Shown here: positions 1 to 64,000 of the stretch, one piece after another
Layout of the letters: each line of letters begins with the position of its first letter
Numbering within the stretch: position 1 is the first letter of the stretch
NCBI GenBank assembly: GCA_009838525.1
Contig: VXRJ01000019.1
Span: 135,932-199,931, forward strand
Direction: 5' to 3'
Length of the DNA stretch: 64,000 nucleotides
From: Acidobacteriota bacterium
GTDB taxonomy: Bacteria > Acidobacteriota > Vicinamibacteria > Vicinamibacterales > UBA8438
Made by a program: the position numbers and the translations under genes
The notes under the pieces: generated by a model
What the model was told of the DNA's origin: nothing
What the model saw: the letters and a program-made list of their open reading frames with translations, nothing else
Databases searched by the model: none

Positions 1-679
1 CGACATCCCACAACTCCTTGATGCCGATGGCGTATGTCTGCGGCTGACGATCGGTGTCGAGGCCGAGCCGCGCGATCAGCGTCTTGGTCAGGTTGCCCCG
101 CACGCCGTCGGCGAGCAGCGTCACCGGCGCGCGGATGTCGACGCCCGGCTCGAATGTCGGCCGGCGGGAACCATCCTTCGCGATGCCCCGGTCGCCGGTC
201 CGCGCCCCGACGATGCGGTCGCCGTCGTACAGCAATTCCGACGCCGCAAAACCGGTAAAGACATCGACACCCGCCGCCTCCACTTGATCCGTCAGCCAGG
301 CCGCAAAGCGGTTGAGCGAGATGACGTAGTGGCCGTGGTTGCGGAGCGGCGGCGGCGTGAAGGGAAACGGGATGGCGCGACGGCCGGTCAGGAAGTAGAT
401 GCTGTCGCGCGCGACCGGGGTCTCGAGCGGTGCGTTCCGCTCCCGCCAGTCGGGGATCAGGTCGTGAAGGGCCGAAGGATCGAGGACCGCGCCCGAGAGC
501 ATGTGCGCGCCCGGCGCGCGCGCCTTCTCGAGCAGGGCGATCGCGAGGGGCTCGCCTCCCGCTTCGGCGCTGAGGCGCGCCAGCCGATATGCCGCGGCGA
601 GGCCGGCCGGTCCGCCGCCGACAATCAGGACGTCGACCTCGAGCGTGTCGCGATCCGGCTCGATCGGATCCAGGGTCAG
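1..679 (-). CDS. Electron transfer flavoprotein:quinone oxidoreductase (5' part; runs off left edge)
   Basis: This enzyme passes electrons from the EtfAB flavoprotein to membrane quinone. About 226 residues are visible. An FAD-binding GGGPAGLAAAYRL motif lies near residue 22, followed by the family's AHMLSGAVLDP and NHGHYVISLNRF segments and an LLADGVRGNLTK stretch. The C-terminal iron-sulfur and quinone domains lie beyond base 1. It follows etfB and etfA, its electron donor. No ATG, GTG or TTG exists upstream of the Rossmann motif in this frame. A CTG at 679, overlapping the etfA stop as CTGA and preceded by GGGGGAGA, is the best start I can see. Function is confident; the start is not. Confidence 0.9.
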   Translation of the reverse strand, partial: MTLDPIEPDRDTLEVDVLIVGGGPAGLAAAYRLARLSAEAGGEPLAIALLEKARAPGAHMLSGAVLDPSALHDLIPDWRERNAPLETPVARDSIYFLTGRRAIPFPFTPPPLRNHGHYVISLNRFAAWLTDQVEAAGVDVFTGFAASELLYDGDRIVGARTGDRGIAKDGSRRPTFEPGVDIRAPVTLLADGVRGNLTKTLIARLGLDTDRQPQTYAIGIKELWDV

Positions 680-1680
680 TCTCCCCCGGCGTCTCCACCC
701 TCGAGCGCCGCCTGAATCGCCGGCACGATCTCGAACAGGTCGCCGACGATGCCATAGTGCGCCACCTCGAAGATGGGGGCGTCGGCATCCTTGTTGATGG
801 CGACGATCGTGCGCGCCCCCTTCATGCCGACCAGATGCTGAATGGCGCCGGAGATGCCCAGCGCCAGATAGAGTCCGGGCGCCACGGTCTGGCCGGAACT
901 GCCGATTTGCCGATCCATCGGCAGCCAGCCGGCGTCGCAGATGGGTCGGGAGGCCGCCACCTCGGCGTCGAGAGCGCGCGCCAGCTCCTGGACAAGCGGC
1001 AGGTGCTCCGCATCCTTGATGCCCCGGCCCACCGCAACGATCCGCTCCGCCTGGGTCAGGTCGACCGCCTGCTTCGCCTCCCTGAACGGCGCTTCCGGCT
1101 GCTGGCGGATGGCCGCCGCGTCCAGTTGCACCTCGACCGCGCGGACCGGCGCCGGTGCGTCGCCGCGGCGCGCGCTGTCGGCGCGCCACGCGCCGATCTG
1201 GATGGTCGCGCAGTGCGGCGGCGGACCCTCCGGCGCCACATCCGCGACGAACTTCCCCTGGAACATTGGGCGGACGAAGACCGTCGCGCCGTCGTGCGCC
1301 CTGGCTCCGATGCAGTCGGGAATCAGGAGGCGCCCGATCCGGGCGGCCAGAGCGGGTGCGTAGTCGCGCGTCTGGTACGTGTGCGGCCAGAGCACGAGGT
1401 CCGGCGAGACGCCGCCGATCACCTGCGCGTAGGCGGTGGTGAGGCCGTCGGCGGTGTAGGGCTCGAGCGCCGCGTGATCGATCGCGAGCACTCCGTCGAC
1501 GTCCGCCGCGGCCAGCTCCGCCGCCGACGACGCGAGAGATGCCCCCGCGCCGGCCAGCGCGACCGTGATCGGCCCGGCGGGCGCCGCGTCGCTCGTGGCG
1601 ATCTGCTGCGCCGCCGCCACCGTTTCCCAAGTGGCGGGATTGACCGCGCCGTCACGCTGTTCACCGACAACCAGGATCAC
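676..1680 (-). CDS. etfA: Electron transfer flavoprotein alpha subunit
   Basis: Alpha subunit of the FAD-containing electron transfer flavoprotein, which collects electrons from acyl-CoA and other dehydrogenases. The protein is 334 residues, normal for the family. The C-terminal FAD domain shows the diagnostic ISGAIQHLVGMKGA and INKDADAPIFEVAHYGI stretches, and a GQTVAPGLYLALGISG segment precedes them. Its ATG overlaps the etfB stop (ATGA), and its own stop overlaps the ETF:quinone oxidoreductase start, so the three are translationally coupled. The set links beta-oxidation-type dehydrogenases to the quinone pool. Confidence 0.95.
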   Translation of the reverse strand: MILVVGEQRDGAVNPATWETVAAAQQIATSDAAPAGPITVALAGAGASLASSAAELAAADVDGVLAIDHAALEPYTADGLTTAYAQVIGGVSPDLVLWPHTYQTRDYAPALAARIGRLLIPDCIGARAHDGATVFVRPMFQGKFVADVAPEGPPPHCATIQIGAWRADSARRGDAPAPVRAVEVQLDAAAIRQQPEAPFREAKQAVDLTQAERIVAVGRGIKDAEHLPLVQELARALDAEVAASRPICDAGWLPMDRQIGSSGQTVAPGLYLALGISGAIQHLVGMKGARTIVAINKDADAPIFEVAHYGIVGDLFEIVPAIQAALEGGDAGGD

Positions 1681-2450
1681 AGGACGCGCGCCTCCTCGCG
1701 AAGCAATCGCACCAGCTCACGCGCCGCCTCCGCGGGCGCGCCGTCGATCAGGTGCGTGTCGCCGGACTTCTCCGGCGCGTACATCCGTAGGATCCGCTGT
1801 CCGCCGACGCCGGAGAGCTCCGGCGTCACCTTGCGGATCTCCTTCCGCTTGGCCGCCATGATCCCCCGGAGCGTGGCGTAGCGAAGCTGGTTGATGCCGC
1901 TCTGAATCGTCAGGAGCGCTGGCAGCGGCAGGCTCACCCACTGGAACCAGCCGCTCTCCAGTTCCCGCTTGACGCGGAGCGATCCCTCTCCACCGGCCTC
2001 CACCTCCATGATGATCGTCGCGTGCGGCAGGCCCAGGCGTTCCGCCAGGACCACGCCGGTCTGTCCGAAGCCCTGGTCGTCCGACTGCAGGCCGGTCAGC
2101 ACCAGATCGAACCCCTCGTCACGGATAGCGTCGGCCAGCGCCCCCGCCATCACCCCGGCATCGGCTTCCGCCAGCGCGTCGCTCTCGACATGGATTGCAC
2201 GGTCCGCGCCGCGGGCAAGCGCCTCCCGAATCACCTGCGTGGCCCGCGCCGGCCCGGCCGAGCAGACGACCACCTCGCTGTCGTCGCCGGCGAGACGTTC
2301 CTTCAACCGGAGCGCCTCTTCCAGCGCGTAGGCGTCCGGCTCGTTCATCTCGTACGTCGCGTCGCTATCGCGGACCCAGGTGTTCGACTCCGCAACGCGG
2401 AGCGGCCAGTCGCGCGTAATGACCTGCTTCAGGCAAACCGCGATCTTCAT
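1677..2450 (-). CDS. etfB: Electron transfer flavoprotein beta subunit
   Basis: Beta subunit of the electron transfer flavoprotein, 257 residues. It begins MKIAVCLKQV and carries the AMP/FAD-domain stretch GADRAIHV and the LTGLQSDDQGFGQTG signature typical of EtfB. A hydrophobic LPLPALLTIQSGINQLRYATL segment lies near residue 185. It starts 14 bp after fabF ends on the same strand and overlaps etfA by 4 bp, so it heads the etfBA-oxidoreductase unit, possibly as the tail of the fatty acid synthesis operon. Confidence 0.95.
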   Translation of the reverse strand: MKIAVCLKQVITRDWPLRVAESNTWVRDSDATYEMNEPDAYALEEALRLKERLAGDDSEVVVCSAGPARATQVIREALARGADRAIHVESDALAEADAGVMAGALADAIRDEGFDLVLTGLQSDDQGFGQTGVVLAERLGLPHATIIMEVEAGGEGSLRVKRELESGWFQWVSLPLPALLTIQSGINQLRYATLRGIMAAKRKEIRKVTPELSGVGGQRILRMYAPEKSGDTHLIDGAPAEAARELVRLLREEARVL

Positions 2451-2464
2451 CGGACTCCGTGGGA

Positions 2465-3706
2465 TCAGCCGTCGTACCGGCGTAGCAGCAGGCTGGCGTT
2501 GGTGCCGCCGAACCCGAACGAGTTGGACAGCGCGTAGGTGATCGGCATCTCGCGCCTGGCGTTCGCCACGTAGTCGAGGTCGCAGTCCGGGTCGGGATTC
2601 TCCAGATTGATAGTGGGGGGCGCCACCTGGTGGCGAACCGCGAGCGCGGTGATCCCGGCCTCCAGCCCGCCGGCCGCCCCCAGCAGGTGGCCGGTCATGG
2701 ACTTGGTGGACGAAATCGCGAGTGACGACGCGTGTTCACCGAAGCAGCGCTTGATGGCCAGCGTCTCGATGCGATCGTTGTGAGGCGTGGACGTGCCGTG
2801 CGCGTTGACGTAGTCGACCACGTTCGGTTCGACCCCCGCGGAGCGCAGCGTATTCCGCATCACCCGGAACGCTCCGTCGCCGTTCTCGGCCGGAGCCGTC
2901 ATGTGAAACGCATCGGCCGACATGCCGTAGCCGACCAGCTCGCAATAGATCGACGCATTGCGCGCGCGGGCGCGCTCCAGCTCCTCGAGAATCAGGACTC
3001 CCGAACCCTCGCCGATGATGAAGCCGTCGCGGTCCTTGTCGAACGGCCGGCAGGCGCGCTCCGGCTCGTCGTTGCGTGTCGAGAGGGCCCGCATGGCGGC
3101 GAACCCGCCCACTCCCATCGGCGTGATCGACGCCTCGGATCCCCCGGCGATCATCACGTCGGCGTCGCTCCGCCGGATCATCTCGTAGGCGTCGCCGATG
3201 GCATGGGCCGAGGCCGAACACGCGGTGCAGGTCGCCGAATTCGGTCCCTGCGCTCCGAACCGGATCGACACCTGCCCCGCCGCCAGATTGATGATGGCGG
3301 AGGGAATAAAGAAGGGTGAGATCTTCCGGGGCCCGCCCTCGAGCAGCGCGCGGTGTTCGCGCTCGATCGTGCTGAATCCGCCGATTCCGGACGCGATGAA
3401 GACGCCGACGTCCGGACCGAGGGGCTCCTCGGTGGACAGGCCGGCGTCCTGCACGGCGAACTCCGACGCCGCGATCGCGTACTGGATGAAGACGTCCATC
3501 TTGCGGACGTCCTTCCGCGTCAGGAACGCGAGCGGGTCGAAGCCGCGCACTTCGCCCCCGATCCGCGACGCGAAAGCGGAAGCGTCGAAGCTGGCGATGG
3601 TCCGGATGCCGGACCGCCCCTCCAGCAGAGCCTCCCAGTTCGCGTCGGTCCCGACGCCGAGCGACGACACGAGGCCGACGCCGGTGACCGCAACGCGCCT
3701 TGCCAC
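2465..3706 (-). CDS. fabF: Beta-ketoacyl-ACP synthase II
   Basis: Condensing enzyme that elongates acyl-ACP with malonyl-ACP. It is 413 residues with the complete Cys-His-His triad: the nucleophile in TACSASAHAIG, the first His in NAHGTSTPHND, and the second in KSMTGHLLGAAG. The glycine-rich FGFGGTNASL near the C-terminus completes the thiolase fold. Translation starts at GTG (MARRVAVTGVGLVSS). It lies 32 bp after acpP, in the common plsX-fabD-fabG-acpP-fabF order. No fabH is present in the cluster, so initiation must depend on a FabH elsewhere or on another condensing enzyme. Confidence 0.96.
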   Translation of the reverse strand: MARRVAVTGVGLVSSLGVGTDANWEALLEGRSGIRTIASFDASAFASRIGGEVRGFDPLAFLTRKDVRKMDVFIQYAIAASEFAVQDAGLSTEEPLGPDVGVFIASGIGGFSTIEREHRALLEGGPRKISPFFIPSAIINLAAGQVSIRFGAQGPNSATCTACSASAHAIGDAYEMIRRSDADVMIAGGSEASITPMGVGGFAAMRALSTRNDEPERACRPFDKDRDGFIIGEGSGVLILEELERARARNASIYCELVGYGMSADAFHMTAPAENGDGAFRVMRNTLRSAGVEPNVVDYVNAHGTSTPHNDRIETLAIKRCFGEHASSLAISSTKSMTGHLLGAAGGLEAGITALAVRHQVAPPTINLENPDPDCDLDYVANARREMPITYALSNSFGFGGTNASLLLRRYDG

Positions 3707-3738
3707 AGGTAATGCTCCCGTCGGTGAACCGGCCGAAC

Positions 3739-3981
3739 CTACCTGGAACCTGTGGCGTGGGACTCTATGTAGTCGACGGCCTCCTTCACGCGGGTAATCT
3801 TCTCCGCGTCCCCGTCGGGGATCTCGAGACCGAACTCCTCTTCAAACGCCATAACCAGTTCGACCGTATCGAGCGAGTCGGCGCCAAGGTCGTCGACGAA
3901 AGAGGCATCCGGCGTCACCTCTTCCTCGTCCACCCCCAACTGCTCCACGATGATGTTCTTGACCTTGTCAGCGACCGCCAT
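3739..3981 (-). CDS. acpP: Acyl carrier protein
   Basis: An 80-residue acidic carrier of growing acyl chains, with the phosphopantetheine-attachment serine in [10 protein letters not shown]. The sequence [20 protein letters not shown] is typical, as is its highly acidic helix II. It sits between fabG (14 bp upstream) and fabF (32 bp downstream), in the usual place. The length matches the family (about 77-80 residues). Confidence 0.97.
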
Positions 3982-3995
3982 GCTTTCCAGCCTCC

Positions 3996-4736
3996 CTACA
4001 TGTACATCCCACCGTTGACCCCGATGACTTGCCCTGTAATATACGATGCTTCGTCCGAGGCAAGAAACCGGACGACACCTGCCACCTCCTCCGGCGACCC
4101 GAGCCGGCCCATCGGAATCCGCTCTCTCAGCGCCGCCTGCGCCCGCTCATCGAGCGCGGCGGTCATGTCGGTTTCGATCATTCCGGGCGCCACGACGTTG
4201 ACGGTTATGCCCCGTGAGGCAACTTCCTGCGCCAGCGACTTCGTGAAGCCGATCAGTCCCGCCTTCGACGCCGCATAGTTCGCCTGACCCGGGTTTCCCG
4301 ACTGGCCGACGACCGAAGCAATGTTGATGATCCGGCCCGAGCGCTGCTTCAGCATCGGCCGGAGCACCGCCTGACACGACTGGTAGGCGGCCGTCAGATT
4401 GGTCGCCACCACGGCATTCCACTCCTCGGCCTTCATCCGCATCAACAACTGATCCCGCACGATGCCGGCGTTGTTCACGAGGACATCCACGCGTCCGAAG
4501 CGGTCGAGCGCGGTCCTGGCGGCAGCCCCGATCGACGCTGGGTCCGTCACGTCCAGCGTGATCGCCACCGCGACGCCGCCCGCTTCCTCGATCTGCCGCT
4601 GCACGGCGCCGGCGTGGTCCGCCCTCGCACCCGCCACCACCGTCGCGCCCGCCGACGCCAGGTGAAGGGCAATGGCCCGTCCGATCCCCCGCGAGGCGCC
4701 AGTGACGAGCGCCACGCGGCCGGCGAGATCGCTCAT
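3996..4736 (-). CDS. fabG: 3-oxoacyl-ACP reductase
   Basis: NADPH-dependent short-chain dehydrogenase that reduces 3-oxoacyl-ACP in each elongation round. It is 246 residues, with the cofactor motif [13 protein letters not shown], the NNAGI motif, the catalytic serine in [15 protein letters not shown], the YAASKAG Tyr-Lys pair and the C-terminal [14 protein letters not shown] that is characteristic of FabG. Its ATG overlaps the fabD stop by 4 bp and acpP follows 14 bp later, so it is inside the fatty acid operon rather than being a generic SDR. Confidence 0.96.
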
Positions 4737-5683
4737 CCGACCGCCCCTACCCGACCGCCGGCCAGGGCCGCTTCAGCCTTCTCGAGGCTACTCGGATCCT
4801 GCACGTTCGCGACGGTCAGCGACCGGTCGATCTTCCGGGCCAGACCGCTCAACACCCGTCCGGGACCCACCTCGATCAGCGTCGTGACCCCCTCGGCCGC
4901 CAGCCGTTCCACGACCGACGTCCACTGCACCGGCGCACTCACCTGCCGCACCAGGGCCTCTATCGAGTCGGGAGCGCTTCGCTTCGGTTCAGCATCAACG
5001 TTCGCCACTACCGGCACGGACGGAGTCGCCGACACCAGCGCGCGCAGCTCGGGCGCCAACCGCGCTTCGGCCGGCTGCATCAGCTCGCAATGGAACGGCG
5101 CGCTGACCGGCAACGGCATCACGCGGCGTGCGCCCAACTCTCTCGCGCGCGCCCCGGCCCGCGCGACCGCCGCTGCCGTGCCCGCGATCGTCACCTGTCC
5201 CGGGGCGTTCCAGTTGGCGGCACTGACCACCTCGCCGTCCGCCGTCTCGCGGCAGGCCTGCTCGACCCCGTCGCGGCCAAGCCCGATCACCGCCGCCATC
5301 GCTCCCTCGCCCACCGGGACCGCGGCCTGCATGTACTCGCCGCGGCGGCGGACGATGCGCAGGGCGTCGGCAAACCCGATGGTGCCGGCCGCGACGTGGG
5401 CCGAGTATTCCCCCAAGCTGTGCCCCGCCAGAAACGCCGGCTCGTGCCCCCGGTTCCGGAGCAGACGATCGACGGCAACGCTCATGGCGAGAATCGCCGG
5501 CTGCGTGTTGGCGGTCAATGTGAGCTGCTCCTCCGGACCGTTGAAGCAGAGGCGGCTGATCGGCTCGCCGAGCGCCCCGTCCGCTTCCGCGAACGTCTCC
5601 CGGCAGACGTCGAACGTCTCGGCCAGTTCCCTGCCCATTCCGACCTGCTGCGAGCCCTGCCCCGGAAAGACAAAGGCAATCAC
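4733..5683 (-). CDS. fabD: Malonyl-CoA:ACP transacylase
   Basis: Loads malonyl groups from CoA onto acyl carrier protein. It is 316 residues, beginning with FVFPGQGSQQVGMG and carrying the nucleophile motif GHSLGEYSAH, with a second conserved His in APFHCELM. It overlaps plsX upstream and fabG downstream by 4 bp each. In many bacteria fabH lies between plsX and fabD; here plsX runs directly into fabD with no room for it. Confidence 0.96.
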   Translation of the reverse strand: MIAFVFPGQGSQQVGMGRELAETFDVCRETFAEADGALGEPISRLCFNGPEEQLTLTANTQPAILAMSVAVDRLLRNRGHEPAFLAGHSLGEYSAHVAAGTIGFADALRIVRRRGEYMQAAVPVGEGAMAAVIGLGRDGVEQACRETADGEVVSAANWNAPGQVTIAGTAAAVARAGARARELGARRVMPLPVSAPFHCELMQPAEARLAPELRALVSATPSVPVVANVDAEPKRSAPDSIEALVRQVSAPVQWTSVVERLAAEGVTTLIEVGPGRVLSGLARKIDRSLTVANVQDPSSLEKAEAALAGGRVGAVG

Positions 5684-6696
5684 GATGCACGCCCCGGGGC
5701 GCTGGGCGCCAACGCCTGCATCCGTGCGCCGATGGTATGAACCAGGTCCTGTCGGACGAATCGGTGAGTCAGGGCGAGCGCGTTGCGGACCGCCTTGACC
5801 GATGAACGCCCGTGACCCACCATGGCGAGGCGCGCCAGGCCCAGAAGCGGCGCGCCGCCGTACTCCGAATAGTCGACCCGGCGGCGAAAACGGCGGAACG
5901 CGCGGCGCGACAGCAGGTAGCCGAGCGACGTTGTGAACGTTCGCCGCAATTCGTCGTGCAACAGCGTCTCCACCATCTCGACCAGTCCTTCGCTCACCTT
6001 CAGCGCGATGTTCCCGGTGAAGCCATCGCAGACGATGACGTCCGCCGTGCCCGCATACAGGTCGCGTGCCTCCACGTTCCCGATGAAATGCAAACCGCTC
6101 TCCTGCAACCGGCGGTGGGCGTGGCGGGTCAGGTCATTTCCTTTCGTCGCCTCTTCACCGATGGACAGCAGGCCCACCCGCGGTTTCTCGATTCCGAGCA
6201 CCGCCTGCGAGAAAACGGTTCCCATCGAAGCGAACTGCACCAGGTGCTGCGCCCGGCCCTCGACGGTGGCGCCGACATCAAGCAGCACCGCATCGCCGTG
6301 GCGCGTCGGGATCCGAACCGCGAGGGCGGGTCGGTCCACACCGGGAAGCATGCCGAAGGCGGCGTGGGCCGCGACGAGCGTTGCCCCCGTGTTGCCCGCG
6401 CTGAAGAATGCCGCGGCCTCTCCGCGCGCCACCGCGTCAGCCGCCACCCGGACCGAGGCGCCCGGCTTGCGCCGTAGCGCCGCGGGTCCCTCGTCCATCC
6501 CAATCACGTCCGGAGCCGGCTCCACCCGCACGTCGATCGCGTTCGCCTCGGGATGGCGGCGCAACTCGTCCTCGATCACGCGCCGGGGGCCGACGAGGGT
6601 AAGTCCGAATCCGAGATGGCGCGCCGCAACGAGGGCTCCGGCCACCACGTTTCGCGGTCCGTGATCCCCCCCCACCGCATCAACGGCAATGCGCAT
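5680..6696 (-). CDS. plsX: Phosphate acyltransferase PlsX
   Basis: Converts acyl-ACP to acyl-phosphate, the first step of membrane phospholipid synthesis by the PlsX/PlsY route. The protein is 338 residues and starts MRIAVDAVGGDHGP, the family's signature N-terminus. It also has FFSAGNTGATLVAA and VIVCDGFTGNIALKVSEG, both typical. It begins 28 bp after rpmF ends and overlaps fabD by 4 bp. The rpmF-plsX-fab order is widely conserved. Confidence 0.95.
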   Translation of the reverse strand: MRIAVDAVGGDHGPRNVVAGALVAARHLGFGLTLVGPRRVIEDELRRHPEANAIDVRVEPAPDVIGMDEGPAALRRKPGASVRVAADAVARGEAAAFFSAGNTGATLVAAHAAFGMLPGVDRPALAVRIPTRHGDAVLLDVGATVEGRAQHLVQFASMGTVFSQAVLGIEKPRVGLLSIGEEATKGNDLTRHAHRRLQESGLHFIGNVEARDLYAGTADVIVCDGFTGNIALKVSEGLVEMVETLLHDELRRTFTTSLGYLLSRRAFRRFRRRVDYSEYGGAPLLGLARLAMVGHGRSSVKAVRNALALTHRFVRQDLVHTIGARMQALAPSAPGRAS

Positions 6697-6724
6697 CCTG
6701 TCCGCGCGCGTCCTGCCGGGAGGA

Positions 6725-6907
6725 CTACGACTCCTTTACGGAACGCACCTGGCGGTCCCCGTAATAGCCGCAGTGCGGACAGACGCGATGCGGCAGCTGC
6801 AACTCGTGACATTGCGGGCAGCGCTTCAACTGAACTGGCGGGAGCGCGTCGTGCGCCCGGCGCTTGGCCGTGCGCGTCTTGGAATGCCGTCGTTTCGGAT
6901 TCGCCAT
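6725..6907 (-). CDS. rpmF: 50S ribosomal protein L32
   Basis: A 60-residue ribosomal protein. The basic N-terminus (MANPKRRHSKTRTAKRR) is the L32 signature. The C-terminal half holds four cysteines in two CxxC pairs (CPQC and CPHC), so this is the zinc-binding form of L32. It starts 5 bp after the YceD-family gene ends, the near-universal yceD-rpmF pairing, and precedes plsX. Confidence 0.97.
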   Translation of the reverse strand: MANPKRRHSKTRTAKRRAHDALPPVQLKRCPQCHELQLPHRVCPHCGYYGDRQVRSVKES

Positions 6908-6912
6908 GGGAA

Positions 6913-7515
6913 TCAGGCCTTCTTCATCAGTGCGGCCCGGGCCGGCGTCGGCCGAAGCGTCCGGAGCCGGTCGAACCGCGGGTCATGCCACGACGCAACG
7001 CAATCGCACGTCGTCTCGTTCCGGTTTACGCCGCAGACGGGGCAGAGGCCGCGGCAGTCGTCGTTGCAGAGTGGCTTCATCGGCGACGCCAGCCGGAGCT
7101 GCTCGCGCACCAGGTCTCCCAGGTGGATCTGGTCGTCGCGGTAGTACGCGATGGACAGGTCGTCATCCGAGATCTCGTGTTCTCCGTCGCCCGTGTTCGC
7201 GCGCTGCGGATGGTAGCGAACGTCAATGTCGAGGACGGTCGGGACTTGGAACGGCTTCAGGCACCGGCTGCAACTCCGCTCGACCGTTGTCCGGAGCGGC
7301 CCCGAGAGCCGGTAACGATCACCATCCTTCAGGATCAGCAACTCGAGCACGACGGGAGCCGCCACGGTGTACTCATCCCGCTCGCCCTCCGCGCCAGCGA
7401 ACGAAGACGCCGGAAAGGACCGCTCCAGCGGTTCGATCTGGCCGCGCACGTCGCGGAGATCGAACTGCTCGGATACCTCCGGCGCCTTGCCGGCAGCCCG
7501 CGCATCGTGAAGCAT
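6913..7515 (-). CDS. YceD family protein (DUF177)
   Basis: A 200-residue protein of the YceD/DUF177 family, which is linked to 23S rRNA processing or ribosome assembly and is nearly always beside rpmF. It has the family's cysteine-rich patches, VERSCSRCLKPFQVP near the middle and a C-terminal CRGLCPVCGVNRNETTC. The frame stays open to 7578, but the ATG at 7515 (MLHDARAAG) is preferred. Family proteins start about here, and a possible -10 box at 7548-7553 would place longer starts upstream of the transcript. Biochemical role is inferred from family and context. Confidence 0.88.
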   Translation of the reverse strand: MLHDARAAGKAPEVSEQFDLRDVRGQIEPLERSFPASSFAGAEGERDEYTVAAPVVLELLILKDGDRYRLSGPLRTTVERSCSRCLKPFQVPTVLDIDVRYHPQRANTGDGEHEISDDDLSIAYYRDDQIHLGDLVREQLRLASPMKPLCNDDCRGLCPVCGVNRNETTCDCVASWHDPRFDRLRTLRPTPARAALMKKA

Positions 7516-7547
7516 GGTCAACGTTCCGGCTGAAGATAGAACCGCCA

Positions 7548-7578
7548 ATTCTACCACCTCGGAAGCCCCGACCTCCAA
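7548..7578 (-). promoter_or_regulatory. Possible promoter for yceD-rpmF-plsX-fab operon
   Basis: Read on the minus strand, TAGAAT (7548-7553) resembles a -10 box and TTGGAG (7573-7578) a weak -35, with a 19-base spacer. It lies in the 97-base gap between the dGTPase-like gene and yceD, the largest break within this part of the block. The -35 match is poor and the spacing is long. Confidence 0.3.
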
Positions 7579-7612
7579 CGGCGCCGGCTGACGGCGGCCG
7601 GAACCCGCGGGA

Positions 7613-8689
7613 TCAGGTGTCCCAGCCGACGCCCCCCCAGGGGCGCGGGACGAAGAGAGACTCGAACAGCCGCACCGCGTAGCGGTCGGTCATCCCGGCC
7701 AGAAAGTCCTTCGCGGCTACGTCGACCCCCTCGCGCTCTACCGTGCGGGGATCGAGGAACCGGTCCGGGGCCTCCCGCACCTTCCCCCACAGACCGGCCA
7801 GGATGTCGTGCGCCTTCCGGAGTTCACCGGCGGCGGCGGCGTTCTCGTAGACCGCGCCGTGGAGAAACGTGCGCATATCGACCGTCGCCTGCAGCATCGT
7901 CCGGCTCATGGACACTTCCGGCGCGCCGGACTCGAGTCGCTCCTGCGTGCGGCGCACGACGTCGGTCACCATGCGGCCGATCCGCTCCGACGATCTGCCG
8001 CCCAGCACGCGAATCGGTTCGGCCGGCAGGCCCTGGGGCTGCAGCAGTCCGGCCCGCACCGCGTCGTCGATGTCGTGGTTGACATAGGCAATGATGTCGG
8101 CGACCCGGGCCACCTGGCCCTCCAGGGTGGACGCGCGCTGGTCCGGCGCGGCCCCGACCGGCAAGCCGTCCTTTCCCTTCGAGTGCCGTGCAATGCCGTC
8201 CCGCACCTCCCAGGTGAGGTTGAGTCCCTCGCCGTCGTGCTCTATCACGTCGACCACGCGGAGACTCTGCTCGTAGTGGTTGAAGCCCCCCGGGCAAAGC
8301 GCCTTCAGCACCCGCTCGCCGGTGTGGCCAAACGGCGTGTGGCCCAGGTCATGCCCGAGCGCAATCGCCTCGGTCAACTCCTCGTTCAAACGAAGCGCCT
8401 TGGCGATGGTTCGCGCGATCTGCGACACCTCGAGCGTATGCGTCAACCGCGTCCGGTAGTGGTCGCCCGCCGGAGCGAAGAACACCTGCGTCTTGTGCTT
8501 CAACCGGCGGAACGCCTTCGAGTGGATGATCCGGTCGCGGTCCCGCTGAAACGCCGGACGCACTGGATCTTCGGGCTCCGGGCGCAGCCTGCCGCGCGTC
8601 CGGCTACTGAACGAGGCGGCCGGGCAGAGCGTCGCCGCCTCCCGCATCTCGAGACTGGTCCGGAGCGACGACTCCTGCGCCGTAGTCAT
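7613..8689 (-). CDS. dGTP triphosphohydrolase-like HD protein
   Basis: An HD-domain phosphohydrolase of the Dgt family, which cleaves dNTPs to deoxynucleoside and triphosphate. It is 358 residues. Metal-binding residues are visible in RTRLTHTLEV and GHDLGHTPFGHTGE, and the N-terminal FQRDRDRIIHSKAFRRLKHKTQVF is characteristic of the subfamily. The ATG at 8689 overlaps the miaA stop (ATGA). The same frame stays open back to 9727, but that extension is the antisense-like shadow of miaA and is not part of the protein. The real dNTP preference cannot be read from sequence. Confidence 0.9.
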   Translation of the reverse strand: MTTAQESSLRTSLEMREAATLCPAASFSSRTRGRLRPEPEDPVRPAFQRDRDRIIHSKAFRRLKHKTQVFFAPAGDHYRTRLTHTLEVSQIARTIAKALRLNEELTEAIALGHDLGHTPFGHTGERVLKALCPGGFNHYEQSLRVVDVIEHDGEGLNLTWEVRDGIARHSKGKDGLPVGAAPDQRASTLEGQVARVADIIAYVNHDIDDAVRAGLLQPQGLPAEPIRVLGGRSSERIGRMVTDVVRRTQERLESGAPEVSMSRTMLQATVDMRTFLHGAVYENAAAAGELRKAHDILAGLWGKVREAPDRFLDPRTVEREGVDVAAKDFLAGMTDRYAVRLFESLFVPRPWGGVGWDT

Positions 8690-9672
8690 GCGCTGGCGCG
8701 CCCTTCCAAGCTCCCGCGCATCGTCAGCGTCATCTCGGGGCGGTCGACCTGCGCCAGCGCCTCCTCGAGCGCCTCCGGGCGGTCTCCGGGATGCGCCAGC
8801 CAGTGCACGTTCGGCTCCTTCCGGAACCAGATGAGCTGCCGGCGGGCGTACCTCCGGTTCTCCTGCGTAATCAGCGCGCGAGTGGCCGCCTCGTCGCGCA
8901 CCCCATTGAGATGCTCCAGGGCCTGGCGATACACGAGACCGGTGAACGGATGCGCCGACGGGGGCAGGCCCGAGGCAAGCATCGAGCGGATCTCGTCGAG
9001 CAAACCGCCATCGAACTGACGGTCGACCCGCTCCGAAACACGGCGCGCCGTCTCCGCCGGAGGAAGCCGCAGGCCGAACGTCATCAGATCGTACTCCGAC
9101 AGCGGCCGGCGGGTCGCGGCGAAATGCTCGGTGAGCGGGCGGCCCGTCAGGAAGTACACCTCCAGGGCCCGGATCAACCGCTTCCGGTCGTGGAGCTGAA
9201 TCCGTTGGCCCGCAGCGGGATCGACGCGGGCAACCATGCGGTGTAGCCAGGCGTCGCCCCGCCGCTCCGCGACCCCGTTGAGCCGGCAGCGCACCGCTTC
9301 GTTCCGGCCCGGGCCGTCGAACAGGCCGCGCGTCAGGGCGCGGAAGTACAGGCCCGTGCCGCCGGCGAGGATCGGCATTCGCCCGCGGCCCGTGATAGCG
9401 CGAATTGCGGCGGAAGCCTCGCGAACGTAGCGGGCGGCGGAATAGCGCTCGGTCGGATCCGCGACATCGATGAGATGGTGCGGGACGCCCCCGCGCGATG
9501 CGAGGGGCGGCTTGTCGGTGCCTATGTCGAACCCGCGATAGACGGCCGTCGAATCGCAACTCACCACCTCGCCGCCCAGCCGTGCCGCGAGCGCGACCGC
9601 GAGCGCACTCTTGCCGGTGGCGGTCGGACCGACGATGGCGATCAGACGGGGACGGTGCGATGCACCGGTCAT
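8686..9672 (-). CDS. miaA: tRNA dimethylallyltransferase
   Basis: Adds a dimethylallyl group to adenosine 37 of tRNAs that read UNN codons. It is 328 residues from the ATG at 9672, with the P-loop GPTATGKSALAVAL, the VSCDSTAVYRGFDIGTDKP segment (MiaA normally has DSMQ/DSR here), HHLIDVADPTERYSAARY and the C-terminal RYARRQLIWFRKEP. A GTG at 9678 is also in frame. The ATG overlaps the stop of the upstream 31-codon reading frame (ATGA), which favours 9672. Confidence 0.94.
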   Translation of the reverse strand: MTGASHRPRLIAIVGPTATGKSALAVALAARLGGEVVSCDSTAVYRGFDIGTDKPPLASRGGVPHHLIDVADPTERYSAARYVREASAAIRAITGRGRMPILAGGTGLYFRALTRGLFDGPGRNEAVRCRLNGVAERRGDAWLHRMVARVDPAAGQRIQLHDRKRLIRALEVYFLTGRPLTEHFAATRRPLSEYDLMTFGLRLPPAETARRVSERVDRQFDGGLLDEIRSMLASGLPPSAHPFTGLVYRQALEHLNGVRDEAATRALITQENRRYARRQLIWFRKEPNVHWLAHPGDRPEALEEALAQVDRPEMTLTMRGSLEGRASA

Positions 9673-9764
9673 GACCACCGGTACAGGATCCAGACGACCA
9701 TTCCCGCCAACAGCAGCACCAGGCCAATCAACTGCCTGTTCGTCGGAAGAGGCATGAAGCTCAT
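9669..9764 (-). CDS. 31-residue predicted membrane microprotein
   Basis: A short frame, ATG at 9764 to TGA at 9669, encoding 31 residues: a polar start (MSFMPLPTNRQ), one hydrophobic stretch (LIGLVLLLAGMVVWIL) that could span the membrane once, and YRWS at the end. It overlaps miaA by the ATGA arrangement used throughout this operon and starts 16 bp after the TonB-like gene. That placement and composition argue for a real gene. I do not recognise a family. Confidence 0.6.
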   Translation of the reverse strand: MSFMPLPTNRQLIGLVLLLAGMVVWILYRWS

Positions 9765-9780
9765 GAGTTGCTCCAGGCGG

Positions 9781-11019
9781 TCAGACCGGCGGTGATTCGT
9801 TGAAGTAGAAGGTGACGGTGAAGAAGCAGGAGTCGCCCGGATAGTCGTCCGGAAGCGGTTGCGTCGGGTTGGAAGTTGCCAGGGCGTTGTACGCGGAATT
9901 GGTGAACGCGTCGATCCCGGCCGGCTTCACCAGCGTGAGGTCGGTCATCGATCCGTTGCGCTGGATGTGAAAAGTCAGGACGACGTTGCCATGCAGCGAC
10001 CGCGACATGATCGCGTAGGGCACGAACCAGTTCCGGCGGACCTGGGCAATGAACCGGCGGATCCACGGTCCAAAGTCGGCGCCGCGCGAGTCGAACTGAA
10101 TCTCCGGGCCGAACCGGCCCGTATCGCCGCGGCGGTTGGCGAAGCTCTCACGCAGCCCGTAGCGATCGAGGTTGCGCATGGCGCGCCCCACAAGGCCGTC
10201 CTGTGGACGCCTCATCCTCGGATCCAACGGATCCGGATCGTTGGGCTGCTCGGCGCGGCGCGATCCCGGCAACAGCAGGGCGCCTTCCGCCAGCAGAGCT
10301 TCTATATCGCGATCCGGCGTTTCGGCGTCCTCGCCATCGATCTCCGTGTCTTCCGCGTCCGCGAGCTCCTCCTCCGCCTCCAACGGTTCCTCCACCAGCT
10401 CTTCCACCGGAGCGTCGGCCGTTCCATCACTCCCCGCCGTCGCGTCGGCCGTTTCGGCGTCTTCCACCGGGTCGTCGATCGGCTCCGCCGCCTCGGCCGC
10501 CGACACGGTTTCCGGCGGATCGGCATCCGAAGGAGTCTCTGCTTCAGTCAGCACGCCGCGCGGGTCGGGGTTGATTCCCGGCTGCGGATCCTCGGAGAGA
10601 ACGAAGTTCGAGGAGTTCCCCTCCGCGTTCGGCAAGGGGTTCAGCGGATCGTCCGAGGCGGTCGGCGATTGCGCAACGCGATCCCGGTCGGACAGTGGCG
10701 CATCGGGACGCAACGGTTCTTCCGGTTCAATCTCCACGAGGGGCTGGATGAAGACGAACGTGCGGTCGGGAGGAGCGGCGAGCGCAAGGGCCATCGCCTC
10801 CGCTTCCGCCTGGGCCTGGGCCTGCTGTGCGGCCAGTTCGGCGAGGCGCGCCTCGCGCGCCGCCTCGAGTTCGCGAACCCACTCCATCTGCGGGACAAAA
10901 ACCATGAGGCCGAGAACGAAGAGATGAATGAAGAGCGAAAGCAGCGACTGCTCTCGCCACGACATTGCCGGATCAAGTCCCGGCGTGTCGGCGTAGCGGC
11001 CCTCGAAGTCGAAAATCAT
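9781..11019 (-). CDS. TonB-like energy transducer / TonB C-terminal domain protein
   Basis: A 412-residue inner-membrane-anchored protein. A single hydrophobic segment (SLLSLFIHLFVLGLMVFV, about residues 26-45) is followed by an Ala/Glu-rich coiled-coil-like stretch. Then comes a long, very acidic, low-complexity linker (about residues 100-260, rich in Asp, Glu, Ala) in place of the usual Pro-Lys linker. The last 110 residues carry a TonB-type fold (SLHGNVVLTFHIQRNGSM, then LVKPAGIDAFTNSAYNAL). TonB proteins transmit proton motive force to outer membrane receptors; no ExbB/ExbD genes are nearby. It could instead be a periplasmic scaffold. Confidence 0.7.
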   Translation of the reverse strand: MIFDFEGRYADTPGLDPAMSWREQSLLSLFIHLFVLGLMVFVPQMEWVRELEAAREARLAELAAQQAQAQAEAEAMALALAAPPDRTFVFIQPLVEIEPEEPLRPDAPLSDRDRVAQSPTASDDPLNPLPNAEGNSSNFVLSEDPQPGINPDPRGVLTEAETPSDADPPETVSAAEAAEPIDDPVEDAETADATAGSDGTADAPVEELVEEPLEAEEELADAEDTEIDGEDAETPDRDIEALLAEGALLLPGSRRAEQPNDPDPLDPRMRRPQDGLVGRAMRNLDRYGLRESFANRRGDTGRFGPEIQFDSRGADFGPWIRRFIAQVRRNWFVPYAIMSRSLHGNVVLTFHIQRNGSMTDLTLVKPAGIDAFTNSAYNALATSNPTQPLPDDYPGDSCFFTVTFYFNESPPV

Positions 11020-11043
11020 GGTGCGTCCGGACCCGCCCGACCG

Positions 11044-11823
11044 TCAATCGATTATAGCCCTCCCCGTGGAGGGCCGCACCGCGGTGTAGAGATAGACGAT
11101 TCCGAAATGCAGCGGGCGAGCCGCAACCTCTTCGAATCCCGACGCCCGCAGCAGCCCGAGAAACGCGTCGCCACTCGGGAACTGGCCCACCGACGCCGGC
11201 AGGTAGGCGTAGGCGCTGTCGTGACGGGAAACGAGGCGCCCGAGGGCCGGCAGGACGGAGCGGAAGTACCAGGCATAGAGGGCGCGGAGACCCGGGACCG
11301 TGGGCATGCCGAACTCCAGAACCGCGATCCGCCCTCCCGGCCGGACGACCCGGTGCAGTTCGGCCAGTGCTCGGTACGGATCCTCGACGTTGCGGATACC
11401 GAAGGCGACCGTGGCGGCGTCGGTCGATCCATCCGGCATCGGCAACCGGGTCGCATCGCTGCGAACGAGCTGCACGCGCCCGCCCAGCCCCCGCTGCGCC
11501 AACTTCGTCCGGCCGCGCGCCAGCATCGCCCCGGCGAAGTCGATCCCGACGACTCGAGAGGCCCGGGATCCATCCGGCGCGCCCAGGGCCAACTCGATCG
11601 CAAGGTCGGCGGTACCCGTGCACGCGTCGATGACCGTCTCGTTTCCCGTCAGCGCCAGCTCCCGGACCGCCAGCTTGCGCCAGCGCCGGTCGAACCCGGC
11701 GCTCAGGACATGGTTCAGCAGATCGTAACGGCCGGCGATGGCATCGAACATGCCGGCGATCTGCCCGGCCGACTTGTCGAGCGCGGGACCGGCGGCCGAC
11801 CTGTCCGTGGCGCCGTCAATCAT
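11044..11823 (-). CDS. menG: Demethylmenaquinone methyltransferase (UbiE/MenG family)
   Basis: Methylates demethylmenaquinone, the last step of menaquinone synthesis. It is 259 residues from the ATG at 11823, with FDAIAGRYDLLNHVLSAGFD near the start (UbiE signature 1), the SAM motif VIDACTGTADLAIEL, and VAFGIRNVEDPYRALAEL plus VLEFGMPTVPGLRALYAWYF typical of UbiE/MenG. The start overlaps the ubiX stop (ATGA). The frame runs open to 12147, but that is a shadow of ubiX. Context with futalosine genes says menaquinone rather than ubiquinone. Confidence 0.92.
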   Translation of the reverse strand: MIDGATDRSAAGPALDKSAGQIAGMFDAIAGRYDLLNHVLSAGFDRRWRKLAVRELALTGNETVIDACTGTADLAIELALGAPDGSRASRVVGIDFAGAMLARGRTKLAQRGLGGRVQLVRSDATRLPMPDGSTDAATVAFGIRNVEDPYRALAELHRVVRPGGRIAVLEFGMPTVPGLRALYAWYFRSVLPALGRLVSRHDSAYAYLPASVGQFPSGDAFLGLLRASGFEEVAARPLHFGIVYLYTAVRPSTGRAIID

Positions 11824-12434
11824 CCGGTCCAGGCGGGATAGAGCTGATGCTCGATGTCCAGCGCGGAGAGGATCTTCCCCGCCATGAAATCCGCGAGGTC
11901 GTCCAGCGTGCGCGGCTGCTGATAAAACGCCGGCATCGCCGGCAGCAGGTGCGCGCCCGCCTCGGCGCACGCCACCAGGTTGCGCAGTTGCGGCAGGCTC
12001 ATCGGCGTCTCGCGCGGCACGATCACCAGCCGGCGGCGTTCCTTCAGCATGACGTCGGCGGCGCGTTCGATCAGGTTGCGGGACAGCCCGTGCGCGACTC
12101 CGGCCAGTGTCTTCATCGAACACGGCACGATCACCATCCCGTCGCACCGGTGACTGCCGCTGGCGATCGAGGCGCCGGCGTCCCGGTTGCGATGGACGGC
12201 GAACGCGGGACCCGCGGGCGGCGAGACGCCGTAGCGCGAGGCCAGATAGACGGGCAACCCCTCAACGGTGACGTCAGGACCCAGTTCGTCGTGCAGCAGG
12301 CGATGTCCGTACTCCGACACCACCAGGTCGACCTCCGCGCCGGCGTCGATCAGGGCGGCAAGGGTCCGGACGGCGTAGAGCGCCCCGCTCGCGCCCGTGA
12401 CGCCTACCACCACGCGCATCGGCCTGTCAGGCAT
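11820..12434 (-). CDS. ubiX: Flavin prenyltransferase, UbiX family
   Basis: UbiX enzymes make the prenylated FMN cofactor used by UbiD-type decarboxylases. The 204-residue protein has VVVGVTGASGALYAVR at the start, MVIVPCSMKTLAGVAHG in the middle and RRRLVIVPRETPMSLPQLRN, all diagnostic. An internal ATG at 12419 would remove five residues. It sits 7 bp from the UbiA-type prenyltransferase and overlaps menG. In the futalosine route a UbiX/UbiD pair decarboxylates 1,4-dihydroxy-6-naphthoate products, so this is probably the menaquinone-pathway copy; the UbiD partner is not in the window. Confidence 0.92.
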   Translation of the reverse strand: MPDRPMRVVVGVTGASGALYAVRTLAALIDAGAEVDLVVSEYGHRLLHDELGPDVTVEGLPVYLASRYGVSPPAGPAFAVHRNRDAGASIASGSHRCDGMVIVPCSMKTLAGVAHGLSRNLIERAADVMLKERRRLVIVPRETPMSLPQLRNLVACAEAGAHLLPAMPAFYQQPRTLDDLADFMAGKILSALDIEHQLYPAWTG

Positions 12435-12441
12435 GCGTCAT

Positions 12442-13299
12442 CTACCGGACATGCAGCGCCGCCGCTGTCGCGATGAGGTAAAGGATACCGACGTAGCCGT
12501 TCAGCTCGAACGCCTGCTTCACCCGCGACAGATCCGAGGCGCTGACGAGTGACTGCTCGTACGCGAGCAGTAGCGCTACCGCCGTCACCCCCAACACGTA
12601 GATCGGCCCGAGCGGCATCAGCCAGGCGAGCGAAGCCAGCGCCGCCACCGTCACCAGGTGGAACAGGCGCGACAGGTGAAGCGCACGCTCGACGCCGAAG
12701 CGCACGGGAATCGAACGGAGTCCCTGCCGCCGATCGAAATCGAGGTCCTCGCAGGCGTAGATCACGTCGAAACCGGCCACCCACGCGCCGGTCGCCAGCG
12801 CCAGCAGCCAGGGCGGCGAGGCGAAGAACTGCCCTCCCGCCGCAAGCCACCCGCCGACCGGTGCGATCGCCAGGGCCAGGCCGAGAAAGAGCTGGGTATA
12901 CGTGGTGTAGCGCTTCGCGAGGGAGTACCAGAAGACAATCAGGAGCGCGAGCGGCGAGAGCGCGAAACACAGCATGCCGAGCGGCCATGTCGAGGCGATG
13001 AACGCCGCCGACGCCACCACGACAATCGCCGCCGCCTCGATGCGGGATACGCGCCCGCGCGGAATCTCGCGGCCCGCCGTCCGCGGATTAAGGGCGTCGA
13101 AACGGGCATCGACCAACCGGTTGAACGCCATCGCGGCGGTCCTGGCCGTGAACATCGCCACGACGATCCAGCCGGCGCGCCGCCACGTCAGCTCGGCCAC
13201 CTGACTCGCCAGCAGAGCGCCGGTCAGCGCGAACGGCAACGCGAACACGGTGTGGCTGAAGCGGACGAACGATCCGTAGGTGAGGAGTCGCGTCAGCAT
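12442..13299 (-). CDS. UbiA-family prenyltransferase, probably menaquinone pathway (MqnP-like)
   Basis: An integral membrane enzyme that attaches a polyprenyl chain to an aromatic acid. It is 285 residues, with about eight hydrophobic segments. Both aspartate-rich motifs are present: NRLVDARFDALNPRTAGREI after the second helix and YACEDLDFDRRQGLRSIP in the middle. Its ATG at 13299 overlaps the deaminase gene by 7 bp. The open frame extending to 14088 is a shadow of that deaminase gene. In this operon the likely substrate is the 1,4-dihydroxy-6-naphthoate intermediate of the futalosine pathway. Confidence 0.9.
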   Translation of the reverse strand: MLTRLLTYGSFVRFSHTVFALPFALTGALLASQVAELTWRRAGWIVVAMFTARTAAMAFNRLVDARFDALNPRTAGREIPRGRVSRIEAAAIVVVASAAFIASTWPLGMLCFALSPLALLIVFWYSLAKRYTTYTQLFLGLALAIAPVGGWLAAGGQFFASPPWLLALATGAWVAGFDVIYACEDLDFDRRQGLRSIPVRFGVERALHLSRLFHLVTVAALASLAWLMPLGPIYVLGVTAVALLLAYEQSLVSASDLSRVKQAFELNGYVGILYLIATAAALHVR

Positions 13300-14531
13300 C
13301 GGTGCGCCTCGACCCAGGCTATCTGCTCCGGCTCGATCCCGCCCACCAGGTATTGTTCCACATCGTCCAGGGAACCGGGCAGAGCGACCGCCACGAGGGC
13401 TGCGCGCCGGCCCGGCGCGATGGCCCCCAGGGTCTCTCCCCGCCCGAGGGCGGCCGCGCCGTGGAGCGTTGCGCTCCGGAGCAGGCGCGATGCCGGGACC
13501 GCCGGCGCCAGTCGATGCAGCGCAGCCAGTTCGGAAAAGAGGTTGAGGTCGGGCGCGCTTGCGAGACTGTCGGTTCCGACCGCGACCCGGACACCGGAAG
13601 CGTAGAAGTCGGCGACCGGCGGCTCGCCGGCCCCGGTCCACCGGTTGCTCCGCGGGCAGGTGACCAGCGTCGTCCCCGCCGCCGCGAGCCGCTTCAGATC
13701 GTCCGGACGAAGCTGCACGCCATGCACGACCAGCGTGTCGTCGCGCAACCATCCGAGCATCTCGAGATAGTCGACGGGACCCGTTCCCGGCGGCTCCCAC
13801 GCCGCGTTCCAGCGGCCGCGCCACTGAAGGAACTCGCGCCACGGCCCGTGGCCGTCGCGCAGGAAGTCGATCTCCTCCCGTGATTCGGCCAGATGCACCG
13901 TGCGCGGGCCGGGGAGTCGAGCCACCAGGGCCCGGAAGAGCGCCGGCGAAACCGAATACGGAGCATGCGCCGCGCCGCGCAGTATCAGACGGTCGCCGCC
14001 GGCGCCCGCCGCACGCCCGGCAATCTCGTCGGCCAGACGACCGGCCCTCGCCTCCGCTTCTTCCGGTCCCACCTCGAAGCCCAGACACTCCTGGAAGAGC
14101 ACCGCGTCGACCCGTCCCGACGCGAGCCCGGGCAGCGCCGCCTGCGTGTTGCCGATATCGCCCACGAGGACGGTGCCGCAGGCGTGCAATTGCGCCACGG
14201 CGTCGGGTATCGCTTCCGCGGGCAGGCCGCCATCGGCGTCGACCCGTTGAACGAGGGCGCGCGCCCAGGCCGGCATCGAGTCCGCCGGCGGGGAAGCGTC
14301 GTCAAGTCCCGACAGCTCCAGGTGGGTGTGCGCGTTCACCAGCCCGGGCAGCAGGGCGACGTCGCCCAGGTCGATCTCCTCGGCCAGCGGATCGGCGGGG
14401 TGAACGGCGGCCGCCCCCCCGACGGCGTGGACTGCGTCGCCGAAGACGTCCACCCAGCCGTCCCGGACCGGCGGCGCGACGATTGGCAGGATCCAGCGGG
14501 CGCGGTAGCGGACCTTCCGCCCCGCGCTCAT
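13293..14531 (-). CDS. Amidohydrolase, probable aminodeoxyfutalosine deaminase (MqnF/MqnX-like)
   Basis: A 412-residue metal-dependent amidohydrolase. Metal ligands are visible in GLVNAHTHLELSGL, in VHLAESREE (third His region), in LVVHGVQL and in VGTDSLASAPDLNLFSEL. These match deaminases of the TRZ/ATZ and SsnA type. It overlaps mqnC by 4 bp and the prenyltransferase by 7 bp, in a futalosine operon that otherwise lacks a deaminase. Conversion of 6-amino-6-deoxyfutalosine to futalosine is therefore the likely reaction. The assignment rests on context more than on substrate-specific residues. Confidence 0.78.
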   Translation of the reverse strand: MSAGRKVRYRARWILPIVAPPVRDGWVDVFGDAVHAVGGAAAVHPADPLAEEIDLGDVALLPGLVNAHTHLELSGLDDASPPADSMPAWARALVQRVDADGGLPAEAIPDAVAQLHACGTVLVGDIGNTQAALPGLASGRVDAVLFQECLGFEVGPEEAEARAGRLADEIAGRAAGAGGDRLILRGAAHAPYSVSPALFRALVARLPGPRTVHLAESREEIDFLRDGHGPWREFLQWRGRWNAAWEPPGTGPVDYLEMLGWLRDDTLVVHGVQLRPDDLKRLAAAGTTLVTCPRSNRWTGAGEPPVADFYASGVRVAVGTDSLASAPDLNLFSELAALHRLAPAVPASRLLRSATLHGAAALGRGETLGAIAPGRRAALVAVALPGSLDDVEQYLVGGIEPEQIAWVEAHRC

Positions 14532-15775
14532 GGAGCGCCGGCTCGCTGCTGCTTGCCGCCGCGGCTGCGCGCCTCGTAGCCGCTCAGCTCCACCGGCACG
14601 GAGTCGTCACCGGGTGCGCGCGCCGTCGCCAGCTCCGTCATGCGCGGCACCGCCTGCTCGCGAAAGAACGGATCGCCCAGCACGGCGTACTCCATGTCCC
14701 GACGCTTCGGCACGAAGCCGGCATTCTCGATGTTCCGGACGATTTCCACCTCGTCCATGCAGTAGGCGGCGCCGGCGGCCCGGACGACGTTCTCCTCGAT
14801 CATCACGCTGCCCATGTCGTTGGCGCCGTAGGCGAGACTCAACTGCCCGACCTTCCCGCCCTGCGTCACCCAGGAAGCCTGCAGGTTGTCGACGTTGTCG
14901 AGGACGAGGCGGGCGAGCGCCAGGGTGCGGAGATACTCCACGCAGGTAGCGGGATCGATCCGGCGAGCGCTCGCCAGCTCCGTGTGATCCGGCTGAAAGC
15001 TCCAGGTGATGAACGCGGTAAAGCCGCCCGTCTCGTCCTGCAGCTCCCGGATCCGAAGGAGGTGCTCTATCCGTTCTTCGAGCGTCTCGACCGTGCCGTA
15101 CATCATCGTCGCGGTCGTCCGGAGTCCGGCGCGATGGGCGGCCCGCATCACGGCGATCCACTCATCGGCGGTCGCCTTGCCGTCGCAGTGAAGCAACCTC
15201 CGGACCCGGTCGACCAGGATTTCGGCGCCGCCGCCGGGAATGCTGTCGAGACCGGCGGAGACCAGCCGGTCGATCACGCGCGGCACCGGCAGGTTCGACA
15301 ACCGCGACAGGTGGATTACCTCGGGCGGCGAGAGCGCGTGCAGGCGGAAGCGGGGGTACCGGTCCTTGATCGCCCGGAAGAGATCCTCGTACCAGTCGAG
15401 GGGCAGGTCGGGGTTGTGTCCCCCCTGCAGCAGCAGTTGCACGCCGCCGACGGCAATCGTCTCGTCGATCTTGGCGAAGATCTCGTCGAACCCCAGGACG
15501 TAACCGTCGGCCGCGCCGACGTTGCGATAGAACGCGCAGAAGTTGCAGCGCGCGACACAGACGTTCGTGTAGTTGACGTTCCGGTCGATGATGTAGGTGA
15601 CGATGCCGTCGGGGTGGCGGCCGGCACGCACCCGGTCGGCCAACGCACCCAGCTCGTGCGTCGGCAGCGCCCGGTAGAGGGACAGGGCCTCGGCGGCGCC
15701 GATTCGCCCGCCGTCGAGCAGCCGCGCCGCGGCCCGGGCGGCCGCCGCGCGATCCGCTGCCGCGACCCCCGTCAT
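14528..15775 (-). CDS. mqnC: Cyclic dehypoxanthinyl futalosine synthase (radical SAM)
   Basis: Radical SAM enzyme that cyclises dehypoxanthine futalosine in menaquinone synthesis. It is 415 residues. The NYTNVCVARCNFCAFYRN stretch near residue 75 contains the CxxxCxxC cluster motif in the MqnC form, followed by LLLQGGHNPDLPLDWYEDLF. The C-terminal half has ASWVTQGGKVGQLSLAYGAN and DMGSVMIEENVV, which separate MqnC from MqnE. It overlaps mqnA upstream and the deaminase gene downstream by 4 bp each. Confidence 0.95.
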   Translation of the reverse strand: MTGVAAADRAAAARAAARLLDGGRIGAAEALSLYRALPTHELGALADRVRAGRHPDGIVTYIIDRNVNYTNVCVARCNFCAFYRNVGAADGYVLGFDEIFAKIDETIAVGGVQLLLQGGHNPDLPLDWYEDLFRAIKDRYPRFRLHALSPPEVIHLSRLSNLPVPRVIDRLVSAGLDSIPGGGAEILVDRVRRLLHCDGKATADEWIAVMRAAHRAGLRTTATMMYGTVETLEERIEHLLRIRELQDETGGFTAFITWSFQPDHTELASARRIDPATCVEYLRTLALARLVLDNVDNLQASWVTQGGKVGQLSLAYGANDMGSVMIEENVVRAAGAAYCMDEVEIVRNIENAGFVPKRRDMEYAVLGDPFFREQAVPRMTELATARAPGDDSVPVELSGYEARSRGGKQQRAGAP

Positions 15776-16572
15776 GATTCGAAATACCGAACGGCGTGGG
15801 TCTCCGGCACGAGGTCCAGATCAACCGCTTCCGCATAGAAGCGTTTCAAGCCGGCGCGACCCTCCTCGTTCATCGCGAACTGCACGTTCTCCTGGAGATA
15901 GGCGCGCGCGATCTCCGCCTGCTCCTCGTCCTTCGGCCCGTGCGCCGAGGCTATCTCGTCAAGCGCCGCCAACCCTGCCGCGCGCGCCTCGCGCAGGGCG
16001 TCGATGTGGGCCGGCGTCACGACATCGGGCCGCCCGGCCCAGAACGCCCAGATGAACGGCAGGTTGGCCAGCGCCATCCACTCTTCCCCCAGGTCGATCT
16101 TGTCCAGATCGACCACCGTCTCGTGCTCGGTGAAGAGGGCGACGTCGCCGATCAGCAGCGCCGCGTCGCAACGCTTGAGCATCGTCGGCAGGTCGGGAGG
16201 CATCGCATGCAGTTGCGGCTCGATGTCGAACGACTGCGCGCAGAGGATACGAAGCAGCGCCGCCGCCGTGCGTGAGCTGGCGTCGACCGCGATCGAGCGG
16301 ACGGCGGTCGGCGGCCGCGTGGTGAAGAGCGCTACCGACGCCACCGGCCCGTCCGAGGCGACGGCGATGTCGGGAACCACGCGGTAGTGGGTTCCGCGGA
16401 GATACTCGATGGACGGAATCAGCGCGAGATCGATCCTGCCGCTGTGCAGCAGCGAGGCCACGCGAGCGGGCACGTCGTACTGAATCGAGAACAGGTCGGA
16501 GCGCGCCTCGAGGCCATGCACCAGCGGACGGGCGTTCAGGTATTCGACGGCGCCAAGGCGAATCACACTCAT
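15772..16572 (-). CDS. mqnA: Chorismate dehydratase
   Basis: Dehydrates chorismate to 3-[(1-carboxyvinyl)oxy]benzoate, the entry step of the futalosine pathway. It is 266 residues, with the family signatures IRLGAVEYLNARPLVHGL at the start, DLALIPSIEYLR, and CDAALLIGDVAL in the middle, followed by DLGEEWMALANLPFIWAFWAG. The ATG at 16572 overlaps the stop of the upstream MqnE-like gene. Downstream it overlaps mqnC. The open frame above 16572 is a shadow. Confidence 0.93.
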   Translation of the reverse strand: MSVIRLGAVEYLNARPLVHGLEARSDLFSIQYDVPARVASLLHSGRIDLALIPSIEYLRGTHYRVVPDIAVASDGPVASVALFTTRPPTAVRSIAVDASSRTAAALLRILCAQSFDIEPQLHAMPPDLPTMLKRCDAALLIGDVALFTEHETVVDLDKIDLGEEWMALANLPFIWAFWAGRPDVVTPAHIDALREARAAGLAALDEIASAHGPKDEEQAEIARAYLQENVQFAMNEEGRAGLKRFYAEAVDLDLVPETHAVRYFES

Positions 16573-17468
16573 TTGTCGTCTGTCGCAAGCGCTACGAAGC
16601 ACCCGTCGCGTTCGACCGGGTCGAGCCCTGCCGCCCGAATCTGTCGCCGGATCTCGACCACCGGCATCCGCCTCGCGCCCTCCGCCGGGTCGTCGATGGG
16701 AGAGACGCCGTCGACATCGTCCGCGCCGAAAGCCAAAGCCACCTGCGCCAATTGCGGGCCGTACAGCCGCCAGTCCACCTGAATCGAATCGATATTGTCG
16801 ACCAGCAGCCGCGAGAACGCAACCTGACGGACATCCTCGTATCCGGTGGTCGGCTTCGCCGTCAGCCGCCGGGGCAGCGGCGCGAAAGCCTGCGCCGGTG
16901 CGCCTCCTCCCCATTCCGCGACCCGGCGGATGAGAGCGATGCCGGAGGCGGCCGGATCGTGCACCGTCAGACGGGCGATCGGCAGGCCGGCGTCTCGCGC
17001 CCGGCCGATCCAGTCAGGACGGTCGGTCCGTTCCACCACGGCCTCCGAAATGGCGGCCAGGCCGGCGCCGCCCAGGGCGGCGGCGAAGCGGTCGAAGCGG
17101 AGGGTATCGCCGCCGCAGCAGTCGACGAGGTTATCGAGAGCAAAGCCGGTCACCGGCGTCCGGCCGGCCGCCGCGACGGTTCGTTCCACTCCCGCCAACG
17201 CCGCCGACTCGGTCTCGGGACGCCCGGCGAGGCGGATCTCCCCCGCCCCGGATGCCGCGGCGCCGAGGTCCGGATCCGTCAGGGAGACCTCCAGCACGCG
17301 GACGTAGGTCACCCGGTCGCCCCGGCGCGCTCGCCGGCGCTCGTCGGCCAGCGCGCCGAGCCGGACGACATCGCGCGTATCGGCCAGCGCGCCGATTTCG
17401 TCCGCCGTCAGCGATTCGCCCGCCACGACCCGATCGCTCAGCGCGTCGAACAGCGCCGCGTCGGTCAT
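16569..17468 (-). CDS. MqnE-like protein lacking the radical SAM cluster motif
   Basis: A 299-residue protein resembling aminofutalosine synthase MqnE at both ends. The N-terminus (LSDRVVAGESLTADEIGALA, then GDRVTYVRVLEVSLT) aligns by eye with the region leading into the MqnE cluster. The C-terminal 110 residues (KPTTGYEDVRQVAFSRLLV, DNIDSIQVDWRLYGPQLAQ, ALAFGADDVDGV, EIRRQIRAAGLDPVERD) match the MqnE/MqnC C-terminal domain. No CxxxCxxC exists anywhere; cysteines occur only as one CC pair and one single near the end. It is shorter than MqnE (about 370-400). It overlaps mqnA and the Gfo/Idh gene by 4 bp each, so it is kept in the operon. Function unknown. Confidence 0.75.
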   Translation of the reverse strand: MTDAALFDALSDRVVAGESLTADEIGALADTRDVVRLGALADERRRARRGDRVTYVRVLEVSLTDPDLGAAASGAGEIRLAGRPETESAALAGVERTVAAAGRTPVTGFALDNLVDCCGGDTLRFDRFAAALGGAGLAAISEAVVERTDRPDWIGRARDAGLPIARLTVHDPAASGIALIRRVAEWGGGAPAQAFAPLPRRLTAKPTTGYEDVRQVAFSRLLVDNIDSIQVDWRLYGPQLAQVALAFGADDVDGVSPIDDPAEGARRMPVVEIRRQIRAAGLDPVERDGCFVALATDDK

Positions 17469-18433
17469 GCGCGCACACCCACGGACACGGTGGCCGAACC
17501 GGCCCGTAGCGCCTCGGCAATCCGTTGCGCCACGGCGAGGGCGCGGCGTCCGTCGGCGCCGGTCACGCCCGGCGCCTCTCCGGTTCGCGCCGAGCGGACG
17601 AAGTCGGTCAGCTCCCGCTCCAGCGGTTCGGCATCCGGAAAGTCGACGTGGCGGACCTTGATCGCCGGGTCGCCGTCCGCCGGACGAGACACGGTGACCG
17701 CTTCCACCTGCCGCTCCGCGTAGTCGACGGAAACCAGGGCATGCGGCTGGAAGACCCGGAGCTTTCGAACCCGATCGCGGCTGATCCGGCTCGCGGTCAT
17801 ATTCGCGATACACCCGTCCGGGAAACGGAGCCGGACGTTCGCGATATCGATCCTGCTGCTCAGCACCGGCACCCCGACGGCCTCGATGGACGCCGGTTCT
17901 TCGCCGACCATCGCCAGCGCGATGTCGATGTCGTGGATCATCAGATCGAGAATCACGTCGACATCGAGGCTGCGGGGCTGGAACACCGACAGGCGGTGGA
18001 CTTCGATGAAGCGCGGGGCCGAGATATGGGGAAGTGCCGCGGCGACGGCCGGGTTGTGCCGTTCGGTGTGCCCGACGGCCAGCGTCGCGCCCGAGAGCCG
18101 GGCCGCGTCCAGCAACCGGTCCGCTTCCGCGAGCGAGGCGGCGATGGGTTTCTCGACCAGCACCGCGACACCCGACTCGAGCAGCGGCGCCGCAACCGCG
18201 CAATGGTCCGCCGTCGGGACCGCGACCACGCAACCGTCGACCGGTGGCTCTATCGCGCGAACATCGTCGACCACCGGCGCGCCGACGTCCGCGGCGACGG
18301 CGCGGGCGCGCGCCTGATCGACATCGACGATGCCCACGAGCTCCACGTCCGGCAGCGCGGCGAGGATCCGCGCGTGGTTCCGCCCAATGGAACCGACCCC
18401 GACGACCGCGGCGCGGAAAGCCCTGTCAGCCAT
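17465..18433 (-). CDS. Gfo/Idh/MocA family NAD(P)-dependent oxidoreductase
   Basis: A 322-residue oxidoreductase with a Rossmann start (AAVVGVGSIGRNHARILAAL), the EKPIA lysine-proline motif (VEKPIAASLAEADRLL near residue 93) and the MIHDIDIALAMVG segment carrying the probable catalytic His. The ATG at 18433 is preferred over the longer open frame because it follows lpxI by 4 bp. Position between lipid A and menaquinone genes is suggestive. Members of this family such as GnnA oxidise UDP-GlcNAc for amide-linked lipid A, but the partner aminotransferase GnnB is not present here. Substrate unknown. Confidence 0.85.
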   Translation of the reverse strand: MADRAFRAAVVGVGSIGRNHARILAALPDVELVGIVDVDQARARAVAADVGAPVVDDVRAIEPPVDGCVVAVPTADHCAVAAPLLESGVAVLVEKPIAASLAEADRLLDAARLSGATLAVGHTERHNPAVAAALPHISAPRFIEVHRLSVFQPRSLDVDVILDLMIHDIDIALAMVGEEPASIEAVGVPVLSSRIDIANVRLRFPDGCIANMTASRISRDRVRKLRVFQPHALVSVDYAERQVEAVTVSRPADGDPAIKVRHVDFPDAEPLERELTDFVRSARTGEAPGVTGADGRRALAVAQRIAEALRAGSATVSVGVRA

Positions 18434-18437
18434 CCCT

Positions 18438-19286
18438 TCACTCGGAACCCGCCGCCGCGGGCCGGTCGGCCTGCGGCCGCCCGACGATGGCGATGCCGGC
18501 GTCGTCGGCCGCCTCGAACACGCGGTCGCCGTCAATCACCAGCGTCCGGCCCGCATCGACCGACAGGACCCCCATGCCCGCCGCACGCATCGCCTCGACC
18601 GTCGACACCCCGACCACCGGCACGTCGAACCGCATGTCCTGATTGGGCTTCGCTACTTTGACGACGGTGGCGCCGGGACCGGCGAGACGGCCGGCGCGCG
18701 CGATCACGGCGTCGGTCCCCTCCATTGCCTCGACCGCCACGACGGCCCGGTCCTTGACGACGATCGTCTGGCCGATGTCCAACCCCGCGATGGCGTCGGC
18801 CATCCGGTAGCCGAACGCGAGGTCGGAGCGCTCGTCGGCGGTGGGCGACCGCACGGTCAGCGTGCCGTCGCCGGCAAGCAGCGGCGCGAGAAAGAGGGTC
18901 GAGTCGACCAGCTCGATGCCATGCTCCTCCAGAACGCCAGCCACCGCTGAGATCAGCGCATCGGTATTCTGCGCCCGGAGCCGGCGCAACACGGACAGCA
19001 GGGTGAGATCGGGCACGACGCCCGAGAAGAGCTTCGTGTGCTTCACCTGCCCCGCCATCAACGCACGGGTGACCCCCGCTTCCTTCAGGATCCGGATGCA
19101 GCGGCCCAACTGGCCCAGGGACACCCAGTGGAAGGCGGCCGGCTGCCGGTCGGCGGCGGCCGCTTCGAGGTCGGGGCTGGTTTCTTCACGAATGGCGACG
19201 ACGGTTACGTCGTGCCCCAGGCTGCGCGCCGCGTCGAGCGCCAGAAAGGGAAACCGGCCGTTACCGGCAATCAGGCCGATCCGCAT
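18438..19286 (-). CDS. lpxI: UDP-2,3-diacylglucosamine diphosphatase LpxI
   Basis: Hydrolyses UDP-2,3-diacylglucosamine to lipid X during lipid A synthesis; LpxI replaces LpxH in many bacteria. It is 282 residues. The start ([20 protein letters not shown]) and [36 protein letters not shown] and [19 protein letters not shown] are the family hallmarks. It lies 17 bp after the fabZ-lpxA fusion. It is strong evidence for an outer membrane with lipid A. Confidence 0.93.
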
Positions 19287-19303
19287 CAGGACTGTCTGTG
19301 CGT

Positions 19304-20554
19304 CTACTCCTCGACTCCGACCGGCTCGTAACGCCGCGTCGGACGACGCAGGATGACGCCACGCTTGGAACTCCGGATGAAGTCGACCAGAACGCGCACC
19401 TCCGCGACGTTGAGGCTCCGGTCGGCTTCGATGGCGGCGAGCGCCTGAGTCGTGTTCAGCTTCGACTGCAGCAGGTAGCGGTACGAGCGGCGCAACTGCA
19501 CGATCGTCTCTGGCCGGGTGCCCCGCCGCTCCAGGCCGATCGTGTTCAGGCCGTACAGGCGCGCGCGATTGCCGACGGTGCGGCTGTAGGGCAGGGCGTC
19601 CATCGTGACGACGCTGCCGCCGCCGATGAACGCCTGCCGGCCGACGCGGCAGAACTGGTGCACGCCGGACAGCGCGCTTATCGTCGCCTCGTCCTCGACC
19701 ACGACGTGGCCGCCGATCGTCGCGCCGTTGGCGAAGATGTTGCGATCGCCGATCGTGCAGTCGTGGGCCACGTGCGCGTACGCCATGAAGACATTATCGT
19801 TGCCGATCAGGGTCAGTCCGCCGCCGCCCCGGGTTCCCCGGTTGATCGTCACGAATTCCCGGATCACGTTGCGGTGGCCGATCACGACTCGGGTTTCTTC
19901 ACCCCGGTACTTGAGGTCCTGCGGGATGAGTCCGACGGACGCGAAGGGGAACACCTGGCAGTCGTCACCCAGTTCCGTGTTGCCGGCGATGATCGCGGAG
20001 GCGCCGATTCGGCAACCGCGGCCCAACCGAACTTCGGAACCGATGATCGCGTTCGGACCGACCCGCGTATCCGGCCCGAGCACCGCGTCGGAATGGACCG
20101 TCGCCGTCGGATCGATGTGGGTCGACGCCTCGATGCCAACCAGCAACTCCGCCTCCGCGACGGACTGGCCCGCCACCGTCGCCACGCAGTAGGCGACCGC
20201 GGCGCCCACCGGCCGCTCTCGGAGCGTCACCTCCAGGCAGAGGCGGTCGCCCGGAAGCACCTGCTTCCTGAACTTCGCGTTGTTGACGCCGCGCAGCGCC
20301 GTGCGGCCGGTCGGGGCCTTGCCTTCGTCACCCAGCAGCAGCAGCGTCGCCACCTGCGCGAATGTCTCGATCATCATGACTCCCGGCATCAGCGGGTTGC
20401 CGGGAAAGTGTCCCTGGAAATACTCCTCGTTCACCGTCACGTTCTTGACCGCGGTCACGCGCTGGCCGGGCTCGTACTCGACGACGCGGTCGACGAGGAG
20501 CGAGGGGTAGCGATGCCGGAGCCGGTCGAGGAGAACGGGAATGTCGAGAGACAC
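19304..20554 (-). CDS. FabZ-LpxA fusion: 3-hydroxyacyl-ACP dehydratase / UDP-GlcNAc acyltransferase
   Basis: A 416-residue bifunctional protein. Residues 1-145 are a hotdog-fold FabZ with the catalytic stretch [20 protein letters not shown]. From about residue 150 a left-handed beta-helix of hexapeptide repeats begins ([20 protein letters not shown]), with the LpxA catalytic His in [16 protein letters not shown] and the C-terminal helical domain typical of LpxA. Both halves look intact. The fusion joins two enzymes that compete for the 3-hydroxyacyl-ACP pool, one making unsaturated or elongating chains and the other lipid A. Followed by lpxI. Confidence 0.93.
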
Positions 20555-20589
20555 GGGACCTGGGGGCTTACTGACCGATGGGGAGTGTA

Positions 20590-22554
20590 TCAGACGACGA
20601 TGCGCCCCGTGCCGACACGCCGCGTGATGCGCGCCCGGTCGAGGTGCTCGAGCAGCGGTATGGCGTACTTCCGCGTGATCCCGAACCGCGACTTGAACCA
20701 GGCGATATCGACCCGGGCCGTCTCCCCCGCCGGCGCCGAAGCCTTCAGGGCGCCCACCTCCGTCCGCACCACGTCGAGCACGTCGCGGTGAAACAGCAGC
20801 GGACCCAGCCGCTCCAGAATGCCCTCCCGTACCAGGAGGGCGATCATCCGGTCGATCGCCTCCCTGTCCGCGCCGAGCAACTCGGGCAGCGAGACCACGT
20901 CGGGCGGCGACAACCCTTCCTCCCGGAACCGCGCGGCCAGCCGGTCCTTCAGGCGCGCTTCCTCCTCACTTAGGACGACCCGGTGGCTCGACAACGCCAG
21001 GTGACGCCCGGCCGCCAACACGCCTTCGGTCGCCAACGCCTCGGCGACGTGGTCGAACAGCTCCGGTCCGGCCAGCGTCCCGAGACCGGAGCGCGCCATC
21101 TCCCGCGGAAGCCCCGGCTCGAGCGGCGCCTTGCGATGGTAGGCGGTCACCGCATCGAGCAGCATCGCGCGCGCCGACATCACCCGTTCGGTGGCGAAGA
21201 AGCAATTGTCGGCCGCCGTCACGGCGCGGCCGGCAACCAGTGCGCCCAGCACCTTCGTGACCGCGGATTGCGTGAGCCCGACGCGCGGAGCCAGATCCTC
21301 GGCGGTCACGCCAGCGCCCCCCGCCTCGTCCACCCGCAGCTCGACCGCCTGACGCAGGCCATCGCCGTCCATCCGATCCAGCCGGCGGAGCCGCCCTGCG
21401 CCGGCGGCGGACCGAAGCCGTCCGCGCGGCGGATCCGGATCGAGCACGACGCCACCACCGATAGTGAGCGGCGGTGAGTAGGCGCGCAGCACGAATCGGT
21501 CACCCCGCGTCAGCGCGGCGGGCCGCTCAAGATGAAGACGGGCGAACGCCGAGCTGCCCGGATCGAGAGTTCCCGGGAACAACGGCGGACCGTCCGTGCC
21601 GCCGTCGACGTCTCCGTCCTCCGGTGCACTAAGCGCACCCAACGCGACGCGCGCCATCACTTCGGTCGTCCCCTGGTGAAAGCGGACCCGCGCGCCATAC
21701 CGCAATGCTCGCGCGTCATCGAGCAGGGATACGCGCGCATCGATTCGCCGGGTCGCCAGCAGGCCGCCGGCAACCGTGAGCGTATCGCCGCGCCGCAGGT
21801 CGTCGACGCCGACGCCGGCCAGGTTGATCGCCGCCCGCTGACCGGCGTGCGCGGATGGCTGCGCCCTGCCATGCACCTCCAGCCCGCGCACCTTGACGCG
21901 CCGGGCGCCCGGCAGAAGGAACAGATCCGCGTCCCGGTCGATGCGGCCCGAGACCAGCGTACCGGTCACCACCGTGCCGAATCCCTTCATGCTGAACGCG
22001 CGGTCGATCGGCAGTCGGGGAATCCCGTCGTCCCGGCGGCCGGCCGCGCCGTCGGCCAGCTCCGCCAGCACGCGCCGCAGACTGTCCAGGCCTTCGCCGG
22101 TGCGGGACGACACCGGAACGACCGGCGCCCCCTCGAGAAACGAGCCGGCCACGAGCTCGCTCACCTCCAGACGCACCAGCTCGATCGTTTCGGCGTCGAC
22201 GAGGTCCGCCTTCGTCAACGCAACGACGCCGTCCGCCACGTCGAGCAGCCGGCAGATGTCGAAGTGCTCCCGGGTCTGCGGCATCACCGACTCGTCCGCC
22301 GCCACGACCAGAACGACGCTGTCGATACCGCTCACTCCCGCCAGCATGTTGCGGACGAACCGCTCATGCCCCGGCACGTCGACAAACGCCAGGCCGGTGG
22401 CCCCCTCCTGGTACCGGGCGAAGCCGAGGTCAATCGTGATGCCGCGCGCCTTCTCTTCGCGAAGCCGATCCGGATCGATCCCGGTCAACGCTCGCACCAG
22501 CGCGCTCTTCCCGTGGTCGATGTGCCCCGCCGTTCCGACCACGAGATGCTTCAC
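20590..22554 (-). CDS. selB: Selenocysteine-specific elongation factor SelB
   Basis: GTPase that delivers selenocysteinyl-tRNA to the ribosome at recoded UGA codons. It is 654 residues from a GTG at 22554. The G domain has [34 protein letters not shown] and VALTKADLV, with the SelB-specific HIDHGKS form of the P-loop. Domains II and III follow ([20 protein letters not shown]). The C-terminal 300 residues contain winged-helix modules that bind the SECIS hairpin. The open frame beyond 22554 is rejected because the family begins at this residue. selA, selC and selD are not in the window. Confidence 0.93.
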
Positions 22555-22592
22555 GCCGCTCTCGGTGCTACGCTGGGTTTCACCATGGGCTG

Positions 22593-24407
22593 CTAACGCC
22601 GCCCCACGCCCGTCCGCCGGCGCGTCCGGGGCCGGCGATCCGTCGGGGGACGATCGATCCGCCGCCGCCGGGGGCGGGGCGCCCGGCCGTCGCGCCGGCG
22701 CGAGACGGACTCGAGTATCTCCGTCAAGGCCAGCTCCATCTGACGGCGATCCCGATCCACGCGCACGAGCTGCACCTCGACGCGGTCGCCCAGACGGTAC
22801 ACCCGCCCGCTGCCCTCCCCCCGCCACAGGTGGTGAGCCTCGTCGAAACGGTAGTAGTCGTCGGCCATGGTGGAGATGTGCACCATGCCATCGACGAACG
22901 GCTCCACCAGCTCCACGAACAGGCCGAAGCCGGTGACGCCGATGACGTAGCCGGCGAACGTGTCGCCGACCTTGTCCGCCATGAAGCGGCTCTGCTGCCA
23001 GCGGACCACCTCACGCTCCGCATCCTCGGCCCGCCGTTCCAGCTCGGAGGTCTGCTTCGCGAGCTCCCGCAACTCCGCCAGGCGTTCGCGGCGCTCCTTC
23101 GCGGTCAGGCCGCCGGCGCGCGATGCGCGGAGCGCCCGGTGCACCACCAGATCGGGATAACGGCGGATCGGCGAGGTGAAGTGGGTGTACGAGCCTGACG
23201 CGAGACCGAAGTGCCCGAGGTTGCCCGCGTCGTACCGCGCCCGCTGCATGGTGCGGAGGGTCAGCAGGCCGACCGCCCGTTCCGCCGGCTGGCCGCGCAT
23301 TCGGTCCAGCAGCCTCTGAAAGTGCGCCGGCGTCACCTGATCGGAGGGCGCGCCCAAGCTGTGGCCGAGCGACCGCGCGAAGGTGTCCAGCCGTTCCACC
23401 TTCTCGGGATCGGGCGGTTCGTGCACCCGGTACAGCGACGGCATACGCGTCCGCTCCAGGTGCGCCGCCACCGTCTCGTTGGCGAGCAGCATGCACTCCT
23501 CGATGATCCGGTTCGCGGTCGTGCGCTGATCGGCGACGATCCCGGCCACCCGCCCCTCGTCGTCCCGCTGAAAAGTGGCGACCGGAACGTCCATATCGAT
23601 TGCCCCACGAGCCCGCCGGCGCTTCGTCAGCACGCCGGTCAGCCCGGCCAGTTGCTCGAAGAACGGGATCAGCTTCCGGTACTTGCGGCGTTGTGGTGAG
23701 GCCGGTTCCGACAGGATCGCGTCGACGTCGGTGTACGTCATCCGCTCGTCGCTCCGGATCACGCCGTCGTGCATCTCGTAGTGCGCCACCTTGCCGCGGC
23801 GGTCGAGTTCCATCAGGCACGACTGCACCAGCCGATCCACTCCCGGCCTCAGGCTGCACAGGCCGGTGGCGAGAGGGGGCGGCAGCATGTGAACGGCGCG
23901 ATCGGGAAAGTAGACCGACGTGCCGCGCGCGCGGGCGTCGCGATCCAGCGCGCCGCCCTCGGCAACATAGTGCGCCACGTCGGCGATGTGGACCCCCAGG
24001 CGGACGCGACCCCGCGAGAGCGGCTCCAGCGTAATCGCATCGTCGAAATCGCGCGCCGTCTCACCATCGATGGTCACGGTCGGCAGCGCGCGGAAGTCGG
24101 TCCGGTCCTTCAAATCCGACTTCCGTACCGCCGTCCCCAGGCGTTTCGCTTCCTCGACCGCGGCCGGGTCGTGGTCGTCCGGGATCCCGTGCTTCTCCAG
24201 CGTGATCCGGACATCCACCCCCGGCAGCGCATAGCGCTTCTCGTCGAGGCGGATCAGCGCGCCGCGCGCGACGAGGGTCCGGAGGCTCTCCTCGAGTCCG
24301 TCACGCCCGTGCGGCGGCAACCCCAGGTGCGCTTCCAGTTCGGCCGGCGTGACCGGTTCCGGGATCCGCGCGCGGAGAGTATCGAGCAATCGATCGGTAG
24401 AAATCAT
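22593..24407 (-). CDS. rnr: RNB-family exoribonuclease (compact RNase R)
   Basis: A 3'-5' exoribonuclease of 604 residues. A winged-helix start (residues 1-60) is followed quickly by [20 protein letters not shown] and the RNB active-site aspartates ([15 protein letters not shown], then [10 protein letters not shown]). Substrate channel motifs [17 protein letters not shown] and [20 protein letters not shown] follow, then an S1 domain ([19 protein letters not shown]) and a short Arg/Pro-rich basic tail. RNase R is usually about 700-820 residues; the two N-terminal cold-shock domains appear to be missing. The gene follows the glycerate kinase by 19 bp and precedes selB. Confidence 0.9.
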
Positions 24408-24426
24408 TACGTAGGAGCAACCACCG

Positions 24427-25875
24427 TCACGCGATCAGAACTACCTGGAGATCGCCGACGTTGGTGTCGGTCGGGCCGGTGCGGATGAGATCGCCCAGCG
24501 CGTCGAAAAAGGAGAACGAGTCATTCGCCGCCAGGTAGATCTCGGGGCGTTGAAGCCCCGCGTCGGCGGCGCGCGTCGGTGTCATGGTGTCGATCAGCGC
24601 ACCCGCGGCCTCGGTCGGCCCGTCGATGCCGTCGGTCCCGACACTCGCGAGGACCGCCTGCGGAAAACGACGTGTCAGATGAAAAGCGGCGGCCAGCGCG
24701 AACTCCTGATTCCGACCGCCCTTGCCGCTTCCCCTGACGCGGACGGTCGTCTCCCCGGCTGACAGCACGCAACACGGACGCGGCTGCTCGTAGGCCAGTT
24801 GCGCCACGTGCTGGACGTGCCGCAGGGCGACGTCACGGGCCTCGCCGGTGACCGGCTCGTCGATTCGGAGCACGGTGAAACCGAGCGCTCTCGCCTCGGC
24901 CGCCGCCCCATCGATCGCTTCGCGGCGACTGCCGGCCAGGTGATACGACGATTCGGCAAGCCGAGGATCGCCGGGTTTCGGGCTCTCGGGAATCTCGCCC
25001 CGAACGCCTCGATCGAGAGCGTCAAGGGCGGCGGCCGGCATGGCGTCCAGTCCCCCGGCCGGACCGGCGGCCGCAGTCGCCGCGGTGGCGGCCCGCACTA
25101 TGGCCCGCGCGTCGGCGAACGTCGTCGGGTCGGGGGTCGTCGGCCCCGATCCGATCACGGCCGGATCATCCGGGGTGGGATCGACCACGTCGGAGATCGC
25201 CAGGGTGACCACACGGCCGCCCGCCGCGACGGCGAGACGCCCGCCCTTGATGGCCGACAGGTGCTTGCGGACGCAGTTGAGGTCGTCTATCGCGACGCCG
25301 CCGCGCAACAGCAGCGTCGTGACCGCCACCTTGTCCTCCAGCGTGATCCCCTCTACCGGAGCGGCCAGTCCGGCCGAGGCGCCGCCCGACAGCAGCAGGA
25401 CGACCACCTCGTCGTCGCCGGCGCTCGCGGCCAGCTCCAGCGCCCGCCGGCCGGCCGCGGCGCTGCCCGCGGTCGGAGTCGGATGACCGACGTCGAACCA
25501 CTCCAGCCCACCCGCTGGAGCGCCCGCCTGCGGCGAGGCAATCATGCCGCGGACGGCGACGTCCGGGCCCGCCGACGCGCCCCCCCGCGACGCAACGAAC
25601 GCCCGCGCCATCACGGCGGACGCCTTGCCGGCGGCGATCACGATCGGTGCGCGGCGCCCCAACGCGGCGGCAACCGCCGGCGTAACGAGCGCGCGCGCCG
25701 TCAGGCGCCCTGCGCCAGCCGCGGCAATGCCGGCGTCGACGATGCGGCGCGCCTGCTGTCTAAGGGTTGCGAGAGTCAGATGGAGGCTCGGAGATGGGGA
25801 GCGGGGTGCGGAGTCAGCCGGAGAATCAATGGAGCGGCTTGCGGTCGGTCGACGTGGAGAGACGGGTGATGCCAT
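24427..25875 (-). CDS. Glycerate 2-kinase, MOFRL/GckA family
   Basis: Class II glycerate kinase that phosphorylates glycerate to 2-phosphoglycerate; some relatives are annotated hydroxypyruvate reductase. Family motifs are VIAAGKASAVMARAF, VVLLLSGGASAGLAAPVEG, LNCVRKHLSAIKGGRLAV, and the C-terminal GTDGIDGPTEAAGALID and GPTDTNVGDLQVVL. Length is 482 residues from the ATG at 25875. That start overlaps the upstream small gene by 50 bp and adds a Ser/Pro-rich leader of about 45 residues, so a later non-ATG start cannot be excluded; no ATG, GTG or TTG lies close to the conserved domain. Confidence 0.87.
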   Translation of the reverse strand: MASPVSPRRPTASRSIDSPADSAPRSPSPSLHLTLATLRQQARRIVDAGIAAAGAGRLTARALVTPAVAAALGRRAPIVIAAGKASAVMARAFVASRGGASAGPDVAVRGMIASPQAGAPAGGLEWFDVGHPTPTAGSAAAGRRALELAASAGDDEVVVLLLSGGASAGLAAPVEGITLEDKVAVTTLLLRGGVAIDDLNCVRKHLSAIKGGRLAVAAGGRVVTLAISDVVDPTPDDPAVIGSGPTTPDPTTFADARAIVRAATAATAAAGPAGGLDAMPAAALDALDRGVRGEIPESPKPGDPRLAESSYHLAGSRREAIDGAAAEARALGFTVLRIDEPVTGEARDVALRHVQHVAQLAYEQPRPCCVLSAGETTVRVRGSGKGGRNQEFALAAAFHLTRRFPQAVLASVGTDGIDGPTEAAGALIDTMTPTRAADAGLQRPEIYLAANDSFSFFDALGDLIRTGPTDTNVGDLQVVLIA

Positions 25876-26143
25876 CGATCGTCTGGAGCAGCCGGCGAAC
25901 CACCGCTTCACCGCGGTCTTCTTCGCAGAGTCTGTCGACGCGCTGCATCAGCCTCAGGATCGCCGTTTCAACGTCGCCGATTGCCTTCTCGGAGTAGTGC
26001 TCGCGCTGCTGTTCCAGGCAGCGCCAATGCCTGAACAACTCCTCCCGGTAGAAGTTGATCCGGACGGACATGGGTTGGCGGAGCCAGGCTGGCGGAACGC
26101 CGGCATCAGGCTCGCGGGGCAACGCAACGTCAGTTGGCGCCAT
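25826..26143 (-). CDS. Hypothetical protein, helical
   Basis: A 105-residue protein I do not recognise. After a Pro-rich start (MAPTDVALPREPDAG) it is mostly predicted helix, rich in Arg and Glu, with a WRCLEQQREHYSEKAIGDVE segment and an LMQRVDRLCEEDRG heptad-like stretch, which suggests a small helical bundle. The frame is open to a TTG at 26191, but that TTG is the -35 box of a good promoter, so the ATG at 26143 is chosen. This leaves a leader of only about 12 bases. It overlaps the glycerate kinase start. Confidence 0.5.
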   Translation of the reverse strand: MAPTDVALPREPDAGVPPAWLRQPMSVRINFYREELFRHWRCLEQQREHYSEKAIGDVETAILRLMQRVDRLCEEDRGEAVVRRLLQTIDGITRLSTSTDRKPLH

Positions 26144-26161
26144 AAGGAAGGTGAATAAATC

Positions 26162-26191
26162 AGTGTAGACAGCGTGGCTCGGCAGTGTCAA
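26162..26191 (-). promoter_or_regulatory. Sigma-70-type promoter upstream of the small helical protein and glycerate kinase
   Basis: On the minus strand a perfect TTGACA (26186-26191) is separated by 18 bases from TACACT (26162-26167), a 4/6 match to the -10 box. It lies in the gap just after gatB ends and points into the small gene, glycerate kinase, rnr, selB and lipid A genes. It is one of the few clear promoters in the left half. Confidence 0.6.
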
Positions 26192-26209
26192 ACCGAGATA
26201 CGCGCCAAC

Positions 26210-27649
26210 TCATTCCTGCAGAGCCCTGCGCACCATTTCCTTGGCGAGGCGCGGGTTTGCCTGGCCCCGGGTGGCCCGCATCACCTGACCCACCAGGTAG
26301 CCGAGCGCGCCTTCCTTCCCGGAACGGAACTTCCGCACGGCATCCGGATTGTCCGCCAGCGCCTGCCGGACCGCTCCCTCGAGCGCGCCCGCATCGCCGA
26401 TCTGGGCCAATCCTTCCGCTTCGACGATGGCCTCCGGCGCGTCGCCCGTCCGCGCCATCCGCTCCAGCACGCCCTTGGCGGCGGAACCGCTGACCTTGCC
26501 GCCGTCGATCATCCGCACGAGCGCGCCGAGCGCCGCTGGCGTAACGCCCACCGCGGGCACGCTCACGTTCCCGCTCTTCGCAAGCCGCGTCAACTCGCCC
26601 ATGATCCAGTTCGCCGCGCCCCTGGGGTTGCCGGAGGCTTCGGCCGCCGCCTCGAAGTAGTCGGCCACCGCGCCGTCGTGCGCCAGCAGCGCGGCATCCT
26701 GCTGCGGCAGGGCGTATCGCGCGATCAGGCGCTGCCGGCGCGCCTCCGGCAGCTCGGGCAGCGACCCGCGCAGCGCATCCACCCACGCCGGGTCCACCAC
26801 GAGGGGCGGGAGGTCGGGATCCGGAAAATACCGATAGTCGTGCGCCTCTTCCTTGCTTCGCATCGCGGTGGTGCGGCGCCGCGCGGTATCCCAGAGGCGG
26901 GTCTCCTGCACTACCCTGCCGCCCCCCTCGACCACGCCGGTCTGGCGCTCCACTTCATGGGCCAGCGCCTGCTCGAGGAAGCGGAACGAGTTGAGGTTCT
27001 TGACCTCGACCTTGACGCCCAGCCGCTCCGCGCCGGCCGGGCGGACCGACACGTTCGCGTCGCACCGCAGGCTGCCCTCCTCCATGTTGCCGTCGTTGAC
27101 GCCGAGGGCGAGCAGGATGCGGCGCAGGTGCTCGAAGAAGTGCGCCGCCTCGCCGGGAGCCCGCAGGTCGGGCTCGGTGACGATCTCGATCAGCGGAACG
27201 CCGCTTCGGTTGAAGTCGAGATAGGTGGAGCGCTCCGAGTCGGGAAAGCCCTCGTGGAGCGACTTCCCGGCGTCCTCTTCCATGTGGACGCGGGTGATGC
27301 GCACCTCGTGCGGCGCCCCGTCGATGGCGTACGCCACCCGGCCGCCGGTGGCGAGCGGCTGTTCGTACTGGGAGATCTGGTAGCCCTTCGGCAGGTCCGG
27401 ATAGAAGTAGTTCTTGCGGGCAAAGATGGAAACCGGCTGCACGTCGCAGCCCAGGGCGAGCGACGCCCGGACCGCGTGCTTCACGGCGCGTCGGTTCAGC
27501 ACCGGCAGCGCGCCCGGCAGCCCCAGGCAGACGGGACAGACCTGGCTGTTGGGAGGCGCCCCGAACGCCGTGCGGCAGCCGCAGAAGATCTTGGTGTCGG
27601 TCAGGAGATGCGCGTGAATCTCGAGGCCGATGACCGGTTCGAATGTCAT
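26210..27649 (-). CDS. gatB: Aspartyl/glutamyl-tRNA amidotransferase subunit B
   Basis: Kinase/tRNA-binding subunit of the GatCAB complex that converts Glu-tRNA(Gln) or Asp-tRNA(Asn) to the amidated forms. It is 479 residues. The start FEPVIGLEIHAHLLTDTKIFCGC, VCPVCLGLPGALPVLN, KNYFYPDLPKGYQISQYEQP and SLRCDANVSVRP are all signature segments, and the C-terminal YqeY-like tail domain (GALGYLVGQVMRATRGQANP) is complete. gatA and gatC are not adjacent. It is transcribed separately from pckA upstream (71-bp gap). Confidence 0.96.
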   Translation of the reverse strand: MTFEPVIGLEIHAHLLTDTKIFCGCRTAFGAPPNSQVCPVCLGLPGALPVLNRRAVKHAVRASLALGCDVQPVSIFARKNYFYPDLPKGYQISQYEQPLATGGRVAYAIDGAPHEVRITRVHMEEDAGKSLHEGFPDSERSTYLDFNRSGVPLIEIVTEPDLRAPGEAAHFFEHLRRILLALGVNDGNMEEGSLRCDANVSVRPAGAERLGVKVEVKNLNSFRFLEQALAHEVERQTGVVEGGGRVVQETRLWDTARRRTTAMRSKEEAHDYRYFPDPDLPPLVVDPAWVDALRGSLPELPEARRQRLIARYALPQQDAALLAHDGAVADYFEAAAEASGNPRGAANWIMGELTRLAKSGNVSVPAVGVTPAALGALVRMIDGGKVSGSAAKGVLERMARTGDAPEAIVEAEGLAQIGDAGALEGAVRQALADNPDAVRKFRSGKEGALGYLVGQVMRATRGQANPRLAKEMVRRALQE

Positions 27650-27720
27650 GTCGCCAGGTCGCCAGCCTCGGGCGGCCGGACCGCGAGGCGAAACCGCGCC
27701 GCCTGGGCCGGGTTAGCGGC

Positions 27721-29310
27721 CTAGGCCCGGGGACCCGCTTGCCGCACGTCGTCCGAGGCCTCCGACTCGAACGCGGCGAAGTTCTCGGCGAACATGCCGG
27801 CGAGAGTCACCGCCTGCGCGTCGTAGGCCGCCCCGTCGCTCCACGCGGCACGCGGCTGGAGCCCCTCCCTCGGCACGTCCGGCACCGCGGTCGGCACGTC
27901 GACGTTGAAGATCGGGTCCGGCGCGTACGGCACGTCATCGAGGGCGCCCGACAGCGCGGCCGAAATCATCGCGCGGGTGTGCGCAATCTTCATCCGGCTG
28001 CCGACACCGTAAGCGCCGCCCGTCCACCCCGTGTTGACCAGCCAGACCCGGGCGCCGCTCGAAGCGATGCGATCGCCGAGCAGCTTCGCGTAGGTGGTCG
28101 GATGGTGCACCATGAACGGGGCGCCGAAACAGGTGCTGAACGTCGCCTTGGGTTCGGTGATCCCCTTCTCGGTCCCCGCCACCTTGGCGGTGTAGCCGGA
28201 AAGGAAGTGATACATCGCGCCGGCCGGCGTCAGGCGCGAGATGGGCGGCAGCACGCCGAACGCGTCGCACGTCAGCATCACGATGTTCGCCGGGTGGTCG
28301 CCGCGCCCCGACGGGACCCAGTTGTCGATGAACGAGATCGGGTACGCGCCGCGCGTGTTCTCCGTAATCGAATCGTCGTCGAGATCCAGCCGGCGGGTCG
28401 CCGGGTCCATCACCACGTTCTCGAGCACCGTACCGAACCGGCGCGTCGTGCTGTAGATTTCCGGCTCGGCCTCCTCCGAGAGCTTGATCGTCTTCGCGTA
28501 GCAGCCGCCCTCGAAGTTGAAGATGCCGTTATCGCTCCAGCCGTGCTCGTCGTCTCCAATCAGGCCGCGATTGGGATCCGAGGACAGCGTCGTCTTGCCG
28601 GTGCCGGAAAGACCGAAGAAGAGCGCGGTGTCGCCGTCCGCGCCAATGTTGGCCGAGCAGTGCATCGACATGATGCCCCGGGCCGGCAGCAGGTAATTCA
28701 TCACGGTGAAGATCGACTTCTTTATCTCGCCGGCATAGCTCGTGCCGCCGATCAGCACGGTGCGACGGGCGAAGTTGAGGAGGATGAACGTGCCTGAATT
28801 GGTGCCGTGACGCGCCGGATCGGCGGTCATCGACGGAATGTCGATGACCGTGAACTGTGGCTCATGCCCGCCGGGCGGGGTGCCGGCCGGCTGCTCGAGG
28901 AACATCGTCCGGGCGAACAGGCTGTGCCAGGCCCGCTCGGTCACGATCCGAATCGGCAGCCGGTAGTCGGGATCGGCGCCGGCGAAGCAGTCCTGCACGT
29001 AGAGCGTCCTGCCGTCGAGCGACGCCATCGTCTCCTCGTAGAGCGCGTCGAACACCGCCCCGTCGATCGGCCGGTTGACTTTGCCCCACCAGACGTCGCG
29101 CTCTGTCGACGGCTCCTTCACGAGGAACTTGTCGTTGGGTGAGCGTCCCGTGTGGGGGGCCGTGATGCAAACGATCGGACCCGACTCGGCGACGGTTCCT
29201 TCATCGCGTCGAACTGCTTCTTCGTAGAGCGCCGCGGTGCCCAGATTCCAGTGGATTGGGCCGGGTTTGGCAATCGGGAGGGGGACGGGAGCCACAAGCG
29301 TCTCAGGCAT
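27721..29310 (-). CDS. pckA: Phosphoenolpyruvate carboxykinase (ATP)
   Basis: Converts oxaloacetate and ATP to phosphoenolpyruvate, the first committed step of gluconeogenesis. It is 529 residues from the ATG at 29310 ([10 protein letters not shown]). It carries the RSPNDKF substrate segment, [19 protein letters not shown], the P-loop [15 protein letters not shown] and the second metal-site motif [11 protein letters not shown], plus [23 protein letters not shown]. The ATP-dependent class is clear from these motifs. A good promoter lies immediately upstream, so this gene probably has its own transcript. Confidence 0.97.
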
Positions 29311-29319
29311 AAACGGCCT

Positions 29320-29349
29320 ACAATAGCGGCCCGTTGTTGACCAAGTCAA
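29320..29349 (-). promoter_or_regulatory. Sigma-70-type promoter of pckA
   Basis: On the minus strand TTGACT (29344-29349, 5/6) and TATTGT (29320-29325, 4/6) are 18 bases apart, ending 10 bases before the pckA ATG. The predicted transcription start would fall at or next to the start codon, so the message may be almost leaderless. Confidence 0.6.
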
Positions 29350-29441
29350 ACGGGCTCCACCCTCCCTTCAGGCCGGCCGGTGCGGCGCCACCGGGGGCCG
29401 CTATCGGGCGCCCCGAAGGCCCCGTGCTACGATCCTGAGCG

Positions 29442-30362
29442 ATGGCCCCCGTCACCTTCTTCCGCGGCCGTCCCACCCGTAATCCGGACCTCCCGCGTGA
29501 ACGGAAACCGCCCTGGTTTCGGGTGCGCGCACCCGGCAGCCCCGGCTACGTGCGGCTCAAGGGGCTGATGCGCGAGCTGTCCCTCCATACGGTCTGCGAG
29601 GAGGCGAGCTGTCCCAATATCGGCGAGTGCTGGCAGCATGGGACCGCGACCTTCATGATCCTGGGCGACACGTGCACGCGCTCGTGCGGCTACTGCAACG
29701 TGAAGCATGGGACCCCGGGCCGCGTCGATCCCGACGAACCCGAGCGGCTGGCGGAAGCGGTCTTCGCGCTCGACCTCGACCATGTCGTAGTCACTTCCGT
29801 CGACCGGGACGACCTTCCGGACGGCGGCGCATCGGCGTTCTCCGCCGTCGTCCGCGCGATCCGCCAGCGGGCGCCAGGGTGCCGCGTCGAGGTCCTGATC
29901 CCCGACTTCTCGAATCGCCCGGCGCCGATCGAGGCGGTTCTCGACGCCGGGCCCGACATCCTGAACCACAACCTGGAGACGGTCGAGCGTCTCTATCGCA
30001 CGGCGCGCCCCGGCGGCCGCTACCGCTGGGCGCTGGGCCTGCTCGACCACGCGCGGCGCTGCCGTCCGGAGGTGCCGACCAAGTCCGGCGTCATGGTCGG
30101 CCTCGGCGAGACGACGGACGAACTGCTGGCCGCGTTCGCCGACCTGCGGGCGGCGGGTTGCCAGATCCTGACGATCGGCCAGTACCTCCGCCCCTCCCCC
30201 GCCCACCTGCCCGTCGCGCGCTACTACCACCCCGACGAATTCGCGGACCTCAAGCGCCACGCCCTGAAGATCGGCTTCCGTCACGTGGAATCGGGTCCGC
30301 TGGTACGCAGCTCCTACCACGCGCACGAGCAGGCCGACTCGTACCAGGCCGCCACGGCTTAG
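29442..30362 (+). CDS. lipA: Lipoyl synthase
   Basis: Radical SAM enzyme that inserts two sulfur atoms into octanoyl groups on lipoyl domains. It is 306 residues. Both clusters are present: the auxiliary cluster cysteines in CEEASCPNIGEC and the radical SAM motif CTRSCGYC. The C-terminal serine ligand is in VRSSYHAHEQ. It starts a plus-strand transcript facing away from pckA and ends at a hairpin shared with lpdA, the lipoamide-using partner. lipB is not nearby. Confidence 0.97.
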   Translation: MAPVTFFRGRPTRNPDLPRERKPPWFRVRAPGSPGYVRLKGLMRELSLHTVCEEASCPNIGECWQHGTATFMILGDTCTRSCGYCNVKHGTPGRVDPDEPERLAEAVFALDLDHVVVTSVDRDDLPDGGASAFSAVVRAIRQRAPGCRVEVLIPDFSNRPAPIEAVLDAGPDILNHNLETVERLYRTARPGGRYRWALGLLDHARRCRPEVPTKSGVMVGLGETTDELLAAFADLRAAGCQILTIGQYLRPSPAHLPVARYYHPDEFADLKRHALKIGFRHVESGPLVRSSYHAHEQADSYQAATA

Positions 30363-30398
30363 CAAACCGCGCAGGAGTCTCGCTGGCGAAACTCCCAA

Positions 30399-30435
30399 CG
30401 CGTCCTGACGGCGCGACGCGTCCCGTCAGGACGCG
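30399..30435. terminator. Convergent hairpin between lipA and lpdA
   Basis: A perfect inverted repeat with 13-bp arms (30399-30411 and 30423-30435) and an 11-base loop lies between the stops of the two converging genes, and abuts the lpdA stop codon. The stem is very GC-rich and works in both directions. No U-tract follows on either side, so it may stop transcription with help or protect 3' ends. Confidence 0.6.
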
Positions 30436-31887
30436 CTACCGCTTCGGCCGGTAGATGTGGGCACTCTGGCCCAAGAACGCCTCGGCCGCCTCACCCATCG
30501 TCTCGGACAGCGTGGGGTGCGCGTGGATCGCCTGACCCAACTCCGACGCCCGGAGCTCCTGCTCGACCGCCAGCACGCCTTCGGCAATCAACTCCCCGGC
30601 GCCGACTCCCGCGATTCCGACTCCCAGCACGCGCTCCGTGCCGGGATCGATCACCAGCTTGGTGACCCCCTCCGGCCGGTCGAGCGTGAGCGCCCGCCCC
30701 GACGCTCCCCAGGGAAACCGCGCCACCCGGACGTCTCGGCCTTCGCGCGCCGCCTGCATCTCGGTCAGCCCGCACCACGCCACTTCCGGATCGGTGAAGA
30801 CAACCGCCGGGATCGCGCGCGGCGCAAACGCGGCGTTCCGCCCCGCAATCGTCTCCACCGCGACGCCCGCTTCCGCAAACGCCTTGTGGGCCAGCATCGG
30901 CTCGCCGGTGACGTCGCCTACCGCGAAGATGGCCGGCTCGGCGGTGCGCCGCTGGGCGTCGACACGAATGAACCCTCGCTCGTCCCGCTCGACGCGTGTC
31001 CGGTCAAGACCCTCGATGCCGGAGTTGGGCGTGCGTCCCACCGCGACCAGCACCGCGTCGAACCGTTCCGTCCACTCGCGCGGGCCGCCGCCGGCGGAGG
31101 CGCCGCCGCCCGCGGCCGATCCGGACAGCGCCGCCTCTATCCCGTCGGGCCGCGGCGTCAGCCCGCGAACCGTGGTGTTGACGTGCACGGCCGCCGCGAT
31201 TCGGTTCATCCGCCGGGCGAGCACGCGCACCAGGTCGGCGTCCGCCCCCGGCAACAGGCTTCCCGTCATCTCGACGATGGTGACGTCGGCGCCGAGGGCC
31301 GCGTAGACCGTCCCGAGTTCCAGGCCGATATAGCCGCCGCCGACGACGAGCAGCGACTTCGGAATCCGGTCGATATCGAGCGCGCCGGTCGAATCGAGCA
31401 CGCGCGGATCGTCCAGGGCGAGCGGCCCAGGCCGGGTCGGCCGGGATCCGGTCGCGATGATCGCGTGATCGAAGGCAACGCGGGATGCCTCTCCGGTCGC
31501 GGAAGCACCGGCCGGCCCGACGCTCAAGGTCGCCGCGTCGGCAAACGCGCCGCGGCCCTGCACGCACGTTACGCCCCGCTGTCTGGCCAGAAGCGCCAGC
31601 CCCCCGGTCAGCTTCGCCACCACCTCGTCCTTCCACGCCCGCAGCCGCGCCGGATCGATCGCCGGCTCGCCGAACGCAATCCCCCACCGCTCCGCCTCGC
31701 GCGCCTCGCTGACGACGCGCGCCGCATGCAGCAACGCCTTCGACGGCATGCACCCGCGGTACAGGCACACCCCGCCGGGTTTCGGCGCCTCGTCGACCAG
31801 CGTCACCGCCATGCCCAGGTCGGCCGCGCGAAACGCCGCCACGTAGCCTCCCGGACCCGCCCCAATCACTGCCACTCGTGTCTGCAA
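30436..31887 (-). CDS. lpdA: Dihydrolipoamide dehydrogenase
   Basis: FAD enzyme that reoxidises dihydrolipoamide in 2-oxoacid dehydrogenase or glycine cleavage complexes. It is 483 residues. The FAD motif VIGAGPGGYVAAFRAADLG and the redox-active disulfide in GGVCLYRGCMPSKALLH are intact. The C-terminal catalytic HPTLSE (AIHAHPTLSETMGEA) is present. Translation probably starts at TTG 31887, with GGAGAAG just upstream; a GTG at 31875 is an alternative. One loop near residues 265-270 is Gly/Ala-rich and extended. No E1/E2 genes are adjacent. Confidence 0.95.
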   Translation of the reverse strand: MQTRVAVIGAGPGGYVAAFRAADLGMAVTLVDEAPKPGGVCLYRGCMPSKALLHAARVVSEAREAERWGIAFGEPAIDPARLRAWKDEVVAKLTGGLALLARQRGVTCVQGRGAFADAATLSVGPAGASATGEASRVAFDHAIIATGSRPTRPGPLALDDPRVLDSTGALDIDRIPKSLLVVGGGYIGLELGTVYAALGADVTIVEMTGSLLPGADADLVRVLARRMNRIAAAVHVNTTVRGLTPRPDGIEAALSGSAAGGGASAGGGPREWTERFDAVLVAVGRTPNSGIEGLDRTRVERDERGFIRVDAQRRTAEPAIFAVGDVTGEPMLAHKAFAEAGVAVETIAGRNAAFAPRAIPAVVFTDPEVAWCGLTEMQAAREGRDVRVARFPWGASGRALTLDRPEGVTKLVIDPGTERVLGVGIAGVGAGELIAEGVLAVEQELRASELGQAIHAHPTLSETMGEAAEAFLGQSAHIYRPKR

Positions 31888-31992
31888 CGTCTTCTCCCCT
31901 CGGCCGATCTTCGGCCCTCCACGACCAAATTATCTCTCGCCGGCGGCGGGCGGGGTCTCACACCTGGCAGCCCGTGGAAGTAGGATGGGCGC

Positions 31993-33840
31993 GTGTCGCG
32001 TCCGACAGTCCGGGCTGTCCCGCGCTTCCGCCTGCCGCTGCTGGCCTTGCTGCTGTTGCCCGCGGTTGCGGACGCGCAAGGGGCGGACTGGCGAACCTAC
32101 CTGGGAGACCCCGGGCGCCGGCACTACTCGCCGCTCGACCAGATCACCCGTGACAACGTCCACCAGCTGCAAACGGCGTGGCGCTACGATTCCGGCGAGC
32201 TGCGCGATGGCGTTTCCCTCATGTACACCAGTCCGCTCGTCGTGGACGGTGTCCTGTACGGCCTGTCGCCGAGGCTCGTGGCGTTCGCCCTTGACGCGGC
32301 GACCGGAGAGGAGCTGTGGCGCCATGACGCCGATCGGGGGCAGACTCACCAGCGGGGCCTCATGTGGTGGGAATGGGGTGCGGAAACGCGCCTGTTCTAT
32401 ACGGCCGGGCGCCACCTGATCGCACTCGACCCCACCGACGGCCGCCCCGTCCCGACGTTCGGCGACAACGGCGCGCTCGACCTGATGCCGGACGGCTTGT
32501 CCGGGCCGCTCACGGTGACAGTCCCCGGCATCGTCTTCGAGGATCTGATCGTCCTCGGCTTCACGACGAGCGAGGATCGGAATGCGCTGCCGGGCTCGAT
32601 CTCCGCCTACAGCGCCGTCGACGGTTCACTCGTGTGGCGCTTCCACGCCATCCCGCGCCCGGAGGAGCTGGCGGCGAACACGTGGGCCGACGGCGCGCTG
32701 GCGACGGGCGGCGGGGCGAACGTCTGGACCGGAATGGCGCTCGATGCCGATCGCGAACTGCTGTTCGCGCCGACCGGATCCGCCACCCCGGATTTCGACG
32801 GCCGCACGCGGCAGGGCAGCAATCTCTACGCCAACACGCTTCTCGCGCTGGACGTGCGGACGGGCTCCCTGCGGTGGCACTACCAGGTCGTGCGGCACGA
32901 CCTGTGGGATCGCGACCTTCCGTCGCCGCCGACGCTGGTGCAGGTGGAACACGACGGCGCGGCGATCGACGCGGTAGCCCTACCGACGAAGACGGGGCAG
33001 CTCTTCGTCTTCGACCGGGAAACGGGCCGGCCGGTTTTCGAGGTCACCGAGGTCGACGCGGCGCAGAGCCGTGTCCTCGGAGAGGGCGCCTCGCCCACCC
33101 AGCCGCAATCGGCAATCGCCTTCACCCGCCAGCGGTTCGAGCTGACGGCCCGCAGCCCGGAAGCGCGCGAGTACGTTCGCGCGGTCATCGAGCGACTCGA
33201 CCGGCGGCCTCTCGCGCCGCCCAGCCTCGAGGGGAGCCTGCTCTACCCCGCCTACGCCGGCGGTGCGAACTGGGGAGGCGCCGCGTTCGACCCGGCAACA
33301 AACCGCCTGATCATCAACGCACAGGAGATCGGCGGCATCGTCAGGATCACCCAGGCCGCCAACCCGGACGCCGACTACTCGCTGGACAGCCGGACTCGCA
33401 TCCGCGATCAGGACGGCCTGCCCGGCAACGCGCCGCCGTGGGGAACGCTCACGTCCATCGATCTGGCGACCGGCGCACTCGACTGGCAGGTACCGCTGGG
33501 CGACTATCCGTCGCTGGAGGGCGCGGGCTATGGCGCCGAGAACTTCGGTGGCCCGGTCGTCACGGCGGGCGGCCTCGTTTTCATCGCGGCGACTCCCGAC
33601 GCCAGGCTCCGCGCGTTCGACACCCGCGACGGCGTCCAATTGTGGCAGGCCGACCTGCCGGCCGGCGGTTTCTCGACACCCGCCGTCTACGCCGCGGGAG
33701 GACGCCAGTTCGTGGTCATCGCGGCGGGCGGCGGCCGAATGGGTCCTCCGTCGAGCGCCGAGTACCGGGCGTTCGCTCTTCCGACCAGTGCCATCCCGTC
33801 CCCACCCCCACCCCAGCCGCAGCCGGAGCCAACAAGGTAA
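31993..33840 (+). CDS. PQQ-dependent dehydrogenase (glucose dehydrogenase-like beta-propeller), secreted
   Basis: A 615-residue exported quinoprotein. A signal peptide (FRLPLLALLLLPAVADA) precedes a PQQ beta-propeller with repeated TGxxxW blades. VVRHDLWDRDLPSPPTLVQV matches the conserved HDLWDYD segment of PQQ glucose and quinate dehydrogenases, and GGANWGGAAFDPATNRLIIN is another family signature. There is no haem c motif (CxxCH), so electrons must go to a separate acceptor or to quinone. The start is GTG at 31993 with AGGA upstream. Substrate is unknown, probably a sugar or alcohol in the periplasm. The Pro-rich C-terminus is unusual. Confidence 0.85.
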   Translation: MSRPTVRAVPRFRLPLLALLLLPAVADAQGADWRTYLGDPGRRHYSPLDQITRDNVHQLQTAWRYDSGELRDGVSLMYTSPLVVDGVLYGLSPRLVAFALDAATGEELWRHDADRGQTHQRGLMWWEWGAETRLFYTAGRHLIALDPTDGRPVPTFGDNGALDLMPDGLSGPLTVTVPGIVFEDLIVLGFTTSEDRNALPGSISAYSAVDGSLVWRFHAIPRPEELAANTWADGALATGGGANVWTGMALDADRELLFAPTGSATPDFDGRTRQGSNLYANTLLALDVRTGSLRWHYQVVRHDLWDRDLPSPPTLVQVEHDGAAIDAVALPTKTGQLFVFDRETGRPVFEVTEVDAAQSRVLGEGASPTQPQSAIAFTRQRFELTARSPEAREYVRAVIERLDRRPLAPPSLEGSLLYPAYAGGANWGGAAFDPATNRLIINAQEIGGIVRITQAANPDADYSLDSRTRIRDQDGLPGNAPPWGTLTSIDLATGALDWQVPLGDYPSLEGAGYGAENFGGPVVTAGGLVFIAATPDARLRAFDTRDGVQLWQADLPAGGFSTPAVYAAGGRQFVVIAAGGGRMGPPSSAEYRAFALPTSAIPSPPPPQPQPEPTR

Positions 33841-33847
33841 CCGCGGC

Positions 33848-35329
33848 GTGCGCGGGACCGGAGGCGTGGCGCATCAATCCAACCGGCGGCGTCTGGCCGC
33901 CGGCACGGCTGTCGCGGCGGCGTGTGCCCTGCTGCTGCACGGCGCGCCCGGCGCGACCACCGCAGGCCAGCCTCCGCCGGTCACGAGCGGGGGCGAAGAA
34001 GACACGGCCTGGACCCTGCTCTACGCGGAGGACTTCTCCACCCCGCTCAACGACGACGTCACGCCCTGGATCTGGGACGGCTACGGCGAGCCGTTCGACA
34101 CCATCGTCGACGACGCCGGCCTGTGGTACCGGAACGACTACGGGCCGGCATGGACCGCCGCGCTCAATTCGTTCGCGACGTACCGAAAGGAGTTCCCGGC
34201 CGGCCAGGACGACTGGCTCACCATCTCGCTGTCGGGTCGCGACTGGAACCGCGATGGCGTGATCGAGGCACCGCCGTCCGTTACTGCCGAGATCCGGAAC
34301 GGCGTGCCGGTCGCCGTCCTGAACGTGCCGGACCACACCGGCGGGGCCATCGTCCGCTCGACCCGCGCCCTGCCCCGGCGCTACCGCATCGAATACACGC
34401 TCACGACCCTGGACTTCGGCGGCAAGCGGAATGGCTCGCTCCAATACGACGGACGCGTGAACGGCTACGGGACAGCCGGCTGCAAGACGCAGCATCCATG
34501 GGGCGAGGGTTCACGGACGCGGGGCTGGTCCGGCGACGCTTCCGCCCCCTACTGCGAGTGGCAGGATGTCCGCGCCGGCCCCTACGGCTACAACGGGTTT
34601 CACTTCCTGGCGATCGTCGACTTCCCCGATCCGGTCCCCCGAAACAACCACTTCTGGCACTACCACCGGAAGGTGTTGATGGATGCTTTCGCGCAGCATC
34701 CGGACCGTATCGGGAGCGGATCCGGCGGCCGGGTCTGCGACCCGATGACCAACACGTACTACGCGTACCGCGACAGCAGCTTCAACACCGTCAACGTCTG
34801 GATAAACGGCCTGCCCAACTGGAGCCCGGGGCGCGGCTCCCTCGTCAGCAGCTCGCAGTGGTTCATGACGAGCTGTTCCGGGGGACTTGCCGAGCCGTAT
34901 CTCTCGTCGGCCGCCGAGCTGCAGCCGGAGCTGATGCCGGAGGCGACTTACACCTTCGCGATTGAGCGGAGCGCCACCGGCTACACGCTGGAAACGAGCG
35001 GCAACTTCGCGCGGGTCGGCCGTACGACGCTCCGCTTCCACCGGCCGTTCGTCGTGGGCGACGCGCCCATCTGGCACTACAACGTGACGGCCGGCGAGTA
35101 CGACGGGCGATTCAACGCCGATCTCGTGCAGGACGACGCCTGGGGCCGCATGACCTGGCCCGATCAGTGGCCGGCCGGTTCCGCCTATCCCGACTACTTC
35201 GTGATCGGCGATCCCTACACGAATGCCTACGAGGGACGCGCCAGCCTGACCGACGTCCGGCTGTACGTGCCGCAGGTCGACGTCACACCACCCATCCCGC
35301 GCCTCCCCGACCCCGACGAGACACGCTGA
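33848..35329 (+). CDS. Secreted protein of unknown function, lectin/LamG-like appearance
   Basis: About 493 residues from a GTG 8 bp after the dehydrogenase (a second GTG at 33866 gives 487). The N-terminus has consecutive arginines then a hydrophobic run (NRRRLAAGTAVAAACALLL), which could be a Tat or Sec signal. The mature part is rich in Trp, Tyr, Asp and Gly, with pairs of cysteines, and has segments such as RYRIEYTLTTLDFGGKRNGS and NTVNVWINGLPNWSPG that suggest a jelly-roll or concanavalin-like fold. I see no catalytic signature of a known glycosidase. The gene is probably co-transcribed with the dehydrogenase. Confidence 0.7.
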   Translation: MRGTGGVAHQSNRRRLAAGTAVAAACALLLHGAPGATTAGQPPPVTSGGEEDTAWTLLYAEDFSTPLNDDVTPWIWDGYGEPFDTIVDDAGLWYRNDYGPAWTAALNSFATYRKEFPAGQDDWLTISLSGRDWNRDGVIEAPPSVTAEIRNGVPVAVLNVPDHTGGAIVRSTRALPRRYRIEYTLTTLDFGGKRNGSLQYDGRVNGYGTAGCKTQHPWGEGSRTRGWSGDASAPYCEWQDVRAGPYGYNGFHFLAIVDFPDPVPRNNHFWHYHRKVLMDAFAQHPDRIGSGSGGRVCDPMTNTYYAYRDSSFNTVNVWINGLPNWSPGRGSLVSSSQWFMTSCSGGLAEPYLSSAAELQPELMPEATYTFAIERSATGYTLETSGNFARVGRTTLRFHRPFVVGDAPIWHYNVTAGEYDGRFNADLVQDDAWGRMTWPDQWPAGSAYPDYFVIGDPYTNAYEGRASLTDVRLYVPQVDVTPPIPRLPDPDETR

Positions 35330-35373
35330 CGGCCGGGCGCGACCTCTGTAGTACGCTCTCGCGCACCGTCCCC

Positions 35374-36699
35374 ATGAAGGCGCAGTTTCTCGCCAACCTC
35401 ATCGTCGCCATTGCCGAGTGGCTGGCGAAGCGATCACTCCGCGTCCAGAGACTGCTGAACGTCATCTTCGAGCGGCTCTACGTATCGAAATGGCTGAACC
35501 AACCGCCCGCCGCGCACCCGCGATTCACGCCGGAACAGATGATCGCCCGCACCGACACGTTCAACGCCGCCTCCGACCGCTACTTCGCCGAACACGAGGA
35601 TCTACCCTTCCTGCTCGGCAAGCCCTACACCGACACGGAACACTTCGCCCGCCGGTTGTTCGACATGGGCGTACTCGCCCACTGGCTCCGTCTCGCGCCG
35701 GGCGACGTGGTGATGGAGCTCGGGGCCGGAACCTGCTGGCTGCTCCACTTCCTCAACCGGTACGGCTGTCCGACCATCGCGGTCGACGTGTCCCCTGCCG
35801 CGCTCGAGATGGGACGCGAGCTCTTCCAGCGCGACCCCCTCGTCAACTGGGATCTCGATCCACAGTTCCTGCCCTACGACGGTCACCGGATCCCGCTGCC
35901 GGATGGCCACGTGGATCGGATCATCCTGTACGACGCGTTCCATCACATCCCGAACCAGGAGGAGATCCTCCGGGAGATGGCGCGTGTCCTCAATGACGGC
36001 GGCGTCGTGGCGATGCGAGAGCCGGCCGCCGGGCACAGCCGCACCGAGGAGAGCCGGCGCGAGATGGACACCTGGGACGTGCTGGAGAACGACATCGACG
36101 TCGCGGAGCTGGAACCGCGCGCCCTTGCCTGCGGATTCAGCCGGATGACCGTGGTCCCCATCGACCTGCCGCTGTCGATCGAGGTGCCGGCCTCCCGGCT
36201 GCCCGATTTTCTCGCGGGACGGGAACTGCGCCACTACTGGGCGCTGTTGGCGACCGCGATGCAGTCGTCGACCTACATCGTGCTCTACAAGGGCGAATAC
36301 CAACCCACGACCCGCAGCCCCGACAACCCGCGGGCACGCATCGAGCCGGCGGTGGAAGACGTCCGGGTGACGGCCGGGGAGCCCCTGGAGCTTCGCGTGG
36401 GGCTGACCAACACCGGCGATACGCGCTGGCTGTCGGGTGCGCCCGACCGCCGCGGCGCCACCCAGCTTGGCGCGCAGCTCCACCACGCCGCCGCCCGCGC
36501 CGGCATCGACGCGGATTGGTCCCGCACACCACTGCCCCACGATGTCGCGCCGGGCGGGCAGGTGACGCTGAACCTCGTCCTGCCCGCTATCGAAACGCCC
36601 GGGGAATACCGGATCGTCCTCGACGTCATCGCCGAACACGTCTGCTGGTTCGGCGAGCGCGGGTCGCCGACGGCCGAAGTGCCCCTGACCGTCCTCTGA
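35374..36699 (+). CDS. Class I SAM-dependent methyltransferase with C-terminal Ig-like domain
   Basis: A 441-residue protein from the ATG at 35374. The middle holds a Rossmann methyltransferase: motif I GDVVMELGAGTCWLLHFLNR, then CPTIAVDVSPAALEMG and IILYDAFHHIPNQEEILREM. An amphipathic N-terminal stretch precedes it. The last 110 residues (RVTAGEPLELRVGLTNTGDT, then DVAPGGQVTLNLVLPAIETP) look like an Ig-like/NBR1-type beta-sandwich, as in some polysaccharide-modifying proteins. Substrate unknown; neighbours suggest a glycan or cell-surface molecule. Confidence 0.75.
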   Translation: MKAQFLANLIVAIAEWLAKRSLRVQRLLNVIFERLYVSKWLNQPPAAHPRFTPEQMIARTDTFNAASDRYFAEHEDLPFLLGKPYTDTEHFARRLFDMGVLAHWLRLAPGDVVMELGAGTCWLLHFLNRYGCPTIAVDVSPAALEMGRELFQRDPLVNWDLDPQFLPYDGHRIPLPDGHVDRIILYDAFHHIPNQEEILREMARVLNDGGVVAMREPAAGHSRTEESRREMDTWDVLENDIDVAELEPRALACGFSRMTVVPIDLPLSIEVPASRLPDFLAGRELRHYWALLATAMQSSTYIVLYKGEYQPTTRSPDNPRARIEPAVEDVRVTAGEPLELRVGLTNTGDTRWLSGAPDRRGATQLGAQLHHAAARAGIDADWSRTPLPHDVAPGGQVTLNLVLPAIETPGEYRIVLDVIAEHVCWFGERGSPTAEVPLTVL

Positions 36700-36733
36700 C
36701 CCGGGCGACACGCGGGGCGCCACCCGCGACGGC

Positions 36734-38038
36734 CTACACGACGCGCGCCAGGCGATCGGCGAGGTGACGCAGCCGGTAGGCGCCGTCCTCGGGGTTGTGG
36801 TAGCCGACCGCCCGTTCACCCGGCGTGAGGTCGGCCGCGTCCTTCATCGGCTCGAACTGGTGGCCCTCATGCCATTCGTTGAACGAGCACAGGAACACCA
36901 GGAGGAAACCCTGTCCGGCGTCCGTGAGCCAGGGATCGGTCTGTAGTTCCAGCGCCCAGACGAGCGTCTCGTCGATCTGCCGCGTCGCGATACGCGCCGC
37001 CCGCTCCCTCTCGTCGGGACGCGACCAGTCGATGGGCTCCCCCCGCGGCACCGGCAGGAACGACAGGGGTTCGTAGCAGGGATCGGCCGGGTTCCGCTGT
37101 TCGATCGCGTCCTTTCCGGGATTGACGCCGAAGGACACCGAAAGTCCGTGCCGGCGCGCGTCCCGCGCCATGCGGTACCACTTCCCGTGGTCGACGAAAG
37201 CTCCATAGGGCGCCATGCCGTCGAAGCCGGCCGGCTCCACGTCTCTCGCTATCCAGTGATCGGACAGCAGGGTCAGGACCGGGAAGTCTGCGGCCAGCGT
37301 CGTGCGCGCCTGGTCGGTTGACCGCCGCCAGACGTCCGGCGGGACATGATCGCGAACCTCCACCATCTGGCCGAGGCAATCGATCCCGTGACGCGGCACG
37401 AGGGTGTGAAAGCCCTTGAACACCGGACCGCTGCGGCCATCGTCGCGCTCGTTGAAATAGAAGCAGTCCCAGCGGCGCCGCTCGCCGAATTCCCGCAGGA
37501 GGTACAGGATGTCGTCCGTCAGGCGCTCTCCCCGCCGCGGGCTGTACGGCTCGAGATGGAACATCACCTGGATGTCGTGCGCCGCCATGACGTCCATCAG
37601 CCGGTGGACGGCGCGGTCCGTGTAGCTGTCGCGGCCCCACCAACTGCTGTTGATGACACCGACCCCCGCCTCGGCGATCCAGCGCGCGTGCTGTTCCAGC
37701 ACCGCCGTCGACGTCGAGTCGTACGCCCCGAGCCGCGGCACGGTGGTCGCGGCCAGGTCGTCGGGCGGACGCCGGTCCCACTGATCCCAGTGAAAGACCG
37801 GGTCCATGCCGTACCAGGGGTAGTACTCGAAGACGAAATGGCGCCGCGGATCCCGAAAGCGCCCATGCAGGCGTGACCGCAGCCTGGCCCACGGATAGGT
37901 GTCGCCAAACCCCGCACCGAGCTGCCCCGGCGCGGCGCCCGCGAACCGCGGTTGGCCCGACAAGGCCAGCGCGCCGCCGGCAACGCCTCGGGCGATGCGG
38001 CTTACGAAGGCCCGGCGCGACGATGCGGACTTCGGCAG
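36734..38038 (-). CDS. GH99/GH71-like (WbsX-type) protein, probably exported by Tat
   Basis: Related by eye to GH99-like proteins: FVFEYYPWYGMDPVFHWDQW near the start, an EAGVGVINSSWWGRDSYTDR segment, and the C-terminal FLCSFNEWHEGHQFEPMKD. The usual start codons give only the TTG at 37963. Reading the same frame upstream to a CTG at 38038 adds 25 residues forming a twin-arginine signal (SSRRAFVSRIARG, then a hydrophobic AGGALALSG). A stop codon lies just before that CTG. Length would be 434 residues. The gene begins 10 bp after nifJ ends on the same strand. Substrate is unknown; endo-mannosidase-type activity is only a guess. Confidence 0.7.
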   Translation of the reverse strand: MPKSASSRRAFVSRIARGVAGGALALSGQPRFAGAAPGQLGAGFGDTYPWARLRSRLHGRFRDPRRHFVFEYYPWYGMDPVFHWDQWDRRPPDDLAATTVPRLGAYDSTSTAVLEQHARWIAEAGVGVINSSWWGRDSYTDRAVHRLMDVMAAHDIQVMFHLEPYSPRRGERLTDDILYLLREFGERRRWDCFYFNERDDGRSGPVFKGFHTLVPRHGIDCLGQMVEVRDHVPPDVWRRSTDQARTTLAADFPVLTLLSDHWIARDVEPAGFDGMAPYGAFVDHGKWYRMARDARRHGLSVSFGVNPGKDAIEQRNPADPCYEPLSFLPVPRGEPIDWSRPDERERAARIATRQIDETLVWALELQTDPWLTDAGQGFLLVFLCSFNEWHEGHQFEPMKDAADLTPGERAVGYHNPEDGAYRLRHLADRLARVV

Positions 38039-38048
38039 CGTTAGCTAG

Positions 38049-42761
<4,713 letters not shown>

Positions 42762-42863
42762 AACGTCTTCTCCAGATATCGCGATGCCGCCAGCCGATGG
42801 CGGCCGCCCAAATCCGTTCCGGGGGCCGGCGTCAAGAGCGCACACCAACCCACAGTCCTCCGC

Positions 42864-42892
42864 ATTGTAGTCCTGTCAAGACCTCGCGGCAA
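42864..42892 (-). promoter_or_regulatory. Probable promoter of nifJ
   Basis: On the minus strand TTGCCG (42887-42892, 4/6) and TACAAT (42864-42869, 5/6) are separated by the ideal 17 bases. They lie about 100 bases before the nifJ ATG, in the 204-base divergent gap shared with the AAA+ gene. A perfect TTGACA at 42874-42879 lies inside the spacer but has no -10 at the right distance. Confidence 0.5.
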
Positions 42893-42965
42893 CGTTCGCG
42901 GCCCTCTCTCGCCGCTGCTGGATTTCACCACGGGTGGCCGACAGCCGGGCTGCTAAGATCGATCC

Positions 42966-44522
42966 ATGCGGCCCACCACGCTAGGCGCGCTGCGCGAAGC
43001 CGTCGACGCAGGCAAGATCCGCCGGCGCTCCGTGCGGCGCGAACTCCGCGAAAACCTGATAGCCCGCCTCCGCAGCGGCGCCCCCCTTTTTCCGGGCATC
43101 GTCGGCTTCGACGAAACCGTCGTTCCCCAGGTGGTGAATGCCCTGCTGGCGCAGCACGACTTCGTGATGCTGGGTCTGCGCGGTCAGGCGAAGACGCGGC
43201 TCATCCGCGGGCTCATGGACCTGCTCGACGAAGCGATCCCGGTTATAGCCGGCTCCGACATCAACGACGACCCGCTCGCCCCGATCTCTGCCGCCAGCCG
43301 CGAGCGGGTGCGGGTCGAGGGGGACGAGCTGCCGGTCGCCTGGCTCGACCGGTCGCTCCGCTATGTGGAGAAACTGGCCACCCCCGACGTGACGATCGCC
43401 GACATGATCGGCGACATCGATCCGATCAAGGCGGCGCGCGCCGGCCGGCACCTCTCCGACGAGCTGACCGTCCACTACGGCCTCGTGCCGCGGGCGAACC
43501 GCTGCATCTTCGCCATCAACGAGCTGCCCGACCTTGCCGGCAAGATTCAGGTGGGCCTGTTCAACATCCTTCAGGAAGGCGACGTGCAGATCCGGGGCTA
43601 CCCGGTCCGCCTCCACCTCGACGTGATGATGGCGTTCACCGCCAACCCCGAGGACTACACCGCCCGCGGCAAGATCGTCACCCCGCTCAAGGACCGCATC
43701 GGCTCCGAGATCCGGACCCACTACCCGAGGACGCGGGAGGAGGCGGTCGCCATCACCCGGCAGGAAGCGTGGGTCGCGCGCGACGGGGACGGCGCTCCCG
43801 GCGACGTCAACGTCCCGCCCTACGTGCGCGAAGTGATCGAGGAACTGGCGTTTCAGGCGCGATCCAACAAGCGGATCGACGGCCGCTCCGGCGTCAGTCA
43901 GCGGATGCCCATCAGTTGCCTGGAGAACGTCGTGTCGAACGCGGAGCGGCGGGCCCTCGCGGCGGGCGAATCGCCGACCGCGCGCGTCACCGACGTCTAC
44001 GCCGCCCTCCCGTCGATGACCGGGAAGTTCGAGCTGGAGTACGAGGGTGAGCTGCGGGGCGCCGACGCGGTGGCGCACGAACTGATCCACGGGGCCATCG
44101 CCGCGGTCTTCGACGGCTGGTTCGACGGCGTCGACACCACCCAGGTGGTCGAGTGGTTCGACATGGGGGGCACGCTGCAGGAAAGCGATACCACCGCGTC
44201 GACCGCGATGCTGAAGGACGTCTCGCAGATCCACGGCCTGATGGAGTTGGCCAGCCACGCCGGCGCCGCGCCCGGAGACCCGGAGCCGGACGTCGCCGCC
44301 GCCATCGATTTCATCCTCGAGGGACTCTGCGCCGTCCGCCGGATCAGCCGGAGCGAGGGCGGCGGCTACGAGGGCCTTCCCCGCTCCGAGCGGCCCGAGC
44401 GCATGCACCGCGAGCCGGCCCTCGACCGCCCCGAATCGTCGTTCGATACGCCCGAGAAGTCACGGCGCGGCGGCCGGCGATCCGGCCGCAACAAGAACAA
44501 GAAGAAGCAGTACTACAACTGA
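42966..44522 (+). CDS. AAA+ ATPase, magnesium chelatase ChlI/MoxR-like
   Basis: A 518-residue chelatase-type AAA+ ATPase. FPGIVGFDETVVPQVVNALL is the entry of the domain, GLRGQAKTRLIRGLMDL is an unusual Walker A with Gln-Ala in place of the usual Lys-Gly spacing, and RCIFAINELPDLAGKIQVGL is the Walker B region with NE rather than DE. ARGKIVTPLKDRIGSEIRTH is the sensor region. The last 40 residues are Arg/Lys/Asn-rich. It is followed 1 bp later by a VWA protein, the classical MoxR-VWA arrangement for metal insertion or complex remodelling. Target unknown. Confidence 0.85.
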   Translation: MRPTTLGALREAVDAGKIRRRSVRRELRENLIARLRSGAPLFPGIVGFDETVVPQVVNALLAQHDFVMLGLRGQAKTRLIRGLMDLLDEAIPVIAGSDINDDPLAPISAASRERVRVEGDELPVAWLDRSLRYVEKLATPDVTIADMIGDIDPIKAARAGRHLSDELTVHYGLVPRANRCIFAINELPDLAGKIQVGLFNILQEGDVQIRGYPVRLHLDVMMAFTANPEDYTARGKIVTPLKDRIGSEIRTHYPRTREEAVAITRQEAWVARDGDGAPGDVNVPPYVREVIEELAFQARSNKRIDGRSGVSQRMPISCLENVVSNAERRALAAGESPTARVTDVYAALPSMTGKFELEYEGELRGADAVAHELIHGAIAAVFDGWFDGVDTTQVVEWFDMGGTLQESDTTASTAMLKDVSQIHGLMELASHAGAAPGDPEPDVAAAIDFILEGLCAVRRISRSEGGGYEGLPRSERPERMHREPALDRPESSFDTPEKSRRGGRRSGRNKNKKKQYYN

Positions 44523-44523
44523 A

Positions 44524-45867
44524 GTGCGGTACCGGTACACGCGCTACACCGGCGATCCGTTCGGCGCCATCGACATCGACGAGCTGGTGTCGAAACTGTC
44601 GAGGCTGCTCCTGTCGAGCGGGTTCGACTCGCCCTACGGCCCGCACGATCCGTACGGCGAGGATCGCGACGACCGAACTGTGCAGTCGCTCCACGACGCC
44701 ATCCTCGACGCCCTGCTCCGCGACGGGTTGCTCTCGGACGAAGCGGTCGAGCGGCTGCTGGGGGATCCGGCCGACGCCGATCAGGCGGAGGGGCGCTCGC
44801 AACTGGAAGCCCTCGTGGAGGAGTTGATCCGCCAGATGGCGGCCCAGGGCTACATCACGCTGGACTCGGACGCCGAGAGGACCGAGGCGCCCGGCGCCGG
44901 CGGCGGGCTCGGCCCCGACCAGGACCCGGGGCAGGCGCGCTTCGAGGTAACCGACAAGAGCCTCGACTTTCTCGGCTACCGGGCCCTCCGCGACCTGCTC
45001 GGCTCGACCGGCCGGGCCAGCGTCGGCCGGCACGACACCCGCGAGATGGCCACCGGGGTCGAAGCCGGCGGCGCGTCCAAGCAGTACGAGTTCGGAGACA
45101 CGCTGAACCTCGACGCCAGCGGCACGATACTGAATGCCGTCCAGCGGACCGCGACACCCGCGGGGTCGGCCGCCGGTGCGTCCGGGGCCGGGTCCAGGTC
45201 CGGCGCGCCCACGGGCGCGGCCGGCGATCCCGCGATCGACGTGCGCTACGAAGACCTTATGGTCTCGCAGGGCGAGTACCAGAGCTCGTGCGCTACCGTC
45301 CTGATGCTCGACTGCAGCCACTCGATGATCCTGTACGGCGAGGACCGCTTCACCCCTGCCAAGCAGGTGGCCCTGGCCCTGTCGCACCTCATCCGGAGCC
45401 AGTTCCCGGGCGATGCCCTCAACGCCGTTTTGTTCCACGACTCCGCCGAGGAGATCCCGGTCAAGCAGCTCGCACGCGTCCGGGTCGGGCCCTACTACAC
45501 CAACACGCGCGAGGGGCTCCGCCTCGCCCGGCGCCTGCTGGAACGGCAGCGGAAGGACATGCGGCAGATCGTGATGATCACCGACGGCAAGCCCTCCGCC
45601 CTGACCCAGGAGAATGGCCGCATCTACCGGAACGCCTTCGGTCTCGACCCGATGATCATCCGCGAGACGTTCGCCGAGGTGGCCAACTGCCGGCGCGCCG
45701 GCATCATGATCAACACGTTCATGCTGGCCCGCGACTACGACCTGGTCAGTTTCGTCCGGCGCGTCGCCGCCATCTGCCGTGGCAAGGCCTACTTCACGAC
45801 GCCCTACACCCTGGGCCGCTACGTGCTGATGGACTACATGGACCGGAAGACGAAGACGGTACATTGA
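44524..45867 (+). CDS. von Willebrand factor A domain protein, partner of the AAA+ ATPase
   Basis: 447 residues from a GTG 1 bp after the ATPase stop. The N-terminal half is helical and acidic ([21 protein letters not shown]), with a Gly/Ala/Ser-rich linker at about 210-235. The C-terminal half is a VWA domain with a MIDAS (DCSHSM, D-x-S-x-S), a later [10 protein letters not shown] aspartate and the closing [17 protein letters not shown] proteins of this type act as the substrate-adaptor to MoxR/ChlI-like ATPases. Tight spacing makes the two a functional unit. Confidence 0.85.
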
Positions 45868-45885
45868 CAGGAGCGCCAGACCACC

Positions 45886-46533
45886 GTGCCGAGTTCCCCG
45901 CGCCCCTCCCGCATCCCGATCTTCCCGCTCCCGAACGTGGTGCTGTTCCCCCGCGTCTTCCTGCCGCTGCATATCTTCGAGCCCCGCTACCGCGAAATGG
46001 TGGCCCACGCCCTCGACGGCGATCGCGTCATCGGGATGGTGCTGCTCCGCGACGGCTGGCAGCAGCATCCGGATCCGAATCCGCCGGTCTTTCCGGTCGG
46101 TTGCGCCGGCCGAATCACCCACGTGGAGACGCTTCCCGAGGGCCGCTACAACATCGTCCTGCGGGGCGTGGAGCGCTTCCGCGTGGTCGACGAGGACCAC
46201 TCGCGGAACTACCGGATCGCCACCATCGAGCCGTTCGCCGACGCCGCGGCAGCCGACCCGGAACGCCTGCACGACGGCCGCCAGCGCCTCGAGGCGCTTC
46301 TCGTACGCCAGTCGAACCAGAACGCCCACACCGCGGCTCCCCGTATTCCGCGTGAGATGGCCGACGCCGAACTGGTGAACGCCCTTTCCCAGTACCTGGA
46401 GCTGACGCCCATCGAGAAGCAGGCGCTGCTCGAATGCGCCACTCCGTGCGACCGTTGCGCCGCGTTGATCGATCTGCTGGAAATGCGGCTGCTGGGCGGC
46501 GGCGCCTCCGGTCCACCCTGCGGCGTCCAATAG
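45886..46533 (+). CDS. LON substrate-binding (N-terminal) domain protein
   Basis: A 215-residue stand-alone Lon N-terminal domain without ATPase or protease parts. The start IPIFPLPNVVLFPRVFLPLHIFEPRYREMV is split across residues 10-38 and is diagnostic, followed by the GRITHVETLPEGRYNIVLRG strand pair. The helical half ends with LELTPIEKQALLECATPCDRC, and two CxxC-like cysteines (CATPC, C) are visible. Start GTG at 45886, 18 bp after the VWA gene, so probably the same operon. Role unknown; such proteins are thought to bind unfolded clients. Confidence 0.85.
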   Translation: MPSSPRPSRIPIFPLPNVVLFPRVFLPLHIFEPRYREMVAHALDGDRVIGMVLLRDGWQQHPDPNPPVFPVGCAGRITHVETLPEGRYNIVLRGVERFRVVDEDHSRNYRIATIEPFADAAAADPERLHDGRQRLEALLVRQSNQNAHTAAPRIPREMADAELVNALSQYLELTPIEKQALLECATPCDRCAALIDLLEMRLLGGGASGPPCGVQ

Positions 46534-46653
46534 CGGCCCGCCAGCAGCTGCCCGCCCCGGCGGGTCGCGGCCGCCGTCAGACTCCCGGACCACCGGTCCC
46601 GGCCGGGAACATTCCGGGGCGTGGGCCGGTATACTCCCGTAGGGGCTACCCGG

Positions 46654-47631
46654 ATGAGCAGGGGAACGCGTTATGTCGTCTTCGGCGGAGGCGGCCTCGT
46701 CGTGGCCGGTCTGGCCGTCGGCCTTGTCGCCTGGCTCGGCGGCGGCCTGCCCGCCCTGGCCCAGGGCCACCCCGACGAACTCCGGTATCTCCCGGCCGAC
46801 GCGGCCATCATCTCGTTCGCCAATGTCCGCGACGTGATGAACTCCGACCTGCGCTCGCGGCTGCGGGAACGTGAACCCGACGACGGCGGGGTGGCCGCCC
46901 TCGAAGACTGGTCCGGCATCGATCTCGACACGGACATCGATCGCGTCGCCGCGGCGCTCGTCCCCAGCGGGCGGGACGGCACGGACGGAATAATCGTCCT
47001 CGTGGGACGCTTCGACGCCGACCGCATCGAATCGATCGCCATCGCCCGGGGCGGGATCTCGATCGACCACGCCGGCCGCCCGTTGATCCTCCTGGAGACC
47101 GACCGGGACAATCCCGTCGGCGAGGACGCGGCCCTGGCGTTCATCGAGCCCGGCGTGGTCGCAATCGGGTCGGAAACGCTCGTGCGCCAGGCGCTCGACG
47201 AGGAAGCCGGAGCGGATACGAACCCGCGCCTGATGGGGCTTCTGGAGCACGTCGACGAGGGGAGCACGGCCTGGACCGTCGGAAGCATCGACGACCTGCA
47301 GGACGCCGCGGTCGTGCCCGAGCAACTGGCATCGCAGATGTCACAGGTTTCGGCGTTCGCCCTCGGCGGCCAGGTGAACGGCGGCGTCCGCGGGCGGCTC
47401 ACCGCGGAGGCGACGGACGAGGAGACGGGTCGCAACCTCCGCGACCTGGTACAGGGGTTCCTGGCCCTCGGACGGTTGCAGGCGGCGGAACGCCCCGAGC
47501 TGGCCACCCTCCTGAACGCGCTCCAGCTCAGCGGCGACGGTGCGAACGTGATGTTGTCGTTCGATCTCCCGGCCGACGCCCTCCTCGACTTGCTCCCCGG
47601 CCAGGACGCCCCCGCCCCCGGCGCTCCGTGA
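46654..47631 (+). CDS. Membrane-anchored hypothetical protein
   Basis: 325 residues from the ATG at 46654. One N-terminal membrane segment (YVVFGGGGLVVAGLAVGLVAW) anchors a large exported domain that begins HPDELRYLPADAAIISFANV, a pattern resembling DUF3352-type proteins. The rest alternates acidic helices and strands (IESIAIARGGISIDHAGRPL, EPGVVAIGSETLVRQALDEE). No cysteines and no catalytic motif are evident. A TATACT at about 46630 could be its -10 box. Function unknown. Confidence 0.65.
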   Translation: MSRGTRYVVFGGGGLVVAGLAVGLVAWLGGGLPALAQGHPDELRYLPADAAIISFANVRDVMNSDLRSRLREREPDDGGVAALEDWSGIDLDTDIDRVAAALVPSGRDGTDGIIVLVGRFDADRIESIAIARGGISIDHAGRPLILLETDRDNPVGEDAALAFIEPGVVAIGSETLVRQALDEEAGADTNPRLMGLLEHVDEGSTAWTVGSIDDLQDAAVVPEQLASQMSQVSAFALGGQVNGGVRGRLTAEATDEETGRNLRDLVQGFLALGRLQAAERPELATLLNALQLSGDGANVMLSFDLPADALLDLLPGQDAPAPGAP

Positions 47632-47657
47632 CCGTGTTTTCGGGCCGACCGTAATCG

Positions 47658-48506
47658 ATGACAGTTAACACGATAGGCATTGCGGGGTGCGGTCTGATGG
47701 GCTCGGGGATAGCCCAGGTTTCCGCGCAGGCGGGCTACCGGACCATCGTTCGCGAGATAGACGACGCGACCGCGGAGGCGGGCCGGGCCCGTATCGACCG
47801 GTTCCTGTCCGCGGGCGTCGAGCGCGGCAAGGTAACGCCGGAACAGCGCGACGCCACCCTCGGCAACCTGACCGTCACCAGCCGCGTGGAGGATCTGGCG
47901 GGCTGCGATCTCGTCATCGAGGCGATCGTCGAACAGATCGACGTCAAGCGCGACCTCTTCAACGCCCTCGAGCCGCTCGTCGGACCGGACACCGTCTTCG
48001 CCAGCAACACGTCGTCGCTCTGCATCACCGAGCTCGCCTCGGCGACGGGGCGGCCCGACCGCTTCGTCGGCATTCACTTCTTCAGTCCGGTGCCGATCAT
48101 GAAGCTGGTGGAAGTCATCCGGGGCATCGAGACCAGCGACGCCACCTACGAGGCGGCGATGGCGTTCGGCCGGAGCGTCGGCAAGGACCCGGTCACCGCG
48201 CCGGACCGGCCGGGGTTCATCGCGAACCGCCTGCTGATCCCGTACCTGCTCGACGCGATCCGCGCCTACGAGTCGGGAGCGGGATCGCTCGAAGACATCG
48301 ACAAGACGATGACGCTGGGAATGGGTCACCCGATGGGGCCGTTCACGCTGCTCGACTTCGTCGGTCTCGACACGACCTACTACATCGCCGGCATCATGTA
48401 CGAGGAGTTCCGCGAGGAACGGTTCGCGCCGCCGCCGCTGCTCAAACGGATGGTGCTCGCGGGCCGCCACGGGCGCAAGACCGGCCGGGGGTTCTACACC
48501 TACTGA
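47658..48506 (+). CDS. 3-hydroxyacyl-CoA (3-hydroxybutyryl-CoA) dehydrogenase
   Basis: NAD-dependent dehydrogenase of 282 residues, the size of stand-alone Hbd/PaaH enzymes. The Rossmann motif IGIAGCGLMGSGIAQVSAQAG opens the protein. The catalytic His and Glu lie in VGIHFFSPVPIMKLVEVIRG. The C-terminal dimerisation domain (TMTLGMGHPMGPFTLLDFVG) is complete. It could work in fatty acid or butyryl-CoA oxidation together with EtfAB. Its stop overlaps the folE start (TGATG). Confidence 0.93.
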   Translation: MTVNTIGIAGCGLMGSGIAQVSAQAGYRTIVREIDDATAEAGRARIDRFLSAGVERGKVTPEQRDATLGNLTVTSRVEDLAGCDLVIEAIVEQIDVKRDLFNALEPLVGPDTVFASNTSSLCITELASATGRPDRFVGIHFFSPVPIMKLVEVIRGIETSDATYEAAMAFGRSVGKDPVTAPDRPGFIANRLLIPYLLDAIRAYESGAGSLEDIDKTMTLGMGHPMGPFTLLDFVGLDTTYYIAGIMYEEFREERFAPPPLLKRMVLAGRHGRKTGRGFYTY

Positions 48507-49159
48507 TGTCCGCCGCGATGAACGAAGAACGGGTCCGCGCCGCGGTCGAGATACTCCTAGCCGAGATCGGCGAAGACTCGACGCGCGAGGGACTCGTCCG
48601 CACCCCGCAACGGGTGGCCGACGCGTTGAAGTTCCTCACCAGCGGCTACGATCAGGATGTCGACGACGTCCTGAACGACGCCCTCTTCACGGTCGACTGC
48701 AACGAGATGGTCATCGTTCGCGACATCGACTTCTACAGCCTGTGCGAGCACCACCTGCTGCCCTTCTTCGGGAAGTGCCATATCGCCTACTTGCCGCGCG
48801 ACCGCGTGGTGGGCCTGAGCAAGATCCCCCGGCTGGTCGATGTCTTCGCCCGGCGGCTGCAGATTCAGGAACGGATGACGAACCAGATCGCGCACGTGCT
48901 GCTCGACAAGCTGAACCCGCTCGGGGTCGGCATCGTGGTGGAAGCGACGCACCTCTGCGTGGAGATGCGGGGCGTGCAGAAACAGCGTTCGTTCGCGCTG
49001 ACGAGCGCGATGCTGGGATCGTTCCGGAGCGACGCGCGGACGCGCATGGAATTTCTCGAGCTGCTGAAACTGCAGGGAGACCTGCACGCGCGGCTCGATC
49101 CGTCGGCCGGCATGCACGCGGCGGCCGCCGCGCCAAACCCGGGAGCCCGACACGAATGA
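48506..49159 (+). CDS. folE: GTP cyclohydrolase I
   Basis: Converts GTP to dihydroneopterin triphosphate for folate synthesis. It is 217 residues. The zinc and active-site stretch YSLCEHHLLPFFGKCHIAYL, GLSKIPRLVDVFARRLQIQE and the final TSAMLGSFRSDARTRMEFL are hallmarks of FolE type IA. The start ATG at 48506 overlaps the dehydrogenase stop, and its own stop overlaps the next gene's ATG. The last 20 residues are Ala/Gly-rich and extend past the usual end. Confidence 0.96.
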   Translation: MSAAMNEERVRAAVEILLAEIGEDSTREGLVRTPQRVADALKFLTSGYDQDVDDVLNDALFTVDCNEMVIVRDIDFYSLCEHHLLPFFGKCHIAYLPRDRVVGLSKIPRLVDVFARRLQIQERMTNQIAHVLLDKLNPLGVGIVVEATHLCVEMRGVQKQRSFALTSAMLGSFRSDARTRMEFLELLKLQGDLHARLDPSAGMHAAAAAPNPGARHE

Positions 49160-49848
49160 AGATTGCGCGCGCCGGGCTGATCGCGCTGTGTGCTGCGGCG
49201 CCCGCTGCGGCTGCACCCGTGGCCGCTGTTGCGGCTGCCGCCGGGGCGGAGTCCGCCGCTGCGGCGGCGCCCGCGGTTGTGCCTGCGGCCGCGGCCGGGG
49301 CCGCCGTCCAGACGACGGTGGTCGAGCCGGTCGAGGTACGCTGTCCACAGGTGCTCGGCGTAGGGGTCACCACCAATGTCCCGTTTTGCGACGTGCTCAT
49401 TCAGTCGGACCCGACGCTGGCCATCACCGTCGTGCTGCCTCCGCGGCGCGGCGAGGCGACGCTCTCGTTCGACCTGCACAACCGCCACACCTACTCGGAG
49501 GATGAGGTGCGGGCGGGCCGCGCGTATACCCGGTACCTGGCCGAGGTGGCGGTCGCCACCGCCACCGGCGACATCCTGGCCCGGCGCTATGTCGTCAGCG
49601 AGTTCCGCAACGCGTCCGACCTCGTCGACCGGGTCGGCGGAGGCGCAGGGCCAGCGGGGCTAAAGGCCCTCGCGCCGGCCGGGGTCGAACGCGTGTTCGT
49701 CCCGATTCCGGCCGGAGTCGAGCGCGTCGTTATCGCCGGGCAGCGCCTCGAGCTGCTCCGGTTCGATCAGACACGCGACGAAGTGCGAACGGTAGGGAGC
49801 GCCATGGCCGTGATCAGCAACGCGCTAGTTGAATACACCGGAAGATAG
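49156..49848 (+). CDS. Secreted hypothetical protein with very Ala-rich N-terminus
   Basis: 230 residues. The first 60 are an Ala/Val/Pro-rich run (MKIARAGLIALCAAAPAAAA at the start) that serves as a long signal peptide and linker. The mature part has a beta-rich look: TLAITVVLPPRRGEATLSFD, HNRHTYSEDEVRAGRAYTRY and VERVVIAGQRLELLRF. Two cysteines flank VLGVGVTTNVPF and might pair. The ATG overlaps folE by 4 bp and the YpdA-like gene follows in 12 bp. No family recognised. Confidence 0.65.
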   Translation: MKIARAGLIALCAAAPAAAAPVAAVAAAAGAESAAAAAPAVVPAAAAGAAVQTTVVEPVEVRCPQVLGVGVTTNVPFCDVLIQSDPTLAITVVLPPRRGEATLSFDLHNRHTYSEDEVRAGRAYTRYLAEVAVATATGDILARRYVVSEFRNASDLVDRVGGGAGPAGLKALAPAGVERVFVPIPAGVERVVIAGQRLELLRFDQTRDEVRTVGSAMAVISNALVEYTGR

Positions 49849-49860
49849 GATGAATGAACC

Positions 49861-50862
49861 GTGCATGACTTGATCATCATCGGCGCCGGCCCGGCCGGCC
49901 TCGCCGCCGCGATCGCGGCAAAGGAGGCGGGTCTCGACACCCGTATCTTCGAGAAGGGCGTACTGGTCAACGCCATCTTCCACTTTCCGCCTCAGATGGT
50001 GTTCTTCACGACGCCGGACCTGCTCGAGATCGGCGGCCTGCCCTTCGTGACCCCGCACGGCAAGCCGACCCGCGACGAGACGCTCCGCTACTACCGGCGC
50101 GTCGTCGACACGTTCGACCTGCAGGTCGACTTCGGCTACCGCGTGACCTCGGTCGAGCCGGGAGCGTCGCCCGACGCGCCGTTCACCGTGCGCACCCGGA
50201 GCGACGAGCATGGCGACCAGGTGTGGCAGGGGCGGACCGTGGTGATCGCGAGCGGCTGCTACGACCACCCGAACCAGCTCGGCATTCCGGGCGAGGACCT
50301 GCCCCACGTCTCGCACTACTACACCGAGCCGCACGAGTTCTACCGGCGGCCGGTGGTCGTCGTCGGCGGCAAGAACTCGGCGGCCGAGGCGGCACTGGAC
50401 CTCTACCGCAGCGGAGCGCACGTGACCCTCGTCCATCGCCGCGCCGTGCTGGGCGATTCCATCAAGTACTGGGTCAAGCCGGACATCGAGAACCGGATCT
50501 CCGAAGGGTCCATCCCGGCCCGCTTCGAAACCCGCGTCGTCGAGATCCGCCCGCACGAGGTGGTCGTGCAGCCCGTCAACGGCGGTCCGACGGAGGTCCT
50601 CCCGGCCGAGGGCGTCTACCTCCTCACCGGTTACCTGGCAGACCTCGACTTCCTCCGCGGCGCCGGGGTCGAAGTCGCCGCCAACAACGTCCCGCGGCAC
50701 GACGCCGAGACCTACGAGACCAACGTCCCCGGGCTCTACCTCGCCGGCGCGGTCGTCGCCGGTGCGAACCGCGGGGAAGTGTTCATCGAGAACGGACGCT
50801 TCCACGGCAAGGTGGTCGTCGACAACATCGCGCGGCGTCTGCGCCAGCCCGCCGGCGCCTGA
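49861..50862 (+). CDS. YpdA-like flavoprotein disulfide reductase
   Basis: A 333-residue FAD/NADPH protein starting at GTG 49861. FAD motif IIGAGPAGLAAAIAAKEAG, VIASGCYDHPNQLGIPGED, NADPH motif VVVVGGKNSAAEAALDLYR and the second FAD motif VPGLYLAGAVVAGAN place it in the YpdA family proposed to reduce bacillithiol disulfide. It has no CxxC, as expected. The Cys that YpdA proteins usually carry in the first glycine-rich loop (GPCG) is Ala here. The physiological substrate may differ. Confidence 0.82.
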   Translation: MHDLIIIGAGPAGLAAAIAAKEAGLDTRIFEKGVLVNAIFHFPPQMVFFTTPDLLEIGGLPFVTPHGKPTRDETLRYYRRVVDTFDLQVDFGYRVTSVEPGASPDAPFTVRTRSDEHGDQVWQGRTVVIASGCYDHPNQLGIPGEDLPHVSHYYTEPHEFYRRPVVVVGGKNSAAEAALDLYRSGAHVTLVHRRAVLGDSIKYWVKPDIENRISEGSIPARFETRVVEIRPHEVVVQPVNGGPTEVLPAEGVYLLTGYLADLDFLRGAGVEVAANNVPRHDAETYETNVPGLYLAGAVVAGANRGEVFIENGRFHGKVVVDNIARRLRQPAGA

Positions 50863-50872
50863 GGAACCGACG

Positions 50873-51472
50873 CTACTCCTCTCCCCCGCCTCGCAGGTGC
50901 TCCAGCACGACCCGCCCCCGCGGGGAGAGTTCGTAGCCGACGCGCAGGCTGCTGGTCAGGCCGAGGTTCTTGAGCTTGCGGATCTGCCGCTTCAGCCAGA
51001 CGCGCTCGCAACCGAGCCGCCGGGCCAGCAGGCTGGAGACGCCCCCCGGCTGGGCCTCTATCGCCTCCAGCGCGCGCCGGGTCCAATGGCCATCCGCGGA
51101 TCCCGCGTCGAGCCGCCGGAGGCAGCGCAGGACCTCCTCGACCTCCGCGTCCGAGAGCGCCGCCTGCTCCCGAAGCGCGTGGCGCGGGTCGGCGCCCCCG
51201 AACGCCACCACGACCCGGTAGAGGCGGCAGCCCTGCCGCGCCGGGAGATCCGCCAGCAGGACGGCGCGTGAGGGGTAGCCTGCCGCCAAGGCGTCGGCAT
51301 CGGAGACGTCGGTCTCGTCCACGGTCGCAACGTCGAGGATGCGCAGCATGCCGACGGCGGTCCGCAGGCTGCCTCCGGCGCGGACGGTCGGCCGGCGCCA
51401 ACGGCGGAAGATCAGCGTGATCTCTCCGCAGACGACGCGCTCGAGCACGGCCATCCGCAACAGCACGGCCAC
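50873..51472 (-). CDS. ASCH-domain protein with C-terminal winged helix
   Basis: About 199 residues from a GTG at 51472 (ATG at 51454 possible). The first 70 residues resemble the ASCH/PUA-like RNA-binding fold: VLERVVCGEITLIFRRWRRP, then VRAGGSLRTAVGMLRILDV. The remainder is helical and ends in a winged helix (VSSLLARRLGCERVWLKRQI, then LTSSLRVGYELSPRGRVVLE). The combination suggests a regulator or RNA-linked modifier. It converges with the YpdA-like gene (10-bp gap) and diverges from the MDR oxidoreductase. The long open frame above 51472 is the shadow of that gene. Confidence 0.65.
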   Translation of the reverse strand: MAVLLRMAVLERVVCGEITLIFRRWRRPTVRAGGSLRTAVGMLRILDVATVDETDVSDADALAAGYPSRAVLLADLPARQGCRLYRVVVAFGGADPRHALREQAALSDAEVEEVLRCLRRLDAGSADGHWTRRALEAIEAQPGGVSSLLARRLGCERVWLKRQIRKLKNLGLTSSLRVGYELSPRGRVVLEHLRGGGEE

Positions 51473-51520
51473 ATAATAGGTCGCTTCACCGCAGCCGTTC
51501 CGGCGTGAAATGATCGGAGG

Positions 51521-52606
51521 ATGCTCGAAGTCACGACACCCGGTCCCATGCGGGCCGTCCGCTGCCACCGCTACTCCGGCCTGGACGAGGCAGGCGCTCC
51601 CGTTTCCACTCCCGACCCGTTGCGCGACGTCCTGTCGCTGGACCAGATCCCGGCCCCGGCGTGCGAGGCGGGCCACGTGCTGCTGCGGACCGCGTTTGCG
51701 GGAGTGCAGTACCCCGACGCGCTCCAGGCGCAGGGCCTCTACCAGAGCAAGCCCGGCCTCCCCTACGTGCCGGGCATGGACGCGGCTGGAACGGTGGCGG
51801 AGGTGGGAGCCGGAGTCGAGCACGTCCGGCCCGGCGACCGGGCGATCGCGCAGGCGAGCATCGGCTGTCTCGCGGAGGTCGTCAAGGCGCCGGCCGCGTC
51901 GGTGTGGAAGGCGCCGGACGAGGTGCCGCTGGAGCGATGCGCCAACCTGGGACGGAACTACTTCCCCGCCTACCACTCGCTGAGGGTGCTGGGCGAGGTC
52001 GAGCCCGGCAGCCTCGTGCTGGTCGACGGCGCGTCGGGCGGCGTCGGCCTGGCCGCCATCGAGCTTGCCAAGGCGATGGGCGCGCAGGTCATCGCCGGCG
52101 TCAGCACGCCCGAAAAACAGGCGGCGCCGACCGCGGCGGGGGCCGACCGGGTGCTCTGCTACGGGCGCGACCGACGGAGCTTCCGTCAGTTCAAGGGCGC
52201 CGTCCGGCAGGCCGCGGCCGAGCTGGGCCATCCGCAAGGCGTCGACGTGGTGGTCGACATGGTGCAGGGCGAGTTGTTCGAGGCGGCGCTGGTCTCGGCC
52301 ATCCGCCCCCTCGGCCGCATCTGCCTCGTCGGGTTCACGGCCGGGCAGCGGCCGATCCGGCCGGGGCTGCTGCTCATCAAGCAGGCGGTTGTCGTCGGCA
52401 GCATGTGGTCCGGCTGGGCGCACGCCCATCCCGAGGGGCACCAGCGGAACGTCGCCGAGATCCTTGACTTCATGGCGACGGGGGCAATCACGCCGCGGGC
52501 GGACCGCATCTTCTCTCTCGACCGGTTCATCGAGGCCTTCGAACTCTTCGAGCGCAACGAGGGCCGCGGCAACACGGTGGTCCGCTTCACCGACCCGTCC
52601 GACTGA
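51521..52606 (+). CDS. NADPH:quinone oxidoreductase-like MDR family enzyme
   Basis: A 361-residue medium-chain dehydrogenase/reductase without the catalytic zinc ligands. Motifs: [60 protein letters not shown] (NADPH-binding) and ADRVLCYG. This matches zinc-less quinone reductase-type MDRs. An internal ATG at 51548 is another possible start. A second copy of the same gene, missing two internal blocks, lies at 54272-54577 in the same orientation. Confidence 0.88.
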
Positions 52607-52665
52607 TTGTTCTTTCGGGCCCGTTACGGTTCAAGTGCCGTAGGTGATCTTCCCTGGCCCGGGAG

Positions 52666-53055
52666 TCACCCCGCGGGCTTGTCGGCATCGAAGATCGAGA
52701 CGCCGCAAGGCGCGGTGAATTCACTTGCCGCGAGATTCCCCGTGTTTACCGTACCGGCCGGTTCGAAGCACAGAACATAGGCGTCCTCCATCGCAGAAGT
52801 ACGGTGCTCGACGCCACGGGGCACCAGGACGCACTCTCCCTCTTGCATGTCTACTCGCCGGTCGCGGAACTCGACCGAGAACCGTCCCTTCCACACCAGA
52901 AAGAACTCGTCGGCATCCTCGTGGTGGTGCCAAGGGAAGACGCCCTTCACCCGGATGAGCTTGACCTCCTGCCCATTCAGGGTGGCAATGACGCGCGGGC
53001 GCCACGCTTCGTTCAGCCGGCTACAGCTTTCGTCCACACTGATCTTCGTTGTCAT
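52666..53055 (-). CDS. Cupin domain protein
   Basis: A 129-residue single-domain cupin from the ATG at 53055. The first motif is FPWHHHEDADEFFLVWKGRF, containing the metal-binding HxHxxxxE pattern with an extra His. The second is GVEHRTSAMEDAYVLCFEPA with the final His. Metal binding is likely; the reaction is unknown (isomerase, dioxygenase or sensor). It converges with the MDR gene and lies in the lower-GC patch. The ORF upstream of 53055 is less convincing. Confidence 0.8.
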   Translation of the reverse strand: MTTKISVDESCSRLNEAWRPRVIATLNGQEVKLIRVKGVFPWHHHEDADEFFLVWKGRFSVEFRDRRVDMQEGECVLVPRGVEHRTSAMEDAYVLCFEPAGTVNTGNLAASEFTAPCGVSIFDADKPAG

Positions 53056-53120
53056 GCGGCCCACCCTCTTCGAGACTGTCCTCAATGTCGCGACCGCTGG
53101 ATAGCCCCTGGTCGCGGCTG

Positions 53121-53948
53121 TCAGGTCTGTTTCAGGCCTGACACGAGTGCGTATCCCCTCCGCCAGTATTCACCGTAACCGGCCACGTAGTGATGGCTAA
53201 CCCGCCCCACCAATCCACTGGCATGCTCGAAGTTCTTTCGCCAGTCACTGTTCTGCAGCCCCGCACCGAACCATCCAAGTGCTAGCAGATCGACACGTTC
53301 TTCGTCACTCAATGCGCCGATCATGTCGACGAGCCGCCTGGAGGAAGGTGAGTCCGCCATCAAGTCCAAGTCCTCGGGCGTCAAGGCCGGCGGCATCGTG
53401 CTTTGGCCGCGAAGGGAAGCGATAACGTGCTCATCCGTGGCGGCAGAGACGTCATAAGCATCGCTCAGCATCTCGACCTTCTCTCGACTGATGACCAGAG
53501 CAGTCGCCGCCGCCGTGATCGTTTCGGCCACGCCTGGCGCACCGATGTATCTCACATCCGCGCCCGGCATATGCTCGGCGATCTTCCTGGCGAACCGTTT
53601 GTCGGCCGTGACTAGCGCCGACGCTGTCGCCTCTGCGCACGCCAAGTAGAGGCAGTCGTAGACCGGATGGTCAATAGCGGTGGCAATCTGCGCCGCGTGT
53701 TCAACGAGTTGGCCATAGGGATGCAGTGTGACGTTATCCCGGAGCCGCGCCAGCTCGTCGAAGTACGGCTGCGGGTCGTCGATCTCCCCCGTGCGAGCCT
53801 TCTTCCAGATGGTGTTCGCGAACTCGGCGAGCAGGATTTCGGGAGCGTGCAGACCCAGCCTGTGGGACAGCAGGCGGCGAGCCTTGTCGCGAAGCGGTTC
53901 CTCCACGAACCACTTCACGACAATGCTGGCGTCGACGGTCAGATTCAC
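53121..53948 (-). CDS. PIN-domain (VapC-like) toxin fused to a DUF3775-like domain
   Basis: A 275-residue protein, about twice the length of VapC. Residues 1-135 are a PIN RNase: MNLTVDASIVVKWFVEE (first Asp), HAPEILLAEFANTIWKKA (Glu), and PVYDCLYLACAEATASALVTADKRFA with the closing acidic residues. From about 155 a second domain (LVISREKVEMLSDAYDV, DMIGALSDEERVDLLALGWF, GLVGRVSHHYVAGYGEYWRR) resembles DUF3775. Its start overlaps the antitoxin stop by 4 bp. Expected action: RNA cleavage when released. The role of the second domain is unknown. Confidence 0.82.
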   Translation of the reverse strand: MNLTVDASIVVKWFVEEPLRDKARRLLSHRLGLHAPEILLAEFANTIWKKARTGEIDDPQPYFDELARLRDNVTLHPYGQLVEHAAQIATAIDHPVYDCLYLACAEATASALVTADKRFARKIAEHMPGADVRYIGAPGVAETITAAATALVISREKVEMLSDAYDVSAATDEHVIASLRGQSTMPPALTPEDLDLMADSPSSRRLVDMIGALSDEERVDLLALGWFGAGLQNSDWRKNFEHASGLVGRVSHHYVAGYGEYWRRGYALVSGLKQT

Positions 53949-54181
53949 CGGTCCCGATCAGCCCGCAGCAGCGTAACGCTGTCGGACTGCGGAGTACCGG
54001 CAGTTGCGGACGCGAGCCACTTTGTCCGCTCTCGAAACTCCGCCATGCGAGAGCGACGGTCTGTGTGGTCCGCCAGCACGTGGCGAACCTCGCCTTCCAG
54101 CGAACGTTGATTCGCCTGGGCCTGGGCCTTGAGCTTGTCGATTACCCGATCGTCGAGGTTGCGTATGGTCAGAGTACCCAT
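53945..54181 (-). CDS. VapB/FitA-type ribbon-helix-helix antitoxin
   Basis: A 78-residue protein from the ATG at 54181. The N-terminus MGTLTIRNLDDRVIDKLKAQ, then RSLEGEVRHVLADHTD, matches Arc/FitA-like DNA-binding ribbon-helix-helix antitoxins. The C-terminus would neutralise the PIN domain encoded immediately downstream (ATGA overlap). A perfect 8-bp palindrome TGCTAGCA at 54205-54212 just upstream could be part of its autoregulatory operator. Longer starts in the same frame run into the duplicated MDR upstream region and are rejected. Confidence 0.85.
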   Translation of the reverse strand: MGTLTIRNLDDRVIDKLKAQAQANQRSLEGEVRHVLADHTDRRSRMAEFRERTKWLASATAGTPQSDSVTLLRADRDR

Positions 54182-54271
54182 GGAGCCACCAAGTGCAGTC
54201 ACTATGCTAGCACGATGGCAGTGTAGAATCCGCGACGAGTTGCGCCGATTCTCGCGTGAGATGATCGGGGG

Positions 54272-54577
54272 ATGCCTGTAGTCACGACACCCGATCCCAT
54301 GCGGGCCATCCGCTGCCACCGCTACTCCGGTCTGGAAGAGGCGGGCGCTCCCGTTGCCACCCCCGACCCGCTGCGCGAGGCCTGGCCGCCATCGAGCTTG
54401 CCAAGGCGATGGACGCGCAGGTGATCGCCGGCGTCAGCACGCCCGAGAAGCAGGCGTCCCCAACCGCGGCGGGGGCCGATCGAGTGCTCTGCTACGGGCG
54501 CGACCGACGGAGCTTCCGAGCTCTTCGAACGCAACGAGGGCCGCGGCAACACGGTGGTCCGCTTCGCCGACCCGTAG
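54272..54577 (+). pseudogene. Second, internally deleted copy of the MDR oxidoreductase gene
   Basis: This stretch matches the MDR gene at 51521-52606 in three collinear blocks: its first ~105 bases (to about 54378), a block joined to the equivalent of about 52046-52185, and the last ~65 bases before the stop (equivalent of 52542 onward). About 418 and 356 bases are missing at the two junctions. The first junction shifts the frame, and a stop follows. Similarity includes 20 bases upstream of the ATG (GATCGGRGGATGC). By eye the copies are about 90% identical. Non-functional as an enzyme. Confidence 0.88.
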
Positions 54578-54634
54578 CCGGACAGGACTTACTGCCTGTC
54601 GGGCTCGGCGTAACCCGGATAGGTCGGACGGAGG

Positions 54635-55033
54635 ATGTGGATGCAGACGGTGCGTCTAGCGGACGGCAAGGCGGTCCTCGCCCCAGACGGTTCGCGGATT
54701 CGCGAACTGGTCACGGTACCGGGCGGCAGCATGGTGCATTGCACGCTGCCAAAGGGTGCTGTCACGATAGCGGTCGTCCACGCCACGGTCGACGAGCTTT
54801 GGTACGTCCTCGCCGGGAAGGGGCAAGTCTGGCGACGGCGTGAGGACGCCGAATCAGTGATCGACGTCGAGCCGGGTATCTCTCTGAGCATCGAGTGCGG
54901 AACGCACTTCCAGTTCCGCAGCACTGGCAACCAAGACCTCCAGTTGGTGATTGTCACCATGCCGCCGTGGCCCGGTGCGGAAGAGGCTCGCCGCGTGAGC
55001 GACCACTGGGCGGTCACGAGCGGGGTGGACTAG
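54635..55033 (+). CDS. Cupin domain protein
   Basis: A 132-residue single-domain cupin (ATG 54635; ATG 54641 also possible). First motif region: VVHATVDELWYVLAGKGQVW, second: GISLSIECGTHFQFRSTGNQ. The histidine pattern is sparse (HATVDE gives one His and the Glu), so metal binding is less certain than for the cupin at 52666. The end (MPPWPGAEEARRV) is typical of small cupins annotated as sugar-isomerase-like. It follows the broken MDR copy and is read in the same direction. Confidence 0.75.
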   Translation: MWMQTVRLADGKAVLAPDGSRIRELVTVPGGSMVHCTLPKGAVTIAVVHATVDELWYVLAGKGQVWRRREDAESVIDVEPGISLSIECGTHFQFRSTGNQDLQLVIVTMPPWPGAEEARRVSDHWAVTSGVD

Positions 55034-55095
55034 CGCCGCACTTCCGGTGAGACGGCAGACATGCCGCGAGATTGCCCAACGAAAAGGGCAGCAGG

Positions 55096-55365
55096 CTATG
55101 CCACGACCCGTTCTTGGCGAATACGTTCCTGTGCCAAGTCGTACTGCGCTTGCCGGCGCACCCAGAACGCCGCGTTGCTCCAACCGATGCGTTCTAGGGC
55201 AAGCGCCATTGCAGGCGAAACGCCGGTGCGACCGTTCAACAAGCGTGAGAAGGTCTGCCGCGTGCAGCCCAGCTTCTCGGCCGCCTCGGTCACCGTCCAG
55301 CCTTCGGCCGCCAGTGCATCTCGGAGACTCTCTCCCGGGTGGGTCGGGTCGTACATCGTCGGCAT
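55096..55365 (-). CDS. higA: HigA-type antitoxin (XRE/HTH)
   Basis: An 89-residue helix-turn-helix protein of the HigA/VapI family: HPGESLRDALAAEGWTVTEA, then KLGCTRQTFSRLLNGRTGVS as the recognition helix region, then MALALERIGWSNAAFWVRRQ. It is 10 bp downstream of the HigB-like frame, the toxin-first order typical of higBA. It would bind the toxin and repress its own promoter. Confidence 0.9.
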   Translation of the reverse strand: MPTMYDPTHPGESLRDALAAEGWTVTEAAEKLGCTRQTFSRLLNGRTGVSPAMALALERIGWSNAAFWVRRQAQYDLAQERIRQERVVA

Positions 55366-55375
55366 CGTGCCCCCT

Positions 55376-55648
55376 CTAGTGGTAGTCGACCAAGGTCACG
55401 CCAACCGGCACGCCATCCTCGAAACGAAACACGATGCGCCAGTTTCCGGAAACTCTCACACTCCATTGGCCGCGGCGGTCGCCAGTCAGCGGGTGCAGAC
55501 GATAGCCGGGCAAGTTCATGTCTCCGGGCACCACGGCTGCGTCCAAGTCCGACAGGATCCGTCGGATCCTCGGTACCAGCGACGCGGGGAGGCGACGGGC
55601 ATCCCCCCGCTCGTAGAACGCCAGGAGCCCCTTGTGAACGACTTGGAT
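55376..55648 (-). CDS. HigB/RelE-type toxin frame without a canonical start codon
   Basis: An uninterrupted frame ending at 55376 encodes a HigB-type killer toxin: VHKGLLAFYERGDARRLP, GDMNLPGYRLHPLTGDRRGQ, SVRVSGNWRIVFRFEDG and the closing LVDYH. Homology begins at about 55648 (ATC), near the usual N-terminus. No ATG, GTG or TTG lies in this frame between the upstream stop and the conserved region. An ATG at 55671 is in another frame and would need a one-base change to read in. The toxin may therefore be silenced or start at a rare codon. The higA partner is intact. Confidence 0.6.
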   Translation of the reverse strand: MQVVHKGLLAFYERGDARRLPASLVPRIRRILSDLDAAVVPGDMNLPGYRLHPLTGDRRGQWSVRVSGNWRIVFRFEDGVPVGVTLVDYH

Positions 55649-55721
55649 ATCGTTACTGTAACACGATGCATGACGTGTGACACAGGAGATTCACGTCAAG
55701 TCAATCGATAGCCAGTGGAAC

Positions 55722-55751
55722 ATGACGCCCTCTCACCGAGGCAACTAGAAT
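55722..55751 (+). promoter_or_regulatory. Possible promoter of the ABC exporter operon
   Basis: ATGACG (55722-55727, 4/6 to -35) and TAGAAT (55746-55751, 5/6 to -10) are 18 bases apart, about 52 bases before the GTG of the first ABC gene. There is no other convincing pair in this gap. Confidence 0.4.
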
Positions 55752-55803
55752 GGACTGAACACAGCCAGCGTTCGACCCGTCGAACCCTCTGGAAGCTCCC
55801 ACA

Positions 55804-56739
55804 GTGACCACCGCACCGGAGCCAGTAGCTCGCCTTGACGGCGTCACCATCACCTACGGACGCCAGCGCGCGCTCGACAATGTCGACGCCACCTTTCCGC
55901 CCGGCGCGGTCGGCCTGCTCGGGCCGAACGGCGCGGGCAAGAGCACGCTGCTGAAGGCGCTGCTCGGTTTCGTTCCTCCCGACGGGGGCGCGGGAAGCCT
56001 GTCGGTGTTCGACCTCGACGTCACCGAACGCTCCCTCGAGATCCGCGCGCGCCTCGGCTACATGCCGGAATCGGACGCGCACTTTCCCGGCCTGAACGCC
56101 ATCGCGTTCACCGCCTGCTGCGGCGAGCTGGCCGGCCTGCCGCCCGCCGATGCGATGCAGCGGGCGCATGCCGTGCTGCAGTACGTCGGCCTCGGCGAGG
56201 CGCGCTACCGTATGGTCGACACCTACTCGGCCGGCATGAAGCAGCGGATCAAGCTGGCGCAGGCGCTCGTCCACGACCCCGATCTGCTCTTCCTCGACGA
56301 GCCGACGAACGGCATGGACCCGAAGGGGCGCGCCGAGATGCTCGATCTGATTCGCGACCTCGCCCAGCGGAAGGGCGTGAACGTCATCGTCTCGTCGCAC
56401 GTTCTCCCGGATGTCGAGGCGGCGTGCGACAACGTGGTGGTGCTGCACGAGGGCCGCGTCGTCGCGGCCGGGCCGATCGCGGAGCTCAAGGGAGACGACC
56501 GGCAGGCGTTCGAGGTGCGGATCAAGGGAGACGCGGACCGCTTCGTGGAGACATTGCGCGCGGCCGGCGCCGAGTGCCACCCGTCGGACGACAACCTCCT
56601 CCGGGTCCTCATCGGGGACGGCCGCTCGGCCCGCGATCTCTTCGCCCTCGCCGTGCAGGCCGACGTGCAGGTCCGGCACCTGCAGCCGAGCGTGCAGACC
56701 CTGGAGGAGGTCTTCGCCCGCGCCGTCGGAGAGTCCTGA
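55804..56739 (+). CDS. ABC transporter ATP-binding protein (first ATPase)
   Basis: A 311-residue ABC ATPase from GTG 55804. Walker A is GLLGPNGAGKSTLLKALLG, the signature is TYSAGMKQRIKLAQALVHDP (SAGMK in place of LSGGQ, as in ABC-2 exporters), and Walker B is LLFLDEPTNGMDPKGRAEML. The C-terminal 80 residues (FEVRIKGDADRFVETLRAAG) are the usual regulatory extension. It precedes its permease by 7 bp. Substrate unknown; by class it is an exporter or a lipid/antibiotic pump. Confidence 0.92.
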   Translation: MTTAPEPVARLDGVTITYGRQRALDNVDATFPPGAVGLLGPNGAGKSTLLKALLGFVPPDGGAGSLSVFDLDVTERSLEIRARLGYMPESDAHFPGLNAIAFTACCGELAGLPPADAMQRAHAVLQYVGLGEARYRMVDTYSAGMKQRIKLAQALVHDPDLLFLDEPTNGMDPKGRAEMLDLIRDLAQRKGVNVIVSSHVLPDVEAACDNVVVLHEGRVVAAGPIAELKGDDRQAFEVRIKGDADRFVETLRAAGAECHPSDDNLLRVLIGDGRSARDLFALAVQADVQVRHLQPSVQTLEEVFARAVGES

Positions 56740-56746
56740 TCCCGCC

Positions 56747-57589
56747 ATGCCGATTCACGACCAGGGCTACGCCCGCTACGCCGGCACGCGGCGCCCGCCG
56801 GGGCGCGCGTGGTGGGTGATCGGGCGAAACGGCATCCGGCGGATGTTCTCGTCGAAGCTCTTCCTCCTCGTGCTGCTCTTCGCCTGGATGCAGTTCTTCG
56901 TCCGCGGCGTCGTGTTCTACCTGGCCGCGAACTTCCCGCAGGTCGAGGGCTTCATCGCCCCGACCCCGGCGACGTTCCGCGACTTCTTCGACAGCCAGGC
57001 CTTTTTCGTCTTCATCGTCGCCATCTACACCGGCGCGGGCGCCATCGCGAACGACCGGCAGGCGAACGCGCTGCCCCTCTATCTCGCCCGGCCCCTGACG
57101 CGCTGGGAGTACGTCGCCGGCAAGCTGACGGCGGTGATGGCGTTCCTGCTGCTCATCACCTGGGTGCAGGCCCTGCTGCTGCTCGTCCTGCAGACGATGT
57201 TCACCGGCAGCCTCGAGTTCGTCCGCGAACACGCGTTCCTCCTCCCGGCGGTGACCGCGTACGGCCTCCTGCAGTCGCTGGTCGCGGCCATCACCATCGT
57301 CGCGCTGTCGTCGCTCTCGACCAGCGCGCGCTACGTCGGGGTCATGTACGCCGGCGCCGTGATCTTCACGGGAGCGATGTTCGACGTGCTTCGGGGCGTC
57401 ACCGGCAGCTCCGCGTGGTCGTGGCTCTCCTTCACGGCCAGCCAGCAGCAGGTGGGCGACGTGATCTTCGGCGCGGACCCCCGCTACGACACGCCGTGGG
57501 TCGTTTCGCTGCTCATCGTCGCGGCGCTCATCGGGCTCTCCGTCTGGGTACTCGGCCGGCGCGTGCGCGGCGTCGAGGTGGTGTCGTGA
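56747..57589 (+). CDS. ABC-2 type permease (first)
   Basis: A 280-residue membrane protein from the ATG at 56747, with about six hydrophobic segments (LFLLVLLFAWMQFFVRGVVF, AFFVFIVAIYTGAGAI, VMAFLLLITWVQALLLLVL, and the final VVSLLIVAALIGLSVWVLG). The ANDRQANALPLYLARPLTRW segment is the conserved cytoplasmic loop of ABC-2 permeases, used to contact the ATPase. Stop overlaps the next ATPase start (GTGA). The open frame before 56747 is a shadow of the first ATPase. Confidence 0.9.
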   Translation: MPIHDQGYARYAGTRRPPGRAWWVIGRNGIRRMFSSKLFLLVLLFAWMQFFVRGVVFYLAANFPQVEGFIAPTPATFRDFFDSQAFFVFIVAIYTGAGAIANDRQANALPLYLARPLTRWEYVAGKLTAVMAFLLLITWVQALLLLVLQTMFTGSLEFVREHAFLLPAVTAYGLLQSLVAAITIVALSSLSTSARYVGVMYAGAVIFTGAMFDVLRGVTGSSAWSWLSFTASQQQVGDVIFGADPRYDTPWVVSLLIVAALIGLSVWVLGRRVRGVEVVS

Positions 57590-58506
57590 GCGTGGTCGCC
57601 GCGCGCGGCCTGTCGAAGTGGTACGGCGAGGTCATCGGCCTCAACGACGTCACCGTGGACATTCCCCCCGGCATCAGCGGCCTCCTCGGACCGAACGGGG
57701 CCGGCAAGTCGACGCTGCTGAAACTGGTGACGGGCCAGCTCCGGCCGAGCCAGGGGACAATCGACGTGCTGGGGGAACCCATCTGGGGGAACCCCGCCGC
57801 GTTCCGCCGTATCGGGTACTGCCCGGACCACGACGGCTGCTACGACGGGATGACGGGGATGGAATGGCTGACCGCCCTGCTCCGCCTCAGCGGCTACGAC
57901 GGCGCGGCGGCGGCGGACGCCGCGGCCCGCGCCCTCGAGGCGGTCGACCTGACGGCGGCGGCGGATCGGAAGATCGGCGGCTACAGCAAGGGGATGCGGC
58001 AGCGCATCAAGCTGGCCCAGGCGATCGCCCACGACCCGGAGCTGCTGGTGCTGGACGAGCCGCTCGCGGGCCTCGATCCCATCGGCCGGCGCAAGGTGAT
58101 CGCCGCCATCCGGGCCTGGGGCGAATCCGGCCGCAGCGTCATCGTGTCGAGCCACGTCCTGCACGAGATCGAGCGGATGACGTCGAACGTCCTGCTGCTG
58201 CACGCGGGACGCATCCTGGCCGAGGGGGACGTGCATCACATTCGCGGCCTCATCGATGAACACCCCCACACCGTGCGCATCACCGCCTCCGACCCGCGGC
58301 GGCTGGCGCGCCACCTGCTGGAGCACCCGGACGTCATGGCCATGCACCTCGAGGAAGGCGCCATCGTGGCGCAGACGAACCGGCCGGACGACTTCTATAC
58401 GCGGCTCACGGCGCTGGCCGCCACCGACGAGGCCGGCGACGTGGGAGAGGTCACCTCGCCGGACGACAACCTGCAGGCGGTCTTCGCCTACCTGGTGAAG
58501 GAGTGA
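57586..58506 (+). CDS. ABC transporter ATP-binding protein (second ATPase)
   Basis: A 306-residue ABC ATPase starting at a GTG that overlaps the preceding stop. Walker A is ISGLLGPNGAGKSTLLKLVT, the signature is IGGYSKGMRQRIKLAQAIAH, and Walker B is LLVLDEPLAGLDPIGRRKVI. It is similar to the first ATPase but clearly a separate gene. It is followed 7 bp later by the second permease, so the operon contains two complete half-systems in the order ATPase-permease-ATPase-permease. Confidence 0.92.
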   Translation: MSVVAARGLSKWYGEVIGLNDVTVDIPPGISGLLGPNGAGKSTLLKLVTGQLRPSQGTIDVLGEPIWGNPAAFRRIGYCPDHDGCYDGMTGMEWLTALLRLSGYDGAAAADAAARALEAVDLTAAADRKIGGYSKGMRQRIKLAQAIAHDPELLVLDEPLAGLDPIGRRKVIAAIRAWGESGRSVIVSSHVLHEIERMTSNVLLLHAGRILAEGDVHHIRGLIDEHPHTVRITASDPRRLARHLLEHPDVMAMHLEEGAIVAQTNRPDDFYTRLTALAATDEAGDVGEVTSPDDNLQAVFAYLVKE

Positions 58507-58513
58507 GTCGCGG

Positions 58514-59377
58514 ATGAAGTCCGATCAGGCGCCCGCCGCGCCGACGTTCGTCACCGCCGCGCTGCGGGTCTTCGACGTCAGCGTCGGCGAGATGCTCTGG
58601 TCGCGCCGAACCATCTTCATGGCCCTGGTGGCGGCCGGCCCCGTCGTGCTCGCCCTGCTCCTGCGCGTCGTGACCGAATCCGGCGCGTTCGACGGCGCGG
58701 CGGCGGTGAACGGCCGTCCCGTCAGCCTCAACGGTCCCGCCATCTTCGGCCTGATGGTGTGGACCTTCTACCTCCGGTTCACCGTCCCCGTGCTGGGCGT
58801 GTTCTACGGCACCGCGCTGATCGCCGACGAGGTCGAGGACCGGACCCTCACCTACCTGTTCACGCGCCCCATTCCGCGCGGCGCCGTGCTTGCCGGCAAG
58901 TACCTCGCCTACCTCGTCTGCACCGCCGTCGTCGTGTTGCCATCCGTGATCCTCGTCTACTTCCTGGTGGTGCCCATCCTGGACGGCAGCATCGGCCGCG
59001 AGTTCCCGTCGCTCGCCATCGACCTCGCCATGGTCGCGGCCGGCCTCGCCGTCTACGGCGCGCTGTTCGCGCTCGTCGGCGCCTGGTTCCGCCGCCCGCT
59101 CCTCACCGGCCTCGTCGTCGTCTTCGGCTGGGAGCCGATCGTGACCGTCCTTCCGGGCTACATGAAGTACCTGACTGTCGCCTACTACCTGCAGGGGCTC
59201 GTCCCGCACGCTATGCCGCAGGGCGACTCGCTCAGCCTGCTGCAGGCGATCCTCACCAGCATCCAAACCCCGCTCGGCACGTGGACGAACATCATCGTGC
59301 TGGCGGCCATCTGGCTGCTCGCCTTCGCCGCCGCGCTACGAGTCACGGCCGGGCGCGAGTACGTGCTGGAACAGTGA
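58514..59377 (+). CDS. ABC-2 type permease (second)
   Basis: A 287-residue membrane protein with about six hydrophobic segments (IFMALVAAGPVVLALLLRVV, YLRFTVPVLGVFYGTALIA, YLAYLVCTAVVVLPSVILVY, LAMVAAGLAVYGALFALVG, and the C-terminal IIVLAAIWLLAFAAALRVT). EVEDRTLTYLFTRPIPRGAV is the conserved cytoplasmic loop. It is the last gene of the exporter operon; its end faces the end of the histidine kinase gene. Confidence 0.88.
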   Translation: MKSDQAPAAPTFVTAALRVFDVSVGEMLWSRRTIFMALVAAGPVVLALLLRVVTESGAFDGAAAVNGRPVSLNGPAIFGLMVWTFYLRFTVPVLGVFYGTALIADEVEDRTLTYLFTRPIPRGAVLAGKYLAYLVCTAVVVLPSVILVYFLVVPILDGSIGREFPSLAIDLAMVAAGLAVYGALFALVGAWFRRPLLTGLVVVFGWEPIVTVLPGYMKYLTVAYYLQGLVPHAMPQGDSLSLLQAILTSIQTPLGTWTNIIVLAAIWLLAFAAALRVTAGREYVLEQ

Positions 59378-59421
59378 AGGAAGACCAATTGCGCCACCCT
59401 TGGCCATGTGCCCCAGCGGGC

Positions 59422-59442
59422 CCGCCCGGCGCCGTAGGGCGG
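59422..59442. terminator. Small GC hairpin between convergent exporter and kinase genes
   Basis: Arms CCGCCC (59422-59427) and GGGCGG (59437-59442) with a 9-base loop lie in the 69-base gap between two converging stops. There is no U-tract, and a 6-bp GC stem can arise by chance at this composition. Confidence 0.25.
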
Positions 59443-59446
59443 CGAC

Positions 59447-61795
59447 TCATCGACCGTCGGGCCGGGGCATGCGGTAGCCGACGCCGCGCTCGGTGAAGAT
59501 GTAGGCGGGCTCGCTCGGATCATCGCGCAACTTCTTGCGGAGTTGCTTGATGAAGACCCGCACGAGCTTGCTGTCGCCCCCCTTGCGCCGGGCCCAGACC
59601 TTGCGCAACAGCGCTGCGTAGGTCGAGACCCGCCCGGCGTTGAGTGAGAGCGCGCGCAGCAGGTCGAACTCGGTGGCGGTCAGCTCCACGTCTTCCCCGG
59701 CGACGCTCACCCGGCGCTGCTCGTAACGGATGGTCAGGTCTCCGAGCACGAAGGCGTCGGGCTCGGTGCGCCGGCGCAGCTCGGCCCGGATGCGCGCAAT
59801 CAGCTCGGTTGGCGAGAAGGGCTTGACGATGTAGTCGGCGGCGCCGGCCTCCAGGGCCCTGGCGACCGTCTCGTCGCGACCGTAGACGGAGAGGAAGATG
59901 ACGGGCAGGTCGGCCAGCTCGGGCACGCTCGCCATCAGTTCGATGCCGTCGGTCTCGGGCAGCATGAGGTCGAGCAGGACCAGTTGGGGATGTTCGGCGC
60001 GGATGATCCGCGACAACTCGCGATGGTCGCCGGTCACGATTGCCGCGTAGCCAGCCTGCGCCAGCGTGTCGCGCACGTGGCGCAGCGTCTGCGGGTCGTC
60101 GTCCACCACCAGGATGGGGACCGGGTCGCGCTCCTGGTCAGGTCCATGCGGATCGCTGGCGCCGGTCTCCTGGCCCGCGTTGGCTTGCTCGCTCACGGGA
60201 ACCGTGAACGTGACGCGCGTGCCGTGGCCGAGGCCTGCGCTTTCCGCCCAGATGCGGCCGCCGTGGGCCTCGACCAGGCCCTTGCAGATGGCCAGACCCA
60301 GCCCGCCCCCGAGTCCGCTCCCCCGGTCGCCGGCAACGACATCGGCGTGCTTGCGAAACAGGTGCGGCAGTTGTTCCGGCGCGACGCCGCTGCCTTCATC
60401 GACCACCGAGACCGCCACGTCCACGCCCTCGCGCACCGCCGCCACGCGGATCGGCGACGACTCCGGCGCATGCCTGGCGGCATTCGCGAACAGGTTGTTC
60501 AGCACCTGCACGATGCGCCGCCGGTCCGCCATCACCAGTGGCAGTCCGGAAGGAAGGTCGATGAGTACCGCGTGCCGGCCCCCGCCGCCGACGAACGTGT
60601 TCCGCGCCTGCTCCATCAGGCGCGCCACCTCGGAGGGCTCCGGTGAAACCGACAGCGTGCCGGTGTCGATGCGCCCCGCATCCAGCAGGTCGCCGATGAG
60701 GCCGTACATGTGCTCGGCCTGCTCGTCGATGATCCGGTGGAACTCGCGCATCTCGGCCCGGTCCAGCTCGCGCGGCGCATCCAGCAACCTGGCCGTCGAG
60801 CCCTTGATGGAGGTGAGCGGCGCGCGCAGTTCGTGGCTGACCAGGCTCACGAACTCCGTCCGTTGCCGGTCCAGCTCCCGCAGCGGCGCCAGGTCCTGGA
60901 ACGTCACCACCACCGATTCGACCTCGCCGTCCGCCTCGATCGGCGTCACGTTGAGCAGCACGGTGAGGCGCCGCCCGTCGGGAACCGACACCTCGATCTC
61001 CTCGCCGCGCATCGTCTCGCCGCTGGTCAACTCCTGCGCCAGCGGAAACTCGTCGAGGGCGAATTCGCGCCCGTCCGCCAGCCGACACGTAATCACTTCC
61101 AGCAGTTGTTCCGTTGGCTCGCCCGGCGTCCGCAGGCTCTCGAAGATCCGCTTCGTCTCGCGGTTGACCGACACCAGTTGGCCGGTCGACGCGTTGAACA
61201 TGGCGACACCGACCGGCGAAGTGTCCACCAGGGCCTCAACGCGAGCGCGAGCCCGCTGCTCGTCGCGATGCGCACGCGCGTTGGCGACCGCTGCCGCAGC
61301 CTGGGAGGCGAACAGCACCAGCAGCTCCTCGTCTTCGCTCGTGAACTCCCCGGCGCCTTCCTTCTCGCTCAGGCAGAAGGTGCCGAGTCGCTGCCCCCCA
61401 TGGCGCATCGGGGTGGCCTGAAGACTCCGGGAGAGAACCGGGATCGGCGTGTAGCCGAGGGTCCGGACGTAGCCGGCGAAGTCCGCCCGCCGCAGGGGAA
61501 CGTCGAGGTCGCGCAGGTGTTCGAAGAACCCCCGCCCGTCGGCCCACCCAAGCATCTCCTGGTACTGGTCCGGCGAGAAGCCGGACGCGACGAAATCCTG
61601 AAGCTCGCCGGCATCGTCGACGGTGGTGATGGCGCCGTAGCGGGCGCCGGTCAGAGAGCGCGCGCTTCCGACGATTTCGCGCAGCACGGTCTCGACGTCG
61701 AGGCTCGAACTGATGCGTACGCTCGCGGCGCTCAGCCGCGAGATGCGTTCTCGTAGCATCTCGATCTCGCGCGTCGGCCCATCGTCGGACTTCAT
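59447..61795 (-). CDS. Hybrid sensor kinase with receiver and OmpR-type DNA-binding domain
   Basis: A 782-residue single-chain two-component protein from the ATG at 61795 (GGGAG lies seven bases upstream). Order: GAF domain (about 20-165), PAS-like domain (about 180-290), HisKA with SLVSHELRAPLTSIKGS, HATPase (NNLFANAARHAP, VVDEGSGVAPEQLPHLF, GLGGGLGLAICKGLVEAHGG). A receiver follows at about 560-675 (PILVVDDDPQ, phospho-Asp at about 609 in LVLLDLMLPETDG, YIVKPFSP). A winged helix (about 682-780, ELTATEFDLLRALS, ending FTERGVGYRMPRP) completes it. All steps from sensing to DNA binding are on one protein. No membrane segment is seen, so it is probably cytoplasmic. Confidence 0.93.
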   Translation of the reverse strand: MKSDDGPTREIEMLRERISRLSAASVRISSSLDVETVLREIVGSARSLTGARYGAITTVDDAGELQDFVASGFSPDQYQEMLGWADGRGFFEHLRDLDVPLRRADFAGYVRTLGYTPIPVLSRSLQATPMRHGGQRLGTFCLSEKEGAGEFTSEDEELLVLFASQAAAAVANARAHRDEQRARARVEALVDTSPVGVAMFNASTGQLVSVNRETKRIFESLRTPGEPTEQLLEVITCRLADGREFALDEFPLAQELTSGETMRGEEIEVSVPDGRRLTVLLNVTPIEADGEVESVVVTFQDLAPLRELDRQRTEFVSLVSHELRAPLTSIKGSTARLLDAPRELDRAEMREFHRIIDEQAEHMYGLIGDLLDAGRIDTGTLSVSPEPSEVARLMEQARNTFVGGGGRHAVLIDLPSGLPLVMADRRRIVQVLNNLFANAARHAPESSPIRVAAVREGVDVAVSVVDEGSGVAPEQLPHLFRKHADVVAGDRGSGLGGGLGLAICKGLVEAHGGRIWAESAGLGHGTRVTFTVPVSEQANAGQETGASDPHGPDQERDPVPILVVDDDPQTLRHVRDTLAQAGYAAIVTGDHRELSRIIRAEHPQLVLLDLMLPETDGIELMASVPELADLPVIFLSVYGRDETVARALEAGAADYIVKPFSPTELIARIRAELRRRTEPDAFVLGDLTIRYEQRRVSVAGEDVELTATEFDLLRALSLNAGRVSTYAALLRKVWARRKGGDSKLVRVFIKQLRKKLRDDPSEPAYIFTERGVGYRMPRPDGR

Positions 61796-61954
61796 TGGTC
61801 TACTCCCGTCACGCTGCATGCCAGCGTATCGACAGTATTTTATGATATCCACGCTAAATATGCGAAGACACTCATCCAAAATTCACATTCTGTGAGCTAG
61901 CCTACTGGGGTCCGGATTTCGTGTGAAGTCCTTGCCAAGACCCCGGAGAATCGC
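61796..61954. promoter_or_regulatory. AT-rich divergent control region with a palindrome
   Basis: This 159-base gap between the hybrid kinase and the divergent lipoprotein is visibly AT-rich (runs such as TATTTTATGATAT and CTAAATATG) against a GC-rich chromosome. It contains the perfect dyad TCACA-TTC-TGTGA at 61883-61895. Promoters for both genes must lie here, but I see no textbook -35/-10 pair. The dyad is a candidate binding site for the kinase's own winged helix. Confidence 0.45.
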
Positions 61955-63139
61955 ATGCGTTACCTCGTCGGTCTGTTCGTACTGAAGGCAAGCTGGAAGC
62001 GGTTCCTGTTTCTGTTGGTCACCGCCTGTGCGCTGGCCGCGTGCAAAGACAGTCCGGTCAGTCCGACGCCGATGAATCCCATCACTCCCTCGTTGCCCCA
62101 GATGCTTGCTTCTGTCGAGTTCTCTGGCCTCCCAAGAGTCGAGGCGGGCAAGATGTCGCCTCGCCCGCTCACCGCCGTCGTGCTCGACCAAGAAGGCCAA
62201 CCTATTGCCGGTGCCTCGTATCGGTGGGAGGCCGACTCGCATGCCGGATGGGTGTTTCCATCAGAAGGAACGACCACTGCGAACGGACGAATCGAAGCGG
62301 ACTGGGTCGCGGGAACGCCGGGGCAAGGCCACCTGACGCTACGAGTGCAGCACGGCACGGAGGAGCTAGCCGCTGTGGTCGAGACAACGAGCTTGCGATC
62401 ACGGTCGCCGCCTTTGAGTGCGCTTACCGTATTTGTGCAAAACTCGTTCCGGGGCGCCGACGGCATCGCCGCAGAACTAACGCCCCTCACAGAACCGGTC
62501 GGCACGTACTATGCCGCCCTGCAGTGGGCCAGAGGCTACGCCGGGTTGCAGCGTGGTGGTCGTCTCTATGACCGTCAACTGCAGTTCTCGGTCTGGGACA
62601 ATGACCAAGGAGGCGCTGAGGTCGTCCGGGAAGGGGACGGCGTCCATTGCAGGATGTTCGGGAATGAAGGCACGGGCAGGGCGTGCGAGTTGAACTACCC
62701 CTGGCGCACAAATGCGACGTACCTCTTTGAGGTCGAGGCGGCCGAATTGAGAGGCGGCACGAGTCTGACGCTACATGTGACGGACCAGTCCACGGGCGCG
62801 CGCCGTTTCATCGGCACGCTGCGGGACGCACGTCGGATTGACTTGGGACACGACTTTTCATTCTTCGTGGAGGACTTCCGGCGCGACGCACCGACGTGTC
62901 TGGCGCAACCCGTGCGCCAGGCGGCTATTCGAAATGCGATGGCCCGCAGTAACGGCTCGTGGCACTCGCTGACTTCGGGCTTCTTCTTCCATCCTAGCTC
63001 CCAGACTGATGCGGGCAATCCGGGCACCTCGCACTGCGTCAACATTCGCGTTGAGAGTCACGCCCACGGGCTCGCGGTTTCCGTTGGCGGGCACACGGCA
63101 ATGGACCCGGCGGAGCCAACGGTCGTCGCAATTCCGTAG
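61955..63139 (+). CDS. Lipoprotein with Ig-like and DUF3472-like domains
   Basis: 394 residues. The start MRYLVGLFVLKASWKRFLFL leads to a lipobox (ALAAC, Cys about 29), so it is a lipidated envelope protein. A Ser/Pro-rich linker is followed by an Ig-like repeat (LTAVVLDQEGQPIAGASYRW, GTPGQGHLTLRVQHG). Next is a region resembling DUF3472 (YYAALQWARGYAGLQRGGRL, LQFSVWDNDQGGAEVVREG, YLFEVEAAELRGGTSLTLHV). The C-terminus has a cysteine pair. GC is lower than in neighbouring genes, suggesting acquisition. It is divergent from the hybrid kinase. Function unknown. Confidence 0.7.
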   Translation: MRYLVGLFVLKASWKRFLFLLVTACALAACKDSPVSPTPMNPITPSLPQMLASVEFSGLPRVEAGKMSPRPLTAVVLDQEGQPIAGASYRWEADSHAGWVFPSEGTTTANGRIEADWVAGTPGQGHLTLRVQHGTEELAAVVETTSLRSRSPPLSALTVFVQNSFRGADGIAAELTPLTEPVGTYYAALQWARGYAGLQRGGRLYDRQLQFSVWDNDQGGAEVVREGDGVHCRMFGNEGTGRACELNYPWRTNATYLFEVEAAELRGGTSLTLHVTDQSTGARRFIGTLRDARRIDLGHDFSFFVEDFRRDAPTCLAQPVRQAAIRNAMARSNGSWHSLTSGFFFHPSSQTDAGNPGTSHCVNIRVESHAHGLAVSVGGHTAMDPAEPTVVAIP

Positions 63140-63529
63140 CGAGTCGGTCAGGCAACCGCGAACATCCCCATGGGTGGGGGCGGGAATGGGACCTGCTACG
63201 ATGACGGCGCTGTACCACTTCGACGGGTGTCGTTTCTTGCTCTTGCAGGCCGCTCGCCTGATTCGGTAGCATCATGGAAATGAGCAATCGAGACGGCTCC
63301 CGGAAGCGGTCGGGCCCGACGCACCGTTGGCACGACGCTTCCGGGCTGGTAACCGTGGCCGCGATCGGGAGACGGCGACGGCAGCCGACGGCGAGACCTC
63401 GGCGACCGGGTGGGACGTGATCGACCCGACATGGTCCCAATCGGCGCGCTTGCAGCGGTCTCGTCGGTTGTCCTACCCTCGCGGGCGCGGAGCGAAGAGG
63501 GCGGGGTTTGCGGTCCTAGAGGCCAGTCG
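63140..63529. other. 390-base gap with nested inverted repeats; no convincing gene
   Basis: No reading frame here is persuasive. A 10-bp inverted repeat (arms 63299-63308 and 63336-63345, CCCGGAAGCG) encloses a perfect 12-base palindrome, GTCGGGCCCGAC at 63309-63320. The structure sits between the lipoprotein and the oxygenase and could be a terminator, an attenuator or a leader RNA. The short frame starting at 63274 is Arg/Gly-rich and unlike a protein. Promoters for the following gene must lie in this gap, but I cannot point to one. Confidence 0.4.
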
Positions 63530-64000
63530 ATGACGCCACATCCCTTTGATAGCGAGTTCCGTGTTACCCGCGAGCAGATCGAACGGTTTTCGCGCGATGG
63601 ATTTGTGAAGCTGAACGGGTTTCTGAATGCCAGCGTGGTCCGAATGCTGCTCAATCGCGTTGACACCGAATTGGCCCGGGGAATGGCGGTCGATCTCAAT
63701 CGAGGAAAGAGTGACCGCGCTAGGTCCGATTCCGTGTTCAATCGCGTCCAGTACGACTTTGAAAGCGACAAGACGCACATCTTCGAATTGCTGGAGCGCG
63801 CCTACTTTCGGCAGGCGTTGACCGACCTGACAGGATGCGAGCTGTTCCTCGCATTCGAGATGTCCTTCGAAATCGAGAAGAACGTCAACAAGGGGCTGCC
63901 ATGGCATGTCGGCGTACAGAGCTTCGGATACCAGTTCGCCGAAGATTTCGGGTGTACGTTGTGGGCACCGCTCCATCCTGTAGATACGACAGGACAGCGC
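63530..64000 (+). CDS. PhyH-family (phytanoyl-CoA dioxygenase-like) protein with HVG motif, 3' end missing
   Basis: 157 residues are visible before the window ends. The start FDSEFRVTREQIERFSRDGF, then VKLNGFLNASVVRMLL, is typical of PhyH-type Fe(II)/2-oxoglutarate enzymes. The iron-site region reads PWHVGVQSFGYQFAEDFG, then CTLWAPLHPVDTTGQR, which aligns with the HxD...W-x-PL-x-x-VD of PhyH proteins, but the carboxylate is replaced by Gly (HVG). HxG/HxA occurs in Fe/2OG halogenases, where chloride takes the free site. GC is lower than nearby housekeeping genes. The second His and Arg lie outside the window. Confidence 0.65.
   Translation, partial: MTPHPFDSEFRVTREQIERFSRDGFVKLNGFLNASVVRMLLNRVDTELARGMAVDLNRGKSDRARSDSVFNRVQYDFESDKTHIFELLERAYFRQALTDLTGCELFLAFEMSFEIEKNVNKGLPWHVGVQSFGYQFAEDFGCTLWAPLHPVDTTGQR

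Follow-up and report, generated by a model that had tools for sequence, protein, structure and literature searches.

Introduction

The futalosine pathway of menaquinone synthesis is a drug target in some pathogens. Among described proteins, the closest by both profile and fold to the one analysed here is the aminofutalosine synthase of that pathway, MqnE (TIGR03700; PDB 6xi9 and 6xig), and the superfamily also holds MqnC (cyclic dehypoxanthinyl futalosine synthase, TIGR03699) and CofH, our second and third profile matches. Operons of the mqnEAC type have been described in Pelotomaculum and Syntrophomonas, among others (PMC4746308).

In the 64-kb stretch of DNA that we analysed (the window), the gene directly upstream of mqnA encodes a paralog of MqnE devoid of the cysteine motif of the Fe-S site. 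We coined the name MqnEL for the conserved Cys-less MqnE-related family to which it belongs. Our preferred reading, to which we assign a probability of roughly 0.55, sees MqnEL as a radical-SAM pseudoenzyme that has been retained in the futalosine pathway as a non-catalytic component or partner.

Results

The mqnEL gene and its neighbours

The mqnEL frame (16569..17468, minus strand), assigned from the ORF, profiles, alignment and predicted fold, is open throughout from ATG to TGA and encodes 299 amino acids. The 4-bp overlaps with mqnA and the Gfo/Idh gene reported in the preliminary description of this DNA were seen as ATGA at both junctions: the mqnEL stop shares 4 bp with the start of mqnA downstream (PF02621; 15772..16572, minus strand), and on the upstream side mqnEL overlaps by the same length a gene for a Gfo/Idh oxidoreductase that resembles UDP-GlcNAc 3-dehydrogenase at a score below the cut-off (17465..18433, minus strand). 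Further downstream lie mqnC (14528..15775, minus strand), which has the canonical CxxxCxxC, scores 486 bits with TIGR03699 and carries a conserved C-terminal tail specific to the order, and a mqnX-like gene (13293..14531, minus strand) for a hydrolase of the aminofutalosine deaminase family (PRK08418, E 2e-36, below its cut-off). On the other side, an lpxI-like gene (18438..19286, minus strand) matched its profile below the cut-off; the Gfo/Idh gene is probably part of the upstream lpx genes.

Homology to MqnE and loss of the Fe-S site

MqnEL contains three cysteines in total and, as had been noticed from the sequence, no CxxxCxxC; a motif scan found it in none of 52 MqnEL orthologs and in 27/27 MqnE proteins. 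The orthologs have 0–4 cysteines each, and no cysteine position is conserved. A frameshift or an assembly error hiding the cysteines was ruled out, because dozens of genomes carry intact Cys-less orthologs.

The sole Pfam match of MqnEL was CofH_C (PF19288; residues 203–289, E 2e-9, 37.7 bits vs a gathering threshold of 27). Radical_SAM (PF04055) gave no match in MqnEL and did match the MqnC and MqnE of the same genome. With NCBIfam the first match was TIGR03700 (MqnE; E 5e-23, 81.6 bits vs an equivalog cut-off of 434.55), followed by MqnC and CofH, and residues 58–200 searched alone matched no model. The hhalign scores followed the same order (MqnE 217, MqnC 192, CofH 130), and the profile-profile comparison with MqnE gave 99.8% over 300 columns, the full length of the protein. 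By alignment, MqnEL is homologous to all three families, with MqnE the best, rather than similar only to an unrelated one. The initial claim that both ends resemble aminofutalosine synthase was right about the MqnE homology but understated it, because the profile-profile similarity covers the whole protein.

MqnEL is ~70 amino acids shorter than the MqnE of its own genome (299 vs 369), mostly through deletion of the cysteine loop with the next helix and of the loop after strand 4. MqnE and MqnC share 63 invariant positions; MqnEL keeps 16 of these, the majority located in its N-terminal helix and C-terminal core (A, R, N, W, Q, L, G and D). When aligned to MqnE and MqnC it lacks the Cys loop and the TN, HP, PGGGAE, MYG and EE positions; these are presumably the motifs that carry the cluster and SAM in radical SAM enzymes, and MqnEL is predicted to bind neither. 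Lacking a cluster, it would not be expected to convert SAM and 3-enolpyruvylbenzoate into aminofutalosine. Since it falls under the cut-off and lacks CxxxCxxC, the defining features that we tested, MqnEL is not, judged by its sequence, a member of the MqnE family.

Predicted structure and family-specific residues

An AlphaFold (AF2) model of MqnEL, built with 74 orthologs, showed a complete alpha/beta barrel (pLDDT 95, pTM 0.92). The barrel had been described as about 80 residues short; the protein is indeed shortened relative to its own MqnE, as given above, but the modelled barrel is whole. The top PDB matches of the model in Foldseek were the MqnE structures 6xig and 6xi9 (TM 0.77 by query length), and on this model MqnEL has the MqnE fold. 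Such a fold, together with the non-standard motifs of some radical-SAM-like enzymes and the CX5CX2C variants of MqnE that exist in the phylum, could speak for an active, divergent radical SAM enzyme whose cluster is held by other residues. We find this scarcely credible, as the entire Cys loop and the next helix are deleted, the few cysteines of the orthologs are not conserved and the other catalytic-face motifs are gone.

Sixteen positions are invariant across the 74 MqnEL orthologs, and the near-invariant residues specific to the family are E77, R79, T208-G209-Y210-D212, Q230-V231-D232-W233 and R266-R267. These are the basis of the main rival to a pseudoenzyme partner, in which a neo-functionalised MqnEL would bind a pathway compound (3-enolpyruvylbenzoate, aminofutalosine or a by-product) in its barrel and carry out a non-radical reaction via the newly fixed residues. 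Near-invariant polar residues within an otherwise fast-evolving protein and a complete barrel modelled with high confidence favour a new enzyme, and the charged residues (E77, R79, D212, D232, R266 and R267) would fit either a new enzyme or a new ligand. We nevertheless regard a new enzyme as possible but unlikely: each known pathway step already has an enzyme in the source genome, there is no likeness to non-radical enzymes beyond the common barrel fold, and the existence of Cys-less forms derived from both MqnC and MqnE (see below) is better explained by a common non-catalytic cause than by a single new reaction.

The futalosine pathway in the source genome

The source genome (4.29 Mb in 38 contigs, 97% complete) encodes on another contig (G000:C31:36223-37272) a canonical MqnE with CxxxCxxC that scores 484 bits, above the curated cut-off. 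MqnC (486 bits), MqnA and the MqnX-like deaminase are encoded in the window, and contig C32 encodes MqnD and an adjacent PF01048 protein that we took as MqnB; MqnA, B, C, D, E and X were all found. The preliminary description had warned of an unexplained pathway step should no normal MqnE exist in the genome. There is no such step, because the canonical enzyme is encoded on C31, and a missing MqnE step was ruled out. A role for MqnEL as a stand-in for an absent MqnB or MqnD was likewise discarded, both being encoded on C32. A canonical MqnE over the cut-off was present in 53/60 relatives, and the catalytic MqnE of the order is encoded away from the mqnEL-mqnA operon.

Two further observations concern the source genome. 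A transposase-like ORF, recognised by eye from its sequence (L001:658-1461), adjoins the canonical mqnE, and a fused CofG-CofH-like protein of F420 biosynthesis (G000:C3:14790-17084; L003, L005) was restricted, among the relatives listed, to its own family.

Distribution of MqnEL

Cys-less orthologs of ~260–320 amino acids, mostly 39–60% identical, were present in most of the 60 relatives. A scan of 84,980 species returned 122 relatives, and the best 80 of these 122 came nearly all from Acidobacteria/Vicinamibacteria MAGs. A few MqnEL records carry the names Bifidobacterium, Acidimicrobiia and Woeseiaceae; they are probably mislabelled, because their operon is the same. When 396 genomes were drawn from the phylum, strong full-length matches were confined to Vicinamibacterales (40/42 genomes), the order to which the window belongs. 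MqnEL is nearly universal in this order of soil and marine bacteria.

Two genomes were considered as bearers of the pathway without MqnEL and set aside: in G266 the contig stops inside mqnA, and G326 is uninformative, as it lacks mqnC along with mqnEL and has a single MqnA/MqnD-family protein, encoded beside mqnE. Four Vicinamibacterales (G037, G047, G057 and G053) are without the whole futalosine pathway, and MqnA, MqnC, MqnD, MqnE and MqnEL are all absent from them. Among the genomes examined, none had retained MqnEL after the loss of mqnA and mqnC.

Operon position and origin

In all 79 loci in which mqnA was visible, mqnEL lay directly upstream of it, which confirms that relatives also carry the cysteine-less form beside mqnA; mqnC came next after mqnA wherever the contig was long enough. 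The two genes overlapped or were separated by at most 20 bp in 67/79 loci (median −4 bp). Upstream of mqnEL, lpxA, lpxI and Gfo were found in most loci, an arrangement that would suit a protein that had left menaquinone synthesis, e.g., for regulation or for lipid A together with lpx and Gfo, and that now shares only the transcript. This is very improbable: adjacency to mqnA is invariant, the distance between mqnEL and Gfo ranges across loci from overlap to ~5 kb, therefore the lasting link of mqnEL is to mqnA, and genomes without the futalosine pathway have no MqnEL.

At loci L205, L206 and L207, from a sister order within the class, a canonical mqnE with CxxxCxxC is followed immediately by mqnA and then mqnC. 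Because canonical mqnE occupies the same slot there, MqnEL is most likely the former operonic MqnE, which lost its cluster, with another MqnE doing the chemistry. The tree recovered MqnEL as a single, fully supported clade whose long branch lies between MqnE and MqnC. The AU test rejected neither a grouping of MqnEL with the operonic MqnE of the sister order (p 0.17) nor a shared ancestry for the class's two MqnE groups (p 0.275); on the latter value, the test was undecided about a replacement of the original MqnE of Vicinamibacterales by horizontal transfer. Since the AU tests leave the sister group unsettled, it is from synteny that we infer direct descent of MqnEL from the operonic MqnE.

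Selection and co-evolution

Between close pairs, the dN/dS of MqnEL was 0.09–0.34, roughly twice that of the MqnA and MqnC of the same genomes. At these values MqnEL is under purifying selection and not decaying. The higher ratio and the long branches, as well as the stop-start overlap with mqnA directly downstream, would also be expected of a fading relic of operonic mqnE, kept mainly since, with translation of the two genes coupled, its loss would be polar on mqnA. We consider this improbable, because polarity would keep the frame open and not specific residues such as the 16 invariant positions, because the dN/dS values are low and nearly all of dozens of genomes are free of stops and frameshifts, and because the protein is intact in the 12/79 loci where a gap of more than 20 bp separates mqnEL from mqnA. 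The earlier remark that the ORF is not debris is upheld by this selection, by the order-wide conservation and by its place in the mqnE slot of the sister-order operon.

Mirror-tree analysis of 53 loci pointed to MqnA as the partner of MqnEL (partial r 0.46), whereas in 23 genomes it pointed to MqnC (0.70) and not to MqnA; as the two samples name different partners, this approach was discarded as partner evidence. The MqnC of Vicinamibacterales (14528-15775 in the window; MqnC of L037-L116) ends in a conserved C-terminal tail of ~45–55 amino acids, LGDPIFRERDVPRMLELATARAAGDTSVPAELRRYPARSRAGK, which was not seen in the MqnC of the other orders examined and represents a possible docking site.

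Parallel Cys-less forms elsewhere in the phylum

In another class, most genomes of family f24, which is probably Acidobacteriaceae, carry a canonical MqnC of 351 amino acids. Four of its genomes (G164, G397, G444 and G464) have instead a Cys-less MqnC of 266–315 amino acids (L143:9206-10087, L144:1649-2596, L198:6621-7421 and L201:5472-6380) and a second, divergent MqnC-like protein with cysteines, IINYTNVCVAQCDYCAFY; L191, L192, L200 and L202 are further loci of these genomes. The Cys-less MqnC proteins form one clade inside the canonical f24 MqnC (support 98–99, long branches), and a Cys-less MqnE from genome G457 (L203:1136-2068) falls inside the canonical f24 MqnE, also on a long branch. 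This nesting suggests that neither shares its origin with MqnEL. The cluster site appears to have been retired at least two further times in the phylum, in a Cys-less MqnC and in a Cys-less MqnE. No mqnA was found beside these genes in the stretches examined.

G457 is a complete one-contig genome (L203, L209) that encodes MqnA, MqnD, a canonical MqnC and the Cys-less MqnE-like protein, and in which a CofH-family search found no canonical MqnE. It is this genome that truly poses the puzzle, raised earlier for the window, of aminofutalosine without a canonical MqnE. Separately, we observed that in some acidobacterial families (L211, L214, L215) the CX3CX2C of MqnE is replaced by CX5CX2C (NVCVYTYNCKFCSY).

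Discussion

We propose that the MqnE of an ancestral mqnE-mqnA-mqnC operon became MqnEL and would have lost its [4Fe-4S]/SAM site, with a second canonical MqnE encoded elsewhere making aminofutalosine. MqnEL would then have persisted in the pathway in a non-catalytic role, its translation coupled to that of mqnA. It would most likely act as a partner subunit that binds at least one of MqnA, MqnC and MqnE through its barrel and C-terminal core, and this binding may serve activation, stabilisation or substrate hand-off. If MqnEL is such a partner, MqnE and MqnC have an overlooked non-catalytic function and the futalosine pathway involves protein-protein contacts.

A broader and more tentative proposal, which we hold at somewhat less than even odds, is that cluster-free paralogs of the radical SAM enzymes of this pathway arise repeatedly and are required as non-catalytic subunits, with MqnEL fixed across Vicinamibacterales and at least two more in another class. 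In that case a structural second job of MqnE and MqnC, e.g., holding a menaquinone-synthesis complex, would outlive their chemistry; the parallel Cys-less cases are natural replicates. It is unusual for a whole order to keep a radical SAM enzyme that has lost its Fe-S site, and in the literature searched, which took in few subscription papers, no description of such a protein in menaquinone synthesis was found. Domain matches alone should not be used to name such proteins MqnE or MqnC.

MqnEL shares with MqnE the N-terminal helical segment, the C-terminal CofH_C core and, when compared with the sister order, the operon slot, but it differs in the absence of CxxxCxxC, PGGGAE and the other catalytic-face motifs, in its ~70 fewer residues and in its score (81.6 bits vs 434.55). 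From MqnC and CofH it differs in its missing catalytic elements, and the operon has a canonical mqnC of its own, two genes downstream of mqnEL. The Cys-less MqnC and MqnE of f24 (L143, L144, L198, L201, L203) resemble MqnEL in that the Cys loop and PGGGAE region have decayed, to a variable degree, with the C-terminal core largely kept; unlike MqnEL, they have independent origins and are patchy rather than order-wide.

Outside this superfamily, HisZ, which works with a short HisG, and the AdoMetDC prozyme of trypanosomes are dead paralogs kept in the metabolism of the same cell. Neither is a radical SAM protein. By analogy, MqnEL would likewise be a catalytically dead, retained paralog of a biosynthetic enzyme, under purifying selection despite the loss of its catalytic residues, and in these terms it can be described as a putative HisZ-like, enzyme-derived regulatory subunit.
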